Assembly: GCF_000337175.1 (NCBI RefSeq) | Contig: NZ_AOIJ01000057.1 | Coordinates: forward strand, 1 to 64,000 | DNA length: 64,000 nt | DNA from: Natrinema gari JCM 14663 | Lineage (GTDB): Archaea > Halobacteriota > Halobacteria > Halobacteriales > Natrialbaceae | Direction: 5' to 3' | In this document: piece by piece, positions 1 through 64,000 of the stretch | Layout: the number at the start of each line of letters is the position of its first letter | Position numbering within the stretch: the stretch's first letter is position 1 | Made by a program: the position numbers and the translations under genes | The notes under the pieces: model-generated | Databases searched by the model: none | What the model was told of the DNA's origin: nothing | The model's input: the letters and a program-made list of their open reading frames with translations, nothing else

Positions 1-36
1 CTCCCTCGCGCCATCAGAGATGTGTATAAGAGACAG
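1..36. other. Sequencing-library adapter, not genomic
   Basis: Bases 18-36 are the 19-bp Tn5/Nextera mosaic end (AGATGTGTATAAGAGACAG). Bases 1-17 match the end of the old 454/Epicentre Nextera primer that precedes it. True genomic sequence should begin at about base 37. Reading frames that use these bases (for example starting at 20 or 22) are artefacts. Confidence 0.97.
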
Positions 37-103
37 GTGTCCGGTCTGTCGGGTCGTGTCGGTCACGGTCGGCCTTCGCTTCCGCCGCGCGACTCGAGCC
101 CGT

Positions 104-1276
104 TCAGTCGACGGTATCGCGGTCATCGTCGTCCCGACGGATACGGTTACCGTCCCCTCTCACGCGCTGGACACGGTTATCGCCCCACTCGAGGCGTCGC
201 CGTCGCACGACCGCGTTCCGCTCCGCGTCGGACGGGTGGGGCAGCGAGGACGATGGCTGCGCCGGCTGTCCCATCCCCTCGCCCGGGTCGGCGCGTCGGG
301 TGCGGTCGCCGAACAGCAGTTGCCGGGCGTGTACCCCGATCGACCGAGCGCGTTGCCCGGACGCTACCGCGATCGCGACGACGCCGCCGACGCCGAGCAG
401 TACCTGGAGCGGTCGGGCGTCGCGTATCGTCAGGATCGCCGCAGCCAGCGGCGGGAGGTCGGCGGCGTGCGAGACGTCCAGCAGGACGCGGTCGGAATCG
501 GCGTACAGCTCCCGAACGAACCGACCGTTGTCCGGTCGGTCGAGCATCGCGTTGATCACGAGGCTGGGATCGCCGACCGCGACGACCCGTCCCCGACCGA
601 CGTCCTCCACGGTCGCGACCGGATGGGTGCCGAGTTGGTCGCCCGGCTCGAGCGAATCATCCTCGGGGGTCAAATAGGCGAGATCGCTCGTCGTTGCGAG
701 CACCGTCGTGTTCTCCGCTCCCGGTTCGATCGCCGTCGCGTAGTTGAGCGTCAACCGGTCGACCCCGTCGGTCAGCGAGTGGTTCTCGACGCCGGTCGCG
801 ACCGGCATCGCCGGCCCGCCGTCGTTCTCGTACTCGTCGCGTAGCAGGCGGCCGTCCGCGCGGGCCGTCGCACCGACGTCGGCCAGTAGCTCGTTCCCGT
901 TCTCGCCGGCGTTCTCGAGGACGACGAGCGTCCCGCCGTTCTCGACGAACGTCCTGATCCGCGCGGCTTCCGCGTCGGTGTAGGAGCTCGCCGGTGCGAC
1001 GACGAACGCGACCGTTCCGTTGGCGGCGGCTGTGTCGGCAAACGCCCCGTATCTCGTCGACTCCCGGACGAGTTCGCTCTCGACGCCGGGCTCGGCCGCG
1101 ATCTCGTTGCGGAGGTCGGTCGTACCGTCCCAGGTGGGGTTGTGCGGGCTGAACGCCGCCGTGGATGTCGCCGCGACGATCACCAGCGCGACGACGGTCA
1201 CCAGCGTGAGCGCGAACAGGAGGACGCGGGGCCAGACGAGTTCACCGTCGTCGACCATGCCGGCGTCCCATCTCAT
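104..1276 (-). CDS. DUF4350-type membrane-anchored protein
   Basis: The product has 390 residues. A membrane helix lies at about residues 17-38. An extracytoplasmic region with GATase-like alternation follows, including the stretches TFVENGGTLVVLENAG and GRGRVVAVGDPSLVINAML, and a second hydrophobic segment lies near residue 310 before a basic tail. This layout fits the DUF4350 family, which in haloarchaea often sits beside MoxR ATPase and DUF58 genes; those would lie off the left edge here. The start at 1276 is chosen because it overlaps the stop of the upstream gene as ATGA. A longer frame reaching 1441 would run through that gene and is rejected. The biochemical function is not known. The C-terminal 60 residues are low-complexity and Arg-rich, so the true family boundary may end earlier. 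Confidence 0.8.
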   Translation of the reverse strand: MRWDAGMVDDGELVWPRVLLFALTLVTVVALVIVAATSTAAFSPHNPTWDGTTDLRNEIAAEPGVESELVRESTRYGAFADTAAANGTVAFVVAPASSYTDAEAARIRTFVENGGTLVVLENAGENGNELLADVGATARADGRLLRDEYENDGGPAMPVATGVENHSLTDGVDRLTLNYATAIEPGAENTTVLATTSDLAYLTPEDDSLEPGDQLGTHPVATVEDVGRGRVVAVGDPSLVINAMLDRPDNGRFVRELYADSDRVLLDVSHAADLPPLAAAILTIRDARPLQVLLGVGGVVAIAVASGQRARSIGVHARQLLFGDRTRRADPGEGMGQPAQPSSSLPHPSDAERNAVVRRRRLEWGDNRVQRVRGDGNRIRRDDDDRDTVD

Positions 1277-1551
1277 GGGATCACCTCCAGCGGAAGCACT
1301 GCGAGCAGCCGGCGGGCGACGAGCAGGGCGAACCCGATGACTCCGAGTACCGTGAGCCACCTCAGCCGCGACCGCCACCTCGGCGTCACGTTGCCCGGCA
1401 CGGTGAGTTCGGTGACGACGAGCAACCCGATCAACGAACACGTGAAGAACAGTTCGGCGGAGAGTGAACCGAACACTGACAGGAGGAGTACCGTCGCTAC
1501 CATCCAGGCGAGCTGTCCACGGACGAACCGCATCCGACGCGGGGTCGCCAT
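1273..1551 (-). CDS. Small three-helix membrane protein
   Basis: The product has 92 residues with three predicted membrane segments (about residues 10-32, 35-52 and 64-88) and a basic N-terminus, which suggests the N-terminus is cytoplasmic. It overlaps the DUF4350 gene by 4 bp (ATGA), so the two are translationally coupled. I see no catalytic motif. By position it is probably the first gene of an operon whose remaining members lie beyond the contig end. The family is not recognised with certainty. Confidence 0.75.
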   Translation of the reverse strand: MATPRRMRFVRGQLAWMVATVLLLSVFGSLSAELFFTCSLIGLLVVTELTVPGNVTPRWRSRLRWLTVLGVIGFALLVARRLLAVLPLEVIP

Positions 1552-2457
1552 TCAGCGTCCATTCGGCCTCGAGAGCTCTAACTATGTGGTGAGTACCGAG
1601 CGGTAGGGGGTCACTATTCCCAGCGGGTGCGACGCTGTCCGGGGTCCGAACAGGTGCGATTGCGACGCTACCCGGAGCCCTAACGGGCGCAATATCTCCC
1701 GACGTGGGTTCGTACTACGGCTCTCCTCGCATACTGACCGTGAGGGGAGCACGGATACGACCCGTCAGAGGATCACGGATACTAACTCGGTAATACTAGA
1801 TGAAACGTCACACCCGTTTCCGGACGGCCCGCTGCTGAACGGGGGTGATCGATCGGATCGGCCAAGTATTACGAACATATGGATGTAAACCATCGGATAG
1901 TCGTCCGTCAGGGTCGCCTCGAGACCGGTTCGCGGGACTCGTCGGAACGGCCCCGCGCCGATGGAGCGGCTCGAAAGTCAGTGGCGGGGACTCGTCCATA
2001 CTACCTGTAGACTGACCATTCTCTAGAAATAGTTTTTGTGTTATATTTCTGCGATCGGCTTTCTCCTGCTATCGACTCCCGGTCGGTTCCGTCCCGGCGT
2101 CGGCGGCGACCGAACTGGAACCACGCAGACTGACCGTTGATGAGCGCTATCGGGATGTGATTGTCTCGAGGGGTGGGCGGCTCGAGGCTATACGACTGAT
2201 CAGCCCGATTATCTTCAATCTGCGGGTTCGGTTCTACCATACGTATTCTGACTATCTTTCTATTCTGGTAGTTCTGTAGGTGGCCGGTCCCTTGAATCAG
2301 TGGTGGCCCGTCACCCTCCTCGTCGTAATGGCGACACTGCCGAGCGCGGGACGAGCGTCGGCCTCCGCTATGGGCTCACACACTTTCCCGTGGTGTCCTG
2401 CGAGCCGACTCGAGCGGACCCGAAAGCGATACGGCCCCCTTCTCCCTAGAGCAACCA
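1552..2457. other. Gene-poor interval, no supported gene
   Basis: About 0.9 kb without a convincing gene. Short minus-strand frames at 1808-1999 and 2001-2240 have atypical composition, no recognisable domain and an A+T-rich patch near 2020-2050. They could be decayed coding sequence. Two similar phrases, GAGCACGGATACGA and GATCACGGATACTA, occur near 1747 and 1774 as a weak direct repeat. Confidence 0.5.
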
Positions 2458-3498
2458 ATGAGTACCCTGTCGGGGAACTGGCGAGAGGCCATCGACGACG
2501 TGGACGCGGCGCTGATCGACGGCTATCAGAGCGGCTTCCCGATCGAAGAACGTCCGTTTCGCCGCGTCGCTACCGACCTTGGAATCGACGAAGCGGCGGC
2601 AGTCGACCGCGTCCACACCCTGCGGGAGACCGGCATCGTCCGTCGGTTCGGTGCGGTCCTCAACCCGCCCGTCATCGGTTCGTCGACGCTCGCGGCGGTC
2701 CAGGCTCCCGCGGACCGCTTCGACGAGATCGCGACGATCATCAACGACTACCGGCAGGTCAACCACAACTACGCCCGCGACCACGAGTGGAACATGTGGT
2801 TCGTCGTCACCGCTGGCTCGCAGGACGCTCGCGACGAGATTCTCACCGACATCCAGCGCCGTACCGGCTGTGACGTTCTGCCCCTGCCGATGCTGACGGA
2901 GTATTACATCGACCTCGAGTTCCCCGTCGTCAACGGCGACCGCTTCGCACGCGAATCGCTCGCGGGGCGGCTGGACTCCGCCGCGACCCGAATCAGCGAA
3001 GAAGCGACGGGCGATCTCTCCGCGCTCGAAGCCGACCTCCTACTCGAGATTCAGGACGGGTTCCCGCTGTCGACGACGCCGTACCGCGATATCGCCGACG
3101 AGATCGGCTATACTGTTGCGGACGTGCTCGCGGCCGTCGAGCGACTGCTCGAGCGCGGCTGTATCAAGCGCATCGGCTGCGTGATCAACCACGTCGTGAC
3201 CGGGTTCGACGCTAACTGCATGGTTGTCTGGGACGTGCCCGACGAGTCCCTCGACGAGTGGGGCGAGCGGGTGGGCGGGCTGCCGTACGTCACCCTCTGT
3301 TACCACCGGCCCCGCCGACCCGACCAGCAGTGGTCGTACAACCTGTTTACGATGATCCACGGCCGCGATCCCGAGGCCGTCGACGCGAAGATCGACGAAC
3401 TCGCCGCCGACTACCTCCCCGTCGACCACGAGCGCCTGTACTCGACCGAGACGCTGAAACAGACCGGCGCACGCTACGACGAGCTGGTCGGTCGCTGA
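2458..3498 (+). CDS. Siroheme decarboxylase, AhbA-AhbB fusion (Lrp/AsnC fold)
   Basis: The product has 346 residues and contains two similar halves. Each half has an AsnC-type winged helix followed by a ligand domain. In the first half the helix-turn-helix covers about residues 10-65 and NHNYARDHEWNMWFVV lies near residue 102. In the second half the helix-turn-helix begins near residue 188 and CYHRPRRPDQQWSYNLFTMIHG-type sequence lies near residue 279. These motifs are characteristic of AhbA/AhbB/NirDL proteins, which decarboxylate siroheme to 12,18-didecarboxysiroheme in the alternative haem pathway. They are often mis-annotated as Lrp regulators. In many organisms the two subunits are separate genes; here both halves lie in one polypeptide. 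It stands alone, with no other haem gene adjacent. Confidence 0.85.
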   Translation: MSTLSGNWREAIDDVDAALIDGYQSGFPIEERPFRRVATDLGIDEAAAVDRVHTLRETGIVRRFGAVLNPPVIGSSTLAAVQAPADRFDEIATIINDYRQVNHNYARDHEWNMWFVVTAGSQDARDEILTDIQRRTGCDVLPLPMLTEYYIDLEFPVVNGDRFARESLAGRLDSAATRISEEATGDLSALEADLLLEIQDGFPLSTTPYRDIADEIGYTVADVLAAVERLLERGCIKRIGCVINHVVTGFDANCMVVWDVPDESLDEWGERVGGLPYVTLCYHRPRRPDQQWSYNLFTMIHGRDPEAVDAKIDELAADYLPVDHERLYSTETLKQTGARYDELVGR

Positions 3499-3663
3499 GT
3501 CGTCCGCCGCGGACCGGGCTTAGGAGTTATCGCCGAGCGCGGTCCGGTCTTGATCGTTGAGTTCGCCGCGCCCCGTCTCGAGCAGTCGCCGATGTCTCGG
3601 CTGTCGCTTCTTTCAGCGAGGGGGCTGTTGAAACAGGTCACGGTCCGGTCCGCGAGGCGTACC

Positions 3664-4054
3664 ACAGCCACGCGTCGAGTGATATCGCTGGAGTACAGGC
3701 CGGAGAGCGGTTCCCGCCTCCGTTTCGGAACTCGAGACCCCAGCCGTCGAATGAAATTCGGTCCCGCCCAGCGAGTCGGATCGGGTGTCGGGCGCACTGG
3801 CTCGAATACCCCGGGCGTCGAATGTAAGTACGCAAAATCGTCCGATAGATGCTCTTGGAACGGGTTTTGCGAATCTGAGCACCCCAACCGTCGAGTGAAC
3901 TGTGATAGCGAGACATGCCCCTCGAGCGGCGGGTGACCTGTCAGCCACCCCGGGTGTCGAGTGAAATCTCCCGAAAAACGGGTTCGGCCCACCGAGCGAC
4001 TCCGACCGTCGAGTACGGGCCCGATCTAACGGACCACCCCGACTGTCGAGTGAA
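3664..4054 (+). repeat. Tandem origin-type repeats downstream of orc1/cdc6
   Basis: Seven same-orientation copies of a 20-bp motif, consensus CACCCCnnnnGTCGAGTGAA. They start at 3664 (weak), 3736, 3807, 3880, 3946, 3997 and 4035. Start-to-start distances are 72, 71, 73, 66, 51 and 38 bp, so the array tightens toward the orc gene stop at 4064. The same motif recurs on the other side of the gene. I infer these are Orc1/Cdc6 binding sites (ORB-like). Confidence 0.8.
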
Positions 4055-4063
4055 TTCCAGCCG

Positions 4064-5317
4064 TTACGTTCGATCGAGTTCCGAAAACCGGTTGTCGTCG
4101 TGAATAACGGCCTGTACGACGGACGGGTCCTCCAGGAGGTAGTAGTAATTCGTCACGCCGCTACTGTACCCGCGTCCGACCCGCTCGGTCCGTCCGAGAA
4201 TATCGAGGAAGACCTGCTCGTCGAGTTTATCGCTCATTCGGCGCTGGGAGAGCGTTTCGATTCCGAGCGCGCTATCCGACGTAATGGTCTGATACGTCTC
4301 GTAAATCTCGCGGGTCGCGAACTCCTCCCGGTCGCTGTGTTGCTCCGCGAGCAGCGACAGCGCGTATACGGACGCCTTGATTTGTGTCGGTTGCCCCTCG
4401 AGCAGTTGGGAAAACCGATCGATATCGGCTCTCTCTCGAGCGTTCCGTACGTGCTCTTCGGTGACTTCCTCGGCGTCTCCGTCCTTCGCCAGTTCGCCGG
4501 CGTTCCGGAGGATATCGAGTGCTTTCCGCGCATCGCCGTGCTCTTGGGCGGCGAACGCGGCACTCAATGGGATGACGTCGTCCGAGAGAACGCCGTCTCT
4601 GAAGGCATCCTCGCGGTTCGACATGATTTCGCGGAGTTGATTCGCATCGTACGGCGGAAACACGAACTCACGGTCTTGCAGGCTGCTGAGGATTCGTTCG
4701 TCGAGCGATTCCTTGAACGAGATCTTGTTGCTGATCGCGATGATCCCTACGTTACAGGAGTCGAGCTTTCCGGCTTCCCCCGCGCGGGACAGTTGCATAA
4801 GGATCTCGCTGTCCTGGAGTTTGTCGATCTCGTCGAGAATGATGATCGCGACATCGTAACAGTGGTCGAGAATCGACCAAAAGCGCTCGTAGTAGACATC
4901 GGTCGATAATCCGGTAACGGGGATGCTGATGCCCGTCTCTTCCGGGTCGTTCAGCGTTTGTGCCAGATTGATCACGACACGCGTTTCGGTCTTCGTCTGC
5001 GTACAGTCGACGTATGCCCGCCCCAGCTCGGTCCCGTTTTCGACCGAATACTGCTGAGCACTCCTGGTGACGTGTTTCGCGACGAGCGATTTCCCAGTTC
5101 CCGTTTTCCCATAAATGAGCGTATTACGAGGTGACTGGCCTTTCACCGCAGGATGAATGCTCGAGGCGACGTTCTTGATTTCGCTGTCCCTGCCGATGAT
5201 CCGGTCCTCGTTCGGCACGAGATCGATATCGAGGAGCTCCTTGCGGCTGAATATCGGGTCCTCCGTCGCCCAGAAGTCCTCGAGGGACCCGTTTTCGCCA
5301 TCGGTGCCGTCTTCCAT
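4064..5317 (-). CDS. orc: Orc1/Cdc6 replication initiator
   Basis: The product has 417 residues. It is an AAA+ ATPase with Walker A YGKTGTGKS (near residue 70), Walker B IIILDEIDKL (near residue 157) and a sensor-1 type IIAISNKISF. A Cdc6-type lid (GDARKALDILRNAGELA) and a C-terminal winged-helix domain follow. The start at 5317 is preferred over upstream in-frame starts because a TATA-like element (CTATAAATAA on the minus strand) sits about 30 bp upstream, giving a leaderless message as is common in haloarchaea. The longer frame to 5470 would consume repeats that belong to the origin. It should bind the flanking CACCCCnnnnGTCGAGTGAA repeats and load MCM. Confidence 0.93.
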   Translation of the reverse strand: MEDGTDGENGSLEDFWATEDPIFSRKELLDIDLVPNEDRIIGRDSEIKNVASSIHPAVKGQSPRNTLIYGKTGTGKSLVAKHVTRSAQQYSVENGTELGRAYVDCTQTKTETRVVINLAQTLNDPEETGISIPVTGLSTDVYYERFWSILDHCYDVAIIILDEIDKLQDSEILMQLSRAGEAGKLDSCNVGIIAISNKISFKESLDERILSSLQDREFVFPPYDANQLREIMSNREDAFRDGVLSDDVIPLSAAFAAQEHGDARKALDILRNAGELAKDGDAEEVTEEHVRNARERADIDRFSQLLEGQPTQIKASVYALSLLAEQHSDREEFATREIYETYQTITSDSALGIETLSQRRMSDKLDEQVFLDILGRTERVGRGYSSGVTNYYYLLEDPSVVQAVIHDDNRFSELDRT

Positions 5318-5340
5318 ACCCGTCACGTACCGATGGGGGT

Positions 5341-5350
5341 TATTTATAGA
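5341..5350 (-). promoter_or_regulatory. TATA box of orc1/cdc6
   Basis: The minus strand reads CTATAAATAA, about 25-33 bp upstream of the chosen ATG at 5317. This spacing predicts a leaderless transcript. An ORB-like repeat at 5364-5383 lies just upstream of the box, so initiator binding could autoregulate the gene (inference). Confidence 0.65.
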
Positions 5351-5363
5351 CTGGTGATTCGAA

Positions 5364-5383
5364 GACACCAGCCGTCGGATGTA
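5364..5383 (+). repeat. ORB-like repeat upstream of orc
   Basis: GACACCAGCCGTCGGATGTA aligns with the consensus CACCCCnnnnGTCGAGTGAA, with the GTCG core intact and differences elsewhere. It has the same orientation as the downstream array. Confidence 0.6.
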
Positions 5384-5439
5384 GAGTACGGAAATCGATG
5401 CAACGAGGGCCTGTATAAACGATACCATACAGCGGCTGA

Positions 5440-5459
5440 TTATCCTCATGTCGAGTGAA
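5440..5459 (+). repeat. ORB-like repeat upstream of orc
   Basis: The right half, GTCGAGTGAA, matches the consensus exactly while the left half is degenerate (TTATCCTCAT). It lies 76 bp from the previous copy, close to the 71-73 bp spacing of the other side. Confidence 0.6.
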
Positions 5460-5556
5460 TTGGAGCGCACAGACGCAGGATGTACAGTCCGCGATCAGCG
5501 GCTGAGCATCCCTCTTGGAAACACGTCTCGTGGGCACGCAGTGAAACGTACTCCCA

Positions 5557-5576
5557 CACCCCAGGTGTCGAGTGTA
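5557..5576 (+). repeat. Strong ORB-like repeat, left side of DUE
   Basis: CACCCCAGGTGTCGAGTGTA is one of the best matches to the family. With the inverted copy at 5799-5818 it brackets the A+T-rich tract. Confidence 0.75.
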
Positions 5577-5629
5577 GGTGTCCGAGAAGATGCCGTAGAG
5601 TTCCTAATAGGCGAGTCTACGGATGCCCC

Positions 5630-5735
5630 CCTTTCTTATCCGAGTGGGAATATTAGTGGAGTACGGTTACAGTTTCTAGCTATTAGTTATAAATCTTTCC
5701 CACTTTAGTTCTCCCTATTTGATGCTATCCGCTCG
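5630..5735. other. A+T-rich tract, predicted DNA-unwinding element
   Basis: A clearly A+T-rich stretch in a G+C-rich genome, including CTATTAGTTATAAATC. It lies between inverted ORB-like copies, as expected of the duplex-unwinding element of a haloarchaeal origin. No gene is visible here. Confidence 0.65.
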
Positions 5736-5798
5736 TCCGATACCTAATTGCTGTCTGAACCGGCCGTAATCGGACGCTCCCCTAGCTATTCGACCATC

Positions 5799-5818
5799 TA
5801 CACTCGACACCCGGGGTG
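5799..5818 (-). repeat. Inverted ORB-like repeat, right side of DUE
   Basis: The minus strand reads CACCCCGGGTGTCGAGTGTA. It differs from the best downstream copy (3946-3965) by one base at the end. It is the only clear copy in reverse orientation, and with 5557-5576 it forms an inverted pair about 220 bp apart. Confidence 0.75.
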
Positions 5819-6098
5819 CGCGTGCTATCTCAAATCCCAGATACATAATGATCGATCGAAACGGAGTGAGTGACGGGTGTGAGTGACGGACGTGAATTGA
5901 CAGCTACAAGACACAGCAAGACACGACTGAGAGAGGCAGCAAAACACGATCGAGAAACGAAACACGTGATCATCGTCTCGAGTCAAAACGGCTACATCGC
6001 CGTGGTGCTCCATCGCCGCGGTATATGATCACACGGATACACCGCCACCGTTTCGAGTTACACGGCCGTCGATATCGGTTCCGTCTATCGACCGCCGG
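5819..6098. other. Interval after the origin, no supported gene
   Basis: I see no gene. The stretch 5860-5970 contains loosely repeated phrases (GTGAGTGACGG, then GTGAGTGACGG again, and AGACACAGCAAGACACGA) that look like simple-sequence drift rather than a defined element. Confidence 0.4.
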
Positions 6099-9000
6099 TC
6101 ACTCGAGCGCGTCGGCGACGAGTTCGATCGGCGTCGGCGGCTCCGCCGGGGCGTCGGGTCTGTTCTCGAGTTGGGTCCGACAGGAGGCACCGGGGGCGAC
6201 GACGCGGTCGCCCGCGCTGTCCGCGACCTGGTCGTACAGAATGCCGGCGATGGCGTCGCTCATCGAGGCGTGTTCGGACTCGTAGCCGAAACTGCCGGCC
6301 ATGCCACAGCAGCCCGAATCGAGCGGGTCGACCGCGTAGCCGGCCCGCCGGAGGACGCCGACGGCGTGGTGATCCTTGGCCACCGACTTCTGGTGACAGT
6401 GGCCGTGATAGATCAGGTCGTCGGTCGCCGCACGCTCGTCGAACGCGATGGCCGCGTCCAGGCGGAACGTATCGACATACTCGCAGACGCCGTAGGTCGC
6501 GTCTGCGAGCGTCTCGGCGGCCGCCGAGGGAAGCAGATCGCGGTAATCGGACTGGAACATGACGGCATCGGAGGGCTCGATGACGACCACGTCCCAGCCG
6601 TTGGCCACCCGTGGTGCGAGCGCGTCGACGTTCTCGCGGGCGGCGTCTGCCGCCTGCTCGAGGAAGCCCTTCGAGAACGCCGGGCGGCCCGTATCGCCGA
6701 GGTCGTCGGGGACAGTGACGTGGACGCCGGCGGCCTCGAGCACGCGGACGGCGGCCCGTCCGGCCTCGGGATGGCTGTAGTTGGTGTAGGTATCGGGATA
6801 GAGGACGGCCTTGCGGGCGGCATCGGCTTCGCGCACGCGAGCGCCGCCTCGCGTCTCGAACCAGTCACGGAACGTCGTCCCGTGAAACGTCGGCAGCGGT
6901 CGGTCGGCATCGATGCCGAGGGTCACCTCGAGCACCTTGCGTGCGCCCGGAAGCTTCGGCAGGGCGTTCGAGAGCGGGGTGAGTTTGCTCCCCCATCGCG
7001 AGAGGCGTCCGACGTTGGCGAAGAGCCGATCCCGGAGCGTCGCGCCGTTTCGCTGGTGATACTCGTGGGTGACCTCGGCCTTGAGCTTCGCCATGTCGAC
7101 TTCGCTCGGACAGTCGATAGCACAGCCCTTGCAGCCGATACACAGCCCCATCACTTCTTCGACGAATTCGTCGGAGACAGCCTCGCCGGGCTCGAGATCG
7201 CCGCTCATCGCCTGTCGGAGCGCGTTCGCCCGTCCCCGGGTCGCCGTGATCTCCTCGTGACTCGCCCGGTAGGTCGGACACATCACGCCGCCCGTCGTCT
7301 CCTGTTCGCCGCGACAGCCACCGCAGCCGTGACAGAGTTCGACCATCCCCTGCATGCCGTTGTCAGTATCCCACTCGAGGACGGGCTCGAAACCCGCATC
7401 GAACTCGTAGTCGGGATCGAACCGCAGGTTCTCCCGCAGGTCAGTGGGCTCGTCCTCGCGGAAGACGACCTGGCCCGGGTTGAGAAGCCAGTCGGGGTCG
7501 AACGCCGTTTTGAGGCTCTGAAACGTGTCCCAGAGCTCGTCGCCGTAGCGTTTCCGGTTCCACTGGGTGCGGGCCCGGCCGTCGCCGTGTTCGCCCGAGA
7601 CTGACCCTCCCAACTCGACCACGAGGTCGGTCACGTCGTCCGCGATGCCGTGGAGTTGCTCGAGGCCGACCTCGGTCTTCGTGTTCACCAGCGGCCGGAC
7701 GTGGAGCACGCCGGGGCCGGCGTGGGCGTAGAAACTGGCGTAGGTGTCGTGTCGTTCGAGGATCGCTTCGAACTCCGCGACGAACTCGGGGAGCTTCGCC
7801 GGCGGGATCGCGGTGTCCTCGATGAAGCTGATATGCTTCGCGTCGGTCGTCCGCGAGAGCAGGATCGGGAGGCCGGACTTGCGGAGCTTCCAGAGCTTCG
7901 CGCGCTCGGCCTCGTCGTAGGCCTCGAGCGCCTCGAGCGCGAGGGGATCGGCGTCGTTGGCTGGGGCGTCGTCGGCCGGCTCCCCCGCCGGCGTCGCCGA
8001 CGGCACGCGGTCGGCCAGCAGGCCCGCGACCTGCTTCTCACCGTGGGCCGTCTCCTCGGCGTAGAACTCCACGAGCAGGACGGCGTTGGTCCCGGCGGGC
8101 AGCATCTCGGTGACTGGCCCGAACTCCGCGGTATCGCGCGCCAGATCGAGCAACACGTCGTCTAGCACCTCGACCGCCGCGGGGTCGTGTGCGAGGATCG
8201 GCTCGACGTCCCGCATCGCCTCATGGAGGTCGCGGTAGCACAGCAGGGCGACGGCCTTCGTCTCGGGGACCGGCTCGAGCGAGACGGTCGCTTCGGTGAC
8301 GATCGCTAGGGTTCCCTCGCTGCCGGCGAGCAGGCGCGCGAGGTTGACAGTCCCCGGCTCGCCGGTGTCTTCACCGCCGGGAAGGTCCTCGCCGCGGGCC
8401 TCGGCGACGAGCCGGTCGAGGTTGTAGCCGGACACGTTGCGCTTGAGATCGGGATACGTGTCCGCGATGCGATCCGCATCCTCCGCGAGGATACGCTCGA
8501 CCGCGGCGTAGATTCGGCTCTCGAGGTCGCCGTCGGGGTCGGCCCGATCGCCGATCTCCGCGACGGTGACCTCGCCGAACCGGGTCACGGTGCCGTCGGC
8601 GAGGACGACTTCGACCCCTTCGATATAGGCGTCGGTTTTGCCGTACTGCAGCGAGTGCGACCCGGTCGAGTTGTTGCCGATCGCGCCGCCGATGGCGCTC
8701 TTGTCGCCCCACGCGGGATCGGGTGCGAACTTGAGATCGTGGGGTGTGAGGGTCTCGTTGAGCGTCCCGAGGATCGTCCCGGGCTGGACCGTCGCGGTCC
8801 GGGCGTTTGGATCGATCTCGAGGATGTCGTTCATGTACCGCGTGAAGTCGAGCACGACGGCCCGGTTGACCGTCTGCCCGGCGAGGCTCGTCCCGCCACC
8901 TCGCGGGAGGACCGGAATCCGCCGTTCCGCACAGTACTCGAGGATGCCCGCGACGTCGGCGGTCGACTCGGGGAAGGCGACGGCGATCGGCGTCCGCTCG

Positions 9001-9173
9001 TAGGCGCTCGCATCGGTCGCGTACAGTTCGCGGGAGTAGGAGTCGGCCCGGACCTCGCAGTCGCCGACCGTCTCGAGGTCAGCGACCAGGGCCGGGCGAT
9101 CGACGTCGTCGCTCCGATAGTCGTAGTTCGCTCGCCGGTCGGCGGCCGGGTCGGCGCTCGGCTCCAGGGACAT
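6099..9173 (-). CDS. dld: FAD-linked oxidase with Fe-S domain (D-lactate/glycolate dehydrogenase type)
   Basis: The product has 1024 residues and fuses the GlcD-like and GlcF-like parts into one chain. An N-terminal FAD_binding_4 domain includes VLPRGGGTSLAGQ (near residue 89) and IGGAIGNNSTGSHSLQYGKT (near residue 160). A FAD-oxidase C domain ends in HAGPGVLHVRPL and SGEHGDGRARTQW. Two ferredoxin-type cysteine clusters follow, CHGCGGC near residue 613 and CIGCKGCAIDC near residue 676. A CCG-type quinone-oxidoreductase domain ends the protein, with GHCHQKS and CCGMAGSFGYE near residue 953. Such proteins oxidise D-2-hydroxyacids and pass electrons to the respiratory chain; the exact substrate cannot be read from the sequence. 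Transcription is isolated, with about 370 bp to the upstream gene. Confidence 0.85.
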   Translation of the reverse strand: MSLEPSADPAADRRANYDYRSDDVDRPALVADLETVGDCEVRADSYSRELYATDASAYERTPIAVAFPESTADVAGILEYCAERRIPVLPRGGGTSLAGQTVNRAVVLDFTRYMNDILEIDPNARTATVQPGTILGTLNETLTPHDLKFAPDPAWGDKSAIGGAIGNNSTGSHSLQYGKTDAYIEGVEVVLADGTVTRFGEVTVAEIGDRADPDGDLESRIYAAVERILAEDADRIADTYPDLKRNVSGYNLDRLVAEARGEDLPGGEDTGEPGTVNLARLLAGSEGTLAIVTEATVSLEPVPETKAVALLCYRDLHEAMRDVEPILAHDPAAVEVLDDVLLDLARDTAEFGPVTEMLPAGTNAVLLVEFYAEETAHGEKQVAGLLADRVPSATPAGEPADDAPANDADPLALEALEAYDEAERAKLWKLRKSGLPILLSRTTDAKHISFIEDTAIPPAKLPEFVAEFEAILERHDTYASFYAHAGPGVLHVRPLVNTKTEVGLEQLHGIADDVTDLVVELGGSVSGEHGDGRARTQWNRKRYGDELWDTFQSLKTAFDPDWLLNPGQVVFREDEPTDLRENLRFDPDYEFDAGFEPVLEWDTDNGMQGMVELCHGCGGCRGEQETTGGVMCPTYRASHEEITATRGRANALRQAMSGDLEPGEAVSDEFVEEVMGLCIGCKGCAIDCPSEVDMAKLKAEVTHEYHQRNGATLRDRLFANVGRLSRWGSKLTPLSNALPKLPGARKVLEVTLGIDADRPLPTFHGTTFRDWFETRGGARVREADAARKAVLYPDTYTNYSHPEAGRAAVRVLEAAGVHVTVPDDLGDTGRPAFSKGFLEQAADAARENVDALAPRVANGWDVVVIEPSDAVMFQSDYRDLLPSAAAETLADATYGVCEYVDTFRLDAAIAFDERAATDDLIYHGHCHQKSVAKDHHAVGVLRRAGYAVDPLDSGCCGMAGSFGYESEHASMSDAIAGILYDQVADSAGDRVVAPGASCRTQLENRPDAPAEPPTPIELVADALE

Positions 9174-9539
9174 ACCTCACCCTTACGCAGGCGCAGCTAA
9201 AAGTACCCGCGTTCCGACGATTCGTCGCGGCTCTCCCGCGCCATATCGGAGTCGTCTACCCGGGCATCGGACCCGTCATATCGCTCGGCGGGAAACGGTG
9301 ATGGCCGGCTGGCGGATCTCGAACCACCCGGCCGATACGCGAGCGTTTCGATGCCCGCGACGATGACCGAATCCGAAAGTGGCCCCGTCGTTTTTCCACG
9401 TGCGCCCCCGGGGCCGCCGCCCGACCGGCGGGCGGTATCCCTTCTACCCGCGGCGTCGAAACAAACGATTTGCCTAACTAGTTGGGGATACACTTCGTGA
9501 CGAACCCGTCCCGTAACGCGGCGACCGACGACGGCAGCG
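9174..9539. other. Intergenic interval, nothing supported
   Basis: About 365 bp between two minus-strand genes. A 98-residue minus-strand frame here has biased, Gly/Arg-rich composition and no domain, so I treat it as chance. The stretch must hold the promoter of the FAD oxidase gene. Confidence 0.5.
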
Positions 9540-10427
9540 TTACGCGTCGTCGCCCCACTCGCCGCTCATGCCGACGCGCTCGCCGTCTTCCCAGACGTAG
9601 TAGCCCTCGCCGGTCTTCTTGCCGAGCTTGCCCGCACGGACCTTCCGGCGCAGTGACTGGGGTGGCTTGAACCGCTCGCCGAGCTCTTTGCGGAGGTGTT
9701 CCGCGATGTGCAGACGAACGTCCAGCCCGACGTGGTCGGTCAACTCGAGGGGGCCCATCGGGTGGCCGTAGCCGATCGACATCCCCTCGTCGATGTCGGC
9801 CGGGCTGGCGACGCCCTGCTCGACCATCCGGATCGCCTCGAGCCCCAGCGCCAGTCCCAGCCGAGACGTGGCGAAGCCGGCGGTGTCCCGAACGACCACG
9901 TCCTCCTTGTCGATACCCCGGACGTAGTCGACGGCGAACGCCTCGGTCCGCTCGTCGGTCTGCTCGGCGATGACGATCTCGACGAGGTCCATGATATGCG
10001 GCGGGTTGAAGAAGTGCAGCCCTACCGCCCGCTCGGGATGCTCGAGGGCGCTTGCCATCTCGGTCACCGACAGCGAGGATGTGTTCGACGCGATGACCGT
10101 CTCCTCGCTCGCCGCGTCTTCGATGTCCGCGAAGACCTCCTGTTTGAGGTCCATGTCCTCCGGTACCGCTTCGACGACGAGGTCGGCGTCCGCGACCGCG
10201 CCGGCGAGGTCGGTCGTCCCCTCGATGCGCTCGAGGGTCGCTTCCATCTCGTCCGCGGTGAGTTTGTCCCGGTCGACACCGCCCTGGAGGTTCTCGCGGA
10301 TTCCCTCGAGTCCGTCTTCGACGAGGGGCGCTTCGATGTCCCGCAGGACCACGTCGTGGCCCGCCATCGCGGAGACCTGTGCGATTCCGTGACCCATGCT
10401 ACCGGCTCCGAGAACTGCGATTCGCAT
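9540..10427 (-). CDS. 3-hydroxyacyl-CoA dehydrogenase
   Basis: The product has 295 residues. The NAD-binding Rossmann domain starts immediately with MRIAVLGAGSMGHGIAQVSA, which fixes the start at 10427; the longer frame adds a low-complexity tail. VIASNTSSLSVTE (near residue 112) and GLHFFNPPHIMDLVE (near residue 137), with the catalytic-dyad His, are family hallmarks. The C-terminal helical domain carries GYGHPMGPLELTDHVGLD. It oxidises (S)-3-hydroxyacyl-CoA to 3-ketoacyl-CoA in beta-oxidation. The length is that of the stand-alone dehydrogenase, without an enoyl-CoA hydratase fusion. It lies beside thiolase and acyl-CoA dehydrogenase genes, consistent with one pathway. Confidence 0.9.
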   Translation of the reverse strand: MRIAVLGAGSMGHGIAQVSAMAGHDVVLRDIEAPLVEDGLEGIRENLQGGVDRDKLTADEMEATLERIEGTTDLAGAVADADLVVEAVPEDMDLKQEVFADIEDAASEETVIASNTSSLSVTEMASALEHPERAVGLHFFNPPHIMDLVEIVIAEQTDERTEAFAVDYVRGIDKEDVVVRDTAGFATSRLGLALGLEAIRMVEQGVASPADIDEGMSIGYGHPMGPLELTDHVGLDVRLHIAEHLRKELGERFKPPQSLRRKVRAGKLGKKTGEGYYVWEDGERVGMSGEWGDDA

Positions 10428-10665
10428 GTGTGGGGCCACAGCGGAAACGGTCAAAAGCGTTCCCGTTCGAACAACTGCGCCCCGTGGCCGCGCCCCGTCT
10501 CGTCCCTTCCATCCGCGAACACAGCGCGTGCCGTCGGCCGTGCTCGAGTCCGACGAGGGATGAGCAGCGGACAGGACGGTATGACCACGCACCGCTTCGC
10601 AAGCACGTATCCGGAGCACGAACAATCAAACGAAATATGTGTTTGCAGGAGCTATTTGAGCACGG

Positions 10666-11049
10666 ATGATTGTCCCGCGCCGACTCCGAACGCTCGTCAC
10701 AGTCGGCGTCTACGCCCTTTTCATCTTTATCCCTGGATTCGGGCTCGTAGCGGAGCCGACCGACGTACTGGTCGCGCTTCCGATCGGCTGTGGCTCACTG
10801 CTTCTCGTCCATGCAGTGACGACGAATCAACTCGACGAACTCGGGTATGCGATCATGGGCCTGTACGCAGCGCTTCTCCTCACCTCAGTGAGTCTCAGTC
10901 TCATGTCCGTGATCGCTCCTAATGTCGTTCCGTCCGATCTCGTCGGGACAACGGGACCGGTCGGCGTGACAACCGTACTGGTCGGCGGCTATCTGCTCGC
11001 GATGCGAGAACACGGGCTGCAGACGGTGCCGCCGCGCCACGGGAACTGA
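10666..11049 (+). CDS. Small four-helix membrane protein
   Basis: The product has 127 residues with four predicted membrane helices (about residues 9-28, 33-50, 60-82 and 92-112). It begins with a basic segment, MIVPRRLRTL, and ends in a short basic hydrophilic tail. I do not recognise the family. It lies 53 bp upstream of the thiolase on the same strand and may be co-transcribed with it, but nothing in the sequence ties it to fatty-acid metabolism. Confidence 0.65.
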   Translation: MIVPRRLRTLVTVGVYALFIFIPGFGLVAEPTDVLVALPIGCGSLLLVHAVTTNQLDELGYAIMGLYAALLLTSVSLSLMSVIAPNVVPSDLVGTTGPVGVTTVLVGGYLLAMREHGLQTVPPRHGN

Positions 11050-11102
11050 AAGCACCGCTCGAACGGAGCTCCTTTAGTGTCGGAGCGAGTCAGTCAGTAC
11101 CA

Positions 11103-12245
11103 ATGAGCGATCGCCAGCCAGTCGTCGTCCAGGCAGTCAGAACGCCGCAAGGGAAACACGGTGGCGTCTTCGCCGAAACCGGCAGCGAGGAGCTGTCGGT
11201 CCCGCTCGTCGACGAGCTGCTCGAGCGCACGGGCCTCTCGGGCGAGGACGTCGACGACATCCGGTGGGGGTGTGCCAAGCAGGTCAACGAGCAAAGCAAC
11301 AACATCGCGCGGGTGATCGCCCTCCTGTCGGACTTGGGCGAGGGCGTCCCCGGTACTACGATCGACCGGCTCTGTGCCTCCTCGGCGGAGGCGATCATGA
11401 GCGCCAGCGACGCGATCCGGGCGGGCCAGCGCGATGTCATCGTCGCCGGCGGCGTCGAGAACATGTCCCGCAACGAGCGCCGGAAGGGGATCGACTCCTA
11501 CGACGGCATCGCCGAGCAGTACGACGCGGCCGGGCTCGCGATGGGCCAGACCGCCGAAACCGTCGCCGAGGAGTTCGACATCAGTCGGGACCAGCAGGAC
11601 GCGTACGGCGCGCGCAGCCAGCAACGGGCCTGCGAGGCCACCGCGGCGGGCGCGTTCGACGCGGAGATCGTCCCCATCGAGACGGCGGACGCGCTCGTCG
11701 AGGAGGACGAAGGCCTCCGCCCCGGAACGACCAAAGAGACGATCGCCGACCTCCCGCCGGCGTTCCGCGAGGAGGGCACCGTCACCGCCGCCAACGCTTC
11801 GCAGGTCTCCGACGGCGCTGCCGGCGTCCTCATTACGAGCCGCGAGTTCGCCGAACGGGAGGGCCTCGAGATCATGGCCGAGGTCGAGGACCACAACGTC
11901 GCCGGCGTCGACCCGACGATCATGGGGATCGGTCCGGTCCCCGCAGTCCGGGATATCTGGGATCGAAACGGCCGGTCGGCCGACGACTACGATCTCGTGG
12001 AGCTTAACGAGGCCTTCGCCAGCCAGACGATCTACTGCCGGGACGAACTCGGCTTCGATGACGACCGGGTCAACGTCAACGGCGGCGCGATCGCCATCGG
12101 CCACCCGCTCGGTGCGTCGGGCGCTCGCCTCCCTGTCACGCTGATCCACGAACTGCAGCGTCGGGGCGGCGGCCTCGGCCTCTCGACGATGTGCGTCGGC
12201 TACGGGCAGGGTGCGGCGATCGAGTTCCGTGTTCCCGAGCCGTAG
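11103..12245 (+). CDS. Thiolase (acetyl-CoA C-acyltransferase)
   Basis: The product has 380 residues, normal for thiolases. The nucleophilic cysteine is in [14 protein letters not shown] (C91). The catalytic His lies in [16 protein letters not shown] near residue 330, and the second cysteine in [14 protein letters not shown] near residue 364. All three catalytic positions are intact. Some haloarchaeal thiolases pair with a small OB-fold (DUF35) subunit encoded next door; none is visible here. It should carry out the last step of beta-oxidation, or the reverse condensation of acetyl-CoA. It faces the acyl-CoA dehydrogenase gene tail to tail. Confidence 0.93.
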
Positions 12246-12356
12246 GCTCGAGTCGGCAGTCGATCGCGTCTCGGCCCCGAAACCGACGGCGGCCGTCGGG
12301 ACGGGGTACTGTCCGACACCAGGCCGTCTCCGTCCGACGGGCTCGCTCGCGGCCGA

Positions 12357-13496
12357 TTAGAGGATCTGGTCGGCGATGATGTTCTTCTGGATCTCGCTGG
12401 TACCCTCGTAGATCTTCGTGATGCGGGCGTCGCGGTAGTAGCGCTCGGCGGGGTAGTCCGTGACGTAGCCCGAGCCGCCGTGGACCTGAATCCCCTCGTC
12501 GGCGACTTCGACTGAGATCTCGCTCGCGAAGTACTTCGCCATGCTCGAGTACTGCGCGGCGACGTCCTGGTTTTCCTGCTCGACCTGGGTCGCGGCGCGG
12601 TAGGTCAGCGAGCGAGCGGCCTCGACCTTGGTGGCCATCTCGGCGATCTTGTGCTGGATGGCCTGGAAGTCCGAGATCTTTTGGTCGAACTGCTCGCGCT
12701 GGGTGGCGTACTCGATGGCGGCATCGAGTGCACCCTGGGCGGCACCGACGGCCTGAGCGGCGACGCTGGTCCGGCCGGAGGCGAAGAACTCCATCAGCTG
12801 GTAGAAGCCCTTGTCGACCTCGCCGATGACGTTCTCCTCGGGGACGCGAACGTCGTCGACGACGACCTCCGCGAGGTCGGAGGCGCGAATACCCAGCTTG
12901 TTGGTGATCTTGTCGGTCTCGATGCCGTCGCGGTCCATCTCGACGAGGAAGGCGGTGATGCCCTTGTGGCCCTCGCCGGGGCTGGTCTTGGCCATCAGGA
13001 CGCCGACATCGGCGACGGTGCCGTTGGTGATCCACATCTTGTTGCCGTTGAGGACGTACTCGTCGCCGTCCTTCTCGGCGACCGTCTCGATGCCGGCGAC
13101 GTTCGAGCCGTGGGCGGGCTCGGAGATCATCGAACAGGAGGCGGTCTCCCCGTTGGCGATTTTGGGCAGCCACTCCGCTTTCATCCAGTCGTCCCCGAAC
13201 TCGATGATCATGTCCGTTCCGAAGCCGGCGGAGCCGACGGCCGAGCCGATACCGGGGTCGGCACGCCAGAGCTCTTCGGTGACGATCGTCGAGGAAATCT
13301 TGTCCATCCCGGCACCGTCGTATTCGATCGGGATGTTCGGCGCGACGAAGTCGTATTCAGCGGCCTTCCTGCGCAGTTCTTCGGGATACTTGTGCTCGCG
13401 GTCGTGTTCCTCGGCGACCGGTTTCAGCTCGTTTTCGCCGAATTCGCGGACGGCGTCACGGATCGCCTCGTGCTCGGCGGACAGCTGGAATACCAT
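12357..13496 (-). CDS. Acyl-CoA dehydrogenase
   Basis: The product has 379 residues. The middle beta domain has the FAD-contact motif CSMISEPAHGSNVAGIET (near residue 120) and KMWITNGTVADV. The C-terminal domain carries QAIQHKIAEM and ends with ITKIYEGTSEIQKNIIADQIL-like sequence, in which the Glu of YEGTSE is the expected catalytic base. The start at 13496 (MVFQLSAEHEAIRDAV) gives the usual N-terminus; a longer frame to 13625 adds non-homologous sequence. It catalyses FAD-dependent alpha,beta-desaturation of acyl-CoA and passes electrons to ETF. It is the next gene after the acyl-CoA ligase on the same strand. Confidence 0.93.
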   Translation of the reverse strand: MVFQLSAEHEAIRDAVREFGENELKPVAEEHDREHKYPEELRRKAAEYDFVAPNIPIEYDGAGMDKISSTIVTEELWRADPGIGSAVGSAGFGTDMIIEFGDDWMKAEWLPKIANGETASCSMISEPAHGSNVAGIETVAEKDGDEYVLNGNKMWITNGTVADVGVLMAKTSPGEGHKGITAFLVEMDRDGIETDKITNKLGIRASDLAEVVVDDVRVPEENVIGEVDKGFYQLMEFFASGRTSVAAQAVGAAQGALDAAIEYATQREQFDQKISDFQAIQHKIAEMATKVEAARSLTYRAATQVEQENQDVAAQYSSMAKYFASEISVEVADEGIQVHGGSGYVTDYPAERYYRDARITKIYEGTSEIQKNIIADQIL

Positions 13497-13628
13497 ATCG
13501 TTTGCTTGGTGTCGTCTTACAAAGTAGCTTCGGATACACCCGACATTTGTTTCTGTTAATCCTGTCGCTGTGTCGACTGCGCAGCGGAAACGGATCGGCG
13601 TTCGATGCGGTCCCGGAACCCGCAATGC

Positions 13629-15182
13629 CTACTCGTCGCGGAGTTCGAACTTCTGGACCTTGCCGGTCGTCGTTCGGGGAAGCTCCTGGACGAACTCGAC
13701 TTCGCGGGGGGGTTTGTACTCCGCGAGGTTCGTCAGGCAGTACTGTTTGATATCTTCTGGGGTCGCGTCGGCGTCGGGTGTGGGGACGATAAATGCCTTG
13801 ACGGTCTCCCCGCGGCGGTCGTCCGGAATCCCGACCACTGCGGCGTCGGCGACGTCCTCGTGTTCGAACAGCAACTCCTCGACTTCGCGCGGATAGACGT
13901 TGTAGCCGCCGGTGACGATCATGTGCTTCTCGCGATCAACGATGTAGAAGAAGTCGTCCTCGTCCCAGTAGCCGATGTCTCCGGTGTGGAACCACCGCTT
14001 GCCGTCCGCCTCGGTAAACGCCTCCTCGTTGGCCTCGGGGAGCCCGTAGTACTCCTTCATCACGTTGGGGCCGTGGATGACCAACTCGCCCGTGATCTCG
14101 TGGAGGTCAGCCGCCTCCTCGTCGATCGGTCCCTCCGCGACGCGGGGTACTTCCTCGAAGTGCTCGTCTACGATCTTCGCCTCGACGCCCTCGAGCGGTT
14201 GCCCGATGCTGCCCTTCCGACGCGCGTCGTTCGTGTTGGCGTGGGTGACCGGACTCGTCTCGGTCAGGCCATAGCCCTCGTTGAGTTGGACGTCCCACAG
14301 CTCCTCGAACCGGTCGAGGACCTCGAGCGGGAGACTCGCGCCCCCGGAGTTGGCAAAGCGCAGCGCCTCGAACTCGTACTCGGCGGCATCGGGCTGGTTG
14401 ATCATGTCGTTGAACATCGCGGGAACGGCGAACATGATCGTGATCTCGTCGTCCTCGAGTTGGTCCATGACCGTCGGGGCGTCCCACTCGGGCACGGGGT
14501 AGTAGGTCCCGCCGCTGTACATCGCACCGTTCATGACGACGGACATGCCATAGATGTGGAACAGCGGAAGCGTGCCGATGAGCCGGTCGGACGCTTGGAA
14601 CCCGCCCGGCGGGACGCTGGCGTTGGCCCGCGTCGTAAAGGCCAAATTGTGGTGGGTCAACAGAACGCCCTTCGGCGTGCCGGTCGTCCCCGAGGTGTAC
14701 GGCTGGACCGCGACATCGTCGTCAGCACGCTCGACGATCGCTTTGGTGTCGTCCGCGAGGAAGTCGTCGAACGCGGTGGCACCCTCGACGGCTGCCCCCA
14801 CGCTGATCACCTGTTCGACCGCGGTGTCGTCTTGCACCTCGAGAACGTTGGGGACGAGGTCCGCCAGCGAGACGACCGCTTTCGCCCCGCTGTCGCTCAG
14901 CATGTGGCTGATCTCGCGGGCCTTGTACTGGGGATTCATCGGGACGATGATCCCGCCGGCGCGGAGCGTGCCGTAGAAGGCGGTGACGAACTGCGGCAGG
15001 TTCGGGAGATAGACTCCGACGCGGTCGCCCTCGCCGATGCCGCGGTCCTCGAGCGCCTGTGCGAACTGCCCCGCTCGCTCCCAGAACTCCTCGTAGGTCC
15101 GTTCGGACCCCTGATACGCGATCGCGGCCGAATCGGGGTTCGCTTGCACGGTCTCGCCGACTTCCCTCACGAGATTTGTCAT
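13629..15182 (-). CDS. Acyl-CoA synthetase (AMP-forming ligase)
   Basis: The product has 517 residues of the ANL superfamily. It shows the P-loop-like motif YTSGTTGTPKGVLLTHHN (near residue 165), NEGYGLTETSP (near residue 297), the aspartate motif WFHTGDIGYWDEDDFFYIVDR and the hinge DREKHMIVTGGYNVYPREVEE. Near the C-terminus PRTTTGKVQK holds the adenylation lysine. The start at 15182 (MTNLVREVG) is used; an upstream ATG at 15212 would add ten residues. The enzyme activates a carboxylic acid to its CoA thioester. It follows the TRAP permease by about 100 bp on the same strand, suggesting that the imported acid is its substrate (inference). Substrate chain length cannot be read. Confidence 0.92.
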   Translation of the reverse strand: MTNLVREVGETVQANPDSAAIAYQGSERTYEEFWERAGQFAQALEDRGIGEGDRVGVYLPNLPQFVTAFYGTLRAGGIIVPMNPQYKAREISHMLSDSGAKAVVSLADLVPNVLEVQDDTAVEQVISVGAAVEGATAFDDFLADDTKAIVERADDDVAVQPYTSGTTGTPKGVLLTHHNLAFTTRANASVPPGGFQASDRLIGTLPLFHIYGMSVVMNGAMYSGGTYYPVPEWDAPTVMDQLEDDEITIMFAVPAMFNDMINQPDAAEYEFEALRFANSGGASLPLEVLDRFEELWDVQLNEGYGLTETSPVTHANTNDARRKGSIGQPLEGVEAKIVDEHFEEVPRVAEGPIDEEAADLHEITGELVIHGPNVMKEYYGLPEANEEAFTEADGKRWFHTGDIGYWDEDDFFYIVDREKHMIVTGGYNVYPREVEELLFEHEDVADAAVVGIPDDRRGETVKAFIVPTPDADATPEDIKQYCLTNLAEYKPPREVEFVQELPRTTTGKVQKFELRDE

Positions 15183-15286
15183 ACCTTGTGTATGGTTGTC
15201 TGAGGCCCACAAAAGGGTTGTTACTCGGTAATTACATTTACTTCGGTTGTTCCCGAAACCGGGAGCGATACCCGGTCGCGGAGCGG

Positions 15287-17470
15287 TTAGTCGAGGGTCG
15301 ATGTGTCGGGATGGGGCCCAGATTCGGGGTCGGTCGGTCGCTCATAGCCGACGACGTATCGAGCGTGTGCCAACACGCCGACGATCGCAGCCGCGGCAAC
15401 GATTTGGACCCCGACGTGGACGATCGAGCCGAACATCGCACAGAGCGTGGCAGCGATGTAGAGGCCGCGGGCCGGTGCCGAGAGTTCTCGAGCCCCGTCG
15501 AAACCGATCGTCGCGACAATCAGGCCGACGGTGCCGGCGAGTACCACGGGGAAGGCGATGAGGGTCTCCCGTGACCAGTAGATCAGACTCTCGTTCGCGA
15601 TGAACGCATAGGGAATGACGAATCCGGGAGCGCCGAGTCGAAGCGCCTGTTTACACGAATCGAGGAAGTTCGCGCCCGCGATTCGCGATCCGATGGCGAC
15701 CGAAATCGCGACCGGTGGAGTGATCGCCGACAGCATCGCGAAGTAGAACACGAACATGTGCGTCGCGATCGGTGGTGTTCCGAGCTCGGTGATCGGTTTC
15801 GCGACCAGAATGGCCACGAGGATGTACGCCGCGGGTGTCGGCATCCCCAGCCCGAACAGGATACTGGCGATCATCGCGAGGACCAACACGACGAACAGTC
15901 CCCCGCCGAAGCCGAGCAGACTCACGTCGCCGAGGCTAACGATCGATGTCGCAACGCGGGCCGTCAGTCCCGTCCCCTCGAGCAGTTTGACGATCACGCC
16001 CATGGCCGCGAGGACGCCGACCAGCGGTGCCATGTCGACGCCGCCCTGTTTGAACCCGTCGACGGTCTGCTTGCTCGTCGCGACGAGGTTCCCAAGCAGG
16101 TCGTCGCCCCGTACTTCTCGACCGAGGATTTCGGCTGTCACTTCGTCAGAACCGATGCCGACGACACCGACGACGAAGTTCCGAACGAACATCACGCCGA
16201 CGATCGCGAAGATCGTATTCATGCCTGCTGACAACGGTGTGTACCGCAAATAAACGAGCGTGTACAGGAGGACGCCCATCGGGACCGTGAAGTGGATCCC
16301 TTTGAGGAGGAGTCGCCACCTGAACGACGAGAGGTCGTTCGAGATCCAGCCGAACTTGAGGATCGTGAAATGAACCGCGAGACAGACGCTGAAGTAGAAC
16401 AGCGCCGCCGGAATGATCCCCGCCCGAACGATGTCCAAATACGGGACCTGAACGATGTCAGCCATCAGGAACGCGGCCACGCCCATCACCGGCGGCAGCA
16501 TCTGGCCGCCCGCGGAGGCGACCGCCTCGATCGACGCGGCGATGTCGTCGCTGACGCCCTGATCTTTGATCATCGGAATCGTGAAACTGCCCGTCGTCGC
16601 GGTGTTTGCCGCCGCACTCCCGGTGATCGAGCCCATGATCATACTCGAGATGACGGCGATCTGGACGACGCCGGTCCGGAGGCTCGTCCCGAGTTCCGTC
16701 CCGATCTCGCGGACGAACTCCATCAATCCGAACGCCTTCGCGATCCCGGCGAACATGATGAAGATCGCGACCCACGTCGACCCGATACCCATGAGCGTCT
16801 CGTGATAGACGCCACTGATCCCGATCGCGCCGTTCTCGGCGATCTGTTCCCAGCTTTGTCCCGAGTGCTGGAAGACGCCGAACAGTCGTGGACCGACTGC
16901 AGCATGGGCGTACGCGATCGCCGCGACGGCAACGGCCGCGATCACGGTCCCGAACGCCCGCCGAGTGGTATCGATCGCCAGCGCGATCAGGACGACGCCG
17001 ACGAGGTGATCGGTGGTGGTGTAGCCGAGGATATATGCGTCCTCGTCGAGCCGCGTGAAGTTCGTGTAGACGTGATACATCGTGAGCAACGCCACGACCG
17101 CGAGGGCGAGGGCGGCGTACGGATCGATCCGCTCCCAGGCCCGCCGCACTCGCTCGAGTCCATCGCCGGCGCTTCCGCCGGTCGTCGAGGAGTCCGCTGC
17201 GGCGAAATCACCGTCGGCGTTCTCGTTGCGGAACGTTCTGTGAGCGTAGTCGAGGTAGTACAGCGCGATCCCAATGCCGAAGAAGAGGATCATGTACCGT
17301 GCGTCCCGCTTTATCCATCCTGGTTCCGGGACGAGTCCGCTGAGGGGCCACCCGCCTACGAGGGACACGGCGTACACGACAGTGTATCCCGTTAGGATGA
17401 CCCCCAATCCATACACGAGGAGCCCGAGGGCAACCTCGAATCGCCCACGCTCGGAATATGTATCAGACAT
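15287..17470 (-). CDS. TRAP transporter permease, fused small and large subunits (TAXI type)
   Basis: The product has 727 residues and is almost wholly hydrophobic. An N-terminal set of four to five helices corresponds to the DctQ-like small subunit, and the large DctM-like part follows. The DctM part includes IAKAFGLMEFVREIGTELG, GSITGSAAANTATTGSFTIP and FGLGMPTPAAYILVA, which are typical of the 4TM/12TM fused permeases that work with TAXI binding proteins. Its start lies 8 bp after the TAXI gene stop, so the two form an operon. It should import an organic anion driven by the sodium or proton gradient. The C-terminal stretch after residue 640 holds extra helices seen in other fused permeases. 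The substrate is unknown. Confidence 0.92.
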   Translation of the reverse strand: MSDTYSERGRFEVALGLLVYGLGVILTGYTVVYAVSLVGGWPLSGLVPEPGWIKRDARYMILFFGIGIALYYLDYAHRTFRNENADGDFAAADSSTTGGSAGDGLERVRRAWERIDPYAALALAVVALLTMYHVYTNFTRLDEDAYILGYTTTDHLVGVVLIALAIDTTRRAFGTVIAAVAVAAIAYAHAAVGPRLFGVFQHSGQSWEQIAENGAIGISGVYHETLMGIGSTWVAIFIMFAGIAKAFGLMEFVREIGTELGTSLRTGVVQIAVISSMIMGSITGSAAANTATTGSFTIPMIKDQGVSDDIAASIEAVASAGGQMLPPVMGVAAFLMADIVQVPYLDIVRAGIIPAALFYFSVCLAVHFTILKFGWISNDLSSFRWRLLLKGIHFTVPMGVLLYTLVYLRYTPLSAGMNTIFAIVGVMFVRNFVVGVVGIGSDEVTAEILGREVRGDDLLGNLVATSKQTVDGFKQGGVDMAPLVGVLAAMGVIVKLLEGTGLTARVATSIVSLGDVSLLGFGGGLFVVLVLAMIASILFGLGMPTPAAYILVAILVAKPITELGTPPIATHMFVFYFAMLSAITPPVAISVAIGSRIAGANFLDSCKQALRLGAPGFVIPYAFIANESLIYWSRETLIAFPVVLAGTVGLIVATIGFDGARELSAPARGLYIAATLCAMFGSIVHVGVQIVAAAAIVGVLAHARYVVGYERPTDPESGPHPDTSTLD

Positions 17471-17478
17471 CGGTCCCG

Positions 17479-18552
17479 TTAGTTACCGCCGTCGGCGATG
17501 AAGAACCACGGCAGATCGTAGAAGTGGACGATCTGTGCCATCTCGAAGTCGAGTGCACTGTAGTTGCCAGCCCCGTCTTGGACCTCCTGTGCCGACCAGT
17601 TCTGGATGTACACCATCTCGGCGTCCTCCTGGTCGAGCGCACCGAGGTTGGCCTCGGTTCCCTGGCTGGTCTGGGCCTCGACGAACAGGTCGTCGGTCCC
17701 GTCGTTGACGGCGCTGGCCATCCCCTGGTTGGCGGTGTATGCCGTTGTCGTCGATGTCGATGTCCGCATCCGAACGTTGGTGTCACCGGTGGCTCCGCCG
17801 CTTGCGCTGCCGCCGGCGCGCTCGAACTCGTCGCCCCAGATGCCGATCTCCTCGTAGAAGTCGGCCGCGGCGTCATGGAAGGGCACTCCGTCATACATGT
17901 TTTCGATCCAGAACTCCTCGTCCTCGTAGGTAGCCAGGACACCGTTGTATTCCGCCAGTTCCTGTTTCTGTTCGTACAGCGTCTCGAGGAACGTATAGAC
18001 CGTATCGTACTCGAGGTCGGCCCGGGAGACGAAGTTGTACGCGAAGGTCGGCGCGGGGACCTCGTCGGGGGCGTCGACGTTGTCGATCTGGCCTGTCTCG
18101 GCCGGCTGAATCAGCAGCCGGTCGTCGTCGTTCCAGGCTTGCTCGGTCTCGTCGGTCACATCGAGCACGCGGAGATCGTCGACCGTACTCGCCGTCTGCT
18201 GGAGCCAGCTGGGAACGATCGAGAAGTTCATCAGCGTCCCGACGCCGACATCGAGTTGGTTCTCGTTGATCGCGTTGCCCTGTTCGCCGTAGCTCGTACT
18301 CGCACGATCGTAGCCGTCGGTTGCATGCTCCAGCGCACGCTCGAGTGCCGGAGCGGTTCCCGACCCCGTCGGCGTCGGCGACACCGCCGTATTCTCACCG
18401 ATATCGGAGAGGGTCTCGAGGTTCTGACCGCTACCGCTGTTCGTCTCACCGCCGATACAACCGGCGAGAGCCGTTGTGGCTCCAACACCAGTGGCTGCGA
18501 GGACTGATCTGCGAGTCATGCTCCTATCCGTGAACTTGTGCCTGTTCGCCAT
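17479..18552 (-). CDS. TAXI-type TRAP solute-binding lipoprotein, apparently circularly permuted
   Basis: The product has 357 residues. A Tat-type signal with a lipobox (MTRRSVLAATG...ALAGC, Cys32) predicts a lipid-anchored exported protein. Residues 44-240 resemble the second part of standard TAXI proteins: LETLSDI, then SPTPTGSGTAPAL, then GVPFHDAAADFYEEIG, which normally ends the family. A Gly/Ser-rich linker (about 246-257) comes next. Residues 259-357 resemble the normal first part: VRMRTSTSTTTAYTANQGMA, then EAQTSQGTEANLGAL, then AEMVYIQNWSAQEV, ending at FYDLPWFFIADGGN. The order is therefore swapped. The start at 18552 sits about 28 bp after a TATA-like element; 18519 would also give a complete signal. 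It is coupled to the permease gene 8 bp downstream. Confidence 0.85.
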   Translation of the reverse strand: MANRHKFTDRSMTRRSVLAATGVGATTALAGCIGGETNSGSGQNLETLSDIGENTAVSPTPTGSGTAPALERALEHATDGYDRASTSYGEQGNAINENQLDVGVGTLMNFSIVPSWLQQTASTVDDLRVLDVTDETEQAWNDDDRLLIQPAETGQIDNVDAPDEVPAPTFAYNFVSRADLEYDTVYTFLETLYEQKQELAEYNGVLATYEDEEFWIENMYDGVPFHDAAADFYEEIGIWGDEFERAGGSASGGATGDTNVRMRTSTSTTTAYTANQGMASAVNDGTDDLFVEAQTSQGTEANLGALDQEDAEMVYIQNWSAQEVQDGAGNYSALDFEMAQIVHFYDLPWFFIADGGN

Positions 18553-18573
18553 GCCACATTCCTTCATAGTTTC

Positions 18574-18585
18574 GTATTATAATAC
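18574..18585 (-). promoter_or_regulatory. TATA-like element of the TRAP operon
   Basis: The 12-bp palindrome GTATTATAATAC lies about 22-33 bp upstream of the ATG at 18552, as expected for a leaderless haloarchaeal transcript. It probably drives the TAXI-permease genes and perhaps the ligase and dehydrogenase that follow. Confidence 0.6.
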
Positions 18586-18796
18586 TTCCGCTATCAGTCG
18601 ATCCGCCGCCGGCCGAGATATGAGACGACCAGAACCGAGCCACACCGAACTCTAACCGACCGGTCTGGGATGCGGACTATCCCTCAGAGCACTACGCGTT
18701 ATCCGTCCACGGACGGCCGCCCGATGCCATCTCGCTGACCGGTCATGTGACAACTAGTATCGCAATACCTATTGTGCCATTTGCATACGTCTAGGT

Positions 18797-19960
18797 ATGC
18801 TGGATTTCGTTCAGCTCGAGGCAGACCTCGGCCAAGAAGAGCGGATGATCCGGGACACGGCCCGCGAATTCGTCAACGAACACGTCAAGCCCGACATCGG
18901 CGAGCATTTCGAACAGGGGACGTTCCCCAAGGAACTCATTCCGAAGATGGGTGAGCTCGGCTTCTACGCCCCCAATCTCGAGGGCTATGGCTCGCCGAAC
19001 GTCTCGGAGACGGCCTACGGCCTGTTGATGCAGGAACTCGAGGCGGGCGACTCGGGGCTGCGATCGATGGCGTCGGTGCAGGGTGCGCTCGTCATGTACC
19101 CGATCCACGCCTACGGGAGCGAGGAACAGAAAGCGGAGTGGCTGCCGGAGATGGGCCGCGGCGAGGCGATCGGCTGTTTCGGCCTCACCGAACCCGAACA
19201 CGGCTCGAACCCGTCGGCGATGGAGACCCGCGCCGAGCGTGACGGCGACGGCTACGTCCTGAACGGCTCGAAGACGTGGATTACGAACTCGCCGATCGCC
19301 GACGTTGCGATCGTCTGGGCCCGCGACAAATCGACCGCGGACGATCCCGTTCGCGGGTTCCTCGTCGAAACCGACCGCGACGGCGTCACGACCAACAAGA
19401 TCGACGACAAGCTCTCGCTGCGGGCCTCGATCACGGGCGAAATCGGACTGAACGACGTCCACGTGCCCGAGGAGAACGTCCTCCCGGGCGTCGAGGGGAT
19501 GAAGGGGCCGCTGTCCTGTCTCACGCAGGCTCGCTACGGCATCGCCTGGGGTGCGGTCGGCGCGGCCCGGGACTGCTTCGAGGAGGCCCGCCAGTACGCG
19601 ACGGATCGCGACCAGTTCGGCGGCCCGATCGGTCGGTTCCAGCTCCAGCAGCGCAAGCTCGCGGAGATGGGGACCCAGATCACGCTGGCGCAACTGCTGG
19701 CCCACCGACTCGCCGAACTCAAAGAGCGCGGTGAGATGCGACCACAGCACGTCTCGATGTCGAAGCGAAACAACGTGCGGATGGCCCGGAACCAGGCCCG
19801 GATCGCCCGGGAAATGCTCGGCGGGAACGGTATCACGACGGACTACTCGCCGATGCGTCACATGTCCAACATGGAGACGGTCTACACCTACGAGGGCACC
19901 CACGACATTCATACGCTCGTTCTCGGCGAGGAGTTCACCGGCATCCCCGCCTACCGGTAA
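18797..19960 (+). CDS. Acyl-CoA dehydrogenase of the glutaryl-CoA dehydrogenase group
   Basis: The product has 387 residues. It shows GLRSMASVQGALVMYPI (near residue 90), where the Arg-Ser and SVQ positions match the substrate-binding loop of glutaryl-CoA dehydrogenases. FGLTEPEHGSNPSAMETRA and LNGSKTWITNSPIAD follow, and the C-terminus has METVYTYEGTHDIHTLVLG with the expected catalytic Glu, then EEFTGIPAYR. These are closer to glutaryl-CoA dehydrogenase than to the short-chain enzyme at 12357-13496. The reaction would be oxidation of glutaryl-CoA, with decarboxylation to crotonyl-CoA if it is a true member. It is divergent from the TRAP operon and next to an IclR gene, suggesting dicarboxylate or aromatic/lysine-type catabolism (inference). 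Confidence 0.85.
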   Translation: MLDFVQLEADLGQEERMIRDTAREFVNEHVKPDIGEHFEQGTFPKELIPKMGELGFYAPNLEGYGSPNVSETAYGLLMQELEAGDSGLRSMASVQGALVMYPIHAYGSEEQKAEWLPEMGRGEAIGCFGLTEPEHGSNPSAMETRAERDGDGYVLNGSKTWITNSPIADVAIVWARDKSTADDPVRGFLVETDRDGVTTNKIDDKLSLRASITGEIGLNDVHVPEENVLPGVEGMKGPLSCLTQARYGIAWGAVGAARDCFEEARQYATDRDQFGGPIGRFQLQQRKLAEMGTQITLAQLLAHRLAELKERGEMRPQHVSMSKRNNVRMARNQARIAREMLGGNGITTDYSPMRHMSNMETVYTYEGTHDIHTLVLGEEFTGIPAYR

Positions 19961-20136
19961 CCACCGACCGTTCGAACCCCTTTCCGCTTCTCGATCGCGT
20001 CCGTCTTCCGCACTCAGCGCCCAGCACGTCCGCTCGCCCCACCGGGCCGAGTCGAATCCGGAACGCCCGTTCCGCTCGGTGACATCCGAATCCCAGTATC
20101 CGGAACATTGATTGCGACGTGCGAAGAGTGTCGCGT

Positions 20137-20901
20137 ATGGGTACGGATGGGGACGAGACCGGCGGAACGGGCGTCTCGACGACGCGGAAAACGTTTGCAC
20201 TCCTCGAGGCGCTCAAAGACGAAGAGGGCGTCACGATCGCGGCGCTCACCGAGCGGACGGACCTCCCAAAGAGCACCGTCTACCGTCACCTCCAGACGCT
20301 GACCGATCTGGGGTACGTGATCGAGCGCGACGGGGCGTACTACGTCGGTTTCCGCTTCGTCGAACTCGGCGAGCAAGCCCGCTCCCGGAAAGTGGGATAC
20401 ACGGCGGCCAAGCGAGCCGTGTTCGAACTCGGTCAGGAGACGGACGAACGAGCGGTGTTCATCGTCGAAGAGGCCAGCGAGGCCGTCTACGTCCATCGCT
20501 ACGGTAGCCTCTCGAACACGATGATCGGCCACCGGCGGCCGCTGCACTCGATGGCATCGGGCAAAGTCATTCTCGCAGAGTGGGACGACGCCGCGGTCGC
20601 CGACTACATCGACGACATCGGCCTCGAGACGATCACGCCGAACACGATCACCGATCCCGACGCGCTGTTCGACGAACTCGAGCGAATCCGCGGTCGGGGA
20701 TACGGGGTAAACAATCAGGAACACATGGAAGGGCTTCGCGGGGTTGCCGTCCCGGTCTATACGCCCGACGACGACTTCCTCGGGTCGCTGGCCGTCTTCG
20801 GACCGACCAGTCGATTCAGCGACGACTACGTCCACGACGAACTTCCGACGCGACTGCGGAACAAAGCCGGCGAGATCAAGGTGACCCTCGCCTACGGCTA
20901 A
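20137..20901 (+). CDS. IclR-family transcriptional regulator
   Basis: The product has 254 residues. The N-terminal winged helix runs over about residues 14-75: TTRKTFALLEALKDEEGVTI, then TDLPKSTVYRHLQTLTDLGYV. The C-terminal IclR effector domain includes GHRRPLHSMASGKVILA, GYGVNNQEHMEGLRGVAVPV and LGSLAVFGPTSRF. The ATG at 20137 is preferred to a GTG at 20119. IclR proteins usually control adjacent catabolic genes in response to a small organic acid, so the glutaryl-CoA-type dehydrogenase and the TRAP operon are the likely targets (inference). Confidence 0.92.
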   Translation: MGTDGDETGGTGVSTTRKTFALLEALKDEEGVTIAALTERTDLPKSTVYRHLQTLTDLGYVIERDGAYYVGFRFVELGEQARSRKVGYTAAKRAVFELGQETDERAVFIVEEASEAVYVHRYGSLSNTMIGHRRPLHSMASGKVILAEWDDAAVADYIDDIGLETITPNTITDPDALFDELERIRGRGYGVNNQEHMEGLRGVAVPVYTPDDDFLGSLAVFGPTSRFSDDYVHDELPTRLRNKAGEIKVTLAYG

Positions 20902-21404
20902 CCGGCCCGCGAGTATCGGTCGCGGCCATCCTCGTCCAGCCGAGCGTTTCACCGACCGAAACGCGGACGGCGAAAACCGATCGCCCAGGTCGATGGATGC
21001 TCGTCCCACGGCGCTTCTTTTGCCGCGCGGAACCTCTGTTCCAGAATACGGCCGAGCGGTTTCGCATACTGGAATAGCGTTTCATACTGGAACGTTGTTT
21101 CCTCAATTCTCGTCCGCGCGTAACGGCGCAGTCGATTCCGAGCCACCGGCCGTGTTTCCCCGTCGAGATCCGTGCTCAACTGCCTATCTGCAGTGTATGT
21201 CCGGTACTTGTCTCGAGATCCAGTCACCGTTCTCGGAACAGTGTTCCGCTCCCATTCCAGGAGGGCTAATTACCACAAAATATTACGATTCGATCCGTTA
21301 GTTGGGGTGTGAAGCTCGGCGACCGATCGACTCGGCTATCCGGACCCGTCCCCTCGACCGGACCCGACCGAGGGTTTATGAGTCAACCCGCGGCCAACGG
21401 TGGT
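20902..21404. other. Intergenic interval, nothing supported
   Basis: About 500 bp with no supported gene. The patch 21260-21305 is A+T-rich (CACAAAATATTACG) and could hold a promoter. Confidence 0.45.
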
Positions 21405-21863
21405 ATGTCGGATCATCTCCGACGATCGCGACGGATAGTTCTCCGAACAGTCGGTGCCCTGGGTACGGGAGCGGTCACCGCAGTGACGACTGCCGGCGTG
21501 ACATCCGGACAGTCCGCCGACCGACCCGATCACGCGACGACCCCGAGACGTGGGCGACCACGCTCTCGAGGGGCGTCATCGTCGGCCGATGGCGGGATCG
21601 GCGATCGCCTCGATGGCACCGATCTGTACATCGGTGTCGTCGACCGCATCGTTGACGGGGAGCACGTCGTCCTCCTGTTGGAAGACGGCGAATCGGTCGT
21701 CGAGCAACTCGTGCTACCGGTCGACCGCTTCGCTACTATCGCGCCGGACGACATCCTGCTGGCTGTCGCTACGGACGGTCAGTTGCATGCGTCCCGACGC
21801 GTTCCCTCGAAACCGAACGGGTGTCCCGATCCGGATTTCCAACGGCTCCCGTCCGACGGGTGA
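21405..21863 (+). CDS. Exported DUF3006-like protein
   Basis: The product has 152 residues from the ATG at 21405. The N-terminus (RRSRRIVLRTVGALGTGAVT) looks like a twin-arginine signal, followed by a low-complexity linker. Near residue 75 onward, LYIGVVDRIVDGEHVVLLLEDGESVVEQLVLP then APDDILLAV fits the pattern of DUF3006 domains, small beta-rich domains typically opening with VDRIE-G. The function is unknown. A start at 21378 is also possible and would place the arginines further in. It stands alone, with a decayed palindromic repeat just downstream. Confidence 0.65.
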   Translation: MSDHLRRSRRIVLRTVGALGTGAVTAVTTAGVTSGQSADRPDHATTPRRGRPRSRGASSSADGGIGDRLDGTDLYIGVVDRIVDGEHVVLLLEDGESVVEQLVLPVDRFATIAPDDILLAVATDGQLHASRRVPSKPNGCPDPDFQRLPSDG

Positions 21864-21879
21864 GACGACCACCACTCGA

Positions 21880-21961
21880 CTATCGTTCCAACTGCAACGG
21901 GTCACACTGATCGCACAGCGGTCGTGCGATCAGGTGTGCAGTGATTCAGTGGCTACCATAG
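21880..21961. mobile_element. Decayed copy of the 86-bp palindromic repeat
   Basis: 82 bp, clearly related to the intact copy at 41038-41123. The central hairpin ATCGCACAGCGGTCGTGCGAT is conserved, as are the flanking CACACTG and GTGTGCAGTGA. The terminal inverted repeats have diverged (CTATCGTTCCAAC on the left, GTGGCTACCATAG on the right). No coding capacity. Confidence 0.75.
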
Positions 21962-22106
21962 CCGGCCACCGCGGTGCGTCCGTCCGCTCTCGGATCCGGT
22001 CACTGCCGGTCGTGTCTTGCCGCTATCGATGGGTGTGACCCAATTACACTGGCCGGAACCAGCAAGTACAACGCGTAATGCTCGGTGTCGCCTGGATCGA
22101 ACTACG

Positions 22107-22466
22107 ATGACGGAACCATCCCCGCTCGAGATCGGGTTCGATCGGCCGGGTCCCGCCAGCCTCCGCGCCGCGTTTTTCGGCGTCTGGTTCGTCGATCTCG
22201 TCGCGACGATCCTGTTCTTTACCGTCCCGTACGCGGCCGAACTGAATCCCATGACGGTTTTCCTGTACGATCTCTTCGGGCTCGTCGGCGTCGTTTTCGC
22301 CGCTCTCATCTACGCCGGATTCGTGATCGGTATCGGTCACGTCCTCTCGAGGCCGTTCGATGTCGGTTTCGTACTGGCCGTCGTGGTCCTGTACACCCTC
22401 TTCGCGAGCAACAACGTCGTTCTCCTGGTCTCTCGCGAGTCGTTGCTCGCACCGATCGTGCCGTAA
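22107..22466 (+). CDS. Small membrane protein
   Basis: The product has 119 residues with about three hydrophobic segments (residues 18-38, 45-68 and 76-100) and an acidic N-terminus, MTEPSPLEIGFDRPGPASLR. The ATG at 22107 is chosen because upstream in-frame sequence lacks hydrophobic or conserved character. The family is not recognised. No partner gene is adjacent. Confidence 0.65.
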   Translation: MTEPSPLEIGFDRPGPASLRAAFFGVWFVDLVATILFFTVPYAAELNPMTVFLYDLFGLVGVVFAALIYAGFVIGIGHVLSRPFDVGFVLAVVVLYTLFASNNVVLLVSRESLLAPIVP

Positions 22467-23367
22467 TCGAAATGCGTTCGCGGCCGACCCGTTCGGTCGC
22501 GGTGTGACCCGAAGCGAACGGTCCGCGATCGGACAGCCACGACCGTGTCGGTGGTGCTCGTCGCCGGTTCGTCGATGGACGACGACCCGCAGGATCGACG
22601 CGTTCACGACTGCTGCCGTCGCCGCCGAATCGATGCCCCACTTTACAACAGTATCTTTGTAATTAATGGCTTGCCCGACGCAGTCGATACGGGACCGACC
22701 GTTCTCGAGAGGCAATCGGGATCATCGGAGACTGCCGAACCCGATCCCCCGTGTCCCGCCGTCATGGCCCTCGCCAATATGATTTTCACCCGTCACGTAT
22801 ATAGTTGATACTGGAGCATATCGCACGCTTGTTTGAATACGTATGAATATATGCCGACTGAGCTTCGACTGCCGTTCTGCTTCACTATCGTTTCTAACTG
22901 GTCGGTACAAGGACTCTTCGGTGGTGATTCGTTAGGACGGTGTGAAAACGAACACTAAAACCGACTCGCCCTCTTTACGCCGTTCCACTGCGATAATTGG
23001 ACGGCCCGAGCGACGGAAAACCGCCAACGCCGTCGAAATCAACTTCTTACGGCTCGGACACCGCTGGCAGTCAGCGACCGATCGCCTCGAAATGATGGGC
23101 GTGCTATCTGTCTGCATCTATAGTACTCTGTGATTCTGTGAGATAGTGTATTGTGCCGCTCTCGCCGGCGCGCGATTTCCGACGGAGACAGTTGCAGTCC
23201 GCTCCCGACCCGTCCGGTTGTAGCAGTCCTCAAGCGGTAACTGGCGGGACTGCTCACACGAGTTTCGTTGGATATGACTTCGGACGTCGGGTTTTCGTTC
23301 GACCGATATGACCCCTCACAGTAGCACGGACGCGTCATCCAGGAGTTCGCTCGTGACGAGCAGTGGT
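22467..23367. other. Gene-poor interval upstream of tRNA-Ile array
   Basis: About 0.9 kb without a credible gene. Several A+T-rich patches (22635-22665, 22780-22860) suggest foreign or decayed sequence. The small frames at 22722-22910 and 22942-23133 lack recognisable features. Proximity to tRNA-derived repeats makes this a candidate remnant of an integrated element (inference). Confidence 0.4.
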
Positions 23368-23455
23368 CCAACTCGGATTTGAACCACCGGAAGACGTTCC
23401 GGGTCGCTCACTTCGTTCGCTCCCGGGCTGTGACTTCCGTCATTCAAATCCGAGT
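23368..23455. repeat. Hairpin element carrying a copy of the tRNA-Ile 3' part
   Basis: CCAACTCGGATTTGAACC at 23368-23385 is identical to 18 bp of the tRNA-Ile gene (23505-23522). The first arm ACTCGGATTTGAA (23371-23383) is repeated in perfect inversion at 23443-23455. Inner stems GGAAG/CTTCC and CCGGG/CCCGG enclose a loop containing TCACTTCGTTCG. The same loop motif occurs in the hairpins beside tRNA-Arg. Confidence 0.8.
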
Positions 23456-23500
23456 AGGGTTCCATAGCTACGGCTCACGAGGTTGCTCGCAGCAGAAGTA

Positions 23501-23574
23501 TGGGCCAACTCGGATTTGAACCGAGAGCCTCCACCTTATCAGAGTGGCGCTCAACCTAATTGAGCTATTGGCCC
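23501..23574 (-). tRNA. tRNA-Ile (GAU)
   Basis: 74 nt. The acceptor stem GGGCCAA pairs with its partner, the D arm is AGCTCAATTAGGTTGAGC-like, the anticodon loop is CTGATAA with GAT, the T arm is CTCGGTTCAAATCCGAG, and the discriminator is A. No CCA is encoded and no intron is seen. A fragment of its 3' part is duplicated about 135 bp away. Confidence 0.95.
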
Positions 23575-23653
23575 GCGTCGCCGTCTTCTTCGCACTCAGT
23601 AGTTGCTCGGTGGGACGTTTAAGCGTTTCTTTCTCCGGGACCCGTGGGAATCG

Positions 23654-24247
23654 CTACCGAGCGAGGGGATCGTCGTCCCGCTCATCGTCCGCGTCGTCGG
23701 CGTGTTCGTCGCCGAAGTCGATCGTATACGAGTCGTCGTTTTCGTCGACGGTGTAGGCGTCGTCGCCGAGATCGTACGTCCCGCTGTTGGTCGATTCGGT
23801 GGCGTTGCCCGCCGTCCCGTCATCCGGGAAGCCGAACGTCCAGACGGTGCCGCTGGCGAACCCACCCGTCTTCTTGTCCGCGTAGGGGACGATCACGAAG
23901 CGCTTGAGGGCGGCTCGGATCGGAATCCGTGTCAGCGGCACGGCGAGCAGGAAGCCGATGACGTCGGTCACCAGCCCGGGAGTCAACAGGAACGCTCCGG
24001 CGGCGATCAGCAGTCCTCCGTCGAGCAGTTCGTTGGTCGGCGGCTCCCCTGCGGCCATCGTCCGTTGCATCTTCCGGATCGTTCGCCGCCCTTCCGCACG
24101 AACGAGGAGCATCCCGACGAGTCCCGTCAACACGACGAGCAGCACCATCCCGACCCAACTGATGAATCCGAACTGGGTGACGATCACCGCGAGCAAGACG
24201 GCATCGAGAAACGGGATGAGCAACAGCGCGAAGATCCACCGGAGCAT
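23654..24247 (-). CDS. FxsA-family membrane protein
   Basis: The product has 197 residues. The FxsA core is the first 125 residues: an N-terminal helix pair (RWIFALLLIPFLDAVLLAVI), then ISWVGMVLLVVLTGLVGMLLVRAEG, and the typical LLDGGLLIAAGAFLLTPGLVTDVIGFLLAVP. The last 60 residues are a highly acidic tail (YDLGDDAYTVDEND...). FxsA proteins are inner-membrane proteins, known in E. coli for easing F-plasmid exclusion of phage T7; the normal role is unclear. The gene converges on the tRNA-Ile. Confidence 0.92.
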   Translation of the reverse strand: MLRWIFALLLIPFLDAVLLAVIVTQFGFISWVGMVLLVVLTGLVGMLLVRAEGRRTIRKMQRTMAAGEPPTNELLDGGLLIAAGAFLLTPGLVTDVIGFLLAVPLTRIPIRAALKRFVIVPYADKKTGGFASGTVWTFGFPDDGTAGNATESTNSGTYDLGDDAYTVDENDDSYTIDFGDEHADDADDERDDDPLAR

Positions 24248-24379
24248 ACACCGATATAGCCACCGAAGGGTGAAAATCCTTTACTCTCGTTCCACGAACG
24301 GAATCGACGCCGCTCGTGGCCCGCTCGAGGGGGTGCGAGCGAACGAAGGGCTTACGCCGTCGACTCACCTGGGTCCGGT

Positions 24380-26023
24380 ATGGACGATACGACCCGCGTC
24401 GAGTGGCGCGAGTGGGGACGGGACGCCTTCGACGAGGCCGCGGCGGCTGACGTTCCCGTCTTGCTCTCGCTGACCGCGACGTGGTGCGATCACTGCCACG
24501 AGATGGACGCGGAAACCTACGCCGAGCCCCGTATCGCGGCCAACGTCAACGACAGTTTCGTCCCGGTACGGGTCGATGTGGACCGGTACCCGCGCGTTCG
24601 CGACCGATACAATATGGGTGGTTTTCCGTCGACGGTCTTTCTCGCACCCGACGGCGCGGTCCTGACCGGTGCGGGCTATCTCGGTCCCGACGGGATGCGA
24701 CAGGTCCTCGACAGCGTCCGAACCATGTGGGACACGAAAGGCGACGGTGCAGCGCGCATCCCTCGACCGCTCCGCGAGGACAACCCGCCGGCCGGTGAGG
24801 TAACGGCCGACATCGAGTCGACCATGCTCGGCCAACTCTCGGAAAGCTATGACGAGACCGCGGGCGGCTGGGGTCAACACCCCAAGTTCCCGCTGCCCGA
24901 CGCCCTCGAGTTCGCGCTCAAACGGGACCGCGAAATGGCGCTGCGATCGTACGACGCGGTCGGTGCGAACCTGCTAGACGAGTACGACGGCGGCTTCTAT
25001 CGGTTCGCAACCGACCGCGACTGGGCCGGGCTCCAACGCGAGAAGCTCTTGGACTCGAACGGCGCGCTCGTGCGTGCGTTCGCCAACGCCTACCTTCACA
25101 CCGGAACGGACGAGTACCGCGAGCCCGCCGATCGCACGATCGACTTCCTCACGACGACGCTGTGGAACGCCGAGGCCGACGCCTTCGCGAACAGTCAGGC
25201 TCCCGGCGAAGACGATGCCCACAGCCTCGACGCGACCGACCGAGCGGCCGCCGACGAGCCGCCGGTCGACGACGGCGTCTTCGCGGGTTCGAACTCGCTG
25301 GCGATCGACGGACTGCTCACTTATTACGCCTACACCGATGACGACCGGGCCCGCCGGTACGCCGAGCGCGCGCTCGCGACCCTCCGGGCGGACCTGCTCG
25401 AGGACGGCGTCGTCCGTCACGCACGCGAGCAGGCGGTCGAACGCGACGCCGACGACGCGGTCCCGCTCCTCGCGAACCAGGCCCGCGTGCTGGCGGCGCT
25501 GACGACGGCCGCCAGTACCATCGAGACCGCTGTCCTCGACGATGCGACGGCTGTCGCGGAAACGACGATCGACCGACTCCACGACGAGGACTCGTTCCTC
25601 GACGGTCCCGCCGAAGGCGTCGGTCTATGCGACCAGCCGCTCCGGCCACTGGACTCGAACGTCGCGTTCGCGGATGCGCTGATCGATCTGGCCGCCCTCA
25701 CCGGGAACGACCGCTACCGCGAGTTCGCCCGGGAGACCCTCGAGGCATTCGCGGGGGCAAGCGACCGGTTTACCGTTCAGGTCGCTCGCTACGCGACGGC
25801 CGCGTCCCGACTGCTCGAGGGGCCGCTGGTGATCAGGGTCGCCGCCGCGCCCGGAACGGACCTCCACCGTGCGGCGCTCCGAGTCGCGGACCACGAAAAG
25901 GTCGTCGTCCCCGATGCCGATCTCGCGGCTGGAACGGCGCGAGCCGAACGGGGCGACCGCCTGTCGGCGGCTGCCGAAACTCCGGGCGAGTTGAGCGAAC
26001 GCGTCCAGTCCCTTCTCGACTGA
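24380..26023 (+). CDS. Thioredoxin-fold DUF255 protein (SSP411/YyaL-like)
   Basis: The product has 547 residues. A DsbH-like thioredoxin domain occupies about the first 120 residues, with TATWCDHCHEMDAETY near residue 33 giving a CxxC pair (C36, C39). RYNMGGFPSTVFLAPDG carries the conserved cis-Pro region. A long alpha-helical region follows with GQHPKFPLPDALEFAL, LLDEYDGGFYRFATDRDW and GVFAGSNSLAIDGLL, resembling the six-hairpin glycosidase-like part of the family. The usual N-terminal NRL..E.SPYLLQH signature is missing and the protein is shorter than the usual ~700 residues, so this is a compact variant. The function is unproved; thiol-disulfide exchange is plausible. Confidence 0.88.
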   Translation: MDDTTRVEWREWGRDAFDEAAAADVPVLLSLTATWCDHCHEMDAETYAEPRIAANVNDSFVPVRVDVDRYPRVRDRYNMGGFPSTVFLAPDGAVLTGAGYLGPDGMRQVLDSVRTMWDTKGDGAARIPRPLREDNPPAGEVTADIESTMLGQLSESYDETAGGWGQHPKFPLPDALEFALKRDREMALRSYDAVGANLLDEYDGGFYRFATDRDWAGLQREKLLDSNGALVRAFANAYLHTGTDEYREPADRTIDFLTTTLWNAEADAFANSQAPGEDDAHSLDATDRAAADEPPVDDGVFAGSNSLAIDGLLTYYAYTDDDRARRYAERALATLRADLLEDGVVRHAREQAVERDADDAVPLLANQARVLAALTTAASTIETAVLDDATAVAETTIDRLHDEDSFLDGPAEGVGLCDQPLRPLDSNVAFADALIDLAALTGNDRYREFARETLEAFAGASDRFTVQVARYATAASRLLEGPLVIRVAAAPGTDLHRAALRVADHEKVVVPDADLAAGTARAERGDRLSAAAETPGELSERVQSLLD

Positions 26024-26104
26024 TATTCAGCCCCGAAACGGCCGAGGACGACGACGTATCAAACTACCGTAGCGTTTATGTCGCTTCGGTCGGTCCGTTA
26101 TGAC

Positions 26105-26908
26105 ATGGCCAGTCTCAGGGACCTCGGGCTCTCCGAGTACGAAGCTCGAGCCTACCGATCGCTGCTCACCACCGGCCCGACAACGGCCAAGGAGCTGTCA
26201 CGAGCGAGTGACGTCCCGATGGGTCGGATCTACGACGTGCTCAACAGTATCGAACAGTACAACCTCGTCCGGACGCAGACCGCGAGCCGGCCGAAGAAGT
26301 ACGTCGCCGTCGAACCCACGACGGCCCTCGACCGCCTGCTCGAGGACAAGAAACGGGAACTCGAGGAAAAGGCCGACCAGTACGAGTCGATCGTCGACGA
26401 TCTGGCCGACGAACTCGACGCGGCCGAGCCGGTCGAAGAGCAGTTCTGGACCGCCGCCGTCGGTCCCGACGAGACGATCGACCTCCTCTTGGAGCGGCTG
26501 GCGGCCGCCGACCGGGACATCGTCATGGTGTCTTCACATCCCTCCCCTCAGTGGGACATGCAGGCGGTCAGCGAGGAGATCAACGCCCAACTCGAGCACG
26601 CGCTCGATCGCGGCGTCTCCGTCGACCTGTTGCTGACCCGTGAGATGGTCGGTTCGATGTCGGAGGCAGTGGGCCAACGCTATCGCGAGACCTTACAGCA
26701 ACGCGACGACTTCGATGTCCGCACCTACGACGATGTCACGGGGTCGTTCAATATCATCGACGGCGTCGAAGTCTGCATTCAGGTCCCGAACCCGCTGTCC
26801 TCGGGGGAAGCATTCGGGATGATCGACCTCAAGGACCCCGAGTTCGCCGCGAACGTCCACGAGGAGTTCGTCCCGCGGTGGGAAGACGCCGACCCGCTCG
26901 AGTTCTAG
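26105..26908 (+). CDS. TrmB-family transcriptional regulator
   Basis: The product has 267 residues. The N-terminal winged helix is [20 protein letters not shown], then [22 protein letters not shown] coiled-coil stretch (about residues 78-115) follows, and then the TrmB effector-type C-terminal domain with [21 protein letters not shown]. The start at 26105 is about 30 bp downstream of a TATA-like CGTTTATG, which fits a leaderless message; a start at 26078 would fall inside the promoter. TrmB proteins in haloarchaea regulate sugar and central carbon metabolism, but no sugar gene is adjacent. Its stop overlaps the stop of mptA by 4 bp on the other strand. Confidence 0.9.
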
Positions 26909-27831
26909 TTCTCGATTTCCTCGCGGAGCGTCCCCATCTCGACGATACGCTCGGCGTGGGCGTTGTGCTGGTGGATCGACTCGTCGTTGGACTGGCTCAT
27001 CGTGATCACCGCATCGTCGGCCAGGTGGTCGAACTCCTCGACGACGCCTTCCGCCAACGCACGGACGCAGTCCTCGACGAACTTCGCGTCGGCGTGGGCG
27101 TCGTACGTCATGTAGTCCTCGTCGGGCCGCTTCGCGAGGTTGTAGATGCGCGCGCTCATCGAGTCCCGAGCGATGTCGATGATGTCGTTCAGATCGACCG
27201 ACGGGTCGCCGCTGGCTTCGACCGCCAGCGTCGCGTGCCCTCGCTGGGAGTGACCCGGCTGTGGCACCTCGTCGAGGAACGCCGTGATCGTTTCCTCGTC
27301 GACACCCAACTCCTCGAGCGTGTCCTTCGCACGGGCCGTCGACATGCCCTGTGAGCAGGGACAGACGGTCATCCCGGTGACCCGTGCACCGATCTCCTCG
27401 CGGGTGCCCTCCTCGGTCGCCGTCGCCGACGCGACGATGTCGACGGTGTGTTGGGTCTCGCGGTCGCTGGCGGGCGTCTGCTCGCGGCGCATGAATTCGG
27501 CTTCCATCGAGACTTCCGCCTTCGAGGTGTAGTCGTGGCGCTCGAGCAACCGCTCGGCGGCCTCGCCACAGACTTCCTCGACGCCGTAGGCCTCCTCGCG
27601 GGTGGCGTCCTCCAGAATCTCGTCGATGACCTCCATGTTGCGGCTCATGTCCGCGCCCTTGCGCCAACCCGGGAGGTCGACGAAAACCTCGAACTCGGCG
27701 GTGAGGACGATCGGACGCTTGTCCTCGCGGGCGATCTTGACGAGCTTGTCGACGCCGGTGACGCCGACCTGACTCAGGCCGACGGTCACGTCCGGCGACG
27801 TCGCCTGCACGTCCGGCAACTGATGACTCAT
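26905..27831 (-). CDS. mptA: GTP cyclohydrolase MptA (type IB)
   Basis: The product has 308 residues. It belongs to the COG1469/FolE2 family: [18 protein letters not shown] near residue 12, the metal-site region [16 protein letters not shown] near residue 150, [16 protein letters not shown] near residue 188, and [17 protein letters not shown] near the C-terminus. It converts GTP to a 7,8-dihydroneopterin derivative, the first step of tetrahydrofolate/methanopterin-type pterins and, in archaea, of archaeosine. The ATG at 27831 is chosen; a second one at 27840 would add three residues. Convergent with the TrmB gene, sharing CTAG at 26905-26908. Confidence 0.95.
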
Positions 27832-27840
27832 TGACCGCAT

Positions 27841-28066
27841 TCAGGGTAGCGGGTGATTCAACCTTTCGGAACCGGGTATCGATTGCGCGGCTCCGCTCGA
27901 GCCGTCCGGATCAATGGGTTCTCCGCATGCGTTGTGCTCCCACACGACTCGAGCCAAGACATCAGATTGGTTAGTTAAGCACGCTAATAACACTCCCAAC
28001 AGCAGAGAACTAACTCCGATACTGATCGATCGAGCTGTATTTATATTACGTTATTCTAACACGTCT
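27841..28066. promoter_or_regulatory. A+T-rich promoter region
   Basis: The stretch 27955-28060 is A+T-rich. It contains TATTTATATTACG near 28038-28050, a good haloarchaeal TATA element 17-29 bp upstream of the ATG at 28067. The lipoprotein gene at 28252 is 200 bp further and may be expressed from here. Confidence 0.5.
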
Positions 28067-28255
28067 ATGGGTCCTCGACGCTCGCGACGGGAGTCGCTCG
28101 AGTCCGGTCGGACCGTCACTCACCGCTGGCTGGAGCGGGCCGTACGGTTCGTTCGACCGAATTGTGCCGTGGTAGCGCCGTCCCCATCGAACGCGAAATC
28201 CGTGCGACGGCGTGACCGAAGCGATACGAGTGGTGCTGCGTCGAGGGGGTCATGA
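28067..28255 (+). CDS. Possible small basic protein (low confidence)
   Basis: A 62-residue, Arg-rich frame starting MGPRRSRRESLESGR. Two signs favour it. A strong TATA-like element stands upstream at leaderless spacing, and its TGA overlaps the ATG of the lipoprotein gene as ATGA. Against it are the lack of any known domain and Arg/Ser-rich composition typical of chance frames in G+C-rich DNA. Confidence 0.3.
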   Translation: MGPRRSRRESLESGRTVTHRWLERAVRFVRPNCAVVAPSPSNAKSVRRRDRSDTSGAASRGS

Positions 28256-28665
28256 ACCGACGCGAATTCCTCGCCGGCGCGGGTGCCCTGTCTGCTGTGC
28301 TCGGAGCGGGGTGTCAGACCCTCCGAGACGACCCGGACCCGGCGTTCGAAATCCGAACCGTCCGGACGTACCAACCCGACGGTGGAACGGTTCTGGTGGT
28401 GACGACAGTCGAAAAGCGAAACGGCGTCCCCGGGCACGTAACGCTCCGTGCGGAACTCCGGATCGACGGCGGCTACGACCACGCGTTCATCCAGGAGTAC
28501 GTCGTTCCCGCGGACGTTTCCGAGCGAACGCTCGCAGTTCCGTTCGAGTCCGACGAACCGGTGTTCGAGAACGCGACGTACGACGCGCGAGTGAAACTCC
28601 TTCGCGAGGGCGAGGCGGATAGCCGCTGGACGACCGGCGACGGGACGGCAAACGAGACCCGATGA
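28252..28665 (+). CDS. Small Tat lipoprotein
   Basis: The product has 137 residues. MNRREFLAGAGALSAVLGAGC contains a twin-arginine motif directly followed by a lipobox, with Cys21 as the lipid anchor. The mature part is a small beta-rich domain (FEIRTVRTYQPDGGTVLVVTTV...) ending in a hydrophilic tail. No catalytic motif or recognised family. It should sit on the outer face of the membrane. Confidence 0.75.
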   Translation: MNRREFLAGAGALSAVLGAGCQTLRDDPDPAFEIRTVRTYQPDGGTVLVVTTVEKRNGVPGHVTLRAELRIDGGYDHAFIQEYVVPADVSERTLAVPFESDEPVFENATYDARVKLLREGEADSRWTTGDGTANETR

Positions 28666-28842
28666 GGAACGTCCCGTCTCACTCTGCGACGCGTCCCGAC
28701 GTTGACGTTTTGGGGGCCGAACGCTTCGAACGCGTTCTCTCGACGTTCGATGCGGCCTCTCGTATGGAATGTCGCGTCGCGGCACCGACCGAGTCAGGCA
28801 CTCGATCGCTTCGCTGAAGTGGCGACCTGTCCGTTGGCTTCG

Positions 28843-28886
28843 CCGTTCTTTATATGCTTCTGGTCACAAGGTAAAGCTACGACGGG
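28843..28886 (+). repeat. 44-bp promoter-like repeat, copy 1
   Basis: CCGTTCTTTATATGCTTCTG then GTCACAAGGTAAAGCTACGA then CGGG. It includes a TATA-like TTTATATG. No gene starts close behind it; the next gene is at 29211. All three copies are exactly 44 bp long and co-linear. Confidence 0.7.
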
Positions 28887-29115
28887 ACGATGCCATTCTG
28901 CAGCCCGGTGAATTACACCCGATAGTCACGCCGCCGTATTTTCGGCTCTCGTTCGATTGGCAACTGGACGGCAGTTCCCGGCGACCGGCGGCGTCACGCA
29001 TCGCTCGAGCCAGCGGAGAGTCGTTTCGCCGCGTCCCACGCGAAAGCGAGCACGAACGGAAAGCGCAGCGAGTCTCGTTTGAACTGTTCTCGCCGCGCAT
29101 TCGTCGCACTCCGCT

Positions 29116-29159
29116 CCGTTCTTTAAGTGCTTCTGATCACAAGGTAAAGCTATGACGGG
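29116..29159 (+). repeat. 44-bp promoter-like repeat, copy 2
   Basis: Same as copy 1 except for a few substitutions (TTTAAGTG for TTTATATG, GATCAC for GGTCAC, TATGACGGG for TACGACGGG). It ends about 50 bp before the nucleotidyltransferase start at 29211 and probably provides its promoter. Confidence 0.7.
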
Positions 29160-29210
29160 CATTCGTCACCCGGCCTTCTCGTCCCGTTTCCACGACCTCG
29201 AGTCACAGCC

Positions 29211-30140
29211 ATGCCGTCCGTCCCGAAGCACGTCCACGAGACCGTCGACGGCCACCTCGCTGCGATCGAACGCGAGGCGGATGTCGCGGTCGCGCTGGCG
29301 GCCGCCCGCGGGAGCCGCGCCTGGGGTGCGGCGAGTCCCGACAGCGATTACGATGTCGGCCTCGTCTACGTTCCGACCGATCTGCGGCGGTATGCCCACC
29401 TCGACGGCGTCACGGAGGGCATCGTCGAGGACCGCGGCGAGTTTGAGTATCAGGGCTGGGACGTGCGGACGTTCGCGCGGCTGCTGGCCGACTCGAACGA
29501 GGGCGCGATCGACCTGCTTCGGAGCCCGATCCGCTACCGAACCGCGTACGACCCCGCCGACCTCCTCGCGTACATCCGGCGGACGTACAACTCCCTCGAC
29601 CTCTATCACACGTGGCGCGGGATCGCGACGAGCAACTACCGGAAGTACGTCTCGCACCATCTGGTCAGCACTGACGACGAAACGTTTCCGATCCTCGACG
29701 CGGACAGCGCGGACGGCGACGTGTACACCGTCGAAACCGACGCCGGAACGCGGACGATCCCGGCCGACGACGAGCGATTTACCGAGACGCAGACCAAGCC
29801 CACGGTGAAGCGAAACCTGACGATCGTCCGGGCTGCCATGTCCGCCCGCTACCTCCGGGAGACGGGGGCTCGCGGTAGCCACGACCTGCCGGCGCTCGCG
29901 TTCGAGACGTTCCTGTGCGAGCAGGCACCCGCGGTCTTCGACACCGAGCGGATCGACTGCGCCCGCGAACTGCTCGAGCGGAAACGGGCGGGCGACGGGG
30001 ACAGCGAGATCGGCGACGCCGTCGGTCGCGCGTTCGCACATCCGGCACGGGAAATCGATCCCGCGATTCACGCTCGGGACGGCCCCGAGATCGACCGACT
30101 GGACGGGTTCATCGACGACTTGATCGCCGCGGTTCGGTGA
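29211..30140 (+). CDS. RlaP-type nucleotidyltransferase
   Basis: The product has 309 residues. ALAAARGSRAWGAASPDSDYDVGLVYV (residues 27-53) is the GS-x(9+)-DxD active site of polymerase-beta-type nucleotidyltransferases, in the form seen in the RlaP/YcgL group. Downstream YHTWRGIATSNYRKYV and TKPTVKRNLTIVRAAMSARYL fit the same group. RlaP proteins are RNA-ligase-associated; no ligase gene is present here. The target and reaction are unknown. It is preceded by copy 2 and followed after 25 bp by copy 3 of the 44-bp repeat. Confidence 0.85.
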   Translation: MPSVPKHVHETVDGHLAAIEREADVAVALAAARGSRAWGAASPDSDYDVGLVYVPTDLRRYAHLDGVTEGIVEDRGEFEYQGWDVRTFARLLADSNEGAIDLLRSPIRYRTAYDPADLLAYIRRTYNSLDLYHTWRGIATSNYRKYVSHHLVSTDDETFPILDADSADGDVYTVETDAGTRTIPADDERFTETQTKPTVKRNLTIVRAAMSARYLRETGARGSHDLPALAFETFLCEQAPAVFDTERIDCARELLERKRAGDGDSEIGDAVGRAFAHPAREIDPAIHARDGPEIDRLDGFIDDLIAAVR

Positions 30141-30165
30141 CGCCGACGGACCCACCTCACCCCGA

Positions 30166-30209
30166 CCGCTCCTTAAGTGTCTCTGGTCACAAGGTTAAGC
30201 TACGAAGGG
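30166..30209 (+). repeat. 44-bp promoter-like repeat, copy 3
   Basis: CCGCTCCTTAAGTGTCTCTG then GTCACAAGGTTAAGCTACGA then AGGG. It is the most divergent copy. It lies between the nucleotidyltransferase and the RNA polymerase epsilon gene (start 30362). Confidence 0.7.
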
Positions 30210-30361
30210 CTTTTCGCGGACCGATCACCTCGACCGGCGAGCGCTCGGTCCCGCTCGAGGACTGGGACCCGTCGAGACGTGTTCGAGTGGCTGTTTGTCC
30301 GATGCTCTGGCATATCGGACGGAGCGAGCCTTTTTCACGCTCCCTCTCCGAGCGACAGACG

Positions 30362-31120
30362 ATGCAAGACGACGGTGCCGACTCTGGTCCAGGTTCCGAG
30401 CGAGCCGTGGACGGCGTCGAACCGGAGCCCGCCCGTGACCGCCGCCTCGAGACCCGGCCCGGGTCCGGGTCGCTCTCGCGGGCCGACGTGCAGCGCGATT
30501 CGACGGTCCGCCAGTGGGGCGTCGTCACGCCGAGCGCGACGGTCATCGGCCGCGCGGACTCAGCCGACGCGGACATCTCCGAGAGCGTTCGTCGCCTCCA
30601 CGACGAACAGCACGCGGCGACGCCGGGCTACAGCGAGCGTGCGCACCGACTCGACCGGCTCCGAACGACGCAGGCGCTTTGTAACGCGCTCGAGGTAACG
30701 CCGTGGCAACGTGACCTCGCGCTGGGCGTCATGGACGAGATCGATCTCACGGAGTTCGGGAGCCAGCGTGCGATCGAGAAGGTCGCGCTCGTGGTGATCC
30801 GTCACGTCGTCGATGTCGACCGCCAGCAGTACTTCGGGCTGGACGACATCGATGCTCAGGCGCTCTCCGCCGACCGGCTGGAGGAGCTGTTCGGCCGATA
30901 TCGCGCACACGACATCACCGACGAGGCGGCATTCGAGCGGCTCGCGGCCGAGTACGGGCTGGACACGACGAGCTTGAACCGACTGCGCCGCGTCCTCAAG
31001 ACCCAACTCGACGACGAACTCCCGGCCTACGGGCGCAACCCCTATCGCGACCCGAACCTGCCGGACGTGACGGGATCGGAGACCAAGGCCGCGGACACGG
31101 CCGTCGGCACCGAGAGCTAA
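30362..31120 (+). CDS. RNA polymerase subunit epsilon-type protein (halobacterial)
   Basis: The product has 252 residues. After a variable 45-residue leader the conserved part runs VRQWGVVTPSATVIGRADSA, then RRLHDEQHAATPGYSERAHRLDRL, then EVTPWQRDLALGVMDEIDLTEFGSQRAI, and ends YGRNPYRDPNLPDV. This matches the haloarchaeal protein annotated as DNA-directed RNA polymerase subunit epsilon. The middle has a cyclin-like/TFB-like helical look. Its contribution to transcription is poorly characterised. It is preceded by copy 3 of the 44-bp repeat, 150 bp upstream of the start. Confidence 0.8.
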   Translation: MQDDGADSGPGSERAVDGVEPEPARDRRLETRPGSGSLSRADVQRDSTVRQWGVVTPSATVIGRADSADADISESVRRLHDEQHAATPGYSERAHRLDRLRTTQALCNALEVTPWQRDLALGVMDEIDLTEFGSQRAIEKVALVVIRHVVDVDRQQYFGLDDIDAQALSADRLEELFGRYRAHDITDEAAFERLAAEYGLDTTSLNRLRRVLKTQLDDELPAYGRNPYRDPNLPDVTGSETKAADTAVGTES

Positions 31121-31328
31121 GGACGCGGTCACCGCCCGGGTTCCGGTCCGCCTGCGGCCCTCGTCTCGAGTCGACTGCCGGTGACCGCCGGTGCCCTCCG
31201 AACGCCCGAGCGGCGCTCTGACCGGCGAGGACACCCGCTTGACGGCCGAGCCGCGCTGATCCTCGCTCGAGGTCGAGTGGCACCCGTCGACCTGCACAGC
31301 GGCACGCGGAACGTGGAGGCTCGATCGC

Positions 31329-32165
31329 TCACTCGAGTTTGTCGAGGCCGTCGAAGAAGTTCGCCTGCGGACCGACCAGCCTGACGGCTTCGTTCGCGAG
31401 CGAGACCGATACCTCAGCGGGGGGATCGAGACGCTGTCGGTTTCGGCCGTCGCTGATCGCGTAGGCGGCTTCGGTTTCGGAGACGGTGAGCGTGATCTCG
31501 GTCTCGGGTTCGACGACCAGCGGCGGCATCGACTCCGTCGCGGCCATCTGTGCGACGACGAGCGACTCCGCGGACGGATGGACCAGCGGTCCCCCCTCGC
31601 TCAAATTGTACGCGGTCGAGCCCGTCGGCGTCGCCACGAGCACCCCGTCCGCGTGACTCTCTGCGTACCGTTGGCCGTCGATGTCGATCCCGACAGTGGC
31701 CCCGCCCCCGCTCCCTCGCCGCGGTCCGTGGACGACAATCTCGTTGAGCGCCGGCTCGAGCGTCCAGTCCGTTTCGACGCCGGTCGCCCGCAGTCGCGCG
31801 AGTTCGCGCTCCGCGACGGTCCCCGTTTCGTCGAGTTCCGCGGCGAGTTCGGTGACGACGCCGAGCGCGTCGTCGGGCGCGACGGCGTTGAGAAAGCCGA
31901 CTTCGCCGAGGTTGATTCCCAAGATCGGCGTCGAACCGACTTCGCGCGCGACGAACAGCAAGGTCCCGTCGCCGCCGATGCTCACGACGAGGTCCCGACT
32001 TGCCATCGCGGCGACCGGGACGGCACTCGTCCCGACCGCTCCGCCGGTCGCGTCGTCGACGACGACGCTGGCTCCCTCGCGCTCGAGGGCGTCGACGAGG
32101 CTCGCGGCGAGTGCCTGTGCACGTTCGTTGTCACGTTGGGCGACGATTCCGACGGCGACGTCCAT
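31329..32165 (-). CDS. nadK: NAD kinase
   Basis: The product has 278 residues. LVVSIGGDGTLLFVAREV (near residue 59) holds the GGDGT motif, and ILGINLGEVGFLNAV holds the conserved NxGxxGFL. NEIVVHGPRRG and ADGVLVATPTGSTAYNLSEGGPLVHP complete the NAD-binding core. It phosphorylates NAD to NADP. It lies in a window that also has the de novo NAD operon and the salvage enzyme, though not in an operon with them. The gene converges on the RNA polymerase epsilon gene. Confidence 0.95.
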   Translation of the reverse strand: MDVAVGIVAQRDNERAQALAASLVDALEREGASVVVDDATGGAVGTSAVPVAAMASRDLVVSIGGDGTLLFVAREVGSTPILGINLGEVGFLNAVAPDDALGVVTELAAELDETGTVAERELARLRATGVETDWTLEPALNEIVVHGPRRGSGGGATVGIDIDGQRYAESHADGVLVATPTGSTAYNLSEGGPLVHPSAESLVVAQMAATESMPPLVVEPETEITLTVSETEAAYAISDGRNRQRLDPPAEVSVSLANEAVRLVGPQANFFDGLDKLE

Positions 32166-32488
32166 CGTCGGCGGCTACCCGCCCCGTCATCAAAAAGCCA
32201 CGCTTGTCCGGCCGCCGGCGATGGGGAGCGACCGAACGCCGCCGGATGTCCCGGCCGCCGCCCATCCCTCGCGCAGTGACTCGCGCAGCAGGCCACCGCG
32301 CCGTCGGTGTCGGGCCGGACTCCCTCGCTCGAGGCAAGTCTCGTTCCTCCATCGGGCGATTCGATCCTGCCCGCCCGCCGTTTCGAGTCCGCCCAACAAA
32401 CCGTTACGGCCAGGCTCGATCCAGTAACAATCAGTTATCGACATGTTCATGCTCCATACTTTTGCGGACGGGAGGCCGACGGTTCCGC

Positions 32489-32728
32489 ATGGCGCAACGG
32501 ACGACGGCCGACGAAACACTGCCACGAGAGGAACTCGCCGCGTACCTCCAGGAACTTGCGACGGAGTTCGGGAGCGAGAGCGAGGAGGTCTCGATACGAG
32601 TCGGGAACAAGAACGTGTCGCTCAACCCGCCCCACAACGTCGACGTCTCGGTCGAGACCGTCGAGCGCTCCTCGATGCTCCGGGGGAACCGTGAAACAGT
32701 CGAAATCGAACTGAGTTGGAAACCCTAA
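32489..32728 (+). CDS. Amphi-Trp domain protein
   Basis: The product has 79 residues. It fits the small amphi-Trp family: LPREELAAYLQELATEFGSE, a central beta section VSIRVGNKNVSLNPPHNVDVSVE, and the signature C-terminus VEIELSWKP with Trp. The function is unknown. The next gene begins 1 bp after its stop, so it is translationally linked to the small membrane protein. Confidence 0.85.
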   Translation: MAQRTTADETLPREELAAYLQELATEFGSESEEVSIRVGNKNVSLNPPHNVDVSVETVERSSMLRGNRETVEIELSWKP

Positions 32729-32729
32729 C

Positions 32730-33092
32730 ATGGCTGCCGCGGACTCCATCCTGATCTTCGTCCTGAGCCTGCTGGTCGGAACGCTCGGCATCCTCGCGGG
32801 CGCGCGACTGGTGCTGGATCGCGACGCGGGCTTCGTGAACGCGGCCGTAACCGCCCTCATCGGGGCGGCCGCCTGGGGGATCACGAGTTTCTTCGTCGGC
32901 TGGGTCCCCATCCTCGGCGTGTTGCTCATGTTGATCATTTGGGTCGGCGTCATCAACTGGCGGTATCCCGGCGGCTGGGGGTCCGCGGCCGCGATCGGAT
33001 TCGTCGCCTGGATCGTCGCGGTCGGCATCCTCTATGCGCTCGCGGTGGTCGGCTTCGTCACGGCCGATGCGCTCGGCATTCCCGGCGTCTAG
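32730..33092 (+). CDS. Small four-helix membrane protein
   Basis: The product has 120 residues, almost entirely hydrophobic, with four predicted helices (about residues 5-25, 35-58, 60-78 and 84-108) and GGWGSAAAIGFVAWIV between the last two. It sits immediately behind the amphi-Trp gene and may work with it. No recognised family or catalytic residue. Confidence 0.75.
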   Translation: MAAADSILIFVLSLLVGTLGILAGARLVLDRDAGFVNAAVTALIGAAAWGITSFFVGWVPILGVLLMLIIWVGVINWRYPGGWGSAAAIGFVAWIVAVGILYALAVVGFVTADALGIPGV

Positions 33093-33170
33093 CGGTCCGC
33101 CTCGTTCCCGTCGTCGAAGACGGAGGGAAACCCCTTTTTCCGTTCGGGCGAGTGGTCCACGTAGACAGCA

Positions 33171-33599
33171 ATGTACGAGACGATCCTGCTTCCAACGGAC
33201 GGCAGCGACCACGCGACGACCGTCGCGGACCACGCCATCGACGTCGCGGCCACCCGTGACGCGACCCTCCACGTCCTCTCGGTTGTCGACGACCGCGCGT
33301 TCCTCGTGCTCGATGACGACCGCATCGAGCAGGTCCGCGACGACCTTGAGGAGACCGCCCGCGCGGCGCTCGACGACGCGGTGACCCGCGCTGCCGAACA
33401 CGGCGTCGAGACGACGACGGCCGTCGACACCGGTAACCCGGCCGAGTGTATCGTCGAGTACGCCGCGGACGCCGATGTCGATCTGATCGTTATGGGAACC
33501 AGCGGCGACGAGTACGAACGCAACGTCGTCGGCAGCGTCTCCCAGCGAGTCGTCCGCGAAGCACCGGTCCCGGTCACCACCGTCGGCCCCGACGTGTGA
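33171..33599 (+). CDS. Universal stress protein (UspA family)
   Basis: The product has 142 residues, the size of a single UspA domain. It starts MYETILLPTDGSDHATTVADHAI and ends DLIVMGTSGDEYERNVVGSVSQRVVREAPVPVTTV. The latter corresponds to the ATP-binding segment (G-x2-G-x9-G-S), here GTSGDEYERNVVGS. Probably a soluble dimer involved in stress responses. Preceded at 33150-33170 by a typical short leader; no operon partner. Confidence 0.93.
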   Translation: MYETILLPTDGSDHATTVADHAIDVAATRDATLHVLSVVDDRAFLVLDDDRIEQVRDDLEETARAALDDAVTRAAEHGVETTTAVDTGNPAECIVEYAADADVDLIVMGTSGDEYERNVVGSVSQRVVREAPVPVTTVGPDV

Positions 33600-33712
33600 G
33601 CGTCCCCGGGAAGTGTGACCACCGCTCCCCGCTCGAGGTGACCGCCCAGTTCTGCACGGACGGGTGATGATACAGCGGGTTTGATGTGTCCATCCTCGCT
33701 AGTGACCAGGAG

Positions 33713-35218
33713 ATGCGCCGATCGATCGTGATCGCGGCCGTGTTGCTCGTTCTCGCCGTCCTTCTGGTCGGCGGTCCGTCGCTGTTCCTGTCGCTGTCGA
33801 CCAGTCAGACGGCGTCTGACCCACCCACCCGGTCGACCCAGACCGAATCGACGCCGGAACTCGTACCTCTCGAGGACTCCGAGAGCGGCTTCTGGGAGTA
33901 TCTCAGCCCGGCCAAGCGGTTCCAGAAACGAAGTCCGATCAACGTGGTCGTCCGCGGTGACGTCGACGACGTCGAGCGGGTATTATCCGACGCCGAGGGC
34001 GGTGCCGGTGACTGGTCGAAAGTCAACGAATCCGAGGAGGAAGCCCTTCCGGAGACGTACTCGCTTACCGTCGGCAACGCCTCCGACAACGAAACGCAAC
34101 CGGCGAACGCGACCGCCGACGGCGACCGGCCGGGCAACGAGACCGCCGCCGACTCGACGGCGAACGCCTCGTCGCAAAACGAGACCGCTGCGGAAGCCGC
34201 GTCGGGCGAGCAACGGGGCCCCATTCCAAACCTCAACTGGGGGCACGCCGACGGCGGCACCCGCTACGCCTACGTCGATCCCGGTCCGAACGAGAGCGGC
34301 TACTGGACGACCGAAACGCGCCAACTCGAGGACGGCGACTACTTCGGGCAACGGTATCACATCCGCCTCTACGAGAGCCCCAACGAGGACGACGACTGGG
34401 TCGCTATGCAGACACACTCGGAGCACTTCGACTGGTTTACCCTTCGGCATCGCGTCCACGGCTCCCAGGACGCCCAGACGAAGGTCGAGACCGACTTCAT
34501 GAAACACCCACGTGTCGACGTTCAGGACGACGTGAGTCGGATCTACCTCGATAACAGGAACACCGTCGACGCCGACGGCTGGGCGACCCTCGTCGAACTC
34601 GCCGGCCTGCTCGTCGTCCCGACGCTCGTCGGCGTCCGCGCCGGACGACGCGGTGGCACCGCCGCGAGCGGTCCCGACCGAGCCGGGCGCGAGCGCGTCG
34701 CCGAGCGGACGCCCGGCGCGATCACCGATCACCTGACCGAGGTCGACCGGAAACGCCTCGCCGCGGCGTACGCTCGCCTCGAGGGCGGTCACGTGCTCCT
34801 CGTCTGTACCGTCTTGGCGCTGTATCTGGGCGTCCGGATGGGTGGCCTCGCGCTCGAACGGCACGCCGCGTTTCTCACGCCACACCAGATCGCCGGGCTC
34901 CTCTATCCGGTGATCGGTGTCGGTATCCCGGTCGCGACCTATCTGCTCGCACGCGGGCTCACGCGACGGCTCGACGCTGCCGTCGTCGCCGCGGGCTCGC
35001 TCGCGGTCGCGGTCTGGCTCGACTACAGTCTGCTCGGCGTCTCCTCGCTGCCCGTCGATGTCGTCGCCCAGCGAATGCTCGTCGTCGTCGCGCTCGGGCT
35101 GATCGCCGGCGGTGCGGCCAAACGGGCCGCTCGGAGCTCGCGGTTCAACGACATGTTGCTCGTCGGCACCGCGATGTGGCTGCTCGTCCTCGTCGGCACG
35201 CTCTTCGGCTACTTCTGA
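33713..35218 (+). CDS. Membrane protein with large extracytoplasmic domain (LssY_C-like)
   Basis: The product has 501 residues. A first membrane helix (residues 5-24) is followed by about 270 extracytoplasmic residues, including a low-complexity Asn/Ala/Thr-rich linker with many NxT/NxS sites (for example NASDNETQPANAT). Segments KRSPINVVVRGDVDDVERVL, GQRYHIRLYESP, QTHSEHFDWFTLRHRVHGSQ and FMKHPRVD resemble the LssY C-terminal domain; this assignment is tentative. Five or six C-terminal membrane helices follow (about residues 300-501). The start at 33713 avoids an unsupported GTG at 33686. Function unknown. Confidence 0.7.
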   Translation: MRRSIVIAAVLLVLAVLLVGGPSLFLSLSTSQTASDPPTRSTQTESTPELVPLEDSESGFWEYLSPAKRFQKRSPINVVVRGDVDDVERVLSDAEGGAGDWSKVNESEEEALPETYSLTVGNASDNETQPANATADGDRPGNETAADSTANASSQNETAAEAASGEQRGPIPNLNWGHADGGTRYAYVDPGPNESGYWTTETRQLEDGDYFGQRYHIRLYESPNEDDDWVAMQTHSEHFDWFTLRHRVHGSQDAQTKVETDFMKHPRVDVQDDVSRIYLDNRNTVDADGWATLVELAGLLVVPTLVGVRAGRRGGTAASGPDRAGRERVAERTPGAITDHLTEVDRKRLAAAYARLEGGHVLLVCTVLALYLGVRMGGLALERHAAFLTPHQIAGLLYPVIGVGIPVATYLLARGLTRRLDAAVVAAGSLAVAVWLDYSLLGVSSLPVDVVAQRMLVVVALGLIAGGAAKRAARSSRFNDMLLVGTAMWLLVLVGTLFGYF

Positions 35219-35326
35219 GGCGGTCGGCGGCCCGGGTTCCCGCTCCGGTTGGAGTCGATCGACGGTCCAAGCGTGGTCCTTCGGTGGCGAGCCCTTAAGT
35301 CCTTCCAACATCGTTATCAACACGAC

Positions 35327-36292
35327 ATGGCAAGCCCCACCCGGCAGCGCGAACGCGATCCTGAAACGACAGACAAAACGCAGGAACCGGAGCGTGAGCG
35401 GGTGTGTGACGAGTGCGACGGCGGGACGCTGGTGAAAAGCGAGGATCAGGGCGAACTCGTCTGCGATCAGTGCGGGCTCATCGTCGAAGGAACCAACATC
35501 GATCACGGTCCCGAATGGCGGGCGTTCAACCACTCCGAGCGCCAGAACAAGTCCCGCGTCGGCGCGCCGACGACCCAGACGATGCACGACAAGGGGCTGA
35601 CCACCTCCATCGACTGGAAGAACCAGGACGCCTACGGCCGCTCGATCTCCTCGGACAAACGCAATCAGATGCGCCGGCTGCGAAAGTGGCAGGAACGGAT
35701 CCGGACCAAAGACGCCGGCGAACGGAACCTCCAGTTCGCCCTCTCCGAAACCGATCGGATGGCCTCCTCGCTCGCCATCCCCCGCTCGGTCCGCGAGGTC
35801 GCCTGTGTCATCTACCGGCGTGCGCTCGACGAAGACCTCATCCGCGGGCGCTCGATCGAGGGCGTCGCGACGAGTACGCTCTATGCCGCCTGTCGCATGG
35901 AGGGTATCCCCCGATCGCTCGAGGAGGTCGCTGCCGTCTCCCGGGTCGAACGCAAGGAGATCGGCCGCACCTACCGCTACGTCGCCCAGGAACTCAACCT
36001 CGAGATGGAGCCGGTCAACCCGAAAAAGTACGTGCCGCGGTTCTGTTCGGAGCTCGAACTCTCCGAAGAGGTGCAGGTGAAGGCCAACGAGATCATCGAT
36101 ACGACGACCGAGAAGGGGCTGCTCTCGGGCAAGTCGCCGACGGGCTACGCCGCGGCCGCGATTTACGCTGCCTCGCTGCTCTGTAACGAGAAGAAGACCC
36201 AGCGCGAGGTTTCCGACGTCGCGCAGGTGACCGAGGTCACCATCCGGAACCGGTATCAGGAACAGATCGAGGCGATGGGCATTCACGAATAG
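35327..36292 (+). CDS. tfb: Transcription initiation factor TFB
   Basis: The product has 321 residues. The N-terminal zinc ribbon is VCDECDGG...[12 protein letters not shown] (about residues 27-55). The B-finger/linker with GPEWRAFN and [20 protein letters not shown] follows. Two cyclin repeats contain [33 protein letters not shown] and [43 protein letters not shown]. It recruits RNA polymerase to TBP-bound promoters. A TATA-like CCTTAAGT lies about 30 bp upstream of the ATG and resembles the box in the 44-bp repeats. Haloarchaea carry several TFBs, so which one this is cannot be told from sequence alone. Confidence 0.96.
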
Positions 36293-36604
36293 GGCGGTTC
36301 GGATTCGTGGCGTCGGAGCGCAGGCGTTCGGGCCACTCGGACGCCGGCCGCGGTGGCAACTGCCCGCACGCGGTGGTACGACACGTCTCAGGGAACGCCG
36401 CCTCTATCGACCGTCTCGACGTGATTTCTGCCTTGCCAGTACCGCTCTCGATGAGCGCTGTGGCTGCCGCTCTCGGGCACGATTCGTTCCCAGTTCCGTG
36501 TCGGTGGTGCGGCGAGAGCGAATCATAAATAACCATCGCAAATAGATACTTGAACGGCGCGGGCGGAAGCATAAAATAGCCCCCCATCCAATTCGTTCGT
36601 ATCG
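36293..36604. promoter_or_regulatory. Intergenic interval with promoter of the secreted protein
   Basis: About 310 bp without a gene. GCATAAAATAGC near 36568-36579 is a good TATA element 26-37 bp before the ATG at 36605. A second A+T-rich patch, ATCATAAATAACC, lies at 36519-36531. Confidence 0.5.
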
Positions 36605-37288
36605 ATGTCCTCTCACCGACGAACGCTCTTGACGCGGCTCGGCGGCGTGATCGCGGGCGGTGGCGCACTTCTCGGAACGAGTGCGTTCAGCTCCGTTGAC
36701 GCTGCACGAACGGTAGCCGTCGAAACCGCCGGGGACGCGAACGCGTTCCTCGGTCTCGAACCCGGTGCTGAGGGCGACGCGTACGTCCGCGAGAACGGTA
36801 CGATCGAGATCGATCTGACCGCGACGGGGGATGGCCGACACGGGGTTCCCGACCACGCAGTCACGGCCGTCGATCAACTCCTCGAGATCACGAACAACGG
36901 CCCGACCGAGATCGCGGTCGGGTTCAACGACGAGTACGCGCTCGAGCACGGCGACTACGACGATCCCCCTGGTGGCTGGGGATACACGGTCAATACGGAC
37001 GAAACCGCCGTGGCCGTCGGGTGGGCGAGCCCGCTGCCGTCGGAGATGGACCACTCGTTGGCAGCGGTTCGACCGCGGCTGGTCACGACCGGGTTCGAGC
37101 GGAGTACGCTCGTTGATGGCCGCCTCAAAGACGAGGTCGACGCAAAGACCGAACGGACGATCCGCCCCGGTGGTCGTCTCAATATGGGGCTGATCGTCGA
37201 CACCCGCGCGAGCACGGTTACTGAAAACCCGATTCCGGAGTCCCTGGACGAGACGCTCTCGCTCTACGCCGAATCGACCACTACGTAA
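36605..37288 (+). CDS. Secreted haloarchaeal DUF1102-like protein
   Basis: The product has 227 residues. The signal region (SSHRRTLLTRLGGVIAGGGALLGTSAFSSVDA) is a probable Tat or Sec signal. After it, ARTVAVETAGDANAFLGLEP is the typical beginning of the DUF1102 family of haloarchaeal exported proteins. The rest is beta-rich and acidic with no catalytic motif. The start is supported by a TATA element at leaderless spacing. Members often occur next to vesicle or pilin-type secretion genes; none is here. Confidence 0.75.
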   Translation: MSSHRRTLLTRLGGVIAGGGALLGTSAFSSVDAARTVAVETAGDANAFLGLEPGAEGDAYVRENGTIEIDLTATGDGRHGVPDHAVTAVDQLLEITNNGPTEIAVGFNDEYALEHGDYDDPPGGWGYTVNTDETAVAVGWASPLPSEMDHSLAAVRPRLVTTGFERSTLVDGRLKDEVDAKTERTIRPGGRLNMGLIVDTRASTVTENPIPESLDETLSLYAESTTT

Positions 37289-37375
37289 CGCCGGCCCCGC
37301 TCGAGTCGCTCACTATCCGACGGAGCACGCGAGAACGGACCCTTCACAAAGAGTCGCCGCAACGACCTCTCGAAA

Positions 37376-37446
37376 TGCGCTGGCCGGGAATTGAACCCGG
37401 GCTATGAGCTTGGGAAGCTCATGTCCTACCACTAGACCACCAGCGC
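37376..37446 (-). tRNA. tRNA-Gly (CCC)
   Basis: 71 nt. Acceptor GCGCTGG pairs with CCAGCGC, anticodon loop TTCCCAA with CCC, T arm CCGGGTTCAATTCCCGG, discriminator A. No intron or encoded CCA. Unlike the Ile and Arg genes, no copy of its 3' part is seen beside it. Confidence 0.95.
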
Positions 37447-37846
37447 TCCACGTCGGTTGCGCCACTCGAGGGTAGCCGCCGGTTACACTTGAACGTAGCG
37501 CTCTCGAGTCGGCCGTCCCGTCGTCGACCAGAACCCTGCCTCGAGTCGCACCCACTGCGGGCCAGCAGTCCGTAGTACGGATGCTCCGTGGTAACAAGGA
37601 CTGCTGCAGGATCGTGTGTCCGGGTTGAGGGAGAAGACAGTGTGTCCAGGTTGGAATCGTGGTGATCCGTCAGCCCGTGGCGACTCCAACCCGTCGTTCG
37701 GTTCTTGCACCCGGTTCTTCGGTATTCCGGACGGTCGCGGTCACTGTTCGGCACATCGAACCGGTAGCGGGCGTCCGAACCGACCGCCCGGTCAGTTTTT
37801 CCTGGCGAGGGGAGACTATTAGGTCACGCCGCCCCTAGTCCTATTC
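37447..37846. other. Intergenic interval, nothing supported
   Basis: About 400 bp between tRNA-Gly and nadE. Short frames on both strands lack features. GTGTCCGGGTTGAGGGAG and GTGTCCAGGTTGGAATCG near 37616 and 37641 form a weak direct repeat. Confidence 0.4.
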
Positions 37847-38641
37847 ATGATCGACGTTCGCTTTTCGGAGGCGGAACTCGAGCAGCGACGCGAACACATC
37901 ACGCAGTTCATTCGCGATCGAGTCGATGCCGCGGGTGCCGACGGTGTCGTCTTGGGCCTCTCAGGCGGGATCGACAGCACGCTGGTCGGGCACCTCGCCG
38001 TCGAGGCGCTCGGGGCCGACGCCGTCCACGGTCTCGTCCTGCCGGCGACCGTCAGCAGCGAAGGGAACATGAGCGACGCCGAACGGGTCGCGCAGGACCT
38101 CGAGATCACCTCCGACGTGATCGAAATCGAGCCGATCGTCGACTCGTTGCTATCGGCCTATCCCGAGGCCGAGGGCGACCACGAAGCGGTCGGCAACGCA
38201 CGCGCCCGTGTCCGTGCAGTGTTCAACTACCTCGTCGCCAACCACGAGAGTCGCCTCGTTCTGGGGACCGGCAACCGCAGCGAGGCCGCGGTGGGCTACT
38301 TCACCAAGTACGGCGACGGGGCCGTCGACTGCCACCCGATCGGCAACCTCTACAAGGGACAGGTCCGCCAGCTCGCCCGTCACGTCGGCGTCCCCGAGGA
38401 CCTCGCCGCCAAGACCGCCACCGCGGAGTTGTGGGCCGACCAGACCGATGAGGACGAACTCGGAATCAGCTACGACACGCTCGACTCGATCCTGGTGACA
38501 CACGTCGACGGACCGCTGTCGGTCACCGCGACCGGGCGATTGCTCGAGGTCGACGAAGCGACCGTCGAACGGGTCCGCGGCATGTACGACCGCAGCGAGC
38601 ACAAGCGAACCGTCCCGCCGGCACCGGACCCGCTGGACTAA
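37847..38641 (+). CDS. nadE: NAD+ synthase
   Basis: The product has 264 residues. VVLGLSGGIDSTLVGHLAVEALG (near residue 35) is the PP-loop. LVLGTGNRSEAAVGYFTKYGDGAVDCHPIGNLYKGQVR (near residue 138) contains the substrate and ATP contacts. AELWADQTDEDELGISYDTLD completes the core. There is no glutaminase domain, so it uses free ammonia. It converts nicotinate adenine dinucleotide to NAD. Its stop overlaps the stop of the GNAT gene by 4 bp on the opposite strand. Confidence 0.96.
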   Translation: MIDVRFSEAELEQRREHITQFIRDRVDAAGADGVVLGLSGGIDSTLVGHLAVEALGADAVHGLVLPATVSSEGNMSDAERVAQDLEITSDVIEIEPIVDSLLSAYPEAEGDHEAVGNARARVRAVFNYLVANHESRLVLGTGNRSEAAVGYFTKYGDGAVDCHPIGNLYKGQVRQLARHVGVPEDLAAKTATAELWADQTDEDELGISYDTLDSILVTHVDGPLSVTATGRLLEVDEATVERVRGMYDRSEHKRTVPPAPDPLD

Positions 38642-39180
38642 TCACTGCCATCGCTTCGCCACTCGTCCTCGAGAAGCCCGTACCAGTACGCGTCCCGGTA
38701 CGCGCCGTCGATGAATTCGACGTCGCGGTGAACACCCTCCTGTGTAAACCCGACCGACTCGAGGAGCCGCCGTGACGGGTCATTACGCTCGAAGACGCGG
38801 GCCTCGATCCGGTGGAGGCCGAGCTGGTCGAAGGCGTACGCGACGATGCGCCCTGCCGCCTCGGAGCCGTAGCCCTCGCCGTGGAAGTCGGGTGCGAGCC
38901 AGTAGCCGAGTTCGGCGCGCTGTGTCTCCCAGTCGAACGAGTGGAGGCCGACCGTCCCGATCGGTGTCGAATCGGCGACGATCAGGAGGACGATGGTATC
39001 GTCACCACAGACGTCGGTTTCGAAGAACTCCCGCTCCTGCTCGCGGTTCATCGGCCTCGACCGACCGATTGGCCGCCAGATCCGCGGGTCGTTGACCTGC
39101 TTCTGGAGGAACTCGATGTCCTCCTCCTCGATCGGTCGCAGCGTGATTCGATCACCGTCCAGAAACACTGGGCCAGGCAT
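38638..39180 (-). CDS. GNAT N-acetyltransferase (RimJ/RimL type)
   Basis: The product has 180 residues. It begins with the usual RimJ/L opening, DRITLRPIEEEDIEFLQKQV. TELGYWLAPDFHGEGYGSEAAGRIVAYAF-type sequence (residues ~88-118) carries the acetyl-CoA pyrophosphate loop, here HGEGYGSEA. RIEARVFERNDPSRRLLESVGFTQEG is the typical C-terminal part. It transfers acetyl from acetyl-CoA to an amine, possibly a protein N-terminus or antibiotic; the substrate is unknown. Its start is close to a TATA-like CACTTTTGA region. Confidence 0.9.
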   Translation of the reverse strand: MPGPVFLDGDRITLRPIEEEDIEFLQKQVNDPRIWRPIGRSRPMNREQEREFFETDVCGDDTIVLLIVADSTPIGTVGLHSFDWETQRAELGYWLAPDFHGEGYGSEAAGRIVAYAFDQLGLHRIEARVFERNDPSRRLLESVGFTQEGVHRDVEFIDGAYRDAYWYGLLEDEWRSDGSD

Positions 39181-39267
39181 ACTTGCCCATAGTTGTCAGT
39201 GAGTATCTCACTTTTGATGGACCGGTTCCGATACCGCGCTGCCAGCGATATCGGTTTCGGAGTCGTA

Positions 39268-39972
39268 CTACTCGAGCAACGCGTCGATATCGTCGGCGTG
39301 GGCGGCGACGAGGTCGGCGAACGAGTCAGCCTCGCGTCGTTCCTGGGTGGCGCGCTCGCCATCGTCCCGGAGCCGGCGTTTCAGGACCCCGAGTGCGTCC
39401 GCGGCGTTCCCCGCGATCTCCTCGGCGACGGACCGTGGGTCGTCCTCGAGACGCGAGATCAGACCCGTTCGGAGCGCTGTCTCGGCGTCGATCGACCGCC
39501 CCGACAGCGCGAACTCGAGGGCGTCCCCCTCGCCCATGACGCGTGGCAATCGGACGGTGCCGCCCCAGGCACCGAACAGCCCGAAACTGACCCCCGGTTC
39601 CCCGTAGGTCGAGTCCGGGGTTCCGACCCGGACATCACAGGCCAGCGCGAGCTCGAGGCCCCCGCCGCGTGCGGGACCGTCGATTCCAGCGACGACGATC
39701 GCCGGCGAGTCTTCGATGGTCCGGGCGACGCGCTGACCCAGGCGGGCGAACGCGGCCGCGCGGTCGCGATCCCCTTCGAGGGCCGCGACTTCGTTCAGAT
39801 CGGCACCAGCACAGAACGCCGGACCGCGCCCGCGAAGGTAAACGACGGGTGCCTCGGCCTCGCCGATCGCGGACTCGAGGGCCTCGAGCCCATCGACCGT
39901 CAGTGCGTTACGCGCATCGGGGCGGTTCATCGTCACGGTGCGAATCGGTCCGTCAGCGTCGACCTCGATCAT
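39268..39972 (-). CDS. Enoyl-CoA hydratase/isomerase family protein
   Basis: The product has 234 residues, slightly short for the family. It shows RTVTMNRPDARNALT near the start, then GRGPAFCAGADLNEVAALEGD (the oxyanion-hole loop) and VAGIDGPARGGGLELALACDVRVGTPDSTYGEPGVSFGLFGAWGGT, where Glu and Gly positions support crotonase chemistry. It would hydrate enoyl-CoA in beta-oxidation, the step missing between the acyl-CoA dehydrogenases and the hydroxyacyl-CoA dehydrogenase elsewhere in the window. Isolated on the minus strand. Confidence 0.9.
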   Translation of the reverse strand: MIEVDADGPIRTVTMNRPDARNALTVDGLEALESAIGEAEAPVVYLRGRGPAFCAGADLNEVAALEGDRDRAAAFARLGQRVARTIEDSPAIVVAGIDGPARGGGLELALACDVRVGTPDSTYGEPGVSFGLFGAWGGTVRLPRVMGEGDALEFALSGRSIDAETALRTGLISRLEDDPRSVAEEIAGNAADALGVLKRRLRDDGERATQERREADSFADLVAAHADDIDALLE

Positions 39973-40032
39973 GTCAGCAGTCGATCCGGCGTTTCCAAAG
40001 GTCTTTGCCTCCCCCGTCGTAACCCCCCGCTA

Positions 40033-40800
40033 ATGGAGAATGCCGACAGCTGTCGGCGTGCCGCCGTCGAGGCAATCGCGGACGTCGAACCACCACAGCT
40101 ACACGACTACATCGAAGCCACCCTCGAGCGTACATCGATGGTGCCCGGCCTCCTCACCTTGGAGAGCGCCGCGATGATGGGGGCCGAGAGAGGCGTCGTC
40201 GGACCCGACTGCGAGCAGTCCTTCGATGCCGACTCCGCCACCGATGGAGGACGCGACCGATCGGCCAACTCCGACTCCGACGGCGTCGTCACGCACGCAG
40301 CCGGCGTCCAGCTCATCTACGAGGGGCTGCGTCTGACCCGCTCGCTCGCCCGCGACGAGCCCTGGACGGCGACCGACGTCAGCGCGGGCGACGGCGACCT
40401 CGCGATCCTCGCGGCCGATATCCTCGTCGCCCGCGGGTTCTACCTGCTGGCCCGTACCGACGCCGCCAACAAGGCGGTCCGAACCGTCCAGTCGTTCGGC
40501 CGCGACCAGACCCGGCGTACCGACCTCGCGACCGACGACGGCGACCTCGATCCGACGGCGTCCGATCTCGACGCCACCCTCGAGCGGGACGTGCTCGAAC
40601 TCGCCGCCCTCACCGGGGCCGTCGCCGTCGACGAAACGCCGTCGCCGCGCCTGCTTGCCATCGTGGACTCGCTCGCCGACGCCGTCGGGACCTCGTTTCC
40701 GCCGGTCGAGGACTCGCTTGCCAACCTCGAGCCCTCGGCCCGCGAGCAGTCCCTCGAGGACCACGCGACCGATCGGGCCACGTCGGCGACGGACCCGTGA
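40033..40800 (+). CDS. Conserved haloarchaeal helical protein, function unknown
   Basis: The product has 255 residues, mostly helical and acidic. AGVQLIYEGLRLTRSLARDEPW and GDLAILAADILVARGFYLLARTDAANKAV suggest a distant relation to the helical fold of polyprenyl synthases. No DDxxD metal-binding motif is present, so it should not be an active prenyltransferase. The start at 40033 follows a TAA-rich gap and is the first ATG in a well-behaved frame. It is divergent from the enoyl-CoA hydratase and followed by tRNA-Thr. Confidence 0.7.
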   Translation: MENADSCRRAAVEAIADVEPPQLHDYIEATLERTSMVPGLLTLESAAMMGAERGVVGPDCEQSFDADSATDGGRDRSANSDSDGVVTHAAGVQLIYEGLRLTRSLARDEPWTATDVSAGDGDLAILAADILVARGFYLLARTDAANKAVRTVQSFGRDQTRRTDLATDDGDLDPTASDLDATLERDVLELAALTGAVAVDETPSPRLLAIVDSLADAVGTSFPPVEDSLANLEPSAREQSLEDHATDRATSATDP

Positions 40801-40863
40801 TGTCGGTGTCGACCCCCGGAGGGGACCCCGACAATCCGGCGCACGGCCCGATCGAATCGAAAC

Positions 40864-40870
40864 CCATAAA
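40864..40870 (+). promoter_or_regulatory. TATA-like element of tRNA-Thr
   Basis: CATAAAG lies about 30 bp upstream of the mature tRNA 5' end, the expected position for an archaeal tRNA promoter. Confidence 0.5.
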
Positions 40871-40898
40871 GACATCTCCGATCAACGAAGAAGTACGC

Positions 40899-40970
40899 GC
40901 CTGGGTAGCTTAGCGGTAAAGCGCGTCCTTGGTAAGGACGAGAGCCCGGGTTCAAATCCCGGCCTAGGCT
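40899..40970 (+). tRNA. tRNA-Thr (GGU)
   Basis: 72 nt. Acceptor GCCTGGG pairs with CCTAGGC (one G-U), anticodon stem-loop GTCCTTGGTAAGGAC with GGT, T arm CCGGGTTCAAATCCCGG, discriminator U. No intron or encoded CCA. Confidence 0.95.
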
Positions 40971-41000
40971 TCCTGCGTTTTGGTTCCATCGCGAGCTTAT

Positions 41001-41020
41001 ACCGACCAATACTGGTCGGT
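41001..41020 (+). terminator. Hairpin downstream of tRNA-Thr
   Basis: ACCGACCAATACTGGTCGGT forms a perfect 7-bp stem with a 6-nt loop, 31 bp after the tRNA. It could be a terminator or processing structure; archaeal termination usually needs only a T-run, so the role is uncertain. Confidence 0.4.
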
Positions 41021-41037
41021 CCGTCTCTCCCCCTTGC

Positions 41038-41123
41038 CTATAGTAGCAATTGAAACGATTTACACACTGATCGCAACGCTGTCGTGCGATCAGGTTTGCA
41101 CTGACTTTCAGTTGCTACTATAG
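41038..41123. mobile_element. 86-bp palindromic MITE-like element
   Basis: Perfect 12-bp terminal inverted repeats, CTATAGTAGCAA and TTGCTACTATAG, extend imperfectly to about 18 bp. A second, perfect inner stem, TGATCGCA/TGCGATCA, surrounds the centre. No coding capacity. Diverged relatives lie at 21880-21961 and 53287-53350. The small size, terminal inverted repeats and dispersed copies fit a miniature inverted-repeat element moved by a transposase encoded elsewhere (inference). Confidence 0.8.
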
Positions 41124-41247
41124 TCTACGATCGTGGCGGTCCGTCGGGAGGTGAGTAAGCGTCGTGTTCAGCATCCATGTCATCGCGAATGGGTTGTGCC
41201 ACTGATAAACAATCCTTATGCGCGCCGAGTCGATTCCCTGAGACAGG

Positions 41248-42675
41248 ATGGTACGTGAGAGTTGGGCGAGTCGTGCCGGATTTATCTTCGCCGCGGTCGG
41301 AAGTGCGATCGGGCTGGGGAACATCTGGCGATTTCCCTGGATGACCGCGGAGAACGGCGGGAGCGCCTTTCTGCTGTTGTATCTACTCATCGTCCTCGTC
41401 GTCGGGGTGCCGGGATTGCTGGCCGCGCTCGTGATCGGTCGCCGGTCGAATCGGAACCCAGTGGGGGCGTTCAAATCGCTCGCCGGATCGCGGTTCTGGA
41501 CGGGGTTGGGCGCGCTCTGTGTCGTTACCTCGATCATGCTGATGTCGTTCTACAGCGTCGTCGGCGGGTGGATCCTTCGGTACTTCGTCGAGAGCGCGAC
41601 GGGTGCCTATTTCGCGAATCCCGAAACCCACTTCGCGGCGATCAGCTACGGTGCCGAAGCGTTCGGCTACCAACTCGCCGTCCTCGCGGCCACGTCGCTG
41701 ATCGTCGCCGCGGGGATCAGACGCGGCATCGAAGCGACGACGAAGGTGATGATACCCGGCGTCGTCGTGTTGCTCATCGGACTCGCGATCTGGGCGGCCC
41801 GTCAGCCCGGCGCTGCGCAGGGTTACGAGTTCTACCTCGAGTTCGACGGTGCCTACCTCGCGGCGAACTTCCTCTCGGTACTTGGAGGGGCCGCTGGCCA
41901 GGCGCTGTTTACCCTCTCGATCGGTAGCGGGACGATGATCACCTACGCCTCCTACGTCGACGATAACCGCTCGCTGCCTCTCGATGCCTCGGCTATCGCC
42001 GTGTTCAACCTTGGGATCGGTATTCTGGCCGGATTCGTGGTGTTCCCGCTGTTGTTCTCGTTCGCGCCGGGCCCGACTGCGGGTGGCCCCGGCGCGCTGT
42101 TCATCGGGATCGCCGGTGCGTTCGCGAGCCTGCCCGGCGGGCGACTGCTCGGCGCGGTCTTTTTCCTCGTCGTGTTGCTTGCAGCCCTGACGAGTCTGAT
42201 CAGCATGCTCGAGATTCCGGTCTCGTTTCTGGTCGACGAGTTCGATCTCGAGCGATCGACGGCGACCCGGGGGCTGTTCGCGCTGATCGTCTTCACCGGC
42301 GGTGTGAACGCGTTCAGCCCCGTTGTGTTTACGCTGTTCGCGGATCACCTCGTCGACCTGCTCTTGATGCTCGGCTTGACCGGGTTCATGATCTATACGG
42401 CCTGGGTCCTCGGGCCGGCCGCGGTCGAGGAGTTCCTCGAAGGTGCCGGACGGCTCTCACGCCCCCTGGTGGTCCCGTGGCGATACGCGATCGGGACCCT
42501 CTTCCCGGCGTTTCTCCTCTTTACATTCTACGCCGACGTCGCGGCCTTAGTCGGGCTCGCAGCGGGCACGGGGCTGTTGGTGGTCGCGACGCTGCTGACG
42601 GTGCTGGCGCTCGTCGTCGTGGCTCGTCGGTCCGGCTCCGAAAACCGACCGCAGCCGAGCGAGCGTCCGGACTGA
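41248..42675 (+). CDS. Sodium-dependent transporter (NSS/SLC6 family)
   Basis: The product has 475 residues with about 12 membrane helices. RAGFIFAAVGSAIGLGNIWRFPW (residues 9-31) is the NSS signature around the unwound TM1 and sodium sites. SFYSVVGGWILRYFVE and QALFTLSIGSGTMITYASYV (TM6, unwound region) support the same fold. GGVNAFSPVVFTLFADHLVDLLLMLG and a final hydrophobic pair follow. It should co-import an amino acid or similar small solute with Na+. The substrate cannot be read from the sequence. It lies 125 bp after the palindromic element. Confidence 0.93.
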   Translation: MVRESWASRAGFIFAAVGSAIGLGNIWRFPWMTAENGGSAFLLLYLLIVLVVGVPGLLAALVIGRRSNRNPVGAFKSLAGSRFWTGLGALCVVTSIMLMSFYSVVGGWILRYFVESATGAYFANPETHFAAISYGAEAFGYQLAVLAATSLIVAAGIRRGIEATTKVMIPGVVVLLIGLAIWAARQPGAAQGYEFYLEFDGAYLAANFLSVLGGAAGQALFTLSIGSGTMITYASYVDDNRSLPLDASAIAVFNLGIGILAGFVVFPLLFSFAPGPTAGGPGALFIGIAGAFASLPGGRLLGAVFFLVVLLAALTSLISMLEIPVSFLVDEFDLERSTATRGLFALIVFTGGVNAFSPVVFTLFADHLVDLLLMLGLTGFMIYTAWVLGPAAVEEFLEGAGRLSRPLVVPWRYAIGTLFPAFLLFTFYADVAALVGLAAGTGLLVVATLLTVLALVVVARRSGSENRPQPSERPD

Positions 42676-42959
42676 CTGCGACGAGTTGCTCAGTACGACC
42701 CGAACGGCTGCGCTGCGAGCGCGACGACGTCGCGCAAATAGCAACAGTCTCCCTCGAGTGACCTCGCACCTGACGTGTCATTTTTAATACATTAGTCGTG
42801 GTTCCGAACCCGTCCTGCAGCTCGAAGCGGCGATCGGTCGGTCACTTCGTCACGCCGGTTGGATTCCTCGGAGACCGGCGGCCGTCCCGCTATCGCACGG
42901 CAACGTACTGGTTGAAGGCGGGGTCTCTCGATCGTTCGATACCAGACCCGGATCCGGGC
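42676..42959. other. Intergenic interval between convergent genes
   Basis: About 280 bp with no supported gene. CATTTTTAATACATT at 42779-42793 is A+T-rich and may end transcription of the NSS gene. One frame (42798-42995) overlaps the dehydrogenase end and is not supported. Confidence 0.4.
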
Positions 42960-44030
42960 TCACTCGAGGTCGACTCGACAGTCGGTGTCGGCTGACTCGA
43001 ACGCGGCTTCGATGGCCTGCAAGTCCGTGAGGCCGTCTTCGCCGTCGGGTTCGGGGTGGGTGCCGGTTAGGACGCAGTAGCCGAAGTAGTCGAACTCCTC
43101 GCGGACCTCGTCGACCGGCGGGCCGGTGTACTCCATGCGAACGTCGCCGCTCTCGACGACCATCTCTTGGGGAACGACGCCGCCGAACGGCGACTCGATG
43201 TCGATCATGCCGTCGGTGCCGATCAGTTCGAGCGCGCTCCGGGCGTGAGCGTCGAGGCTCGCCGTACACGAGGCCGTCGCGCCGGTCTCGAATTCGAGTT
43301 GAAACGCGATCTGTTCTTCGACTGCGTCGAACGGCTCGCCCCGCGAATGGGTGGTCGCGTACACTCCTGTTAGGTCGCAGTCCAGGAGGAACCGGGTCGT
43401 GTTGAGCGGATAGACCCCGAGGTCGACCAGTGCGCCACCGCCGGCGAGTTCGGGATCGAGCCGCCACGTGTCGGGCGTTGCGTGCTCGAGCAACGGATTC
43501 GAGAACCCGCCGTGAACCTGGACGACATCACCGATCACCCCCTCACGGACGAGTTCCCGCGTGCGGCGAACCGTCGGTTCGGTCTGGAGCCGGTAGGCAG
43601 TCATCAGCGTCACGCCGGCATCGGCACAGGCGTCGACGACCGCCCGAGCGCGCTCGACGCTGATCTCGAGGGGTTTCTCGCAGAGGACGTGCTTCCCGAA
43701 CGCGGCCGCTGCGGTCGCATAGTCGCCGTGGAACGCGTTCGGTGCCGCGACGTAGATCCCGTCGTAGGCGTCCGTCCGCTCCCCCGCGAGGAACACGTCG
43801 TAGTCGATGACGTGTGGGACGTCGTAGGCTTCGGCGACGTCCGCCACCCGGCCGGGCGAATTCGTGACCAGGACCGTCGTCTCACAGTTGTCGCCCTCGG
43901 AAATCGCGGGCAGCGCACGCTGGCGCGCGAAGCCGCCGATGCCGATAACCGCGAGGCGGACGGTTCCCTCGACCGATTCGTGCTCCCAGTCGCGTCGCGT
44001 GAAGTCCGTGAATGCGTCCTCGAGCGCCAT
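42960..44030 (-). CDS. Gfo/Idh/MocA oxidoreductase, Gfo6-like (xylose 1-dehydrogenase type)
   Basis: The product has 356 residues. The Rossmann motif VRLAVIGIGGFARQRALPAI (near residue 24) binds NAD(P). GIYVAAPNAFHGDYATAAAAFGKHVLCEKPLEISVERA (near residue 93) holds the family EKP motif with the catalytic Lys. GGGALVDLGVYPLNTTRFLLDC lies in the C-terminal domain. The length, the N-terminal TRRDWE and overall pattern resemble haloarchaeal Gfo6 proteins, which oxidise D-xylose with NADP; the sugar specificity is inferred. The start at 44030 avoids a 125-residue unsupported extension. No other pentose gene is near. Confidence 0.82.
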   Translation of the reverse strand: MALEDAFTDFTRRDWEHESVEGTVRLAVIGIGGFARQRALPAISEGDNCETTVLVTNSPGRVADVAEAYDVPHVIDYDVFLAGERTDAYDGIYVAAPNAFHGDYATAAAAFGKHVLCEKPLEISVERARAVVDACADAGVTLMTAYRLQTEPTVRRTRELVREGVIGDVVQVHGGFSNPLLEHATPDTWRLDPELAGGGALVDLGVYPLNTTRFLLDCDLTGVYATTHSRGEPFDAVEEQIAFQLEFETGATASCTASLDAHARSALELIGTDGMIDIESPFGGVVPQEMVVESGDVRMEYTGPPVDEVREEFDYFGYCVLTGTHPEPDGEDGLTDLQAIEAAFESADTDCRVDLE

Positions 44031-44235
44031 ACCCTTCCTAGGGCCCGCAGCGGAAAGGGCCACAGTGAACGCTGTCCTGACTGTCAGCGCGTGGGATCTA
44101 TCGGTCCCGCGGAACAACCGATGACGGGTATTCGAACGCCGTATATATCGATAGTATTGCCCCGGAATGCCTTTTCGAAGGAAAAAGTTATTCAATGCCG
44201 CCCTCTGATATGCGAACAGCCACTGGTGACGTAAG

Positions 44236-45369
44236 ATGGTCAAAATGGAAACGGCGGAGCTGGACACCGATCTGAGTCTGTTCAAATACGACAACCTCGA
44301 GCAACTCCCACCGAGATACCGGGAGCTCGAGGAAGACGAACGGACCGAACGTATCGATGCGGCGCTCGAGGACCTCGGTGACGATGTCGTTATCCTGGGG
44401 CACAACTACCAGCGACGGGAGATCGTCGAACACGCCGACTTCATCGGTGACTCCTACCAGCTCTCGAAGGAGGCGGCCGAGGCCGACGCCGAGTACGTGA
44501 TCTTCGGCGGGGTCACGTTCATGGCCGAGAGCGCGGACATCATCACGGACGACGACCAGTCCGTGATCCTCCCGAGCATGGAGGCGTCGTGTCCGATGGC
44601 CGGGATGGCCGAGGCCCTCCAGGTCGACAGCGCATGGGCCGAGATCACGGCGGCCGCGCCCGACGCGGACATCATCCCGATCACCTACATGAACTCCTAC
44701 GCGGACCTGAAGGCCTTCTGTGCGAGCCAGGGTGGGCTCGTCTGTACCTCCTCGAACGCCCACGAGGCGTTCGAGTACGCCTTCAACAAGGGTGACAAGG
44801 TCCTGTTCCTGCCCGACAAACACCTCGGGGAGAACACCGCCCACCGACTCGACATGGAAGAGGAAATCGCCGAGTGGGACCCCTGGGACCCCGAGGGGAA
44901 AGACGCCGACGAGGTCGCGGAAAGCGATATCATCCTCTGGGACGGCTACTGTCAGGTCCACGAACGGTTCCGCGAGGAGCACATCGACCAGGTCCGGGCG
45001 GACAACCCGGACGCGAACGTTATCGTCCACCCCGAGTGTCGCCGCGAGGTCGTCGAGGCGGCGGACAAAGCCGGGTCGACCGCCACGATCTGTGAAACCG
45101 TCGCGAACGCCGATCCCGGCGATACCTGGGCCATCGGCACCGAGATTCACTTGACGAATCACCTCCAGCGCTGGCACCCCGAGGTAAACGTCGTCCCGCT
45201 CTGTGGCGACGCCTGCATGGACTGCAACGCCATGCGCCAGATCGACCCGAACTACCTGACCTGGGTGCTCGAGGAACTCGCAGAGGGACGCGAACACAAC
45301 GTGATCGAGGTCGCCCCCGAGGAGAAGGAACTCGCGGGCGTCGCGCTCGACCGCATGCTCGAGATCTAA
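44236..45369 (+). CDS. nadA: Quinolinate synthase A
   Basis: The product has 377 residues. ILGHNYQRREIVEHADFIGDSYQLSKEA (near residue 53) is the family opening. FGGVTFMAESADIITDDDQ and PSMEASCPMAGMAEA contain the first cluster Cys. GGLVCTSSNAHEAFEYAF (second Cys), VIVHPECRREVV and VPLCGDACMDCNAM (C-terminal Cys region) follow. It forms quinolinate from iminoaspartate and dihydroxyacetone phosphate with a 4Fe-4S cluster. nadB starts 2 bp after its stop. Confidence 0.97.
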   Translation: MVKMETAELDTDLSLFKYDNLEQLPPRYRELEEDERTERIDAALEDLGDDVVILGHNYQRREIVEHADFIGDSYQLSKEAAEADAEYVIFGGVTFMAESADIITDDDQSVILPSMEASCPMAGMAEALQVDSAWAEITAAAPDADIIPITYMNSYADLKAFCASQGGLVCTSSNAHEAFEYAFNKGDKVLFLPDKHLGENTAHRLDMEEEIAEWDPWDPEGKDADEVAESDIILWDGYCQVHERFREEHIDQVRADNPDANVIVHPECRREVVEAADKAGSTATICETVANADPGDTWAIGTEIHLTNHLQRWHPEVNVVPLCGDACMDCNAMRQIDPNYLTWVLEELAEGREHNVIEVAPEEKELAGVALDRMLEI

Positions 45370-45371
45370 CC

Positions 45372-46910
45372 ATGACCGAGACAGACACCGGGACGGCAAC
45401 GACGACCGACGGCGAGGTCGCGGACGTCCTCATCGTCGGCAGCGGTATCGCGGGCTGTGCGGCCGCCCTGTCGGCCGCACGGGAGGGCGCGGACGTTCTC
45501 CTCCTGACCAAAGCGACCAAGCCGGACGACGCCAGCACCGACTGGGCGCAGGGCGGGATCTCGACGACGCGTGGGGATCCGGAGTCGCTCAAGACCGACA
45601 TCATCGACGCCAGCGACGGCACTGCGGATCCGGACGCCGTCGATACCCTCGTCGAGAACGCCGACGACGCCGTCGAGGACGTGCTCGTCGACACCCTCGC
45701 GGTCGCGTTCGACGAGGGCGAGGACGGCGCGTTCGACTACACTCGCGAGGCCGCTCACTCGGCGTCTCGCATCCTCCACGTCGACGCCGCGACCGGGACG
45801 CATATCTTGCGACCGTTCCTCAACTACGTCGCCGACCACGAGCGGATCGAAGTGCGGCAGGATACCGCCGCCCTCGAGCTGATCACCGCCGAGGGGCGCG
45901 TCCACGGCGTGGTGAGCGACGAAGCGCCGACCGGGCACCCGATCTACGCTGGCGCGACGATCCTCGCGACCGGCGGAATCGGCGCGCTCTACGGCCGCTC
46001 GACCAATCCGGCGGACGCGACTGGCGACGGCATCGCCATGGCCGCGCTCGCCGGGGCCGAGATCGAGGACATGGAGTTCGTCCAGTTCCACCCAACGGCG
46101 TACGCCGGCGCGGACCCCTTCCTGCTCTCCGAGGCCCTCCGTGGCGAGGGGGCCGTCCTCCGCAACGGCGACGGCGAGCAGTTCATGCCCGAGTACCACC
46201 CGCAGGGCGATCTCGCGCCCAGAGATGTCGTCGCCCGCGCGGTCGAAACGGAACGCGAGGCAACCGGCGAGGTCGTCCTCGACGTGCGCCCCCTCGAGTT
46301 CGAGGCCGAGTACCCCGCCATCGCCGAGAAGTGCCGTGATCGGGGCATCGAGGGCGACGAGATCCCAGTCGCGCCCTGCGAGCACTTCCTGTGTGGCGGG
46401 ATCGCCGTCGACGACCGTGGCCGGACCTCGCTCGATCGGCTCTACGCCGTCGGCGAGTGCGCCCGCACCGGCGTCCACGGCGCGAACCGACTGGCGAGTA
46501 CCAGCCTGCTCGAGGGACTCGTCTGGGGGCTCCGAGCGGGCGACGATGCGGTCGGAGTCGACCCCGAAGCCGTCGCGGCTCCCGAACTCCTGAACCGGGA
46601 CCCCGCTCTGCCCGACCGCTTCGCTGCTGAGAAGTTTACCCGCCTCAGGCGGACGATGGACGAGTACCTCGGTCTCGAGCGCGACCCCGACGAGATCGCC
46701 CGCGCGAGTAGCGTCCTACGGCGGCTCAAGGGCGAGGTCGACGCCTACATCCGAACGCGGACGGCGCGGGACCTCTACGAACTCCGCAACGCCAGCGTCG
46801 TCGCGCTGTTGATCGCGCGTGCGGCGAGCGAGAACACCGACTCGGTGGGCTGTCACTACGTCGTGACCGACGCCGACGAATCGACGGCCGAACCGCCGGC
46901 GGACGACTGA
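45372..46910 (+). CDS. nadB: L-aspartate oxidase
   Basis: The product has 512 residues. The FAD-binding motif DVLIVGSGIAGCAAALSAAREGA (near residue 18) is followed by STDWAQGGIS, HSASRILHVDAATGTHI and MEFVQFHPTAY. The C-terminal part includes EHFLCGGIAVDDRGRTSLDRLYAVGECARTGVHGANRLASTSLLEGLVWG, a typical fumarate-reductase/aspartate-oxidase block. It oxidises L-aspartate to iminoaspartate for NadA. Middle gene of the tight nadA-nadB-nadC operon, with 2 bp gap before and 1 bp gap after. Confidence 0.97.
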   Translation: MTETDTGTATTTDGEVADVLIVGSGIAGCAAALSAAREGADVLLLTKATKPDDASTDWAQGGISTTRGDPESLKTDIIDASDGTADPDAVDTLVENADDAVEDVLVDTLAVAFDEGEDGAFDYTREAAHSASRILHVDAATGTHILRPFLNYVADHERIEVRQDTAALELITAEGRVHGVVSDEAPTGHPIYAGATILATGGIGALYGRSTNPADATGDGIAMAALAGAEIEDMEFVQFHPTAYAGADPFLLSEALRGEGAVLRNGDGEQFMPEYHPQGDLAPRDVVARAVETEREATGEVVLDVRPLEFEAEYPAIAEKCRDRGIEGDEIPVAPCEHFLCGGIAVDDRGRTSLDRLYAVGECARTGVHGANRLASTSLLEGLVWGLRAGDDAVGVDPEAVAAPELLNRDPALPDRFAAEKFTRLRRTMDEYLGLERDPDEIARASSVLRRLKGEVDAYIRTRTARDLYELRNASVVALLIARAASENTDSVGCHYVVTDADESTAEPPADD

Positions 46911-46911
46911 G

Positions 46912-47727
46912 ATGATCACCGACGCACAGATCGAGCGCTGGCTCCGCGAGGACGTCGGCCACCACGACGTGACGAACCACGTTCCCGGCGAGACGACCGG
47001 CAGGCTCGTCGCGACGGAGGCGGGCGTCGCCGCCGGTCTCGAGGCCGCGGTGGCTGTCTTCGAGTATCTCGGCGTCGCCGTCGTCGATCGACTCGCGGAC
47101 GGCACCGCCGTCGAACCGGGCGACGACCTGCTCCGTGTCGAGGGGACCACACGCGACCTCCTCCGCGGTGAGCGCGTCGCCGTCAACCTCGCGGGCCACG
47201 CGTCGGGAATCGCGACGCGGACGCGGACGGCGGTCGAACGCGCTCGGTCCGAGTCCGACGATGTCGCCATCGCTGCGACCCGCAAAACCACGCCCGGCCT
47301 GCGCGGCCTCGAAAAGCGCGCGGTCGTCGCGGGTGGCGGCGACACCCATCGGCTCGATCTCTCGCATATGGTCATGGTCAAGGACAACCACATCGCGGAG
47401 ATGGGACTCGAGGACGCGATCGCTCGTTGTCGGGAGCGCACATCGTTCGCGACGAAGATCGACGTCGAGGTCGAGGCCGTCGCGGACGCCCCGCGGGCGG
47501 CCGCGGCCGGCGCGGACATCGTCCTGCTCGACAACATGACGCCCAAGGACACGCGGGCGGCCGTCGCTGCGCTCGCCGATCACGAGGGTGTTCTGGCCGA
47601 GGCCAGCGGCGGGATCACCGTCGCGGACGTGCCGGCCTACGCCGCGACCGGCGTCGACGTGATCTCGATGGGGTCGCTGACCCACTCGGCACCGGTGCTG
47701 GACCTCTCCTTTCGGACCGGCGAGTGA
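46912..47727 (+). CDS. nadC: Nicotinate-nucleotide pyrophosphorylase (carboxylating)
   Basis: The product has 271 residues. It has LREDVGHHDVTNHVPGE at the N-terminus, ERVAVNLAGHASGIATRTRTAVE, ATRKTTPGLRGLEKRAVVAGGGDTHRLDLSHMVMVKDNHIAEMG (the substrate-binding core, with the KDNH segment) and EVEAVADAPRAAAAGADIVLLDNM. The C-terminal VLAEASGGITVADVPAYAATGVDVISMGSLTHS closes the barrel. It converts quinolinate and PRPP to nicotinate mononucleotide and CO2. Last gene of the operon. Confidence 0.97.
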   Translation: MITDAQIERWLREDVGHHDVTNHVPGETTGRLVATEAGVAAGLEAAVAVFEYLGVAVVDRLADGTAVEPGDDLLRVEGTTRDLLRGERVAVNLAGHASGIATRTRTAVERARSESDDVAIAATRKTTPGLRGLEKRAVVAGGGDTHRLDLSHMVMVKDNHIAEMGLEDAIARCRERTSFATKIDVEVEAVADAPRAAAAGADIVLLDNMTPKDTRAAVAALADHEGVLAEASGGITVADVPAYAATGVDVISMGSLTHSAPVLDLSFRTGE

Positions 47728-47733
47728 CCGCCC

Positions 47734-48300
47734 TCAGTCGTCGTCCGGCCCCCACGCTCGCACGTCCGACTCCTCGAGAAAGAGCGACGGATCGTCGTGG
47801 GAGAAGCTGACCCACTGGTCCGTCGACGGCGTCGTCACGTGGGTCAGGAGCTGTTCCTCCAGCAGCGCCGTTTCGAACACGTCCCGACAGGCCGATAGAT
47901 CGTACGTGAGCGGGACGAAAATGGCCGTTTCGCTCGATTCGTCGCGCTCGACCGTCAGCGCGAGTCGGCGCTCGCTCCCGTCGGCAGCGACCGGGCGGTA
48001 GTAGACGTTCGCCGACGTGATCGTGACCGCTCCCTCCTCGATGAGGTCCGCGACGAGCTCGTACTCCGCGGCGCTGACCGTGACGTCGAGTCCGACCCGC
48101 TCGTCCCGATCGACCGGCGAGACGGCGGTCGGCTCGAGGACGACGACGTCCCAGCCCGCATCGCGGTACTCCTCGGCGATAGCGCGCGCGTCCGCGAGGA
48201 GGGCCGCCCACAGCGATCCAGCGGGTGCCGCGCCGTCAGCGGCCGCTGACTCGGTCGTCGCGTCCGATCCGGCCGCTGGCTCCGACTCGTCGCGCGTCAT
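47734..48300 (-). CDS. Conserved haloarchaeal protein, function unknown
   Basis: The product has 188 residues. After an acidic, Ala-rich leader (first 30 residues) there is a conserved-looking alpha/beta region: LLADARAIAEEYRDAGWDVVVLEP, then LDVTVSAAEYELVADLI and ALLEEQLLTHVTTPSTDQWVSFSHDDPSLFLEES. It is cytoplasmic, with no catalytic motif visible. The gene converges on nadC with 6 bp between the stops. I do not recognise the family. Confidence 0.7.
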   Translation of the reverse strand: MTRDESEPAAGSDATTESAAADGAAPAGSLWAALLADARAIAEEYRDAGWDVVVLEPTAVSPVDRDERVGLDVTVSAAEYELVADLIEEGAVTITSANVYYRPVAADGSERRLALTVERDESSETAIFVPLTYDLSACRDVFETALLEEQLLTHVTTPSTDQWVSFSHDDPSLFLEESDVRAWGPDDD

Positions 48301-48458
48301 CGGGACGCCTCCGGTCGCGTTCGTGTCGTCATACTCGAGGCCGACGACGCGGAGCCGAAAAACGTTACCTCACTCCCGCTTCGCGTCGGTCGGACCCGAG
48401 CGTGGCGGCCCGGCGGTGGCGTCCCCCTCGAGAGACCGATGCACTCGGCAACCCGCGT

Positions 48459-49013
48459 CTACGTCTCGCCGTCATCGCTCGAATCCGGCGGCGGCAGGTC
48501 GAGCGGCCCTATCGCGTCACGCCAGAGATCCTCGCCGTCGGGATCACACGCTGCTTGCCACTCCGCCGGCGGCAGTATCGTGGCGTCTATCTCTCCGTCC
48601 TGGGCCGCCACCGGCGGGTCGATCCGCACCAGGTGGAGCAACGTCCCGACTCGGTCGTGCGACCGGATCCGGTCCAGCGCGGCCGTCGCCTCGTCGACAG
48701 TCAGAAACGAGAGCATGCATTCGGTGACGAAGACATCGATCTCGTCGATCCCGAACGCCTCGCGCAGCGACGCGACGAGGTCCTCGTCGCGAACGTCCGC
48801 CTCGAGCAGTCGTTCCCGCGTTGAGGGTGCCGCCGTCTCCAGTATCGATCGGGAGGCGTCGAAGCCGTAGGCCGCCACGCCGGCCGCGCGCAATTCGGCG
48901 ACGGTCGCCCCCGCGCCACAGCCCGCAACGACGACCACCGGCGCTCGGTCGTCGTCGGCGACGACCGCGGCGAACGCGGCGAGCGCCCGCGCCCTGTCGT
49001 GTGTCTCTCCCAT
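48459..49013 (-). CDS. Putative SAM-dependent methyltransferase
   Basis: The product has 184 residues. VVVVAGCGAGATVAELRAAGVAAYGFDASRSILETA (residues ~25-60) is a class I methyltransferase motif I and acidic motif II (D52). LLEADVRDEDLV and IDVFVTECMLSFL correspond to motifs III and IV. The domain is compact, so the substrate-binding insertions of larger methyltransferases are absent. The target is unknown. It is 90 bp downstream of the lipoate-ligase gene on the same strand. Confidence 0.75.
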   Translation of the reverse strand: MGETHDRARALAAFAAVVADDDRAPVVVVAGCGAGATVAELRAAGVAAYGFDASRSILETAAPSTRERLLEADVRDEDLVASLREAFGIDEIDVFVTECMLSFLTVDEATAALDRIRSHDRVGTLLHLVRIDPPVAAQDGEIDATILPPAEWQAACDPDGEDLWRDAIGPLDLPPPDSSDDGET

Positions 49014-49104
49014 ACGATCCCGTCGGTCCGCACGTCGAAAACCCTCTCGGCGATGTCCGGCGTTGGGCGGCGGTCATGCCCCTCCCCTCGTGGGCCGGCG
49101 GTCG

Positions 49105-49812
49105 CTACCGTCCGTCGCCGATGCGTTCGATCGATACGTCGCTCGCGTCGCCGAGCAGCCCCTCCTCGAGCGCCGTTCGGACGGCGTCGGGATCGGACGG
49201 CCCGCCCGCGGCCGCGACGGTGCCGACCGACGCCGGATCGAGCGGCACCGCGAGCGCGTCGTAGACCCGCTCGAGCACGGCCGCGAGTTTCTCGCGGGCG
49301 GCTACGAGCACGATGCCGGCGACGAGGGCGGCGTCGCTCCGCACGCGCTGGGCGATGCCGACGACTTTTCGCTGCCGTCCGTCCGCGCTTGCGACCGACA
49401 GCGAGTGCGTTCCGGGGCAAAACGAGTCGTCGGGTTCGCCACGGATCGGCTCGAGGCCGAGCGTCCGAAGCGCCCGCTCGAGGGCTGCCGACGCGCGGTC
49501 GTAGCGCTCGGTCGAGCCGGTCCGGAAGTCCGCGACCGGTTCGGCGCGGGCGAACGCCAGCGTCGTCGTCCCGTCGTAGGCGACCGCCCGCCCGCCGACG
49601 CCGCGCTCGACCGGCGGAAAATCCCGCTCGTCGGCGCGCTCACGGGCGCGGTCGTACCCTTCGAGGCGCGCGTCCCGGCGGCCGAACGCGACCTGTCGGT
49701 GGGGTGTCCAGACGCGGACGGCCGACTCGCCGTCGGCGGCCACCGAGAGCAGTCGCTGACTCACATCGCGATCGGCCGCGATGGACGCCGCCCGTCCACG
49801 AAACACGCGCAT
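49105..49812 (-). CDS. Lipoate-protein ligase family protein
   Basis: The product has 235 residues. VWTPHRQVAFGRRDARLEGYDRA and PPVERGVGGRAVAYDGTTTLAFARAEP (near residue 66) match the BPL/LplA lipoate-binding region, with RGVGGRAV equal to the usual RRxGGGxV loop. FCPGTHSLSVA and RKVVGIAQRV (lysine of the K-(V/I)-x-G-x-(A/S)-Q motif) support ligase activity. It would attach lipoate to 2-oxoacid dehydrogenases or GcvH, but paralogues may act on other proteins. Divergent from the gene at 49869. Confidence 0.85.
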   Translation of the reverse strand: MRVFRGRAASIAADRDVSQRLLSVAADGESAVRVWTPHRQVAFGRRDARLEGYDRARERADERDFPPVERGVGGRAVAYDGTTTLAFARAEPVADFRTGSTERYDRASAALERALRTLGLEPIRGEPDDSFCPGTHSLSVASADGRQRKVVGIAQRVRSDAALVAGIVLVAAREKLAAVLERVYDALAVPLDPASVGTVAAAGGPSDPDAVRTALEEGLLGDASDVSIERIGDGR

Positions 49813-49868
49813 ACCGGCCGTTCGACCCGGTGCATCTAAACGTTCACGCTACCCAGACCGAGACGACG

Positions 49869-50783
49869 ATGGCCGTCACGCTTCCCGAGGCCGTACTGGC
49901 GCGCTACGAGCGCTTCTCGCTGTACAACTCCCCGTATCCCGCCCACGACGGCGGCTGTGCGGTCGATCTCTACCCTGGAACCCTCGAAAACGGGCGGACG
50001 ACCGCCGCGCCGAGTCCGGTCGCGGGCACCGTCCGCGAGACTCGAACCGTTCGCGCGCCGTCGAAGCCCTACGCACCCGAACACGACCACCTGATCCTGC
50101 TCGAGCCCGCGGACTCCAGCCCGGTCGCCGGGTTGACGGTTCGAATCCTGCACGTCGATCCGGCGGTCGATGCCGGCGATCGCATCGACCGGGGTGACTC
50201 GCTCGGTCGGCTCGTCCGCGCGGGGTTTTTCGCACCCTGGGTCGACAACCACCTTCACGTCGGGTTTCGCAGCCCGGATCAGAACCCCTATCGGGCGGCG
50301 GGATCGCTCCCGATCGACCTCGACGCGGCGGTGCGCCCGCTCGAGTGGGACGGCACCGGCCGGGTTCGATCGACCGGCGACACCTACGCGGTACTCAATG
50401 CGCCGACTCACCCCGAACCGGGCGCGGCGTTCGTCGGCGTGCGGGCCGACTGCGGTGGCGTCCTTGACGGGGGCGTCCCCCACTACGACGGCGGCGGGCT
50501 GCTCGAGCAGCCCGAGTCGGCGGCGGACGAGCCGACCGAGACGGCCGTCTCGCTGAACGGCGACCGCCTCGGCGTCGCCGACGGCCGCACGATCGCGTGG
50601 GACGACGTGACCGTCACCGCAAACGGCGAGCCGATCACCGGACTGTCGCTGTTCTGCGCTCGCGACGGCGAATTCGGCGCGAAACTGATCTGTCCGGAGC
50701 GCTCGTTCGCACGCGGCGACCGGGTCCGGGTCCGGGTTCGCTCGAGCGACGACGTCTGCAAGGACACTACCCCGTGCCGATGA
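49869..50783 (+). CDS. Conserved haloarchaeal protein with M23-like segment
   Basis: The product has 304 residues. The first 140 residues look like a LytM/M23 biotinyl-like hammerhead fold: NSPYPAHDGGCAVDLYPG, then APSPVAGTVRETRTVRAP, then LTVRILHVDPAVDAGDRIDRGDSLG, and WVDNHLHVGFRSPDQNP. HDGGCAVDLYP and HLHVGF resemble the metal-ligand motifs HxxxxxxD and HxH of M23 peptidases. No signal peptide is visible and haloarchaea lack peptidoglycan, so the enzyme role is unclear. The C-terminal half is beta-rich. Confidence 0.6.
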   Translation: MAVTLPEAVLARYERFSLYNSPYPAHDGGCAVDLYPGTLENGRTTAAPSPVAGTVRETRTVRAPSKPYAPEHDHLILLEPADSSPVAGLTVRILHVDPAVDAGDRIDRGDSLGRLVRAGFFAPWVDNHLHVGFRSPDQNPYRAAGSLPIDLDAAVRPLEWDGTGRVRSTGDTYAVLNAPTHPEPGAAFVGVRADCGGVLDGGVPHYDGGGLLEQPESAADEPTETAVSLNGDRLGVADGRTIAWDDVTVTANGEPITGLSLFCARDGEFGAKLICPERSFARGDRVRVRVRSSDDVCKDTTPCR

Positions 50784-50847
50784 ACGCCGAACAACGGCCA
50801 CGCCGGGAAGCGTAGCTGTCAAGACCGTTGCCGACGCACGGGTGGCC

Positions 50848-51339
50848 ATGACCGAGGAGACGCCAACGATGGACGCACTCGACGAGTGCGACGATCTCGA
50901 GGGGATGCTGCAGTACCTTCTCGACGAGAACCAGGAGTTCCTCTCGTGGCTCGGGACGACCGTCGACGATGTCGGCGACGGAACGATGACGATGTCGATC
51001 CCCTACGACGAGAAACTGACGAACACGCGACCTACCGCGTCGGCCGACGAGCAGGCGGACCTCCACGGTGGCGTCGCGGCCACGCTCATCGACACCGTCG
51101 GCGGCCTCTCCCTGCGGACGGCTATGGACGACCCGTTCGATGCGCGGATCGCGACGATCAACCTGAACGTCAACTACCTCCGGCCGGCGACGAGCGACCT
51201 CGTGGCAACCGCGGACGTGATCCGAGTCGGCGGCAGCGTCGGCGTCAGCGAGATCACCGTCGAAAGCACGACCCCCGACGGAACGACGAACCCCGTGGCG
51301 ATCGGCCAGGGCGCATACCGCGTGTTCCGGTCCGAGTAG
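50848..51339 (+). CDS. PaaI-family thioesterase
   Basis: The product has 163 residues with a hot-dog fold. ADLHGGVAATLIDTVGGLSLRTAM (near residue 72) is the family active-site helix, with HGG and the following Asp/Thr. TINLNVNYLRPATSDLVATADVIRVG and GQGAYRVFRSE complete the domain. It should hydrolyse an acyl-CoA, likely aromatic or medium-chain. ATG at 50848 is used rather than a GTG two codons earlier. It is 64 bp downstream of the M23-like gene on the same strand. Confidence 0.9.
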   Translation: MTEETPTMDALDECDDLEGMLQYLLDENQEFLSWLGTTVDDVGDGTMTMSIPYDEKLTNTRPTASADEQADLHGGVAATLIDTVGGLSLRTAMDDPFDARIATINLNVNYLRPATSDLVATADVIRVGGSVGVSEITVESTTPDGTTNPVAIGQGAYRVFRSE

Positions 51340-51635
51340 CAGCCGTCGGTCGCTCCGTCGGCGCGCCTCGGGTTTTCGGCGCGGACTCGGCAGCGGGACG
51401 GGCCCCGTTTCCGGCGTAAGATCCGCAACTGCTCTCTCCGCTCTCACCCTCCCGGCGACTCCGGGACGCGCCCGGGACAGCTGCTCGCCGTCGCCGAGCC
51501 GGAACCGACTGTCGGTGCGGAGCCGCTGGGTGCTCGCGCTCACCGCGACCTTCGCGGTCTGCAGCCTCGAGATCGATGAGGCCGAACCGATACTGGGTCT
51601 CGAGCCGTCCGGGCCGACCGAGACGCCGTGTCGGG
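51340..51635. other. Intergenic interval, nothing supported
   Basis: About 300 bp downstream of the thioesterase with no credible gene on either strand. Confidence 0.4.
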
Positions 51636-51800
51636 TCAGTCGTCGGCGGTCACGGTCCGGAGACGGAACAGGAGTACCACCGTCACGAGCCCGAACACGG
51701 CGGCGTACGCCGTTGCACCGAACGAGAGGTAGTACCAGAGCGCGTACGCGCTGCCTGCGATGCCGAGCAGGTACACCGGTCGTAGCCGTTGCTCGTTCAT
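51636..51800 (-). CDS. 54-residue membrane protein, paralogue A
   Basis: A frame of 54 residues: MNEQRLRPVYLLGIAG, then hydrophobic segments with YAAVFGLVTVVLLFRLR, and an acidic end ADD. Two predicted membrane helices. It is the same length as, and clearly similar to, the frame at 51942-52106, which supports both as real genes. Shared positions include MN..RLRP.YL.GIA, YAA.F and .RLR....AD. Function unknown. Confidence 0.7.
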   Translation of the reverse strand: MNEQRLRPVYLLGIAGSAYALWYYLSFGATAYAAVFGLVTVVLLFRLRTVTADD

Positions 51801-51941
51801 TCGCGATCCCGCTCCGTTCTCGATCCGAGCCGCGCCCGACGGATCGGTTCGGTCGCTCCTGGTTGCGCGCCGTTCATATCCACTCGTTCGATCGACGATC
51901 GGAAAAGCCTCTCACTCGAGGCCGACCGTCGGACTCACCTC

Positions 51942-52106
51942 TCAGCGATCGGCGGACAGCATCCGTAGACGCACCACGAGATACACCGCCACGAACGCGA
52001 ACGCGGCGGCGTACAGCCACGTTCCGCTCGTGACCGCGTACGCGAACGCCACCGCGTTCAGTGCGATGCCAGCCAGATAGAGCGGTCGCAACCGCCGCCG
52101 GTTCAT
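51942..52106 (-). CDS. 54-residue membrane protein, paralogue B
   Basis: MNRRRLRPLYLAGIALNAVA, then YAAAFAFVAVYLVVRLRMLS, ending ADR. Same length and layout as paralogue A 141 bp downstream. It is likely a recent tandem duplication. The basic N-terminus and two helices suggest a small membrane subunit. No known family. Confidence 0.7.
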   Translation of the reverse strand: MNRRRLRPLYLAGIALNAVAFAYAVTSGTWLYAAAFAFVAVYLVVRLRMLSADR

Positions 52107-52237
52107 TCGTTCTCACCGTCGCTTGGCCGCTCGAGGCGCGAGCAGTGTGCCGTCGCGGGGAGCAGTCGGATCGCGATCATACCCAGTGTTGGATCGAGGC
52201 CGTGAAAAATCGCCGGTGTGGCCGCGTCGCCGGTCGG

Positions 52238-52810
52238 TTACGCGAACGCGATCGCGTCGCTCGGTTCGACCTCGCCGAACAGCCACGCGGCGTGCTCGAG
52301 GGCGTACTCGCGGTGGTCGTCCTCGATCGCGCCGATACAGTCCTCGACCATGATCGGGCGGAAGTCACGCAGCCCCGCGCTGCCGCCGGTGTGGAGCACG
52401 CAGACGTTCGCGAGGGTGCCACAGATAACGAGGTCGTCGATCCCGCGGGCGTTGAGCCACCCCTCGAGTTCCGTGTTGTGGAAGGCGTCGTAGGTGTGTT
52501 TCTCCACGACGTTGTCGGCCGCGTCGACGGGGAGTTCGTCGACGACCTCGGCCTCCCAAGATCCCTCGAGAACGTGCTCGCCCCACTGTTCGAACTCGTC
52601 GTAGTAGTGGGCGTCGTCGAACTGGTCCGGCGGGTGGACATCGCGGGTGAACAGCAGCCACGCGCCGGCGTCGCGGGCGCGAGCGACGAGGTCGGCGATC
52701 GGTTCGATGACAGCCTCGCTGCCCGGCGCGTACAGCGATCCGTCCGGGTGACAAAACCCGTTTTGCATGTCGACGACGACCACCGCCGTGCTGTCCGGCT
52801 CGAGGTGCAT
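52238..52810 (-). CDS. Isochorismatase-family cysteine hydrolase
   Basis: The product has 190 residues. The first catalytic Asp lies in TAVVVVDMQNGFCHPDGSL (D15), and the Lys in VVEKHTYDAFHNTELEGWLNARGIDDLVICGTLANVCVLHT, where the Cys of NVCV is the nucleophile. A cis-peptide ICGTLAN precedes it. These are the catalytic triad positions of the nicotinamidase/isochorismatase family. A nicotinamidase role would suit the NAD genes in this window, but the metal-binding DxHxxxH of PncA is only partly seen (RDVHPPD), so substrate specificity is open. Confidence 0.88.
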   Translation of the reverse strand: MHLEPDSTAVVVVDMQNGFCHPDGSLYAPGSEAVIEPIADLVARARDAGAWLLFTRDVHPPDQFDDAHYYDEFEQWGEHVLEGSWEAEVVDELPVDAADNVVEKHTYDAFHNTELEGWLNARGIDDLVICGTLANVCVLHTGGSAGLRDFRPIMVEDCIGAIEDDHREYALEHAAWLFGEVEPSDAIAFA

Positions 52811-53286
52811 GACTACGCGACGATACGTCCGGGACCGACAAAACGTTCGCGGGACCCGCGAGCGCGCCACCGGTGAGCCGTCGAGCGGCGACCCGTCGGT
52901 TGCCGGCCGTACTCCGTCATGGTGGCGCGCGCTGGGCTGCGGTGAGTCGCCGACGAACCGCAGGCGGAAGCCGTGCGAGGGATGAGCGAGTGGTGCGAGC
53001 GGGCGCGTCGCGCCCGCGAGCAAAACGAGCGAATCGGCTGGGGAGGATGTGGCGACTCCCTGCCGTCATCAGCAGTGCGTCCCGGTTCGGCAGTGTGGTT
53101 CCGGTTCGTCAGTGTGTCGCTAGTTCGACTCGGACGACACACTCGCGCCCCGTTTACAGCCCGGCCGACCGACGTACGATGTCGACGGTCGCGGTGGTGC
53201 TGTGGTGTGGTGGTGATTTCGATGGCCCGCCAACCGGCCGGATGACTGCCGGGGCTCGAGCGAGCCCCCGCCAAGACCACCTGCAC
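52811..53286. other. Intergenic interval with short repeats
   Basis: About 475 bp with no supported gene. GGTTCGGCAGTGTGGTTC and GGTTCGTCAGTGTGTCGC near 53082 and 53104 form a short direct repeat. Confidence 0.4.
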
Positions 53287-53350
53287 CGATCCACACACCC
53301 ATCGCACAACCGCCGTGCGACGGTGTGCAGTGACGGTCAGTGGCGACCAG
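53287..53350. mobile_element. Decayed copy of the palindromic repeat inside a gene 3' end
   Basis: Related to the copies at 21880 and 41038: ATCGCACAACCGCCGTGCGA in the centre and GTGTGCAGTGACGGTCAGTG to the right. The left end is lost. Its right end (53337-53350) supplies the stop codon and the last residues of the zinc-ribbon protein at 53337-53513. Confidence 0.6.
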
Positions 53351-53513
53351 CGTCGTCGGGCTGGACGAGATTCGGCGGCACCGTACAGCCACACGGGCTG
53401 GCCGAGGCCGTCATGGGGCCGGACACGGTGAGGAACCCGACCGGCTCACCGCAGCGCGGACACGTCGGCGGCGACGCGTCACCGTCCCGGTCGCCGTCAC
53501 AACCGCTACACAT
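53337..53513 (-). CDS. Zinc-ribbon microprotein
   Basis: The product has 58 residues. MCSGCDG near the start and CPRCGEPVGFLT in the middle are two CxxC knuckles able to bind one zinc. A third cysteine pair, CGC, is near residue 45. Haloarchaea encode many such small zinc-finger proteins. Start at 53513 puts the first knuckle at residue 2. The last residues and stop come from the repeat element at 53287-53350. Confidence 0.65.
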   Translation of the reverse strand: MCSGCDGDRDGDASPPTCPRCGEPVGFLTVSGPMTASASPCGCTVPPNLVQPDDAGRH

Positions 53514-53979
53514 CAGTCCCACCCCTCGAGCAACGGAGCAGCGGTGACACTCCTGCAGTCTGGCGATTCCGTCGTCTTGCGGGAGGTTTATATCCCGATA
53601 GAACGTATGCAATCATTGCTTGCAATCCCCTCGGGAGGGTTGGAAGCTCCGTCTCGGGTGCTGTTTCCACCCGGGGCATTTCGAGAACGCCCACTTTTCT
53701 GGAACGTCGCTTCTGTCCGAATATCTATCTCGTTGTGACTTATATCTATTGCTCCAGTCATGAAATCTACCCGGTCGCGAGCACACGCAGCCCCTACGGA
53801 CAGCGCGAGACTCGATCTCCTTGCCACTGACGACGGCGCGCGGTCCGAGCACGCGATCCGTCTCGAGCAACGACCCGGTCGTCGACGGCCGCCGTCGCGG
53901 GACTGCCGCCCGGCGTAGCCGTTCCCGTAATCGTCGTCCTTTTTACACTCCTCTCCTTACGGATAGCTATCCGATTCAG
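53514..53979. other. Intergenic interval with promoters
   Basis: About 465 bp. CCTTTTTACACT near 53938-53949 is a TATA-like element about 31-42 bp before the ATG at 53980. No gene is supported; the small frames here overlap in several phases. Confidence 0.45.
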
Positions 53980-55695
53980 ATGACATGGATGCGCACCCGT
54001 TCGTCAACCGCCCTCCTCGCAGTCGCTCTCGCGACACTCCTCATCACCAGCGGGCTCGCCGGCCCGGCCCTCGCGGCGGGGCCGGCCGCCGGCCCGCCCG
54101 ACGCCACCGTCCAGTCCACGACCGCCGGGTCGTCCCTCGACTCGACGACCGCCGTGGGATCGACGGCCACGGGGACGACGGCCTCGAGTCCGACAAGCGC
54201 GGCCGTTCAGGACGCCCGTCCCGACACCCCCTCGACCGAGGACACCGTCGGCTACGTCGAGGGTTACTGGTACGACGATCCACTGCCGGTCGACAACCAG
54301 TCCGACGCGGTCGTCGACGAGGACGACCTCGACCCCGTCGTCTACCGAGCGATGGCCCGCGTCGAGCGAATCCGCAACCTCACCTTCTCCGAGGAAGTCA
54401 CCGTCGACGTCATCTCCCGGTCGGAGTACCGTGAGACCAACGGCGATCGCTTTACCAACATCTCCTCGGCGAACCGTCTCGAGGCGAACGTCGGCTACGA
54501 GGCGCTGTTCATGGTCGACCGGGAGACCGACGCGGCCAACGCGACCCAGACGGTCTACGGCGGTTCCGTCGGCGGGTCCTATCACCCCGAGACCGACCAG
54601 ATCGTGATCGTCTCCGAGAACCCCGACACCCCCGAGTTAGACGAGGTCACGCTCGGGCACGAACTCGTCCACGCGCTCCAGGACCAGCGGTACAACCTGT
54701 CGCGGTTCCACGGGACGACCCAGGACGAGGAGACCGCCATGAGCGGGCTGATCGAAGGCGACGCGAGCCGCGTCGAACGCGAGTACAAAGCGACCTGCGG
54801 TCGCGAGTGGGACTGTCTCGTCCCGCGCAACGACGGCAGTGGCCAGCTCCCCGATATCAACTGGGGAATCTACTTCAGCGTCTACCAGCCCTACAGCGAC
54901 GGGCCGGACTACGTCAACTACCTGCGCACCCAGGGCAACGACTGGGAAGCGGTCAACGCGGCGTACGACGACCCGCCGCGGACGACCTCGGCGGTGATCC
55001 ACCCCGGCTCGGGGCGCGAGCCCGCGAACGTCTCCGTCCCCGATCGCTCGAGCGAGGACTGGCGACAGCTCCGAACCGACGGCGAGGTCGCCACGGATAC
55101 CATCGGCGAGGCGGGCATGGTCGCGATGTTCGCCGCTGATGCGGTCGAGAGCGACCGGGACGCGGTGATCGAGGCCGCAGACCTCTTCGAGAGTGCGGAA
55201 AACTACAACTACAACCACTCGTACACGAACGGCTGGGCCGGCGACAAACTGGTCGCCTACACGAACGACGAGGCCGATAGCGCGAGCAAGCCGGCCGCTG
55301 CGGCCGGCCACGCCGGCTACGTCTGGCGGACGCAGTGGGAGTCCGGGACCGACACTCAGCAGTTCGTCAACGGCTATCTCCGACTGCTCGAGAACCACGG
55401 TGCCGACGCCGTCGACGGGCGACAGGACACCTACGTGATCGAGGACGGCGGCTATTCCGGCGCGTACTATCTCAACCGGACGGGAGAGACGCTGACGATC
55501 GTCCGCGCGCCCGCCGTCGACGACCTGTCGAACGTCGAGGCCGGTGCCGCACCGGAGGGCGAGGACACCCTCGAAATCACCGACCGGAGCGATACCGTGT
55601 CCGGCTTCGGTCCGGGGGCCGCAGTGGGCGCGATCGCGACCGCCCTGCTCGGCACCGGGTACCGAGCCGTCGCCGACCGCCACGATCAGGACTGA
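53980..55695 (+). CDS. Hvo_1808-family surface protein (metalloprotease-like)
   Basis: The product has 571 residues. A signal peptide (ALLAVALATLLITSGLAGPALA) and a Thr/Ser-rich linker lead into the conserved region from about residue 85 (TVGYVEGYWYDDPLPVD). LGHELVHALQDQRYNLSRFHG carries an HExxH zinc motif (residues 227-231), followed by EGDASRVEREY, where Glu could be the third ligand (gluzincin-like). It ends with a Gly-rich membrane anchor (GPGAAVGAIATALLGTGYR). The paralogue 50 bp downstream shares this layout. It should be a cell-surface protein; peptidase activity is inferred. ATG 53980 or 53989 are both possible. Confidence 0.88.
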   Translation: MTWMRTRSSTALLAVALATLLITSGLAGPALAAGPAAGPPDATVQSTTAGSSLDSTTAVGSTATGTTASSPTSAAVQDARPDTPSTEDTVGYVEGYWYDDPLPVDNQSDAVVDEDDLDPVVYRAMARVERIRNLTFSEEVTVDVISRSEYRETNGDRFTNISSANRLEANVGYEALFMVDRETDAANATQTVYGGSVGGSYHPETDQIVIVSENPDTPELDEVTLGHELVHALQDQRYNLSRFHGTTQDEETAMSGLIEGDASRVEREYKATCGREWDCLVPRNDGSGQLPDINWGIYFSVYQPYSDGPDYVNYLRTQGNDWEAVNAAYDDPPRTTSAVIHPGSGREPANVSVPDRSSEDWRQLRTDGEVATDTIGEAGMVAMFAADAVESDRDAVIEAADLFESAENYNYNHSYTNGWAGDKLVAYTNDEADSASKPAAAAGHAGYVWRTQWESGTDTQQFVNGYLRLLENHGADAVDGRQDTYVIEDGGYSGAYYLNRTGETLTIVRAPAVDDLSNVEAGAAPEGEDTLEITDRSDTVSGFGPGAAVGAIATALLGTGYRAVADRHDQD

Positions 55696-55746
55696 CTGAC
55701 GCGGCCGATCGACGCCCATTTTACCGTCTCGGCGAACACTGACGCA

Positions 55747-57309
55747 ATGAGGCTTCGCCTGTTCGCGGTGCTCGCACTGGTCGTTCTCTCGGGCTGTGCA
55801 CTCCCCGGCAGCCAGAGCGGGTTCGACACCGACCGCGATCTCGGATACGTCGGCGACTACGCCCACGACGATACCTTCGCGTTCGATACGGCCGACGGCC
55901 TCACCGAGCCCCAACTCGAGGCGGTGAAGTACCGGTCGATGGCCCGGATCGAGGTCGTCCGCGGGCTGAAGTACGAGCGCGATGTCTCCCTCGAGGTCGT
56001 GAGCCGCGCCGCCTACCGCGACCAGCGGGCGGGCGGAACCGGGAACGCGTCGGCGTTCGAGAACGAGATCTGGCGGGGCGCGTTCGTCGTCGACGGCGAG
56101 ACCGACGTCGAGCGGGCGTTCGACGACCTCTACGGCGATTCGATCCAGGGCTACTACGTCGACGACCGGATCGTCATCATCACCGAGGACGCCGACGATA
56201 TCCGGATCGATCGCCGGACCCTGGTCCACGAGCTGACACACGCCTTACAGGACCAGCACTTCGGCATCGGACGCGAGAGCGAGACGATCGACGGCGTCCG
56301 CGCCGAAAACGGGCTGCTCGAGGGCGACGCGGACTACGTTCCCGACCGGTACGATCGCCGCTGCGGGGCCGAGTGGCAGTGTCTCTCCGACACCCAGCCG
56401 CCGGCGGCGTCCGGCGCGGGGCTGACCGACCGTCCGTTCAACGTCGGCCTGTTCCTCTCGATCTACGCCCCCTACGCCGAGGGGCCGCCGTTCGTCGCCG
56501 CCCTCCACGAGCGCGGCGGCTGGGAGGCCGTCGATCGCGCTCACGACGAGCCGCCCCGAAGCACCGCCCAACTGATTCACCCCGAGCGCTATCCCGACAC
56601 GCGGCCGGTCGACATCACCGTTGCGGACCGCTCGAGCGACGACTGGCACCCCATTACCGACCGAGCGGATGCGACCGACGACGGGAACGGAACCGCCGGT
56701 ACCGGCGGCGAGCCCCGCACGGAGACGGTCGGCGAGGCGACGCTGTTCGCGACCCTCTGGGCTAACGGCGTGATCGACCGCCCGCTCACCGCGGGGACAC
56801 CGAACCGCGCCCAGTACAACTACTCGCATCCCGCGACCGAGGGCTGGGCCGGCGACAGCATTCAGGTCTATCGGCACGCGGACGAGCCGACCCGGACCGG
56901 CCACGTCTGGCGACTCGAGTGGGACACACCGACGGACGCGGCCGAGTTCGCCGACGCGTACCGTCGGCTCCTCGAGACTCGGGGGGCCGAGCCGGTCGAA
57001 TCCACTGCCGGCGTCTTTCGGATTCCGGACGACGACCCCTTTGCCGGCGCGTATCGCGTTTCGAGTACCGGAACGACGGTCGACATCGTCGGCGCGCCGG
57101 CCGTCGGCGACCTCGGAGCGATCCACGCCACAGCTCCCGGCTCGACGTCGCCGCCCGAGTCCGCGGCCGCTCTCGAGTCGGAGACCACCGCCGCGTCGAC
57201 GGCGACTGCTAACCCGTCGGTGGCACCGCCCGTTGCGGTACCGACATCGACCGCCGTCGTCGATCCGGCGACGGGGCGGCAATCGCCGCGCTCGCCGGCA
57301 GACGGGTAG
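55747..57309 (+). CDS. Hvo_1808-family surface lipoprotein (metalloprotease-like)
   Basis: The product has 520 residues. MRLRLFAVLALVVLSGC is a lipoprotein signal, with Cys17 as the anchor. The conserved region starts LGYVGDYAHDDTFAFD. VHELTHALQDQHFGIGRE has the same HExxH motif (residues 161-165) followed by EGDADYVPDRY. The C-terminal third resembles the first paralogue (YNYSHPATEGWAGDSIQVY), then a Ser/Thr/Pro-rich tail without a C-terminal helix. The pair therefore differs in anchoring: one C-terminal helix, one lipid. Read from the same strand 51 bp apart, likely one transcript. Confidence 0.88.
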   Translation: MRLRLFAVLALVVLSGCALPGSQSGFDTDRDLGYVGDYAHDDTFAFDTADGLTEPQLEAVKYRSMARIEVVRGLKYERDVSLEVVSRAAYRDQRAGGTGNASAFENEIWRGAFVVDGETDVERAFDDLYGDSIQGYYVDDRIVIITEDADDIRIDRRTLVHELTHALQDQHFGIGRESETIDGVRAENGLLEGDADYVPDRYDRRCGAEWQCLSDTQPPAASGAGLTDRPFNVGLFLSIYAPYAEGPPFVAALHERGGWEAVDRAHDEPPRSTAQLIHPERYPDTRPVDITVADRSSDDWHPITDRADATDDGNGTAGTGGEPRTETVGEATLFATLWANGVIDRPLTAGTPNRAQYNYSHPATEGWAGDSIQVYRHADEPTRTGHVWRLEWDTPTDAAEFADAYRRLLETRGAEPVESTAGVFRIPDDDPFAGAYRVSSTGTTVDIVGAPAVGDLGAIHATAPGSTSPPESAAALESETTAASTATANPSVAPPVAVPTSTAVVDPATGRQSPRSPADG

Positions 57310-57316
57310 TTTTTTT
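57310..57316 (+). terminator. T-run after the surface-protein genes
   Basis: TTTTTTT directly follows the stop at 57307-57309. Archaeal termination relies on such T-runs, so it probably ends this operon. The next gene starts at 57340. Confidence 0.5.
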
Positions 57317-57339
57317 GTCTCCCACGGGAAACCGGCGAT

Positions 57340-58500
57340 ATGTCAAACCCGTTCGGCACCGTTCCCCCGGCAGCGATTCTCGAGGGGGATGCCACCGATG
57401 CGTACTTCGAGCGCACGCGGGCCACGCTCGAGCACGCGGAGAAGAACCCCCACGTCGTCGCCGAAGTGACCGCCGACCAGTTCCCGACCGGCAGCTTCGA
57501 CGTCTTCACCGGCGTAAGGGACATTGCGACGCTGTTCGAAGGGCGGGACGTCGATATCGATGCGCTCCCGGACGGCCAACTGTTCGACGGCGGTCCGGTC
57601 CTCCGCATCGAGGGTCCGTACCTCTCGTTTGCCGAACTCGAGACGTCGCTGCTTGGCTTCCTCTCACAGCCGAGCGGCTTTGCGACGGCCGCGCTCGAGG
57701 CCCGACTGGCCGCCCCGGACTCGCTCGTCCTCTCCTTCGGCGCGCGGCACGTCCATCCCTCGATCGCCTCGACGGTCGAACGAGCGTCGCTGCTGGCCGG
57801 GCTGGACGGGTTCTCCCACGTCGCGGCGGGCGACATACTTGACCGAGAGGCGGGTGGAACGATGCCCCACGCGCTCATGTTCTGTTTCGGCGAGGGCAAT
57901 CAGGCCGACGCATGGACGGCGTTCGACGAGGCCGTCGACGAGGACGTGCCCCGAATCGCGCTGGTCGATACCTTCTGGGACGAGAAAAGCGAAAGCCTGC
58001 TCGCAGCCGAGACGCTCGGCGACGACTTGGACGGGGTCCGGATCGACACCACCGGCTCCCGACGGGGCGACTTCAGACACATCATCCGCGAGGTCCGCTG
58101 GGAACTCGACGCTCGAGGCCGGGAGGACGTCGATATCTTCTGTAGCGGCGGGATCGACCCCGACTCGATCCGGGCCCTGCGCGACGTCGCCGACGGCTTC
58201 GGCGTCGGCAGCCACATCACCGGTGCCGACTCGGTGGACTTCAGTCTCGACATCGTCGAAATCGAGGGCGAACCGATCTCCAAACGTGGCAAACTGTCGG
58301 GAGTCAAGGACGTCTATCGAACGCCCGCGGGCGGCCACCACGTCGCGCTCGCCGACGGCGACGCGCCGGACGGCGGCGACTCCCTGCTCGAGCCGCTCGT
58401 CCGCGACGGCGACATCGTCCGCACGTTCGCTCTCGAGGACGCGACCGAGCGCTGTCTCGAAGACGCCAGTGCGGTCGGGTTCGGCGAGTCGACGGCGTAA
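57340..58500 (+). CDS. pncB: Nicotinate phosphoribosyltransferase
   Basis: The product has 386 residues. It shows ILEGDATDAYFERTRATLEHA at the start, FLSQPSGFATAALEARLAAPD, then LSFGARHVHPSIASTVERASLLAGLDGFSHV with the active-site His region. RIALVDTFWDEKSESLLAAETLG and DTTGSRRGDFRHIIREVRWELD follow, and FCSGGIDPDSIRALRDVADGFGVGSHITGADSVDFSLDIVEI holds the phosphate-binding loop. It converts nicotinate and PRPP to nicotinate mononucleotide. It is the salvage entry that joins the nadE route. Confidence 0.95.
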   Translation: MSNPFGTVPPAAILEGDATDAYFERTRATLEHAEKNPHVVAEVTADQFPTGSFDVFTGVRDIATLFEGRDVDIDALPDGQLFDGGPVLRIEGPYLSFAELETSLLGFLSQPSGFATAALEARLAAPDSLVLSFGARHVHPSIASTVERASLLAGLDGFSHVAAGDILDREAGGTMPHALMFCFGEGNQADAWTAFDEAVDEDVPRIALVDTFWDEKSESLLAAETLGDDLDGVRIDTTGSRRGDFRHIIREVRWELDARGREDVDIFCSGGIDPDSIRALRDVADGFGVGSHITGADSVDFSLDIVEIEGEPISKRGKLSGVKDVYRTPAGGHHVALADGDAPDGGDSLLEPLVRDGDIVRTFALEDATERCLEDASAVGFGESTA

Positions 58501-58583
58501 TTCGACGGCCGGCGGCCCGTCGACGAACCGAGAACAAACGTTGGGGAGTTGGACTTTTTGCCGTGGGAACGAACGTCCCGGTA

Positions 58584-58844
58584 ATGAGCGCACAGACGCG
58601 GTCCAACGCCAGCTACTCCGACATCGCCACCCAGTTGGCGATCCGTCTCGTCCTCGTCTTCGCGGTCGCCGGGGTCTGTACGTGGGTCCTGCTCCCGTGG
58701 CCGTCCGTCCTGTCGGTACCGCTCGTCCTCGTCGTCGACCTGATCGCTCTCTGGGTTTCCGTCCACTACGTGTTCGCGGCCCTGAACGATCTGCTCGACA
58801 GCAAACTCGCCGATCTGAATCGACCGTCGGGTTCGGGCGACTGA
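58584..58844 (+). CDS. Small two-helix membrane protein
   Basis: The product has 86 residues. Two predicted helices (about residues 17-35 and 42-65) separated by a short turn with PWPS, a hydrophilic N-terminus (MSAQTRSNASYSD) and a C-terminal amphipathic stretch (AALNDLLDSKLADLNR). The family is not recognised. It lies 83 bp downstream of pncB. Confidence 0.65.
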   Translation: MSAQTRSNASYSDIATQLAIRLVLVFAVAGVCTWVLLPWPSVLSVPLVLVVDLIALWVSVHYVFAALNDLLDSKLADLNRPSGSGD

Positions 58845-58899
58845 ATCGGTATTTCCGGTAGAAATCGCGATACTCGTCGATCGACGGCCGTCGGAGCCG

Positions 58900-59499
58900 C
58901 TACACTTCCTCGATACTCCCGTCGGCGTCGCGCTCGCGGAACACCTGTCCCTCGAACAGCGTCACGACGACATCGTCGTCCTGCCAGGCCCCCGGTGCGA
59001 GTTTCGCTTTCCGGCAGGTTCGATCGAGGTACTCACGGGCGCTCCAGTCGTTTTGGACCGGTACCGTCGGGTAGAGCCAGCCACCCTCGCCGCCGTCGAT
59101 GGCGACGCCGTGGGTACCGAGCTCGAGGTCGGCCAGCGGATCGTCCGTCAGGAGGACGTTCTTGACGGTACAGACCGAGACCGTGAGGTTCGGCAGTTCC
59201 GACGGGCTCACTTCCGAGCCACAGGAGTCCTCGCTGGCGGCCTCGATCGCCGCGTCGACGATGACGTGGCCGAGTTGATCGTCCGAGCGGTAGCCGCCCG
59301 CACAGCCCCGCAGGCTCCCCCGACCGCGGGTCGACTCGAGGCGGACGAACGCCCCCGTTCGCTCGTAGAAGGCTTCGCGCATGCTACCCGGTTGTTCTCG
59401 TTGCCCGTGTTGTACGTAAGATTCGACGGATTCGCGCGCGAGTTCGACCGCGCGAGCCCCGTCTTCGTAGGAGAGGTCAGCGCCCTGTCGCTGGGACAT
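58900..59499 (-). CDS. AMMECR1 family protein
   Basis: The product has 199 residues. RGSLRGCAGGYRSDDQLGHVIVDAAIEAASEDSCGSEVSPSELPNLTVSV is the AMMECR1 core, with the LRGC(I/A)G motif. WLYPTVPVQNDWSAREYLDRTCRKAKLAPGAW ends the domain. AMMECR1 proteins are conserved from archaea to humans; the structure is known but the biochemical role is not. Start at 59499 (MSQRQGADLSYEDGA). Confidence 0.9.
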   Translation of the reverse strand: MSQRQGADLSYEDGARAVELARESVESYVQHGQREQPGSMREAFYERTGAFVRLESTRGRGSLRGCAGGYRSDDQLGHVIVDAAIEAASEDSCGSEVSPSELPNLTVSVCTVKNVLLTDDPLADLELGTHGVAIDGGEGGWLYPTVPVQNDWSAREYLDRTCRKAKLAPGAWQDDDVVVTLFEGQVFRERDADGSIEEV

Positions 59500-59638
59500 A
59501 CAGATGGACAAGGGGATAGTCGTCCTAAAGCGCTTCCATTCGTCTCGAGACCACGGGACCACGCGAAACGGGCGATACATTCGCTAGCCGTGACCTCGAG
59601 AATTGGATGCGGACGGTCGACTCCCAAGCGCGGGTCGA

Positions 59639-60520
59639 TCAGCCGAAGTCACTGACCACCTGGTCCATACAGCCGATCGGTCGATCCGGCTCGAAGTACG
59701 TGCAGTGCCCGGGCACGGACCCCGTGACGTCGACATCGCGGTAGTTGCTCGGCGTCGAGCCGCTGTCCCACCAGCCCCTGCAGTCCGCACCGTCACAGCC
59801 CAGTCCGTCCTTGATCGTGGTCACGTCGTAAATCGTACAGATAGTTCCGTCGTTCTCGGAGCGGTAGCTATATACCGCCGTCGCGGACGTTCGAATTCCC
59901 GCGGCGTATCGACCATCGTCACAGACCGAATCGTTCTCGATGGCAGCCCCGAGCAGCGCGACGGTATCGAGGACGACGTCACCATCGAGTTCGGTGAGGG
60001 CCCCGAGTATCACGCGGACTCCCAGCGAGTGGCCGACGACGCGAATCGTCGTCCCCGAGTCCCGTTGGAACGCCTCGCGGAACCACCGACCCAGCCGGAC
60101 GCCGGCGTCGTCTGCGGTGTCTTCTGCCGCCCAGAAGTTCAGCGTATCCGAGGCCCACGACGCGGTGATCACCGGTGCGTGGTAGCCTGCGTTCTGAAGC
60201 GCCCGCTCGAGCACGTACGCCTGGTCGTCGCTCCGGGCCCGTCCTTTCCAGCCGTGAACGTACAGACAGAATTCGTCCTCGCTTGGCCCTCCGATCTGGG
60301 GGCTCTCCTGTGTGAGATCTACCGTGGGGAACTCCACCGGTGCAGTCGGCCAGTTCGTACAGTCTTTGAGTTCGCCCCCGAACGCCGAGCCACTGATCGC
60401 GGTCAGTCCGGTCACACTGGCTGCCACGGTCGACGTCGCTCGGAGTAGCTGTCGGCGCGTCGGTTCGTTCGAACGAGTCTCCTGTTCTCTGCCATCTCCT
60501 CCCTTGGTATCTTTGCGCAT
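59639..60520 (-). CDS. Secreted alpha/beta hydrolase (Tat signal)
   Basis: The product has 293 residues. TRRQLLRATSTVAASVTGLTAISGSAFG is a Tat signal; an extended N-region precedes the arginines. FCLYVHGWKG (near residue 86) is the oxyanion HG motif and VVGHSLGVRVILGAL (near residue 162) contains the GHSLG nucleophile elbow with Ser. Several Cys pairs in the C-terminal half (SVCDDGRY, TICTIYD, LGCDGADCRGWW) fit extracellular disulfides. Candidate lipase or esterase; the catalytic Asp/His are not assigned. The gene is isolated. Confidence 0.82.
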   Translation of the reverse strand: MRKDTKGGDGREQETRSNEPTRRQLLRATSTVAASVTGLTAISGSAFGGELKDCTNWPTAPVEFPTVDLTQESPQIGGPSEDEFCLYVHGWKGRARSDDQAYVLERALQNAGYHAPVITASWASDTLNFWAAEDTADDAGVRLGRWFREAFQRDSGTTIRVVGHSLGVRVILGALTELDGDVVLDTVALLGAAIENDSVCDDGRYAAGIRTSATAVYSYRSENDGTICTIYDVTTIKDGLGCDGADCRGWWDSGSTPSNYRDVDVTGSVPGHCTYFEPDRPIGCMDQVVSDFG

Positions 60521-60677
60521 GCATCGTCCATCCCAAAACTAATACTGAATAAATAAGTTTGGGCGGGCGACCCGGGCCCCTCTCGTTGCCGACCGCTGGG
60601 TCCACTCGAGGGGACTGTGACCGCTCCGTGGGGAGATTGGCCGCCTCACCGCTTCGAAAGCGATTTCGGCCGATCGA

Positions 60678-60690
60678 GGAACTTATTCCG
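60678..60690 (+). promoter_or_regulatory. TATA-like element of RNase P RNA
   Basis: GGAACTTATTCCG lies about 18-30 bp upstream of the inferred RNA 5' end near 60708. Confidence 0.5.
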
Positions 60691-60707
60691 CAGAGGCCTC
60701 TATGAAG

Positions 60708-61273
60708 ACTGGGAGAGAGAGCCTGGCTGCCGCGATGGTGTTACCGGCAACGGTGGCATCACCACAGCCCGGCGTGGCTCCGCGAGTCGCGCCAGGCGAT
60801 ACGTGGCCCGTCCCATCGGGACGCGCAACGCCTGCGAGGAAAGTCCCCCCACCTGTTCGGGCAGGTGACCGGGCGCAAGTCCGGAGCGGGAGACCGCTGG
60901 CTCTGGAACAGAAACGACACGTCTCGGCCCGACCGATGATGCGCGCGAACCCGACCGAGAGGAAGGGGAGTTGACCCGCAGAGGGATGCGCGGTCCTATG
61001 GACCGCGAAACGTGAGGCGGCGCGAGCCGCCGAACTGGCGAGCGGCAACCGCCGCAAGCCGTGTGCGGTCGTCAAACTGTGGTTCGAATCCACGGGTCAC
61101 GTTCGTCGTGATCGATCGCACACGGACGGCCGAGGATCGATGGAACGGCGAACCCTCACCGGTGCAAGTCCGCGCCGTGGTAGCCCGAACGCCCCGCGGC
61201 CTCGCCGCGGACGGTGCGGACGCTCAGCCGAATGCCGGGTCGAACAGAAGGGGGCTTACTCCTCTCACCCAGT
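60708..61273 (+). ncRNA. rnpB: RNase P RNA
   Basis: The CR-I motif GAGGAAAGTCC is at 60836-60846. AACAGAAACGACAC follows near 60908, CCGCAAGCC near 61052 and AACAGAAGGGGGCTTACTCC near 61243-61262. Ends are placed by P1 pairing: CTGGG-A-GAGAG (60709-60719) with CTCTC-A-CCCAG (61262-61272), followed by TTTT. A P2 stem CAGGCG/CGCCTG and a P12 stem CCGTGTGCG (61059-61067)/CGCACACGG (61117-61125) are visible. The RNA would be about 566 nt, longer than the ~430 nt known from Haloferax, mainly through extra sequence between P1 and P2 and in P12. It removes 5' leaders from pre-tRNAs. Confidence 0.9.
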
Positions 61274-61350
61274 TTTGTACTCGAGCGGTCGCTATCCTCG
61301 CAGAAACCTCTGACAGAAGTTATTTATTCCCTGTCACGCTCGGTTCTGAT

Positions 61351-61746
61351 ATGAACAGCCGCGAAGTCGTCGTCTATCTCGGGGCCATACTGCTGGCGTT
61401 CGTGGGGTTACTCGTAGCTGGTTTTGTGGCGTATGTCCTCGAGTTCAACTCAGACATGGTGGAGATCGCAATGTTGCTCGTGTTCTACGGGATCGCACTC
61501 GGCGGCGGCCATCTGTACCTCGCGCTCCGAAACGAGGGCAGCGACGTGCCACCGTCCGCACGATGGCGATATCTCGCGGTTCTCATCATCCTCCTCGTCG
61601 CAGGTGCTGCACTCGCCGTCAACGGTGAGCAGACCATCGCAACGATCGAACTCAGGACAATCGGACGGGCCGTTATCGGCGTGACGATCGTCGGCTACGT
61701 CCTGACTGAAGCCGTCGACGGCTATCGGACGGTTCGCTCGAGTTGA
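61351..61746 (+). CDS. Small four-helix membrane protein
   Basis: The product has 131 residues with four predicted helices (about residues 6-28, 34-56, 70-86 and 102-119). Start at 61351 sits about 22-32 bp after TTATTTATTC, giving a leaderless message; the longer frame starting 61012 would cross the RNase P RNA. No family recognised. Confidence 0.75.
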   Translation: MNSREVVVYLGAILLAFVGLLVAGFVAYVLEFNSDMVEIAMLLVFYGIALGGGHLYLALRNEGSDVPPSARWRYLAVLIILLVAGAALAVNGEQTIATIELRTIGRAVIGVTIVGYVLTEAVDGYRTVRSS

Positions 61747-61820
61747 TTCGCCAATTTCCGCGGACAAGTTTCATCGATATCAGCCGCTCGCTTCGTTCAC
61801 GGTTTGGTGTCGGTAGATGT

Positions 61821-61870
61821 GTCCTGACGGAGTCCAACGCGAACGAAGTGAGCGTTGGGCACGTCAGGAC
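61821..61870. repeat. tRNA-Arg-end hairpin 1
   Basis: GTCCTGACG (61821-61829) is inverted as CGTCAGGAC (61862-61870), with inner stem CCAACGC/GCGTTGG and loop GAACGAAGTGA. GTCCTGACGGAG equals the 3' end of the tRNA-Arg gene. Confidence 0.7.
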
Positions 61871-61920
61871 CGAACCCGAGAGCGGGCGCTGAGCAATTCG
61901 AAGCGCCCGCAATAAGTGAG

Positions 61921-62000
61921 CGTCCTGACGGAGATTTGAACACGGGAAGACGGTCGGCCTCACTTCGTTCGGCCGCTGCGACTTCTCTGCTCAAATCTCC
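61921..62000. repeat. tRNA-Arg-end hairpin 2
   Basis: 61921-61941 is identical over 21 bp to 62060-62080, the 3' part of tRNA-Arg (minus strand). GGAGATTTGA (61930-61939) is inverted at 61991-62000. An inner stem with CGGCC/GGCCG holds a TCACTTCGTTCG loop, as in the tRNA-Ile element. Confidence 0.75.
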
Positions 62001-62010
62001 GGGGAGTTTC

Positions 62011-62054
62011 CTTCAGCACGGACTGCTCGCTACGCTCGCAGTGTTGTGCTGAAG
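62011..62054. repeat. Hairpin just before tRNA-Arg 3' end
   Basis: CTTCAGCAC (62011-62019) is inverted as GTGCTGAAG (62046-62054), with inner ACTGC/GCAGT around the loop TCGCTACGCTC. It ends 6 bp from the tRNA. Confidence 0.6.
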
Positions 62055-62059
62055 AGAAA

Positions 62060-62132
62060 CGTCCTGACGGAGATTTGAACTCCGGTCCCTGGCTCCGCAA
62101 GCCAAGAGGATAGTCCACTACCCTATCAGGAC
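62060..62132 (-). tRNA. tRNA-Arg (GCG)
   Basis: 73 nt. Acceptor GTCCTGA pairs with TCAGGAC, anticodon stem-loop TTGGCTTGCGGAGCCAG with GCG, T arm CCGGAGTTCAAATCTCCG, discriminator G. Tandem copies of its 3' end lie immediately downstream. Confidence 0.93.
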
Positions 62133-62409
62133 TCATCTCTTCATACCCCGGTGAACATTAAAGCCCTTTCGAAAGGCCCCCGTCGTCGTCCCTGATTCAC
62201 ATGGTCTGCACGTGAAGGTTTATATACAGAACCGCGGCCAGTCGAGCGCGTGACTCCCCACTGGCACCCCCTTGAGCGAGCGGCCGACTGCGGCGGTTCG
62301 ACGCGGGTAGAATCGACCGACGGAGCCGGATCATCGGCTGTCGGCCGGCACCGGCCAGGACGCCGAATGGATAACGCTTATGCGCGGGCTGACCATGCAC
62401 GAGCATAGA

Positions 62410-63867
62410 ATGAGCGACATCGAGGGCGTATATGAGGACCTCGAGGCCGACGTTTCTCTCGAGGAGTTTCGCGAGGCCGTCGAGGCGAAAGTCGAGCAGA
62501 TGGGTGGACTCGCGGACGAGGAGACGGCGGCGATGCTCGTCGCTCACGAAGTCGGCGAGAGCGAGGTCGGCGGCATCGCCGACATCGAACCCGGAATGGA
62601 GGAGGCGAAGTTCGTCGCGAAAGTGCTCTCGATCGGCGAGAAACGGACCTTCGAGCGCGACGGCGAAGACGAGGACGGGCAGGTCGTCAACGTCGAGGTC
62701 GCGGACGAGACCGGGTCCGTTCGAGCGGCCTTCTGGGACGACCACGCCGAAGCGGCCATCGACGAACTCGAGGAGGGACAGGTCCTGCGGATCGCGGGCC
62801 GTCCCAAGGAGGGCTTTTCGGGCGTCGAGATCAGCGTGGATAACGTCGAACCGGACCCCGACACCGAGATCGACGTTCAGGTCTCCGATACGTACACCGT
62901 CGAGGACCTTTCGCTTGGCCTCTCGAACGTCAACCTCGTCGGCTTGCTTCTGGATACCGACAGCGTCCGCACGTTCGACCGCGACGACGGCTCCGAGGGG
63001 AAAGTCTCGAACCTCGTCCTCGGGGATTCGACCGGCCGCGTTCGCGTCACGCTCTGGGACGAGCAAGCGGCCCTCGCCACGGAGCTCGAGACCGGGACCA
63101 CTGTCGAGGTGATCGATGGCTACGTCAAGGACCGCGACGGCAGCCTCGAACTCCACGTCGGCAACCGCGGTGCCGTCGAGGAAATCGACGCGGAGGTCGA
63201 GTACGTTCCCGAGAACACGCCGATCGAAGACGTCGAAATCGACCAAGTGGTCGACATCGCGGGCGTCATCCGGTCGGCCGATCCGAAGCGGACGTTCGAC
63301 CGCGATGACGGTTCGGAGGGGCAGGTCCGCAACATCCGCGTCCAAGACGCGACCGACGATATCCGCGTCGCCCTCTGGGGCGACAAGGCCGACCTCGACG
63401 TGGGCCCGGGGGACGAGGTCGCACTCGGCGATGTCGAAATTCAGGACGGCTGGCAGGACGATCTCGAGGCCTCGGCGGGGTGGCAGTCGACGATCACGGT
63501 TCTCGAGTCCGAGTCGTCCGGTCCCGACGCGGCCGACGACGATTCGAGCGGCTCGACGGACGAAAACGCCGGTCTATCGGCGTTTGCTGGCGACGAAGAC
63601 GGCTCGCAGACGACGGACGGCACCGGCCGGACCGACGCGGCGGAATCGGCCGACACCGCCAGCACGGATGCCGGCTCGGACGACCCCGACGACGGCGAGG
63701 AACTCGAGTTCACCGGCGTCGTCGTTCAGGCCGGCAGCCCGGTCGTTCTCGACGACGGCGAGACGACGATGAGCGTCGCGACCGACGCCGACGTCGGTCT
63801 CGGGGAGGAGGTAACCGCCCGCGGGGTCGTTCGCGACGGGCATCTCGAAGCAAACGACGTGTTCTGA
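62410..63867 (+). CDS. RPA-like single-stranded DNA-binding protein
   Basis: The product has 485 residues. Repeated OB-fold domains: the first has KVLSIGEKRTFERDGEDEDGQVVNVEVADETGSVRAAFWDDHA (near residue 70), the second FDRDDGSEGKVSNLVLGDSTGRVRVTLWDE, and the third has FDRDDGSEGQVRNIRVQDATDDIRVALWGDKA. An acidic, Ser-rich linker and a shorter C-terminal OB-like domain (ELEFTGVVVQAGSPVVLDD...) follow. No zinc finger is visible, unlike the RpaA/RpaB subunits; it resembles haloarchaeal RpaC. The start at 62410 is preferred over one at 62380. The gene is immediately upstream of the histone gene, an arrangement also known from Halobacterium. Confidence 0.9.
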   Translation: MSDIEGVYEDLEADVSLEEFREAVEAKVEQMGGLADEETAAMLVAHEVGESEVGGIADIEPGMEEAKFVAKVLSIGEKRTFERDGEDEDGQVVNVEVADETGSVRAAFWDDHAEAAIDELEEGQVLRIAGRPKEGFSGVEISVDNVEPDPDTEIDVQVSDTYTVEDLSLGLSNVNLVGLLLDTDSVRTFDRDDGSEGKVSNLVLGDSTGRVRVTLWDEQAALATELETGTTVEVIDGYVKDRDGSLELHVGNRGAVEEIDAEVEYVPENTPIEDVEIDQVVDIAGVIRSADPKRTFDRDDGSEGQVRNIRVQDATDDIRVALWGDKADLDVGPGDEVALGDVEIQDGWQDDLEASAGWQSTITVLESESSGPDAADDDSSGSTDENAGLSAFAGDEDGSQTTDGTGRTDAAESADTASTDAGSDDPDDGEELEFTGVVVQAGSPVVLDDGETTMSVATDADVGLGEEVTARGVVRDGHLEANDVF

Positions 63868-63933
63868 GGTCGCGAGCAACCTCATCGTCCGCCTAGGAAA
63901 AGCGTTAAGGGAGTCAGCTTCGCCTATGATTAT

Positions 63934-64000
63934 ATGAACGTCGAACTCCCGTTCGCCCCGGTGGATACGATCATCCGGCGAAACGCGGGCGATCTTCGGG
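63934..64000 (+). CDS. Archaeal histone, 5' fragment (continues off the window)
   Basis: MNVELPFAPVDTIIRRNAGDLR is the start of a haloarchaeal histone. PVDTIIRR is the helix-1 DNA-binding segment of the histone fold. In haloarchaea the gene usually encodes a fused double histone fold of about 140 residues. Only 22 codons are present here. ATTATATGAACG places an A+T-rich box at the start. Histones shape chromatin and affect transcription. Confidence 0.9.
   Translation, partial: MNVELPFAPVDTIIRRNAGDLR

Follow-up and report, generated by a model that had tools for sequence, protein, structure and literature searches.

Circularly permuted TAXI-type solute-binding proteins of TRAP importers in haloarchaea

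The solute-binding protein (SBP) gene at positions 17479-18567 (minus strand) of the 64,000-nucleotide stretch of Natrinema gari JCM 14663 DNA analyzed here (the window) most likely encodes a functional, lipid-anchored TAXI-type SBP of a TRAP importer that is a natural circular permutant, in a family where permuted orders arose at least three times (probability about 0.93). Every archaeal TRAP binding protein is of the TAXI type, a family with frequent lipoprotein members; permutation goes unmentioned in both papers describing them (PMC11574862, PMC12344293). The original prediction had read the window protein as circularly permuted from its sequence. The present analysis supports that reading and adds two more independent permutations with a different breakpoint, which had been missed.

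Segment order of the window protein

The 362-residue product is a Tat lipoprotein with twin arginines at residues 19-20 and, as predicted, an intact lipobox (ALAGC, Cys37). This length corresponds to the ATG at 18567; the start originally read, at 18552, is a possible alternative, and the stop codon occupies 17479-17481. For comparison, we named the ordinary TAXI order A-B-C, where A runs through the first half of domain 1 as far as the hinge strand, B opens domain 2 and carries the GSGT motif, and C is the remainder, ending GVPFHPAAADFYEE.G. The window protein has the order B-C-A instead of A-B-C.

On the minus strand, the Tat signal peptide and lipobox (residues 1-36, positions 18460-18567; lipid-bearing Cys at residue 37), recognized by sequence reading, are followed by a Gly/Ser-rich linker, CIGGETNSGSGQN (residues 37-49, 18421-18459), delimited with a junction table. 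Segment B with the SPTPTGSGTAPAL motif (residues 49-86, 18310-18423), which in ordinary TAXI proteins comes after A, was assigned by segment profiles and by the PF16868 match that begins at model position 101. Segment C (residues 87-252, 17812-18309) comprises the rest of domain 2 and what was the C-terminal part of domain 1 and ends in GVPFHDAAADFYEEIGIWGDEFERAG, with the PF16868 match running to model position 289 and a match in the PDB profile search. The joining linker GGSASGGATGDT (residues 251-262, 17782-17817), also taken from the junction table, leads from the old C-terminus to the old post-lipobox Gly/Ser linker. Segment A (residues 263-358, 17494-17781), formerly the N-terminal half of domain 1, corresponds to PF16868 positions 3-79 and to residues 26-87 of the 8u79 chain in the PDB profile search and ends in the hinge strand HFYDLPWFFIA; the new C-terminus, DGGN plus the stop codon (17479-17493, sequence reading), lies at the hinge. 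Read from N to C, GSGTAPAL and GVPFHDAAADFYEEIG precede the linker GGSASGGATGD and the lobe-1-like part ending FYDLPWFFIADGGN, exactly the order originally claimed.

In VcGluP, domain 1 is formed by residues 29-115 and 268-328, and the hinges by residues 116-131 and 255-267 (PMC11574862). In these terms, a B-C-A chain begins with domain 2 and continues with the second half of domain 1 before its first half. The predicted swap stands with a small correction: the GVPLHPGA ending, which the original prediction did not count in the lobe-1 segment, also belongs to domain 1 in three dimensions.

The PF16868 model matches the window protein twice in swapped order, the outcome the original prediction had anticipated: residues 48-242 align with model positions 101-289 (E 1.8e-14) and residues 269-341 with positions 3-79 (E 4.5e-4). 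The closest ordinary orthologue, L025, yields a single collinear match (54-340 to 2-289). The halves are likewise swapped in the TIGR02122 alignment, and a family profile compared with PDB sequences matched the TAXI chains 8u79 and 1us4 significantly in two stretches, again in swapped order. With both halves matched, the PF16868 score of 69.2 bits (cut-off 27) identifies the protein as a TAXI homologue; its TIGR02122 score of 57.4 falls below the curated cut-off of 84.35, as one would expect of two halves that no collinear alignment can join. Ordinary orthologues at the same locus are 77% identical in segment A (97 aa, E 2e-50), 82% in B and 70% in C (E 2e-86), with the order swapped. The segment swap is far beyond chance. 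The collinear arrangement of domain 1a, domain 2 and domain 1b is absent, both parts are homologous to one protein and stand in swapped order, and the old termini are joined. Since the order is swapped, we classify the protein as a circularly permuted TAXI variant rather than an ordinary member.

Distribution of the three cyclic orders

Segment profiles run over the fetched loci revealed three cyclic orders, A-B-C, B-C-A and C-A-B, and no others, with similar signal peptides ahead of all three. Mapped on VcGluP, the chain is opened at the first hinge in B-C-A and in a domain 2 loop in C-A-B. As the original prediction had suggested might be found among haloarchaeal homologues, the permutation of the window protein forms a clade: B-C-A occurs in 10 species, made up of Natrinema-genus genomes (the window genome, Natrinema pallidum, thermotolerans, versiforme and mahii among them) and Natrialba taiwanensis. 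The C-A-B order was seen in five Natrialbaceae genomes, among them Natrarchaeobaculum sulfurireducens, in which two strains have it and the AArc1 copy lies on a complete plasmid, and in one genome outside this family, G387, a single-contig genome of another family that encodes protein L098 (G387:C1:508796-509383 / L115:4383-5510). Permuted copies were found in a total of 16 separate genomes. A junction profile in which the old C-terminus is joined to the old N-terminus (A1), covering this TAXI subfamily rather than all haloarchaeal TAXI proteins, was scanned over overlapping sets of 391 Halobacteria genomes, 146 genomes of the family of G387 and 391 of the order; among the matches listed, full-length junction matches occur only in permuted genes. 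With dN/dS values of 0.10-0.22 for B-C-A and 0.06-0.19 among the five C-A-B proteins, both permuted groups are under constraint.

Family models and automatic annotation mis-score permuted proteins. The C-A-B protein WP_117362453.1 (L141:4851-5954, NZ_CP024046.1) is named only 'substrate-binding domain-containing protein' in RefSeq, and a close C-A-B relative of it scores under the TIGR02122 cut-off; the vague name fits B-C-A and C-A-B scores under this cut-off, as permutation predicts. L098 lies narrowly above it (87.8).

Predicted fold

AlphaFold2, provided with permuted relatives and fragments of ordinary relatives, confidently predicted a bilobed SBP fold for the window protein (pLDDT 91.2, pTM 0.87) and gave a model of the C-A-B protein L026 with pLDDT 93.4 and pTM 0.88. 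The order of helices and strands in the two models is the same after rotation. The V. cholerae TAXI protein 9ibp is the top VIA-align match of the window model (Z 11.0, rmsd 3.0, 197 residues), as would be expected from the original prediction, with the alignment spanning only model residues 11-215 and chain residues 145-351 because a chain-order aligner can do no more with a permuted chain. Foldseek in sequence order placed unrelated binding proteins and related folds on top (TM about 0.4), and no TAXI chain was among the matches listed by VIA-align for the C-A-B model. Such sequential comparisons say little here, since both programs align residues in chain order and a two-lobed fold is pseudo-symmetric.

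Route of origin

At the C-A joint, the old C-terminal FERAD runs into the Gly/Ser stretch situated in ordinary proteins between lipobox and domain. The joint of L023, ADGSSSGSGGSGETTV, resembles the N-terminal linker of the ordinary L025 (...GDGGSGETTV), and the joining linker in L007 and L023, ADGSS.SGGSGETTV, matches the ...DGGSGETTV of L025. A similar Gly/Ser stretch also still follows the lipobox in the permuted proteins. A linker of this kind at both sites is what one would expect if the gene was duplicated in tandem, the copies were fused and the product was trimmed behind a signal peptide that was kept. Duplication-and-trimming and fission-fusion are the general models for circular permutation (PMC3320104), and the sequences point to the former as the probable mutational path. 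The SBP gene would have been duplicated in tandem and in frame and the copies fused; trimming behind the retained signal peptide would then have left the old C-terminus tied through the Gly/Ser linker to the old N-terminus, and opening of new termini at the first hinge crossing would have produced B-C-A. Tandem duplication does occur at the level of the locus, as one genome carries two tandem SBP-permease units of this subfamily, both of ordinary order (L050:3256-7557). Among the genomes scanned, no duplicated A-B-C-A-B-C intermediate survives, and a tblastn search of the regions flanking permuted genes, with all family proteins as queries, found only the gene itself and no leftover duplicate pieces.

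Splitting of the gene in two and rejoining of the parts in swapped order is compatible with the sequences, but we consider this fission-fusion route distinctly less likely: no split two-gene forms were seen, whereas both the linker found behind the lipobox as well as at the C-A joint and the tandem units in L050 are as expected from duplication.

Independent origins of the permuted orders

To place the permuted proteins among their relatives, a tree was built from 69 proteins whose segments had first been rearranged into one common order. In this tree, B-C-A forms one clade (support 100/98) adjoining ordinary proteins, the five Natrialbaceae C-A-B proteins are sister to the ordinary-order L133 (L133:3213-4370), and L098 is placed elsewhere. 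The AU test rejected both a single C-A-B clade (p 4.6e-5) and a joint clade of B-C-A and the five C-A-B proteins (p 1.5e-12). A separate permease tree agrees, rejecting the same two groupings with p 2.6e-8 and p 1.8e-6, respectively. The junctions are also informative: the five C-A-B proteins retain the native A-B junction ITNNMDLETLSDI and the B-C-A proteins retain the native B-C junction TDGYDR, so that neither order is simply derived from the other. Segments A and C of L098 are 74% identical to ordinary proteins and about 53% to other C-A-B proteins; these identities, together with the AU tests, rule out horizontal spread of a C-A-B gene to G387. We conclude that there were at least three independent circular permutations, one to B-C-A and two to C-A-B at one loop.

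A single ancestral permutation, or a shared duplicated intermediate resolved in two ways, would agree with the confinement of all permuted proteins to one haloarchaeal subfamily, and a smaller first tree did not reject B-C-A and C-A-B as one clade (AU p 0.25); the joint clade was rejected only after the addition of L133, which has ordinary order and a long branch, and of other rows. Such a common origin is nevertheless improbable given that every permuted clade is nearest to ordinary-order proteins, that B-C-A and C-A-B keep different native junctions, and that L098 is closer to ordinary than to other C-A-B proteins, and the AU tests on the final SBP and permease trees reject it.

The two C-A-B events open the same loop, at ...ALD/YER and ...VFD/YER, and L133, the ordinary-order sister of the five C-A-B proteins, has a short insertion in this loop. 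It is possible that the loop, with the L133 insertion as a sign of its tolerance, is permissive.

Possible causes of fixation

Why permuted forms were fixed at least three times can be approached in two ways. Selection is a speculative and rather unlikely explanation, under which moving the N-terminal anchor from domain 1 to the hinge or to domain 2 might alter docking on the permease or release from it, while a permissive loop after the GSGT helix would ease re-opening. If correct, it would account for the independent fixation of permuted forms on three or more occasions in a single archaeal subfamily, twice at the same loop. Neutral tolerance by a permissive two-lobed fold with adjacent termini remains the alternative. 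The ordinary relatives whose sequences were read are lipoproteins too, so that tethering alone does not set the permuted proteins apart.

Natural circular permutations are usually recognized between distant relatives, where cause and effect are inseparable. Here, ordinary and permuted orthologues that are about 70% identical occupy the same operon in sister species, and at least three events provide a natural experiment. Neutrality or advantage of permutation in membrane-tethered binding proteins, an idea raised for TpMglB-2 (PMC4990184), thereby becomes testable, and the naturally tolerated breakpoints and linkers could be used in biosensor design.

Relation to known systems

Ordinary TAXI SBPs (TIGR02122 / PF16868; VcGluP 8s4j, T. 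thermophilus 1us4/1us5/8u79, V. cholerae 9ibp) resemble the window protein in their segments, predicted bilobed fold, common lipoprotein type and adjacent fused permease but differ from it in cyclic chain order, and the window protein misses the TIGR02122 cut-off. The elongated TAXI-GltS protein BP0403 is likewise a TAXI lipoprotein of non-standard architecture; it differs in having extra N-terminal domains and a GltS partner, and permutation is unmentioned in its description (PMC12344293).

One natural permuted binding protein that is a lipoprotein has been published, TpMglB-2 (Tp0684) of Treponema pallidum, a 'Type Ic / Cluster Bc' glucose-binding protein (PDB 5JX2). Like the protein of the window, it is lipid-anchored and circularly permuted, and it still binds its ligand; its authors suggest that permutation may aid membrane anchoring (PMC4990184). 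It is, however, an unrelated type I ABC-transporter binding protein with a sugar ligand, and its permuted part has only 13% identity to the canonical one, an extra crossover and a large insertion; the text consulted describes neither an ordinary same-operon orthologue nor repeated independent events (PMC4990184). The window protein does not belong to Type Ic / Cluster Bc, which is defined by an MglB-homologous type I fold: its sequence homology is to TAXI, and no MglB-type family is among its Pfam and PDB sequence matches.

Saposin/swaposin, transhydrogenases and DNA methyltransferases have in common with the present case the duplication-trimming or fission-fusion models (PMC3320104), but here all three cyclic orders exist as recent relatives, and of the three permuted groups two share a locus. 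We found no report in the open-access literature searched of circular permutation in TAXI/TRAP proteins or of repeated permutation events; within that literature this is the first TAXI/TRAP permutation found, and the first case in which permutation recurred recently alongside orthologues of ordinary order. The original prediction knew of no described permuted TAXI protein, and none turned up in that literature, although TpMglB-2 sets a precedent for permuted binding proteins as such (PMC4990184).

Genomic context and function

The gene downstream of the SBP (15287-17470, minus strand) encodes an ordinary fused TRAP permease (DctM / TRAP_fused) of 727 residues (TIGR02123 396 bits over a cut-off of 320.65; PF06808). 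The normal fused permease of the original prediction is present; the two genes are adjacent and do not overlap, the permease starting 8 nt past the SBP stop, in an operon with a single fused permease. Further downstream is a conserved AMP-forming acyl-CoA ligase (13629-15212, minus strand). The divergent conserved neighbor (18797-19960, plus strand) encodes a glutaryl-CoA-dehydrogenase-like enzyme, identified by solved relatives and synteny: its best solved relatives are nearly all glutaryl-CoA dehydrogenases (E 1e-119 to 1e-129), compared with 1e-79 for plant acyl-CoA oxidase 4 and 1e-66 for other acyl-CoA dehydrogenases. An IclR-family regulator (20119-20901, plus strand), also belonging to the conserved locus, lies beyond.

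The window and most relatives of all three orders have this layout, with divergent glutaryl-CoA dehydrogenase, SBP, fused permease and CoA ligase, and IclR beyond. A-B-C, B-C-A and the five Natrialbaceae C-A-B genes have common neighbors (a divergent glutaryl-CoA dehydrogenase or IclR gene, and the permease and CoA ligase genes on the downstream side), which indicates that the permuted genes are mostly orthologous replacements and not odd paralogues. L098 is flanked by a luciferase-like monooxygenase and by the permease followed by a thiamine-pyrophosphate enzyme, with no glutaryl-CoA dehydrogenase among these neighbors. Given the glutaryl-CoA dehydrogenase neighbor and the CoA ligase after the permease, a glutarate-like dicarboxylate is a plausible, if tentative, substrate.

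The permuted SBP very probably retains the transport function. It would adopt the two-domain flytrap fold of its ordinary relatives, capture its ligand between the two domains and pass it to the adjacent fused permease, while the lipid-anchored N-terminus would now lead into the hinge and domain 2 instead of domain 1. That it has become a sensor or decoy binding protein no longer engaged in transport is very improbable: it is the sole close copy in its genome, an intact permease begins 8 nt downstream, and no ordinary copy was seen beside the B-C-A gene at the locus in B-C-A species. Because the window genome is a draft of 88 contigs, one might suspect an error of assembly or annotation, or two partial genes brought together by chance. 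This is ruled out by permuted copies in 16 separate genomes, with B-C-A intact in 10 species including single-contig assemblies, C-A-B found both on a complete plasmid and in a genome assembled as one contig, and dN/dS far under 1.

Elsewhere in the window, a 184-aa open reading frame at 21309-21863 has a hydrophobic Tat-like N-terminus and is without an NCBIfam match, and positions 24380-26023 encode an ordinary thioredoxin-like DUF255 (Thioredox_DsbH) protein.
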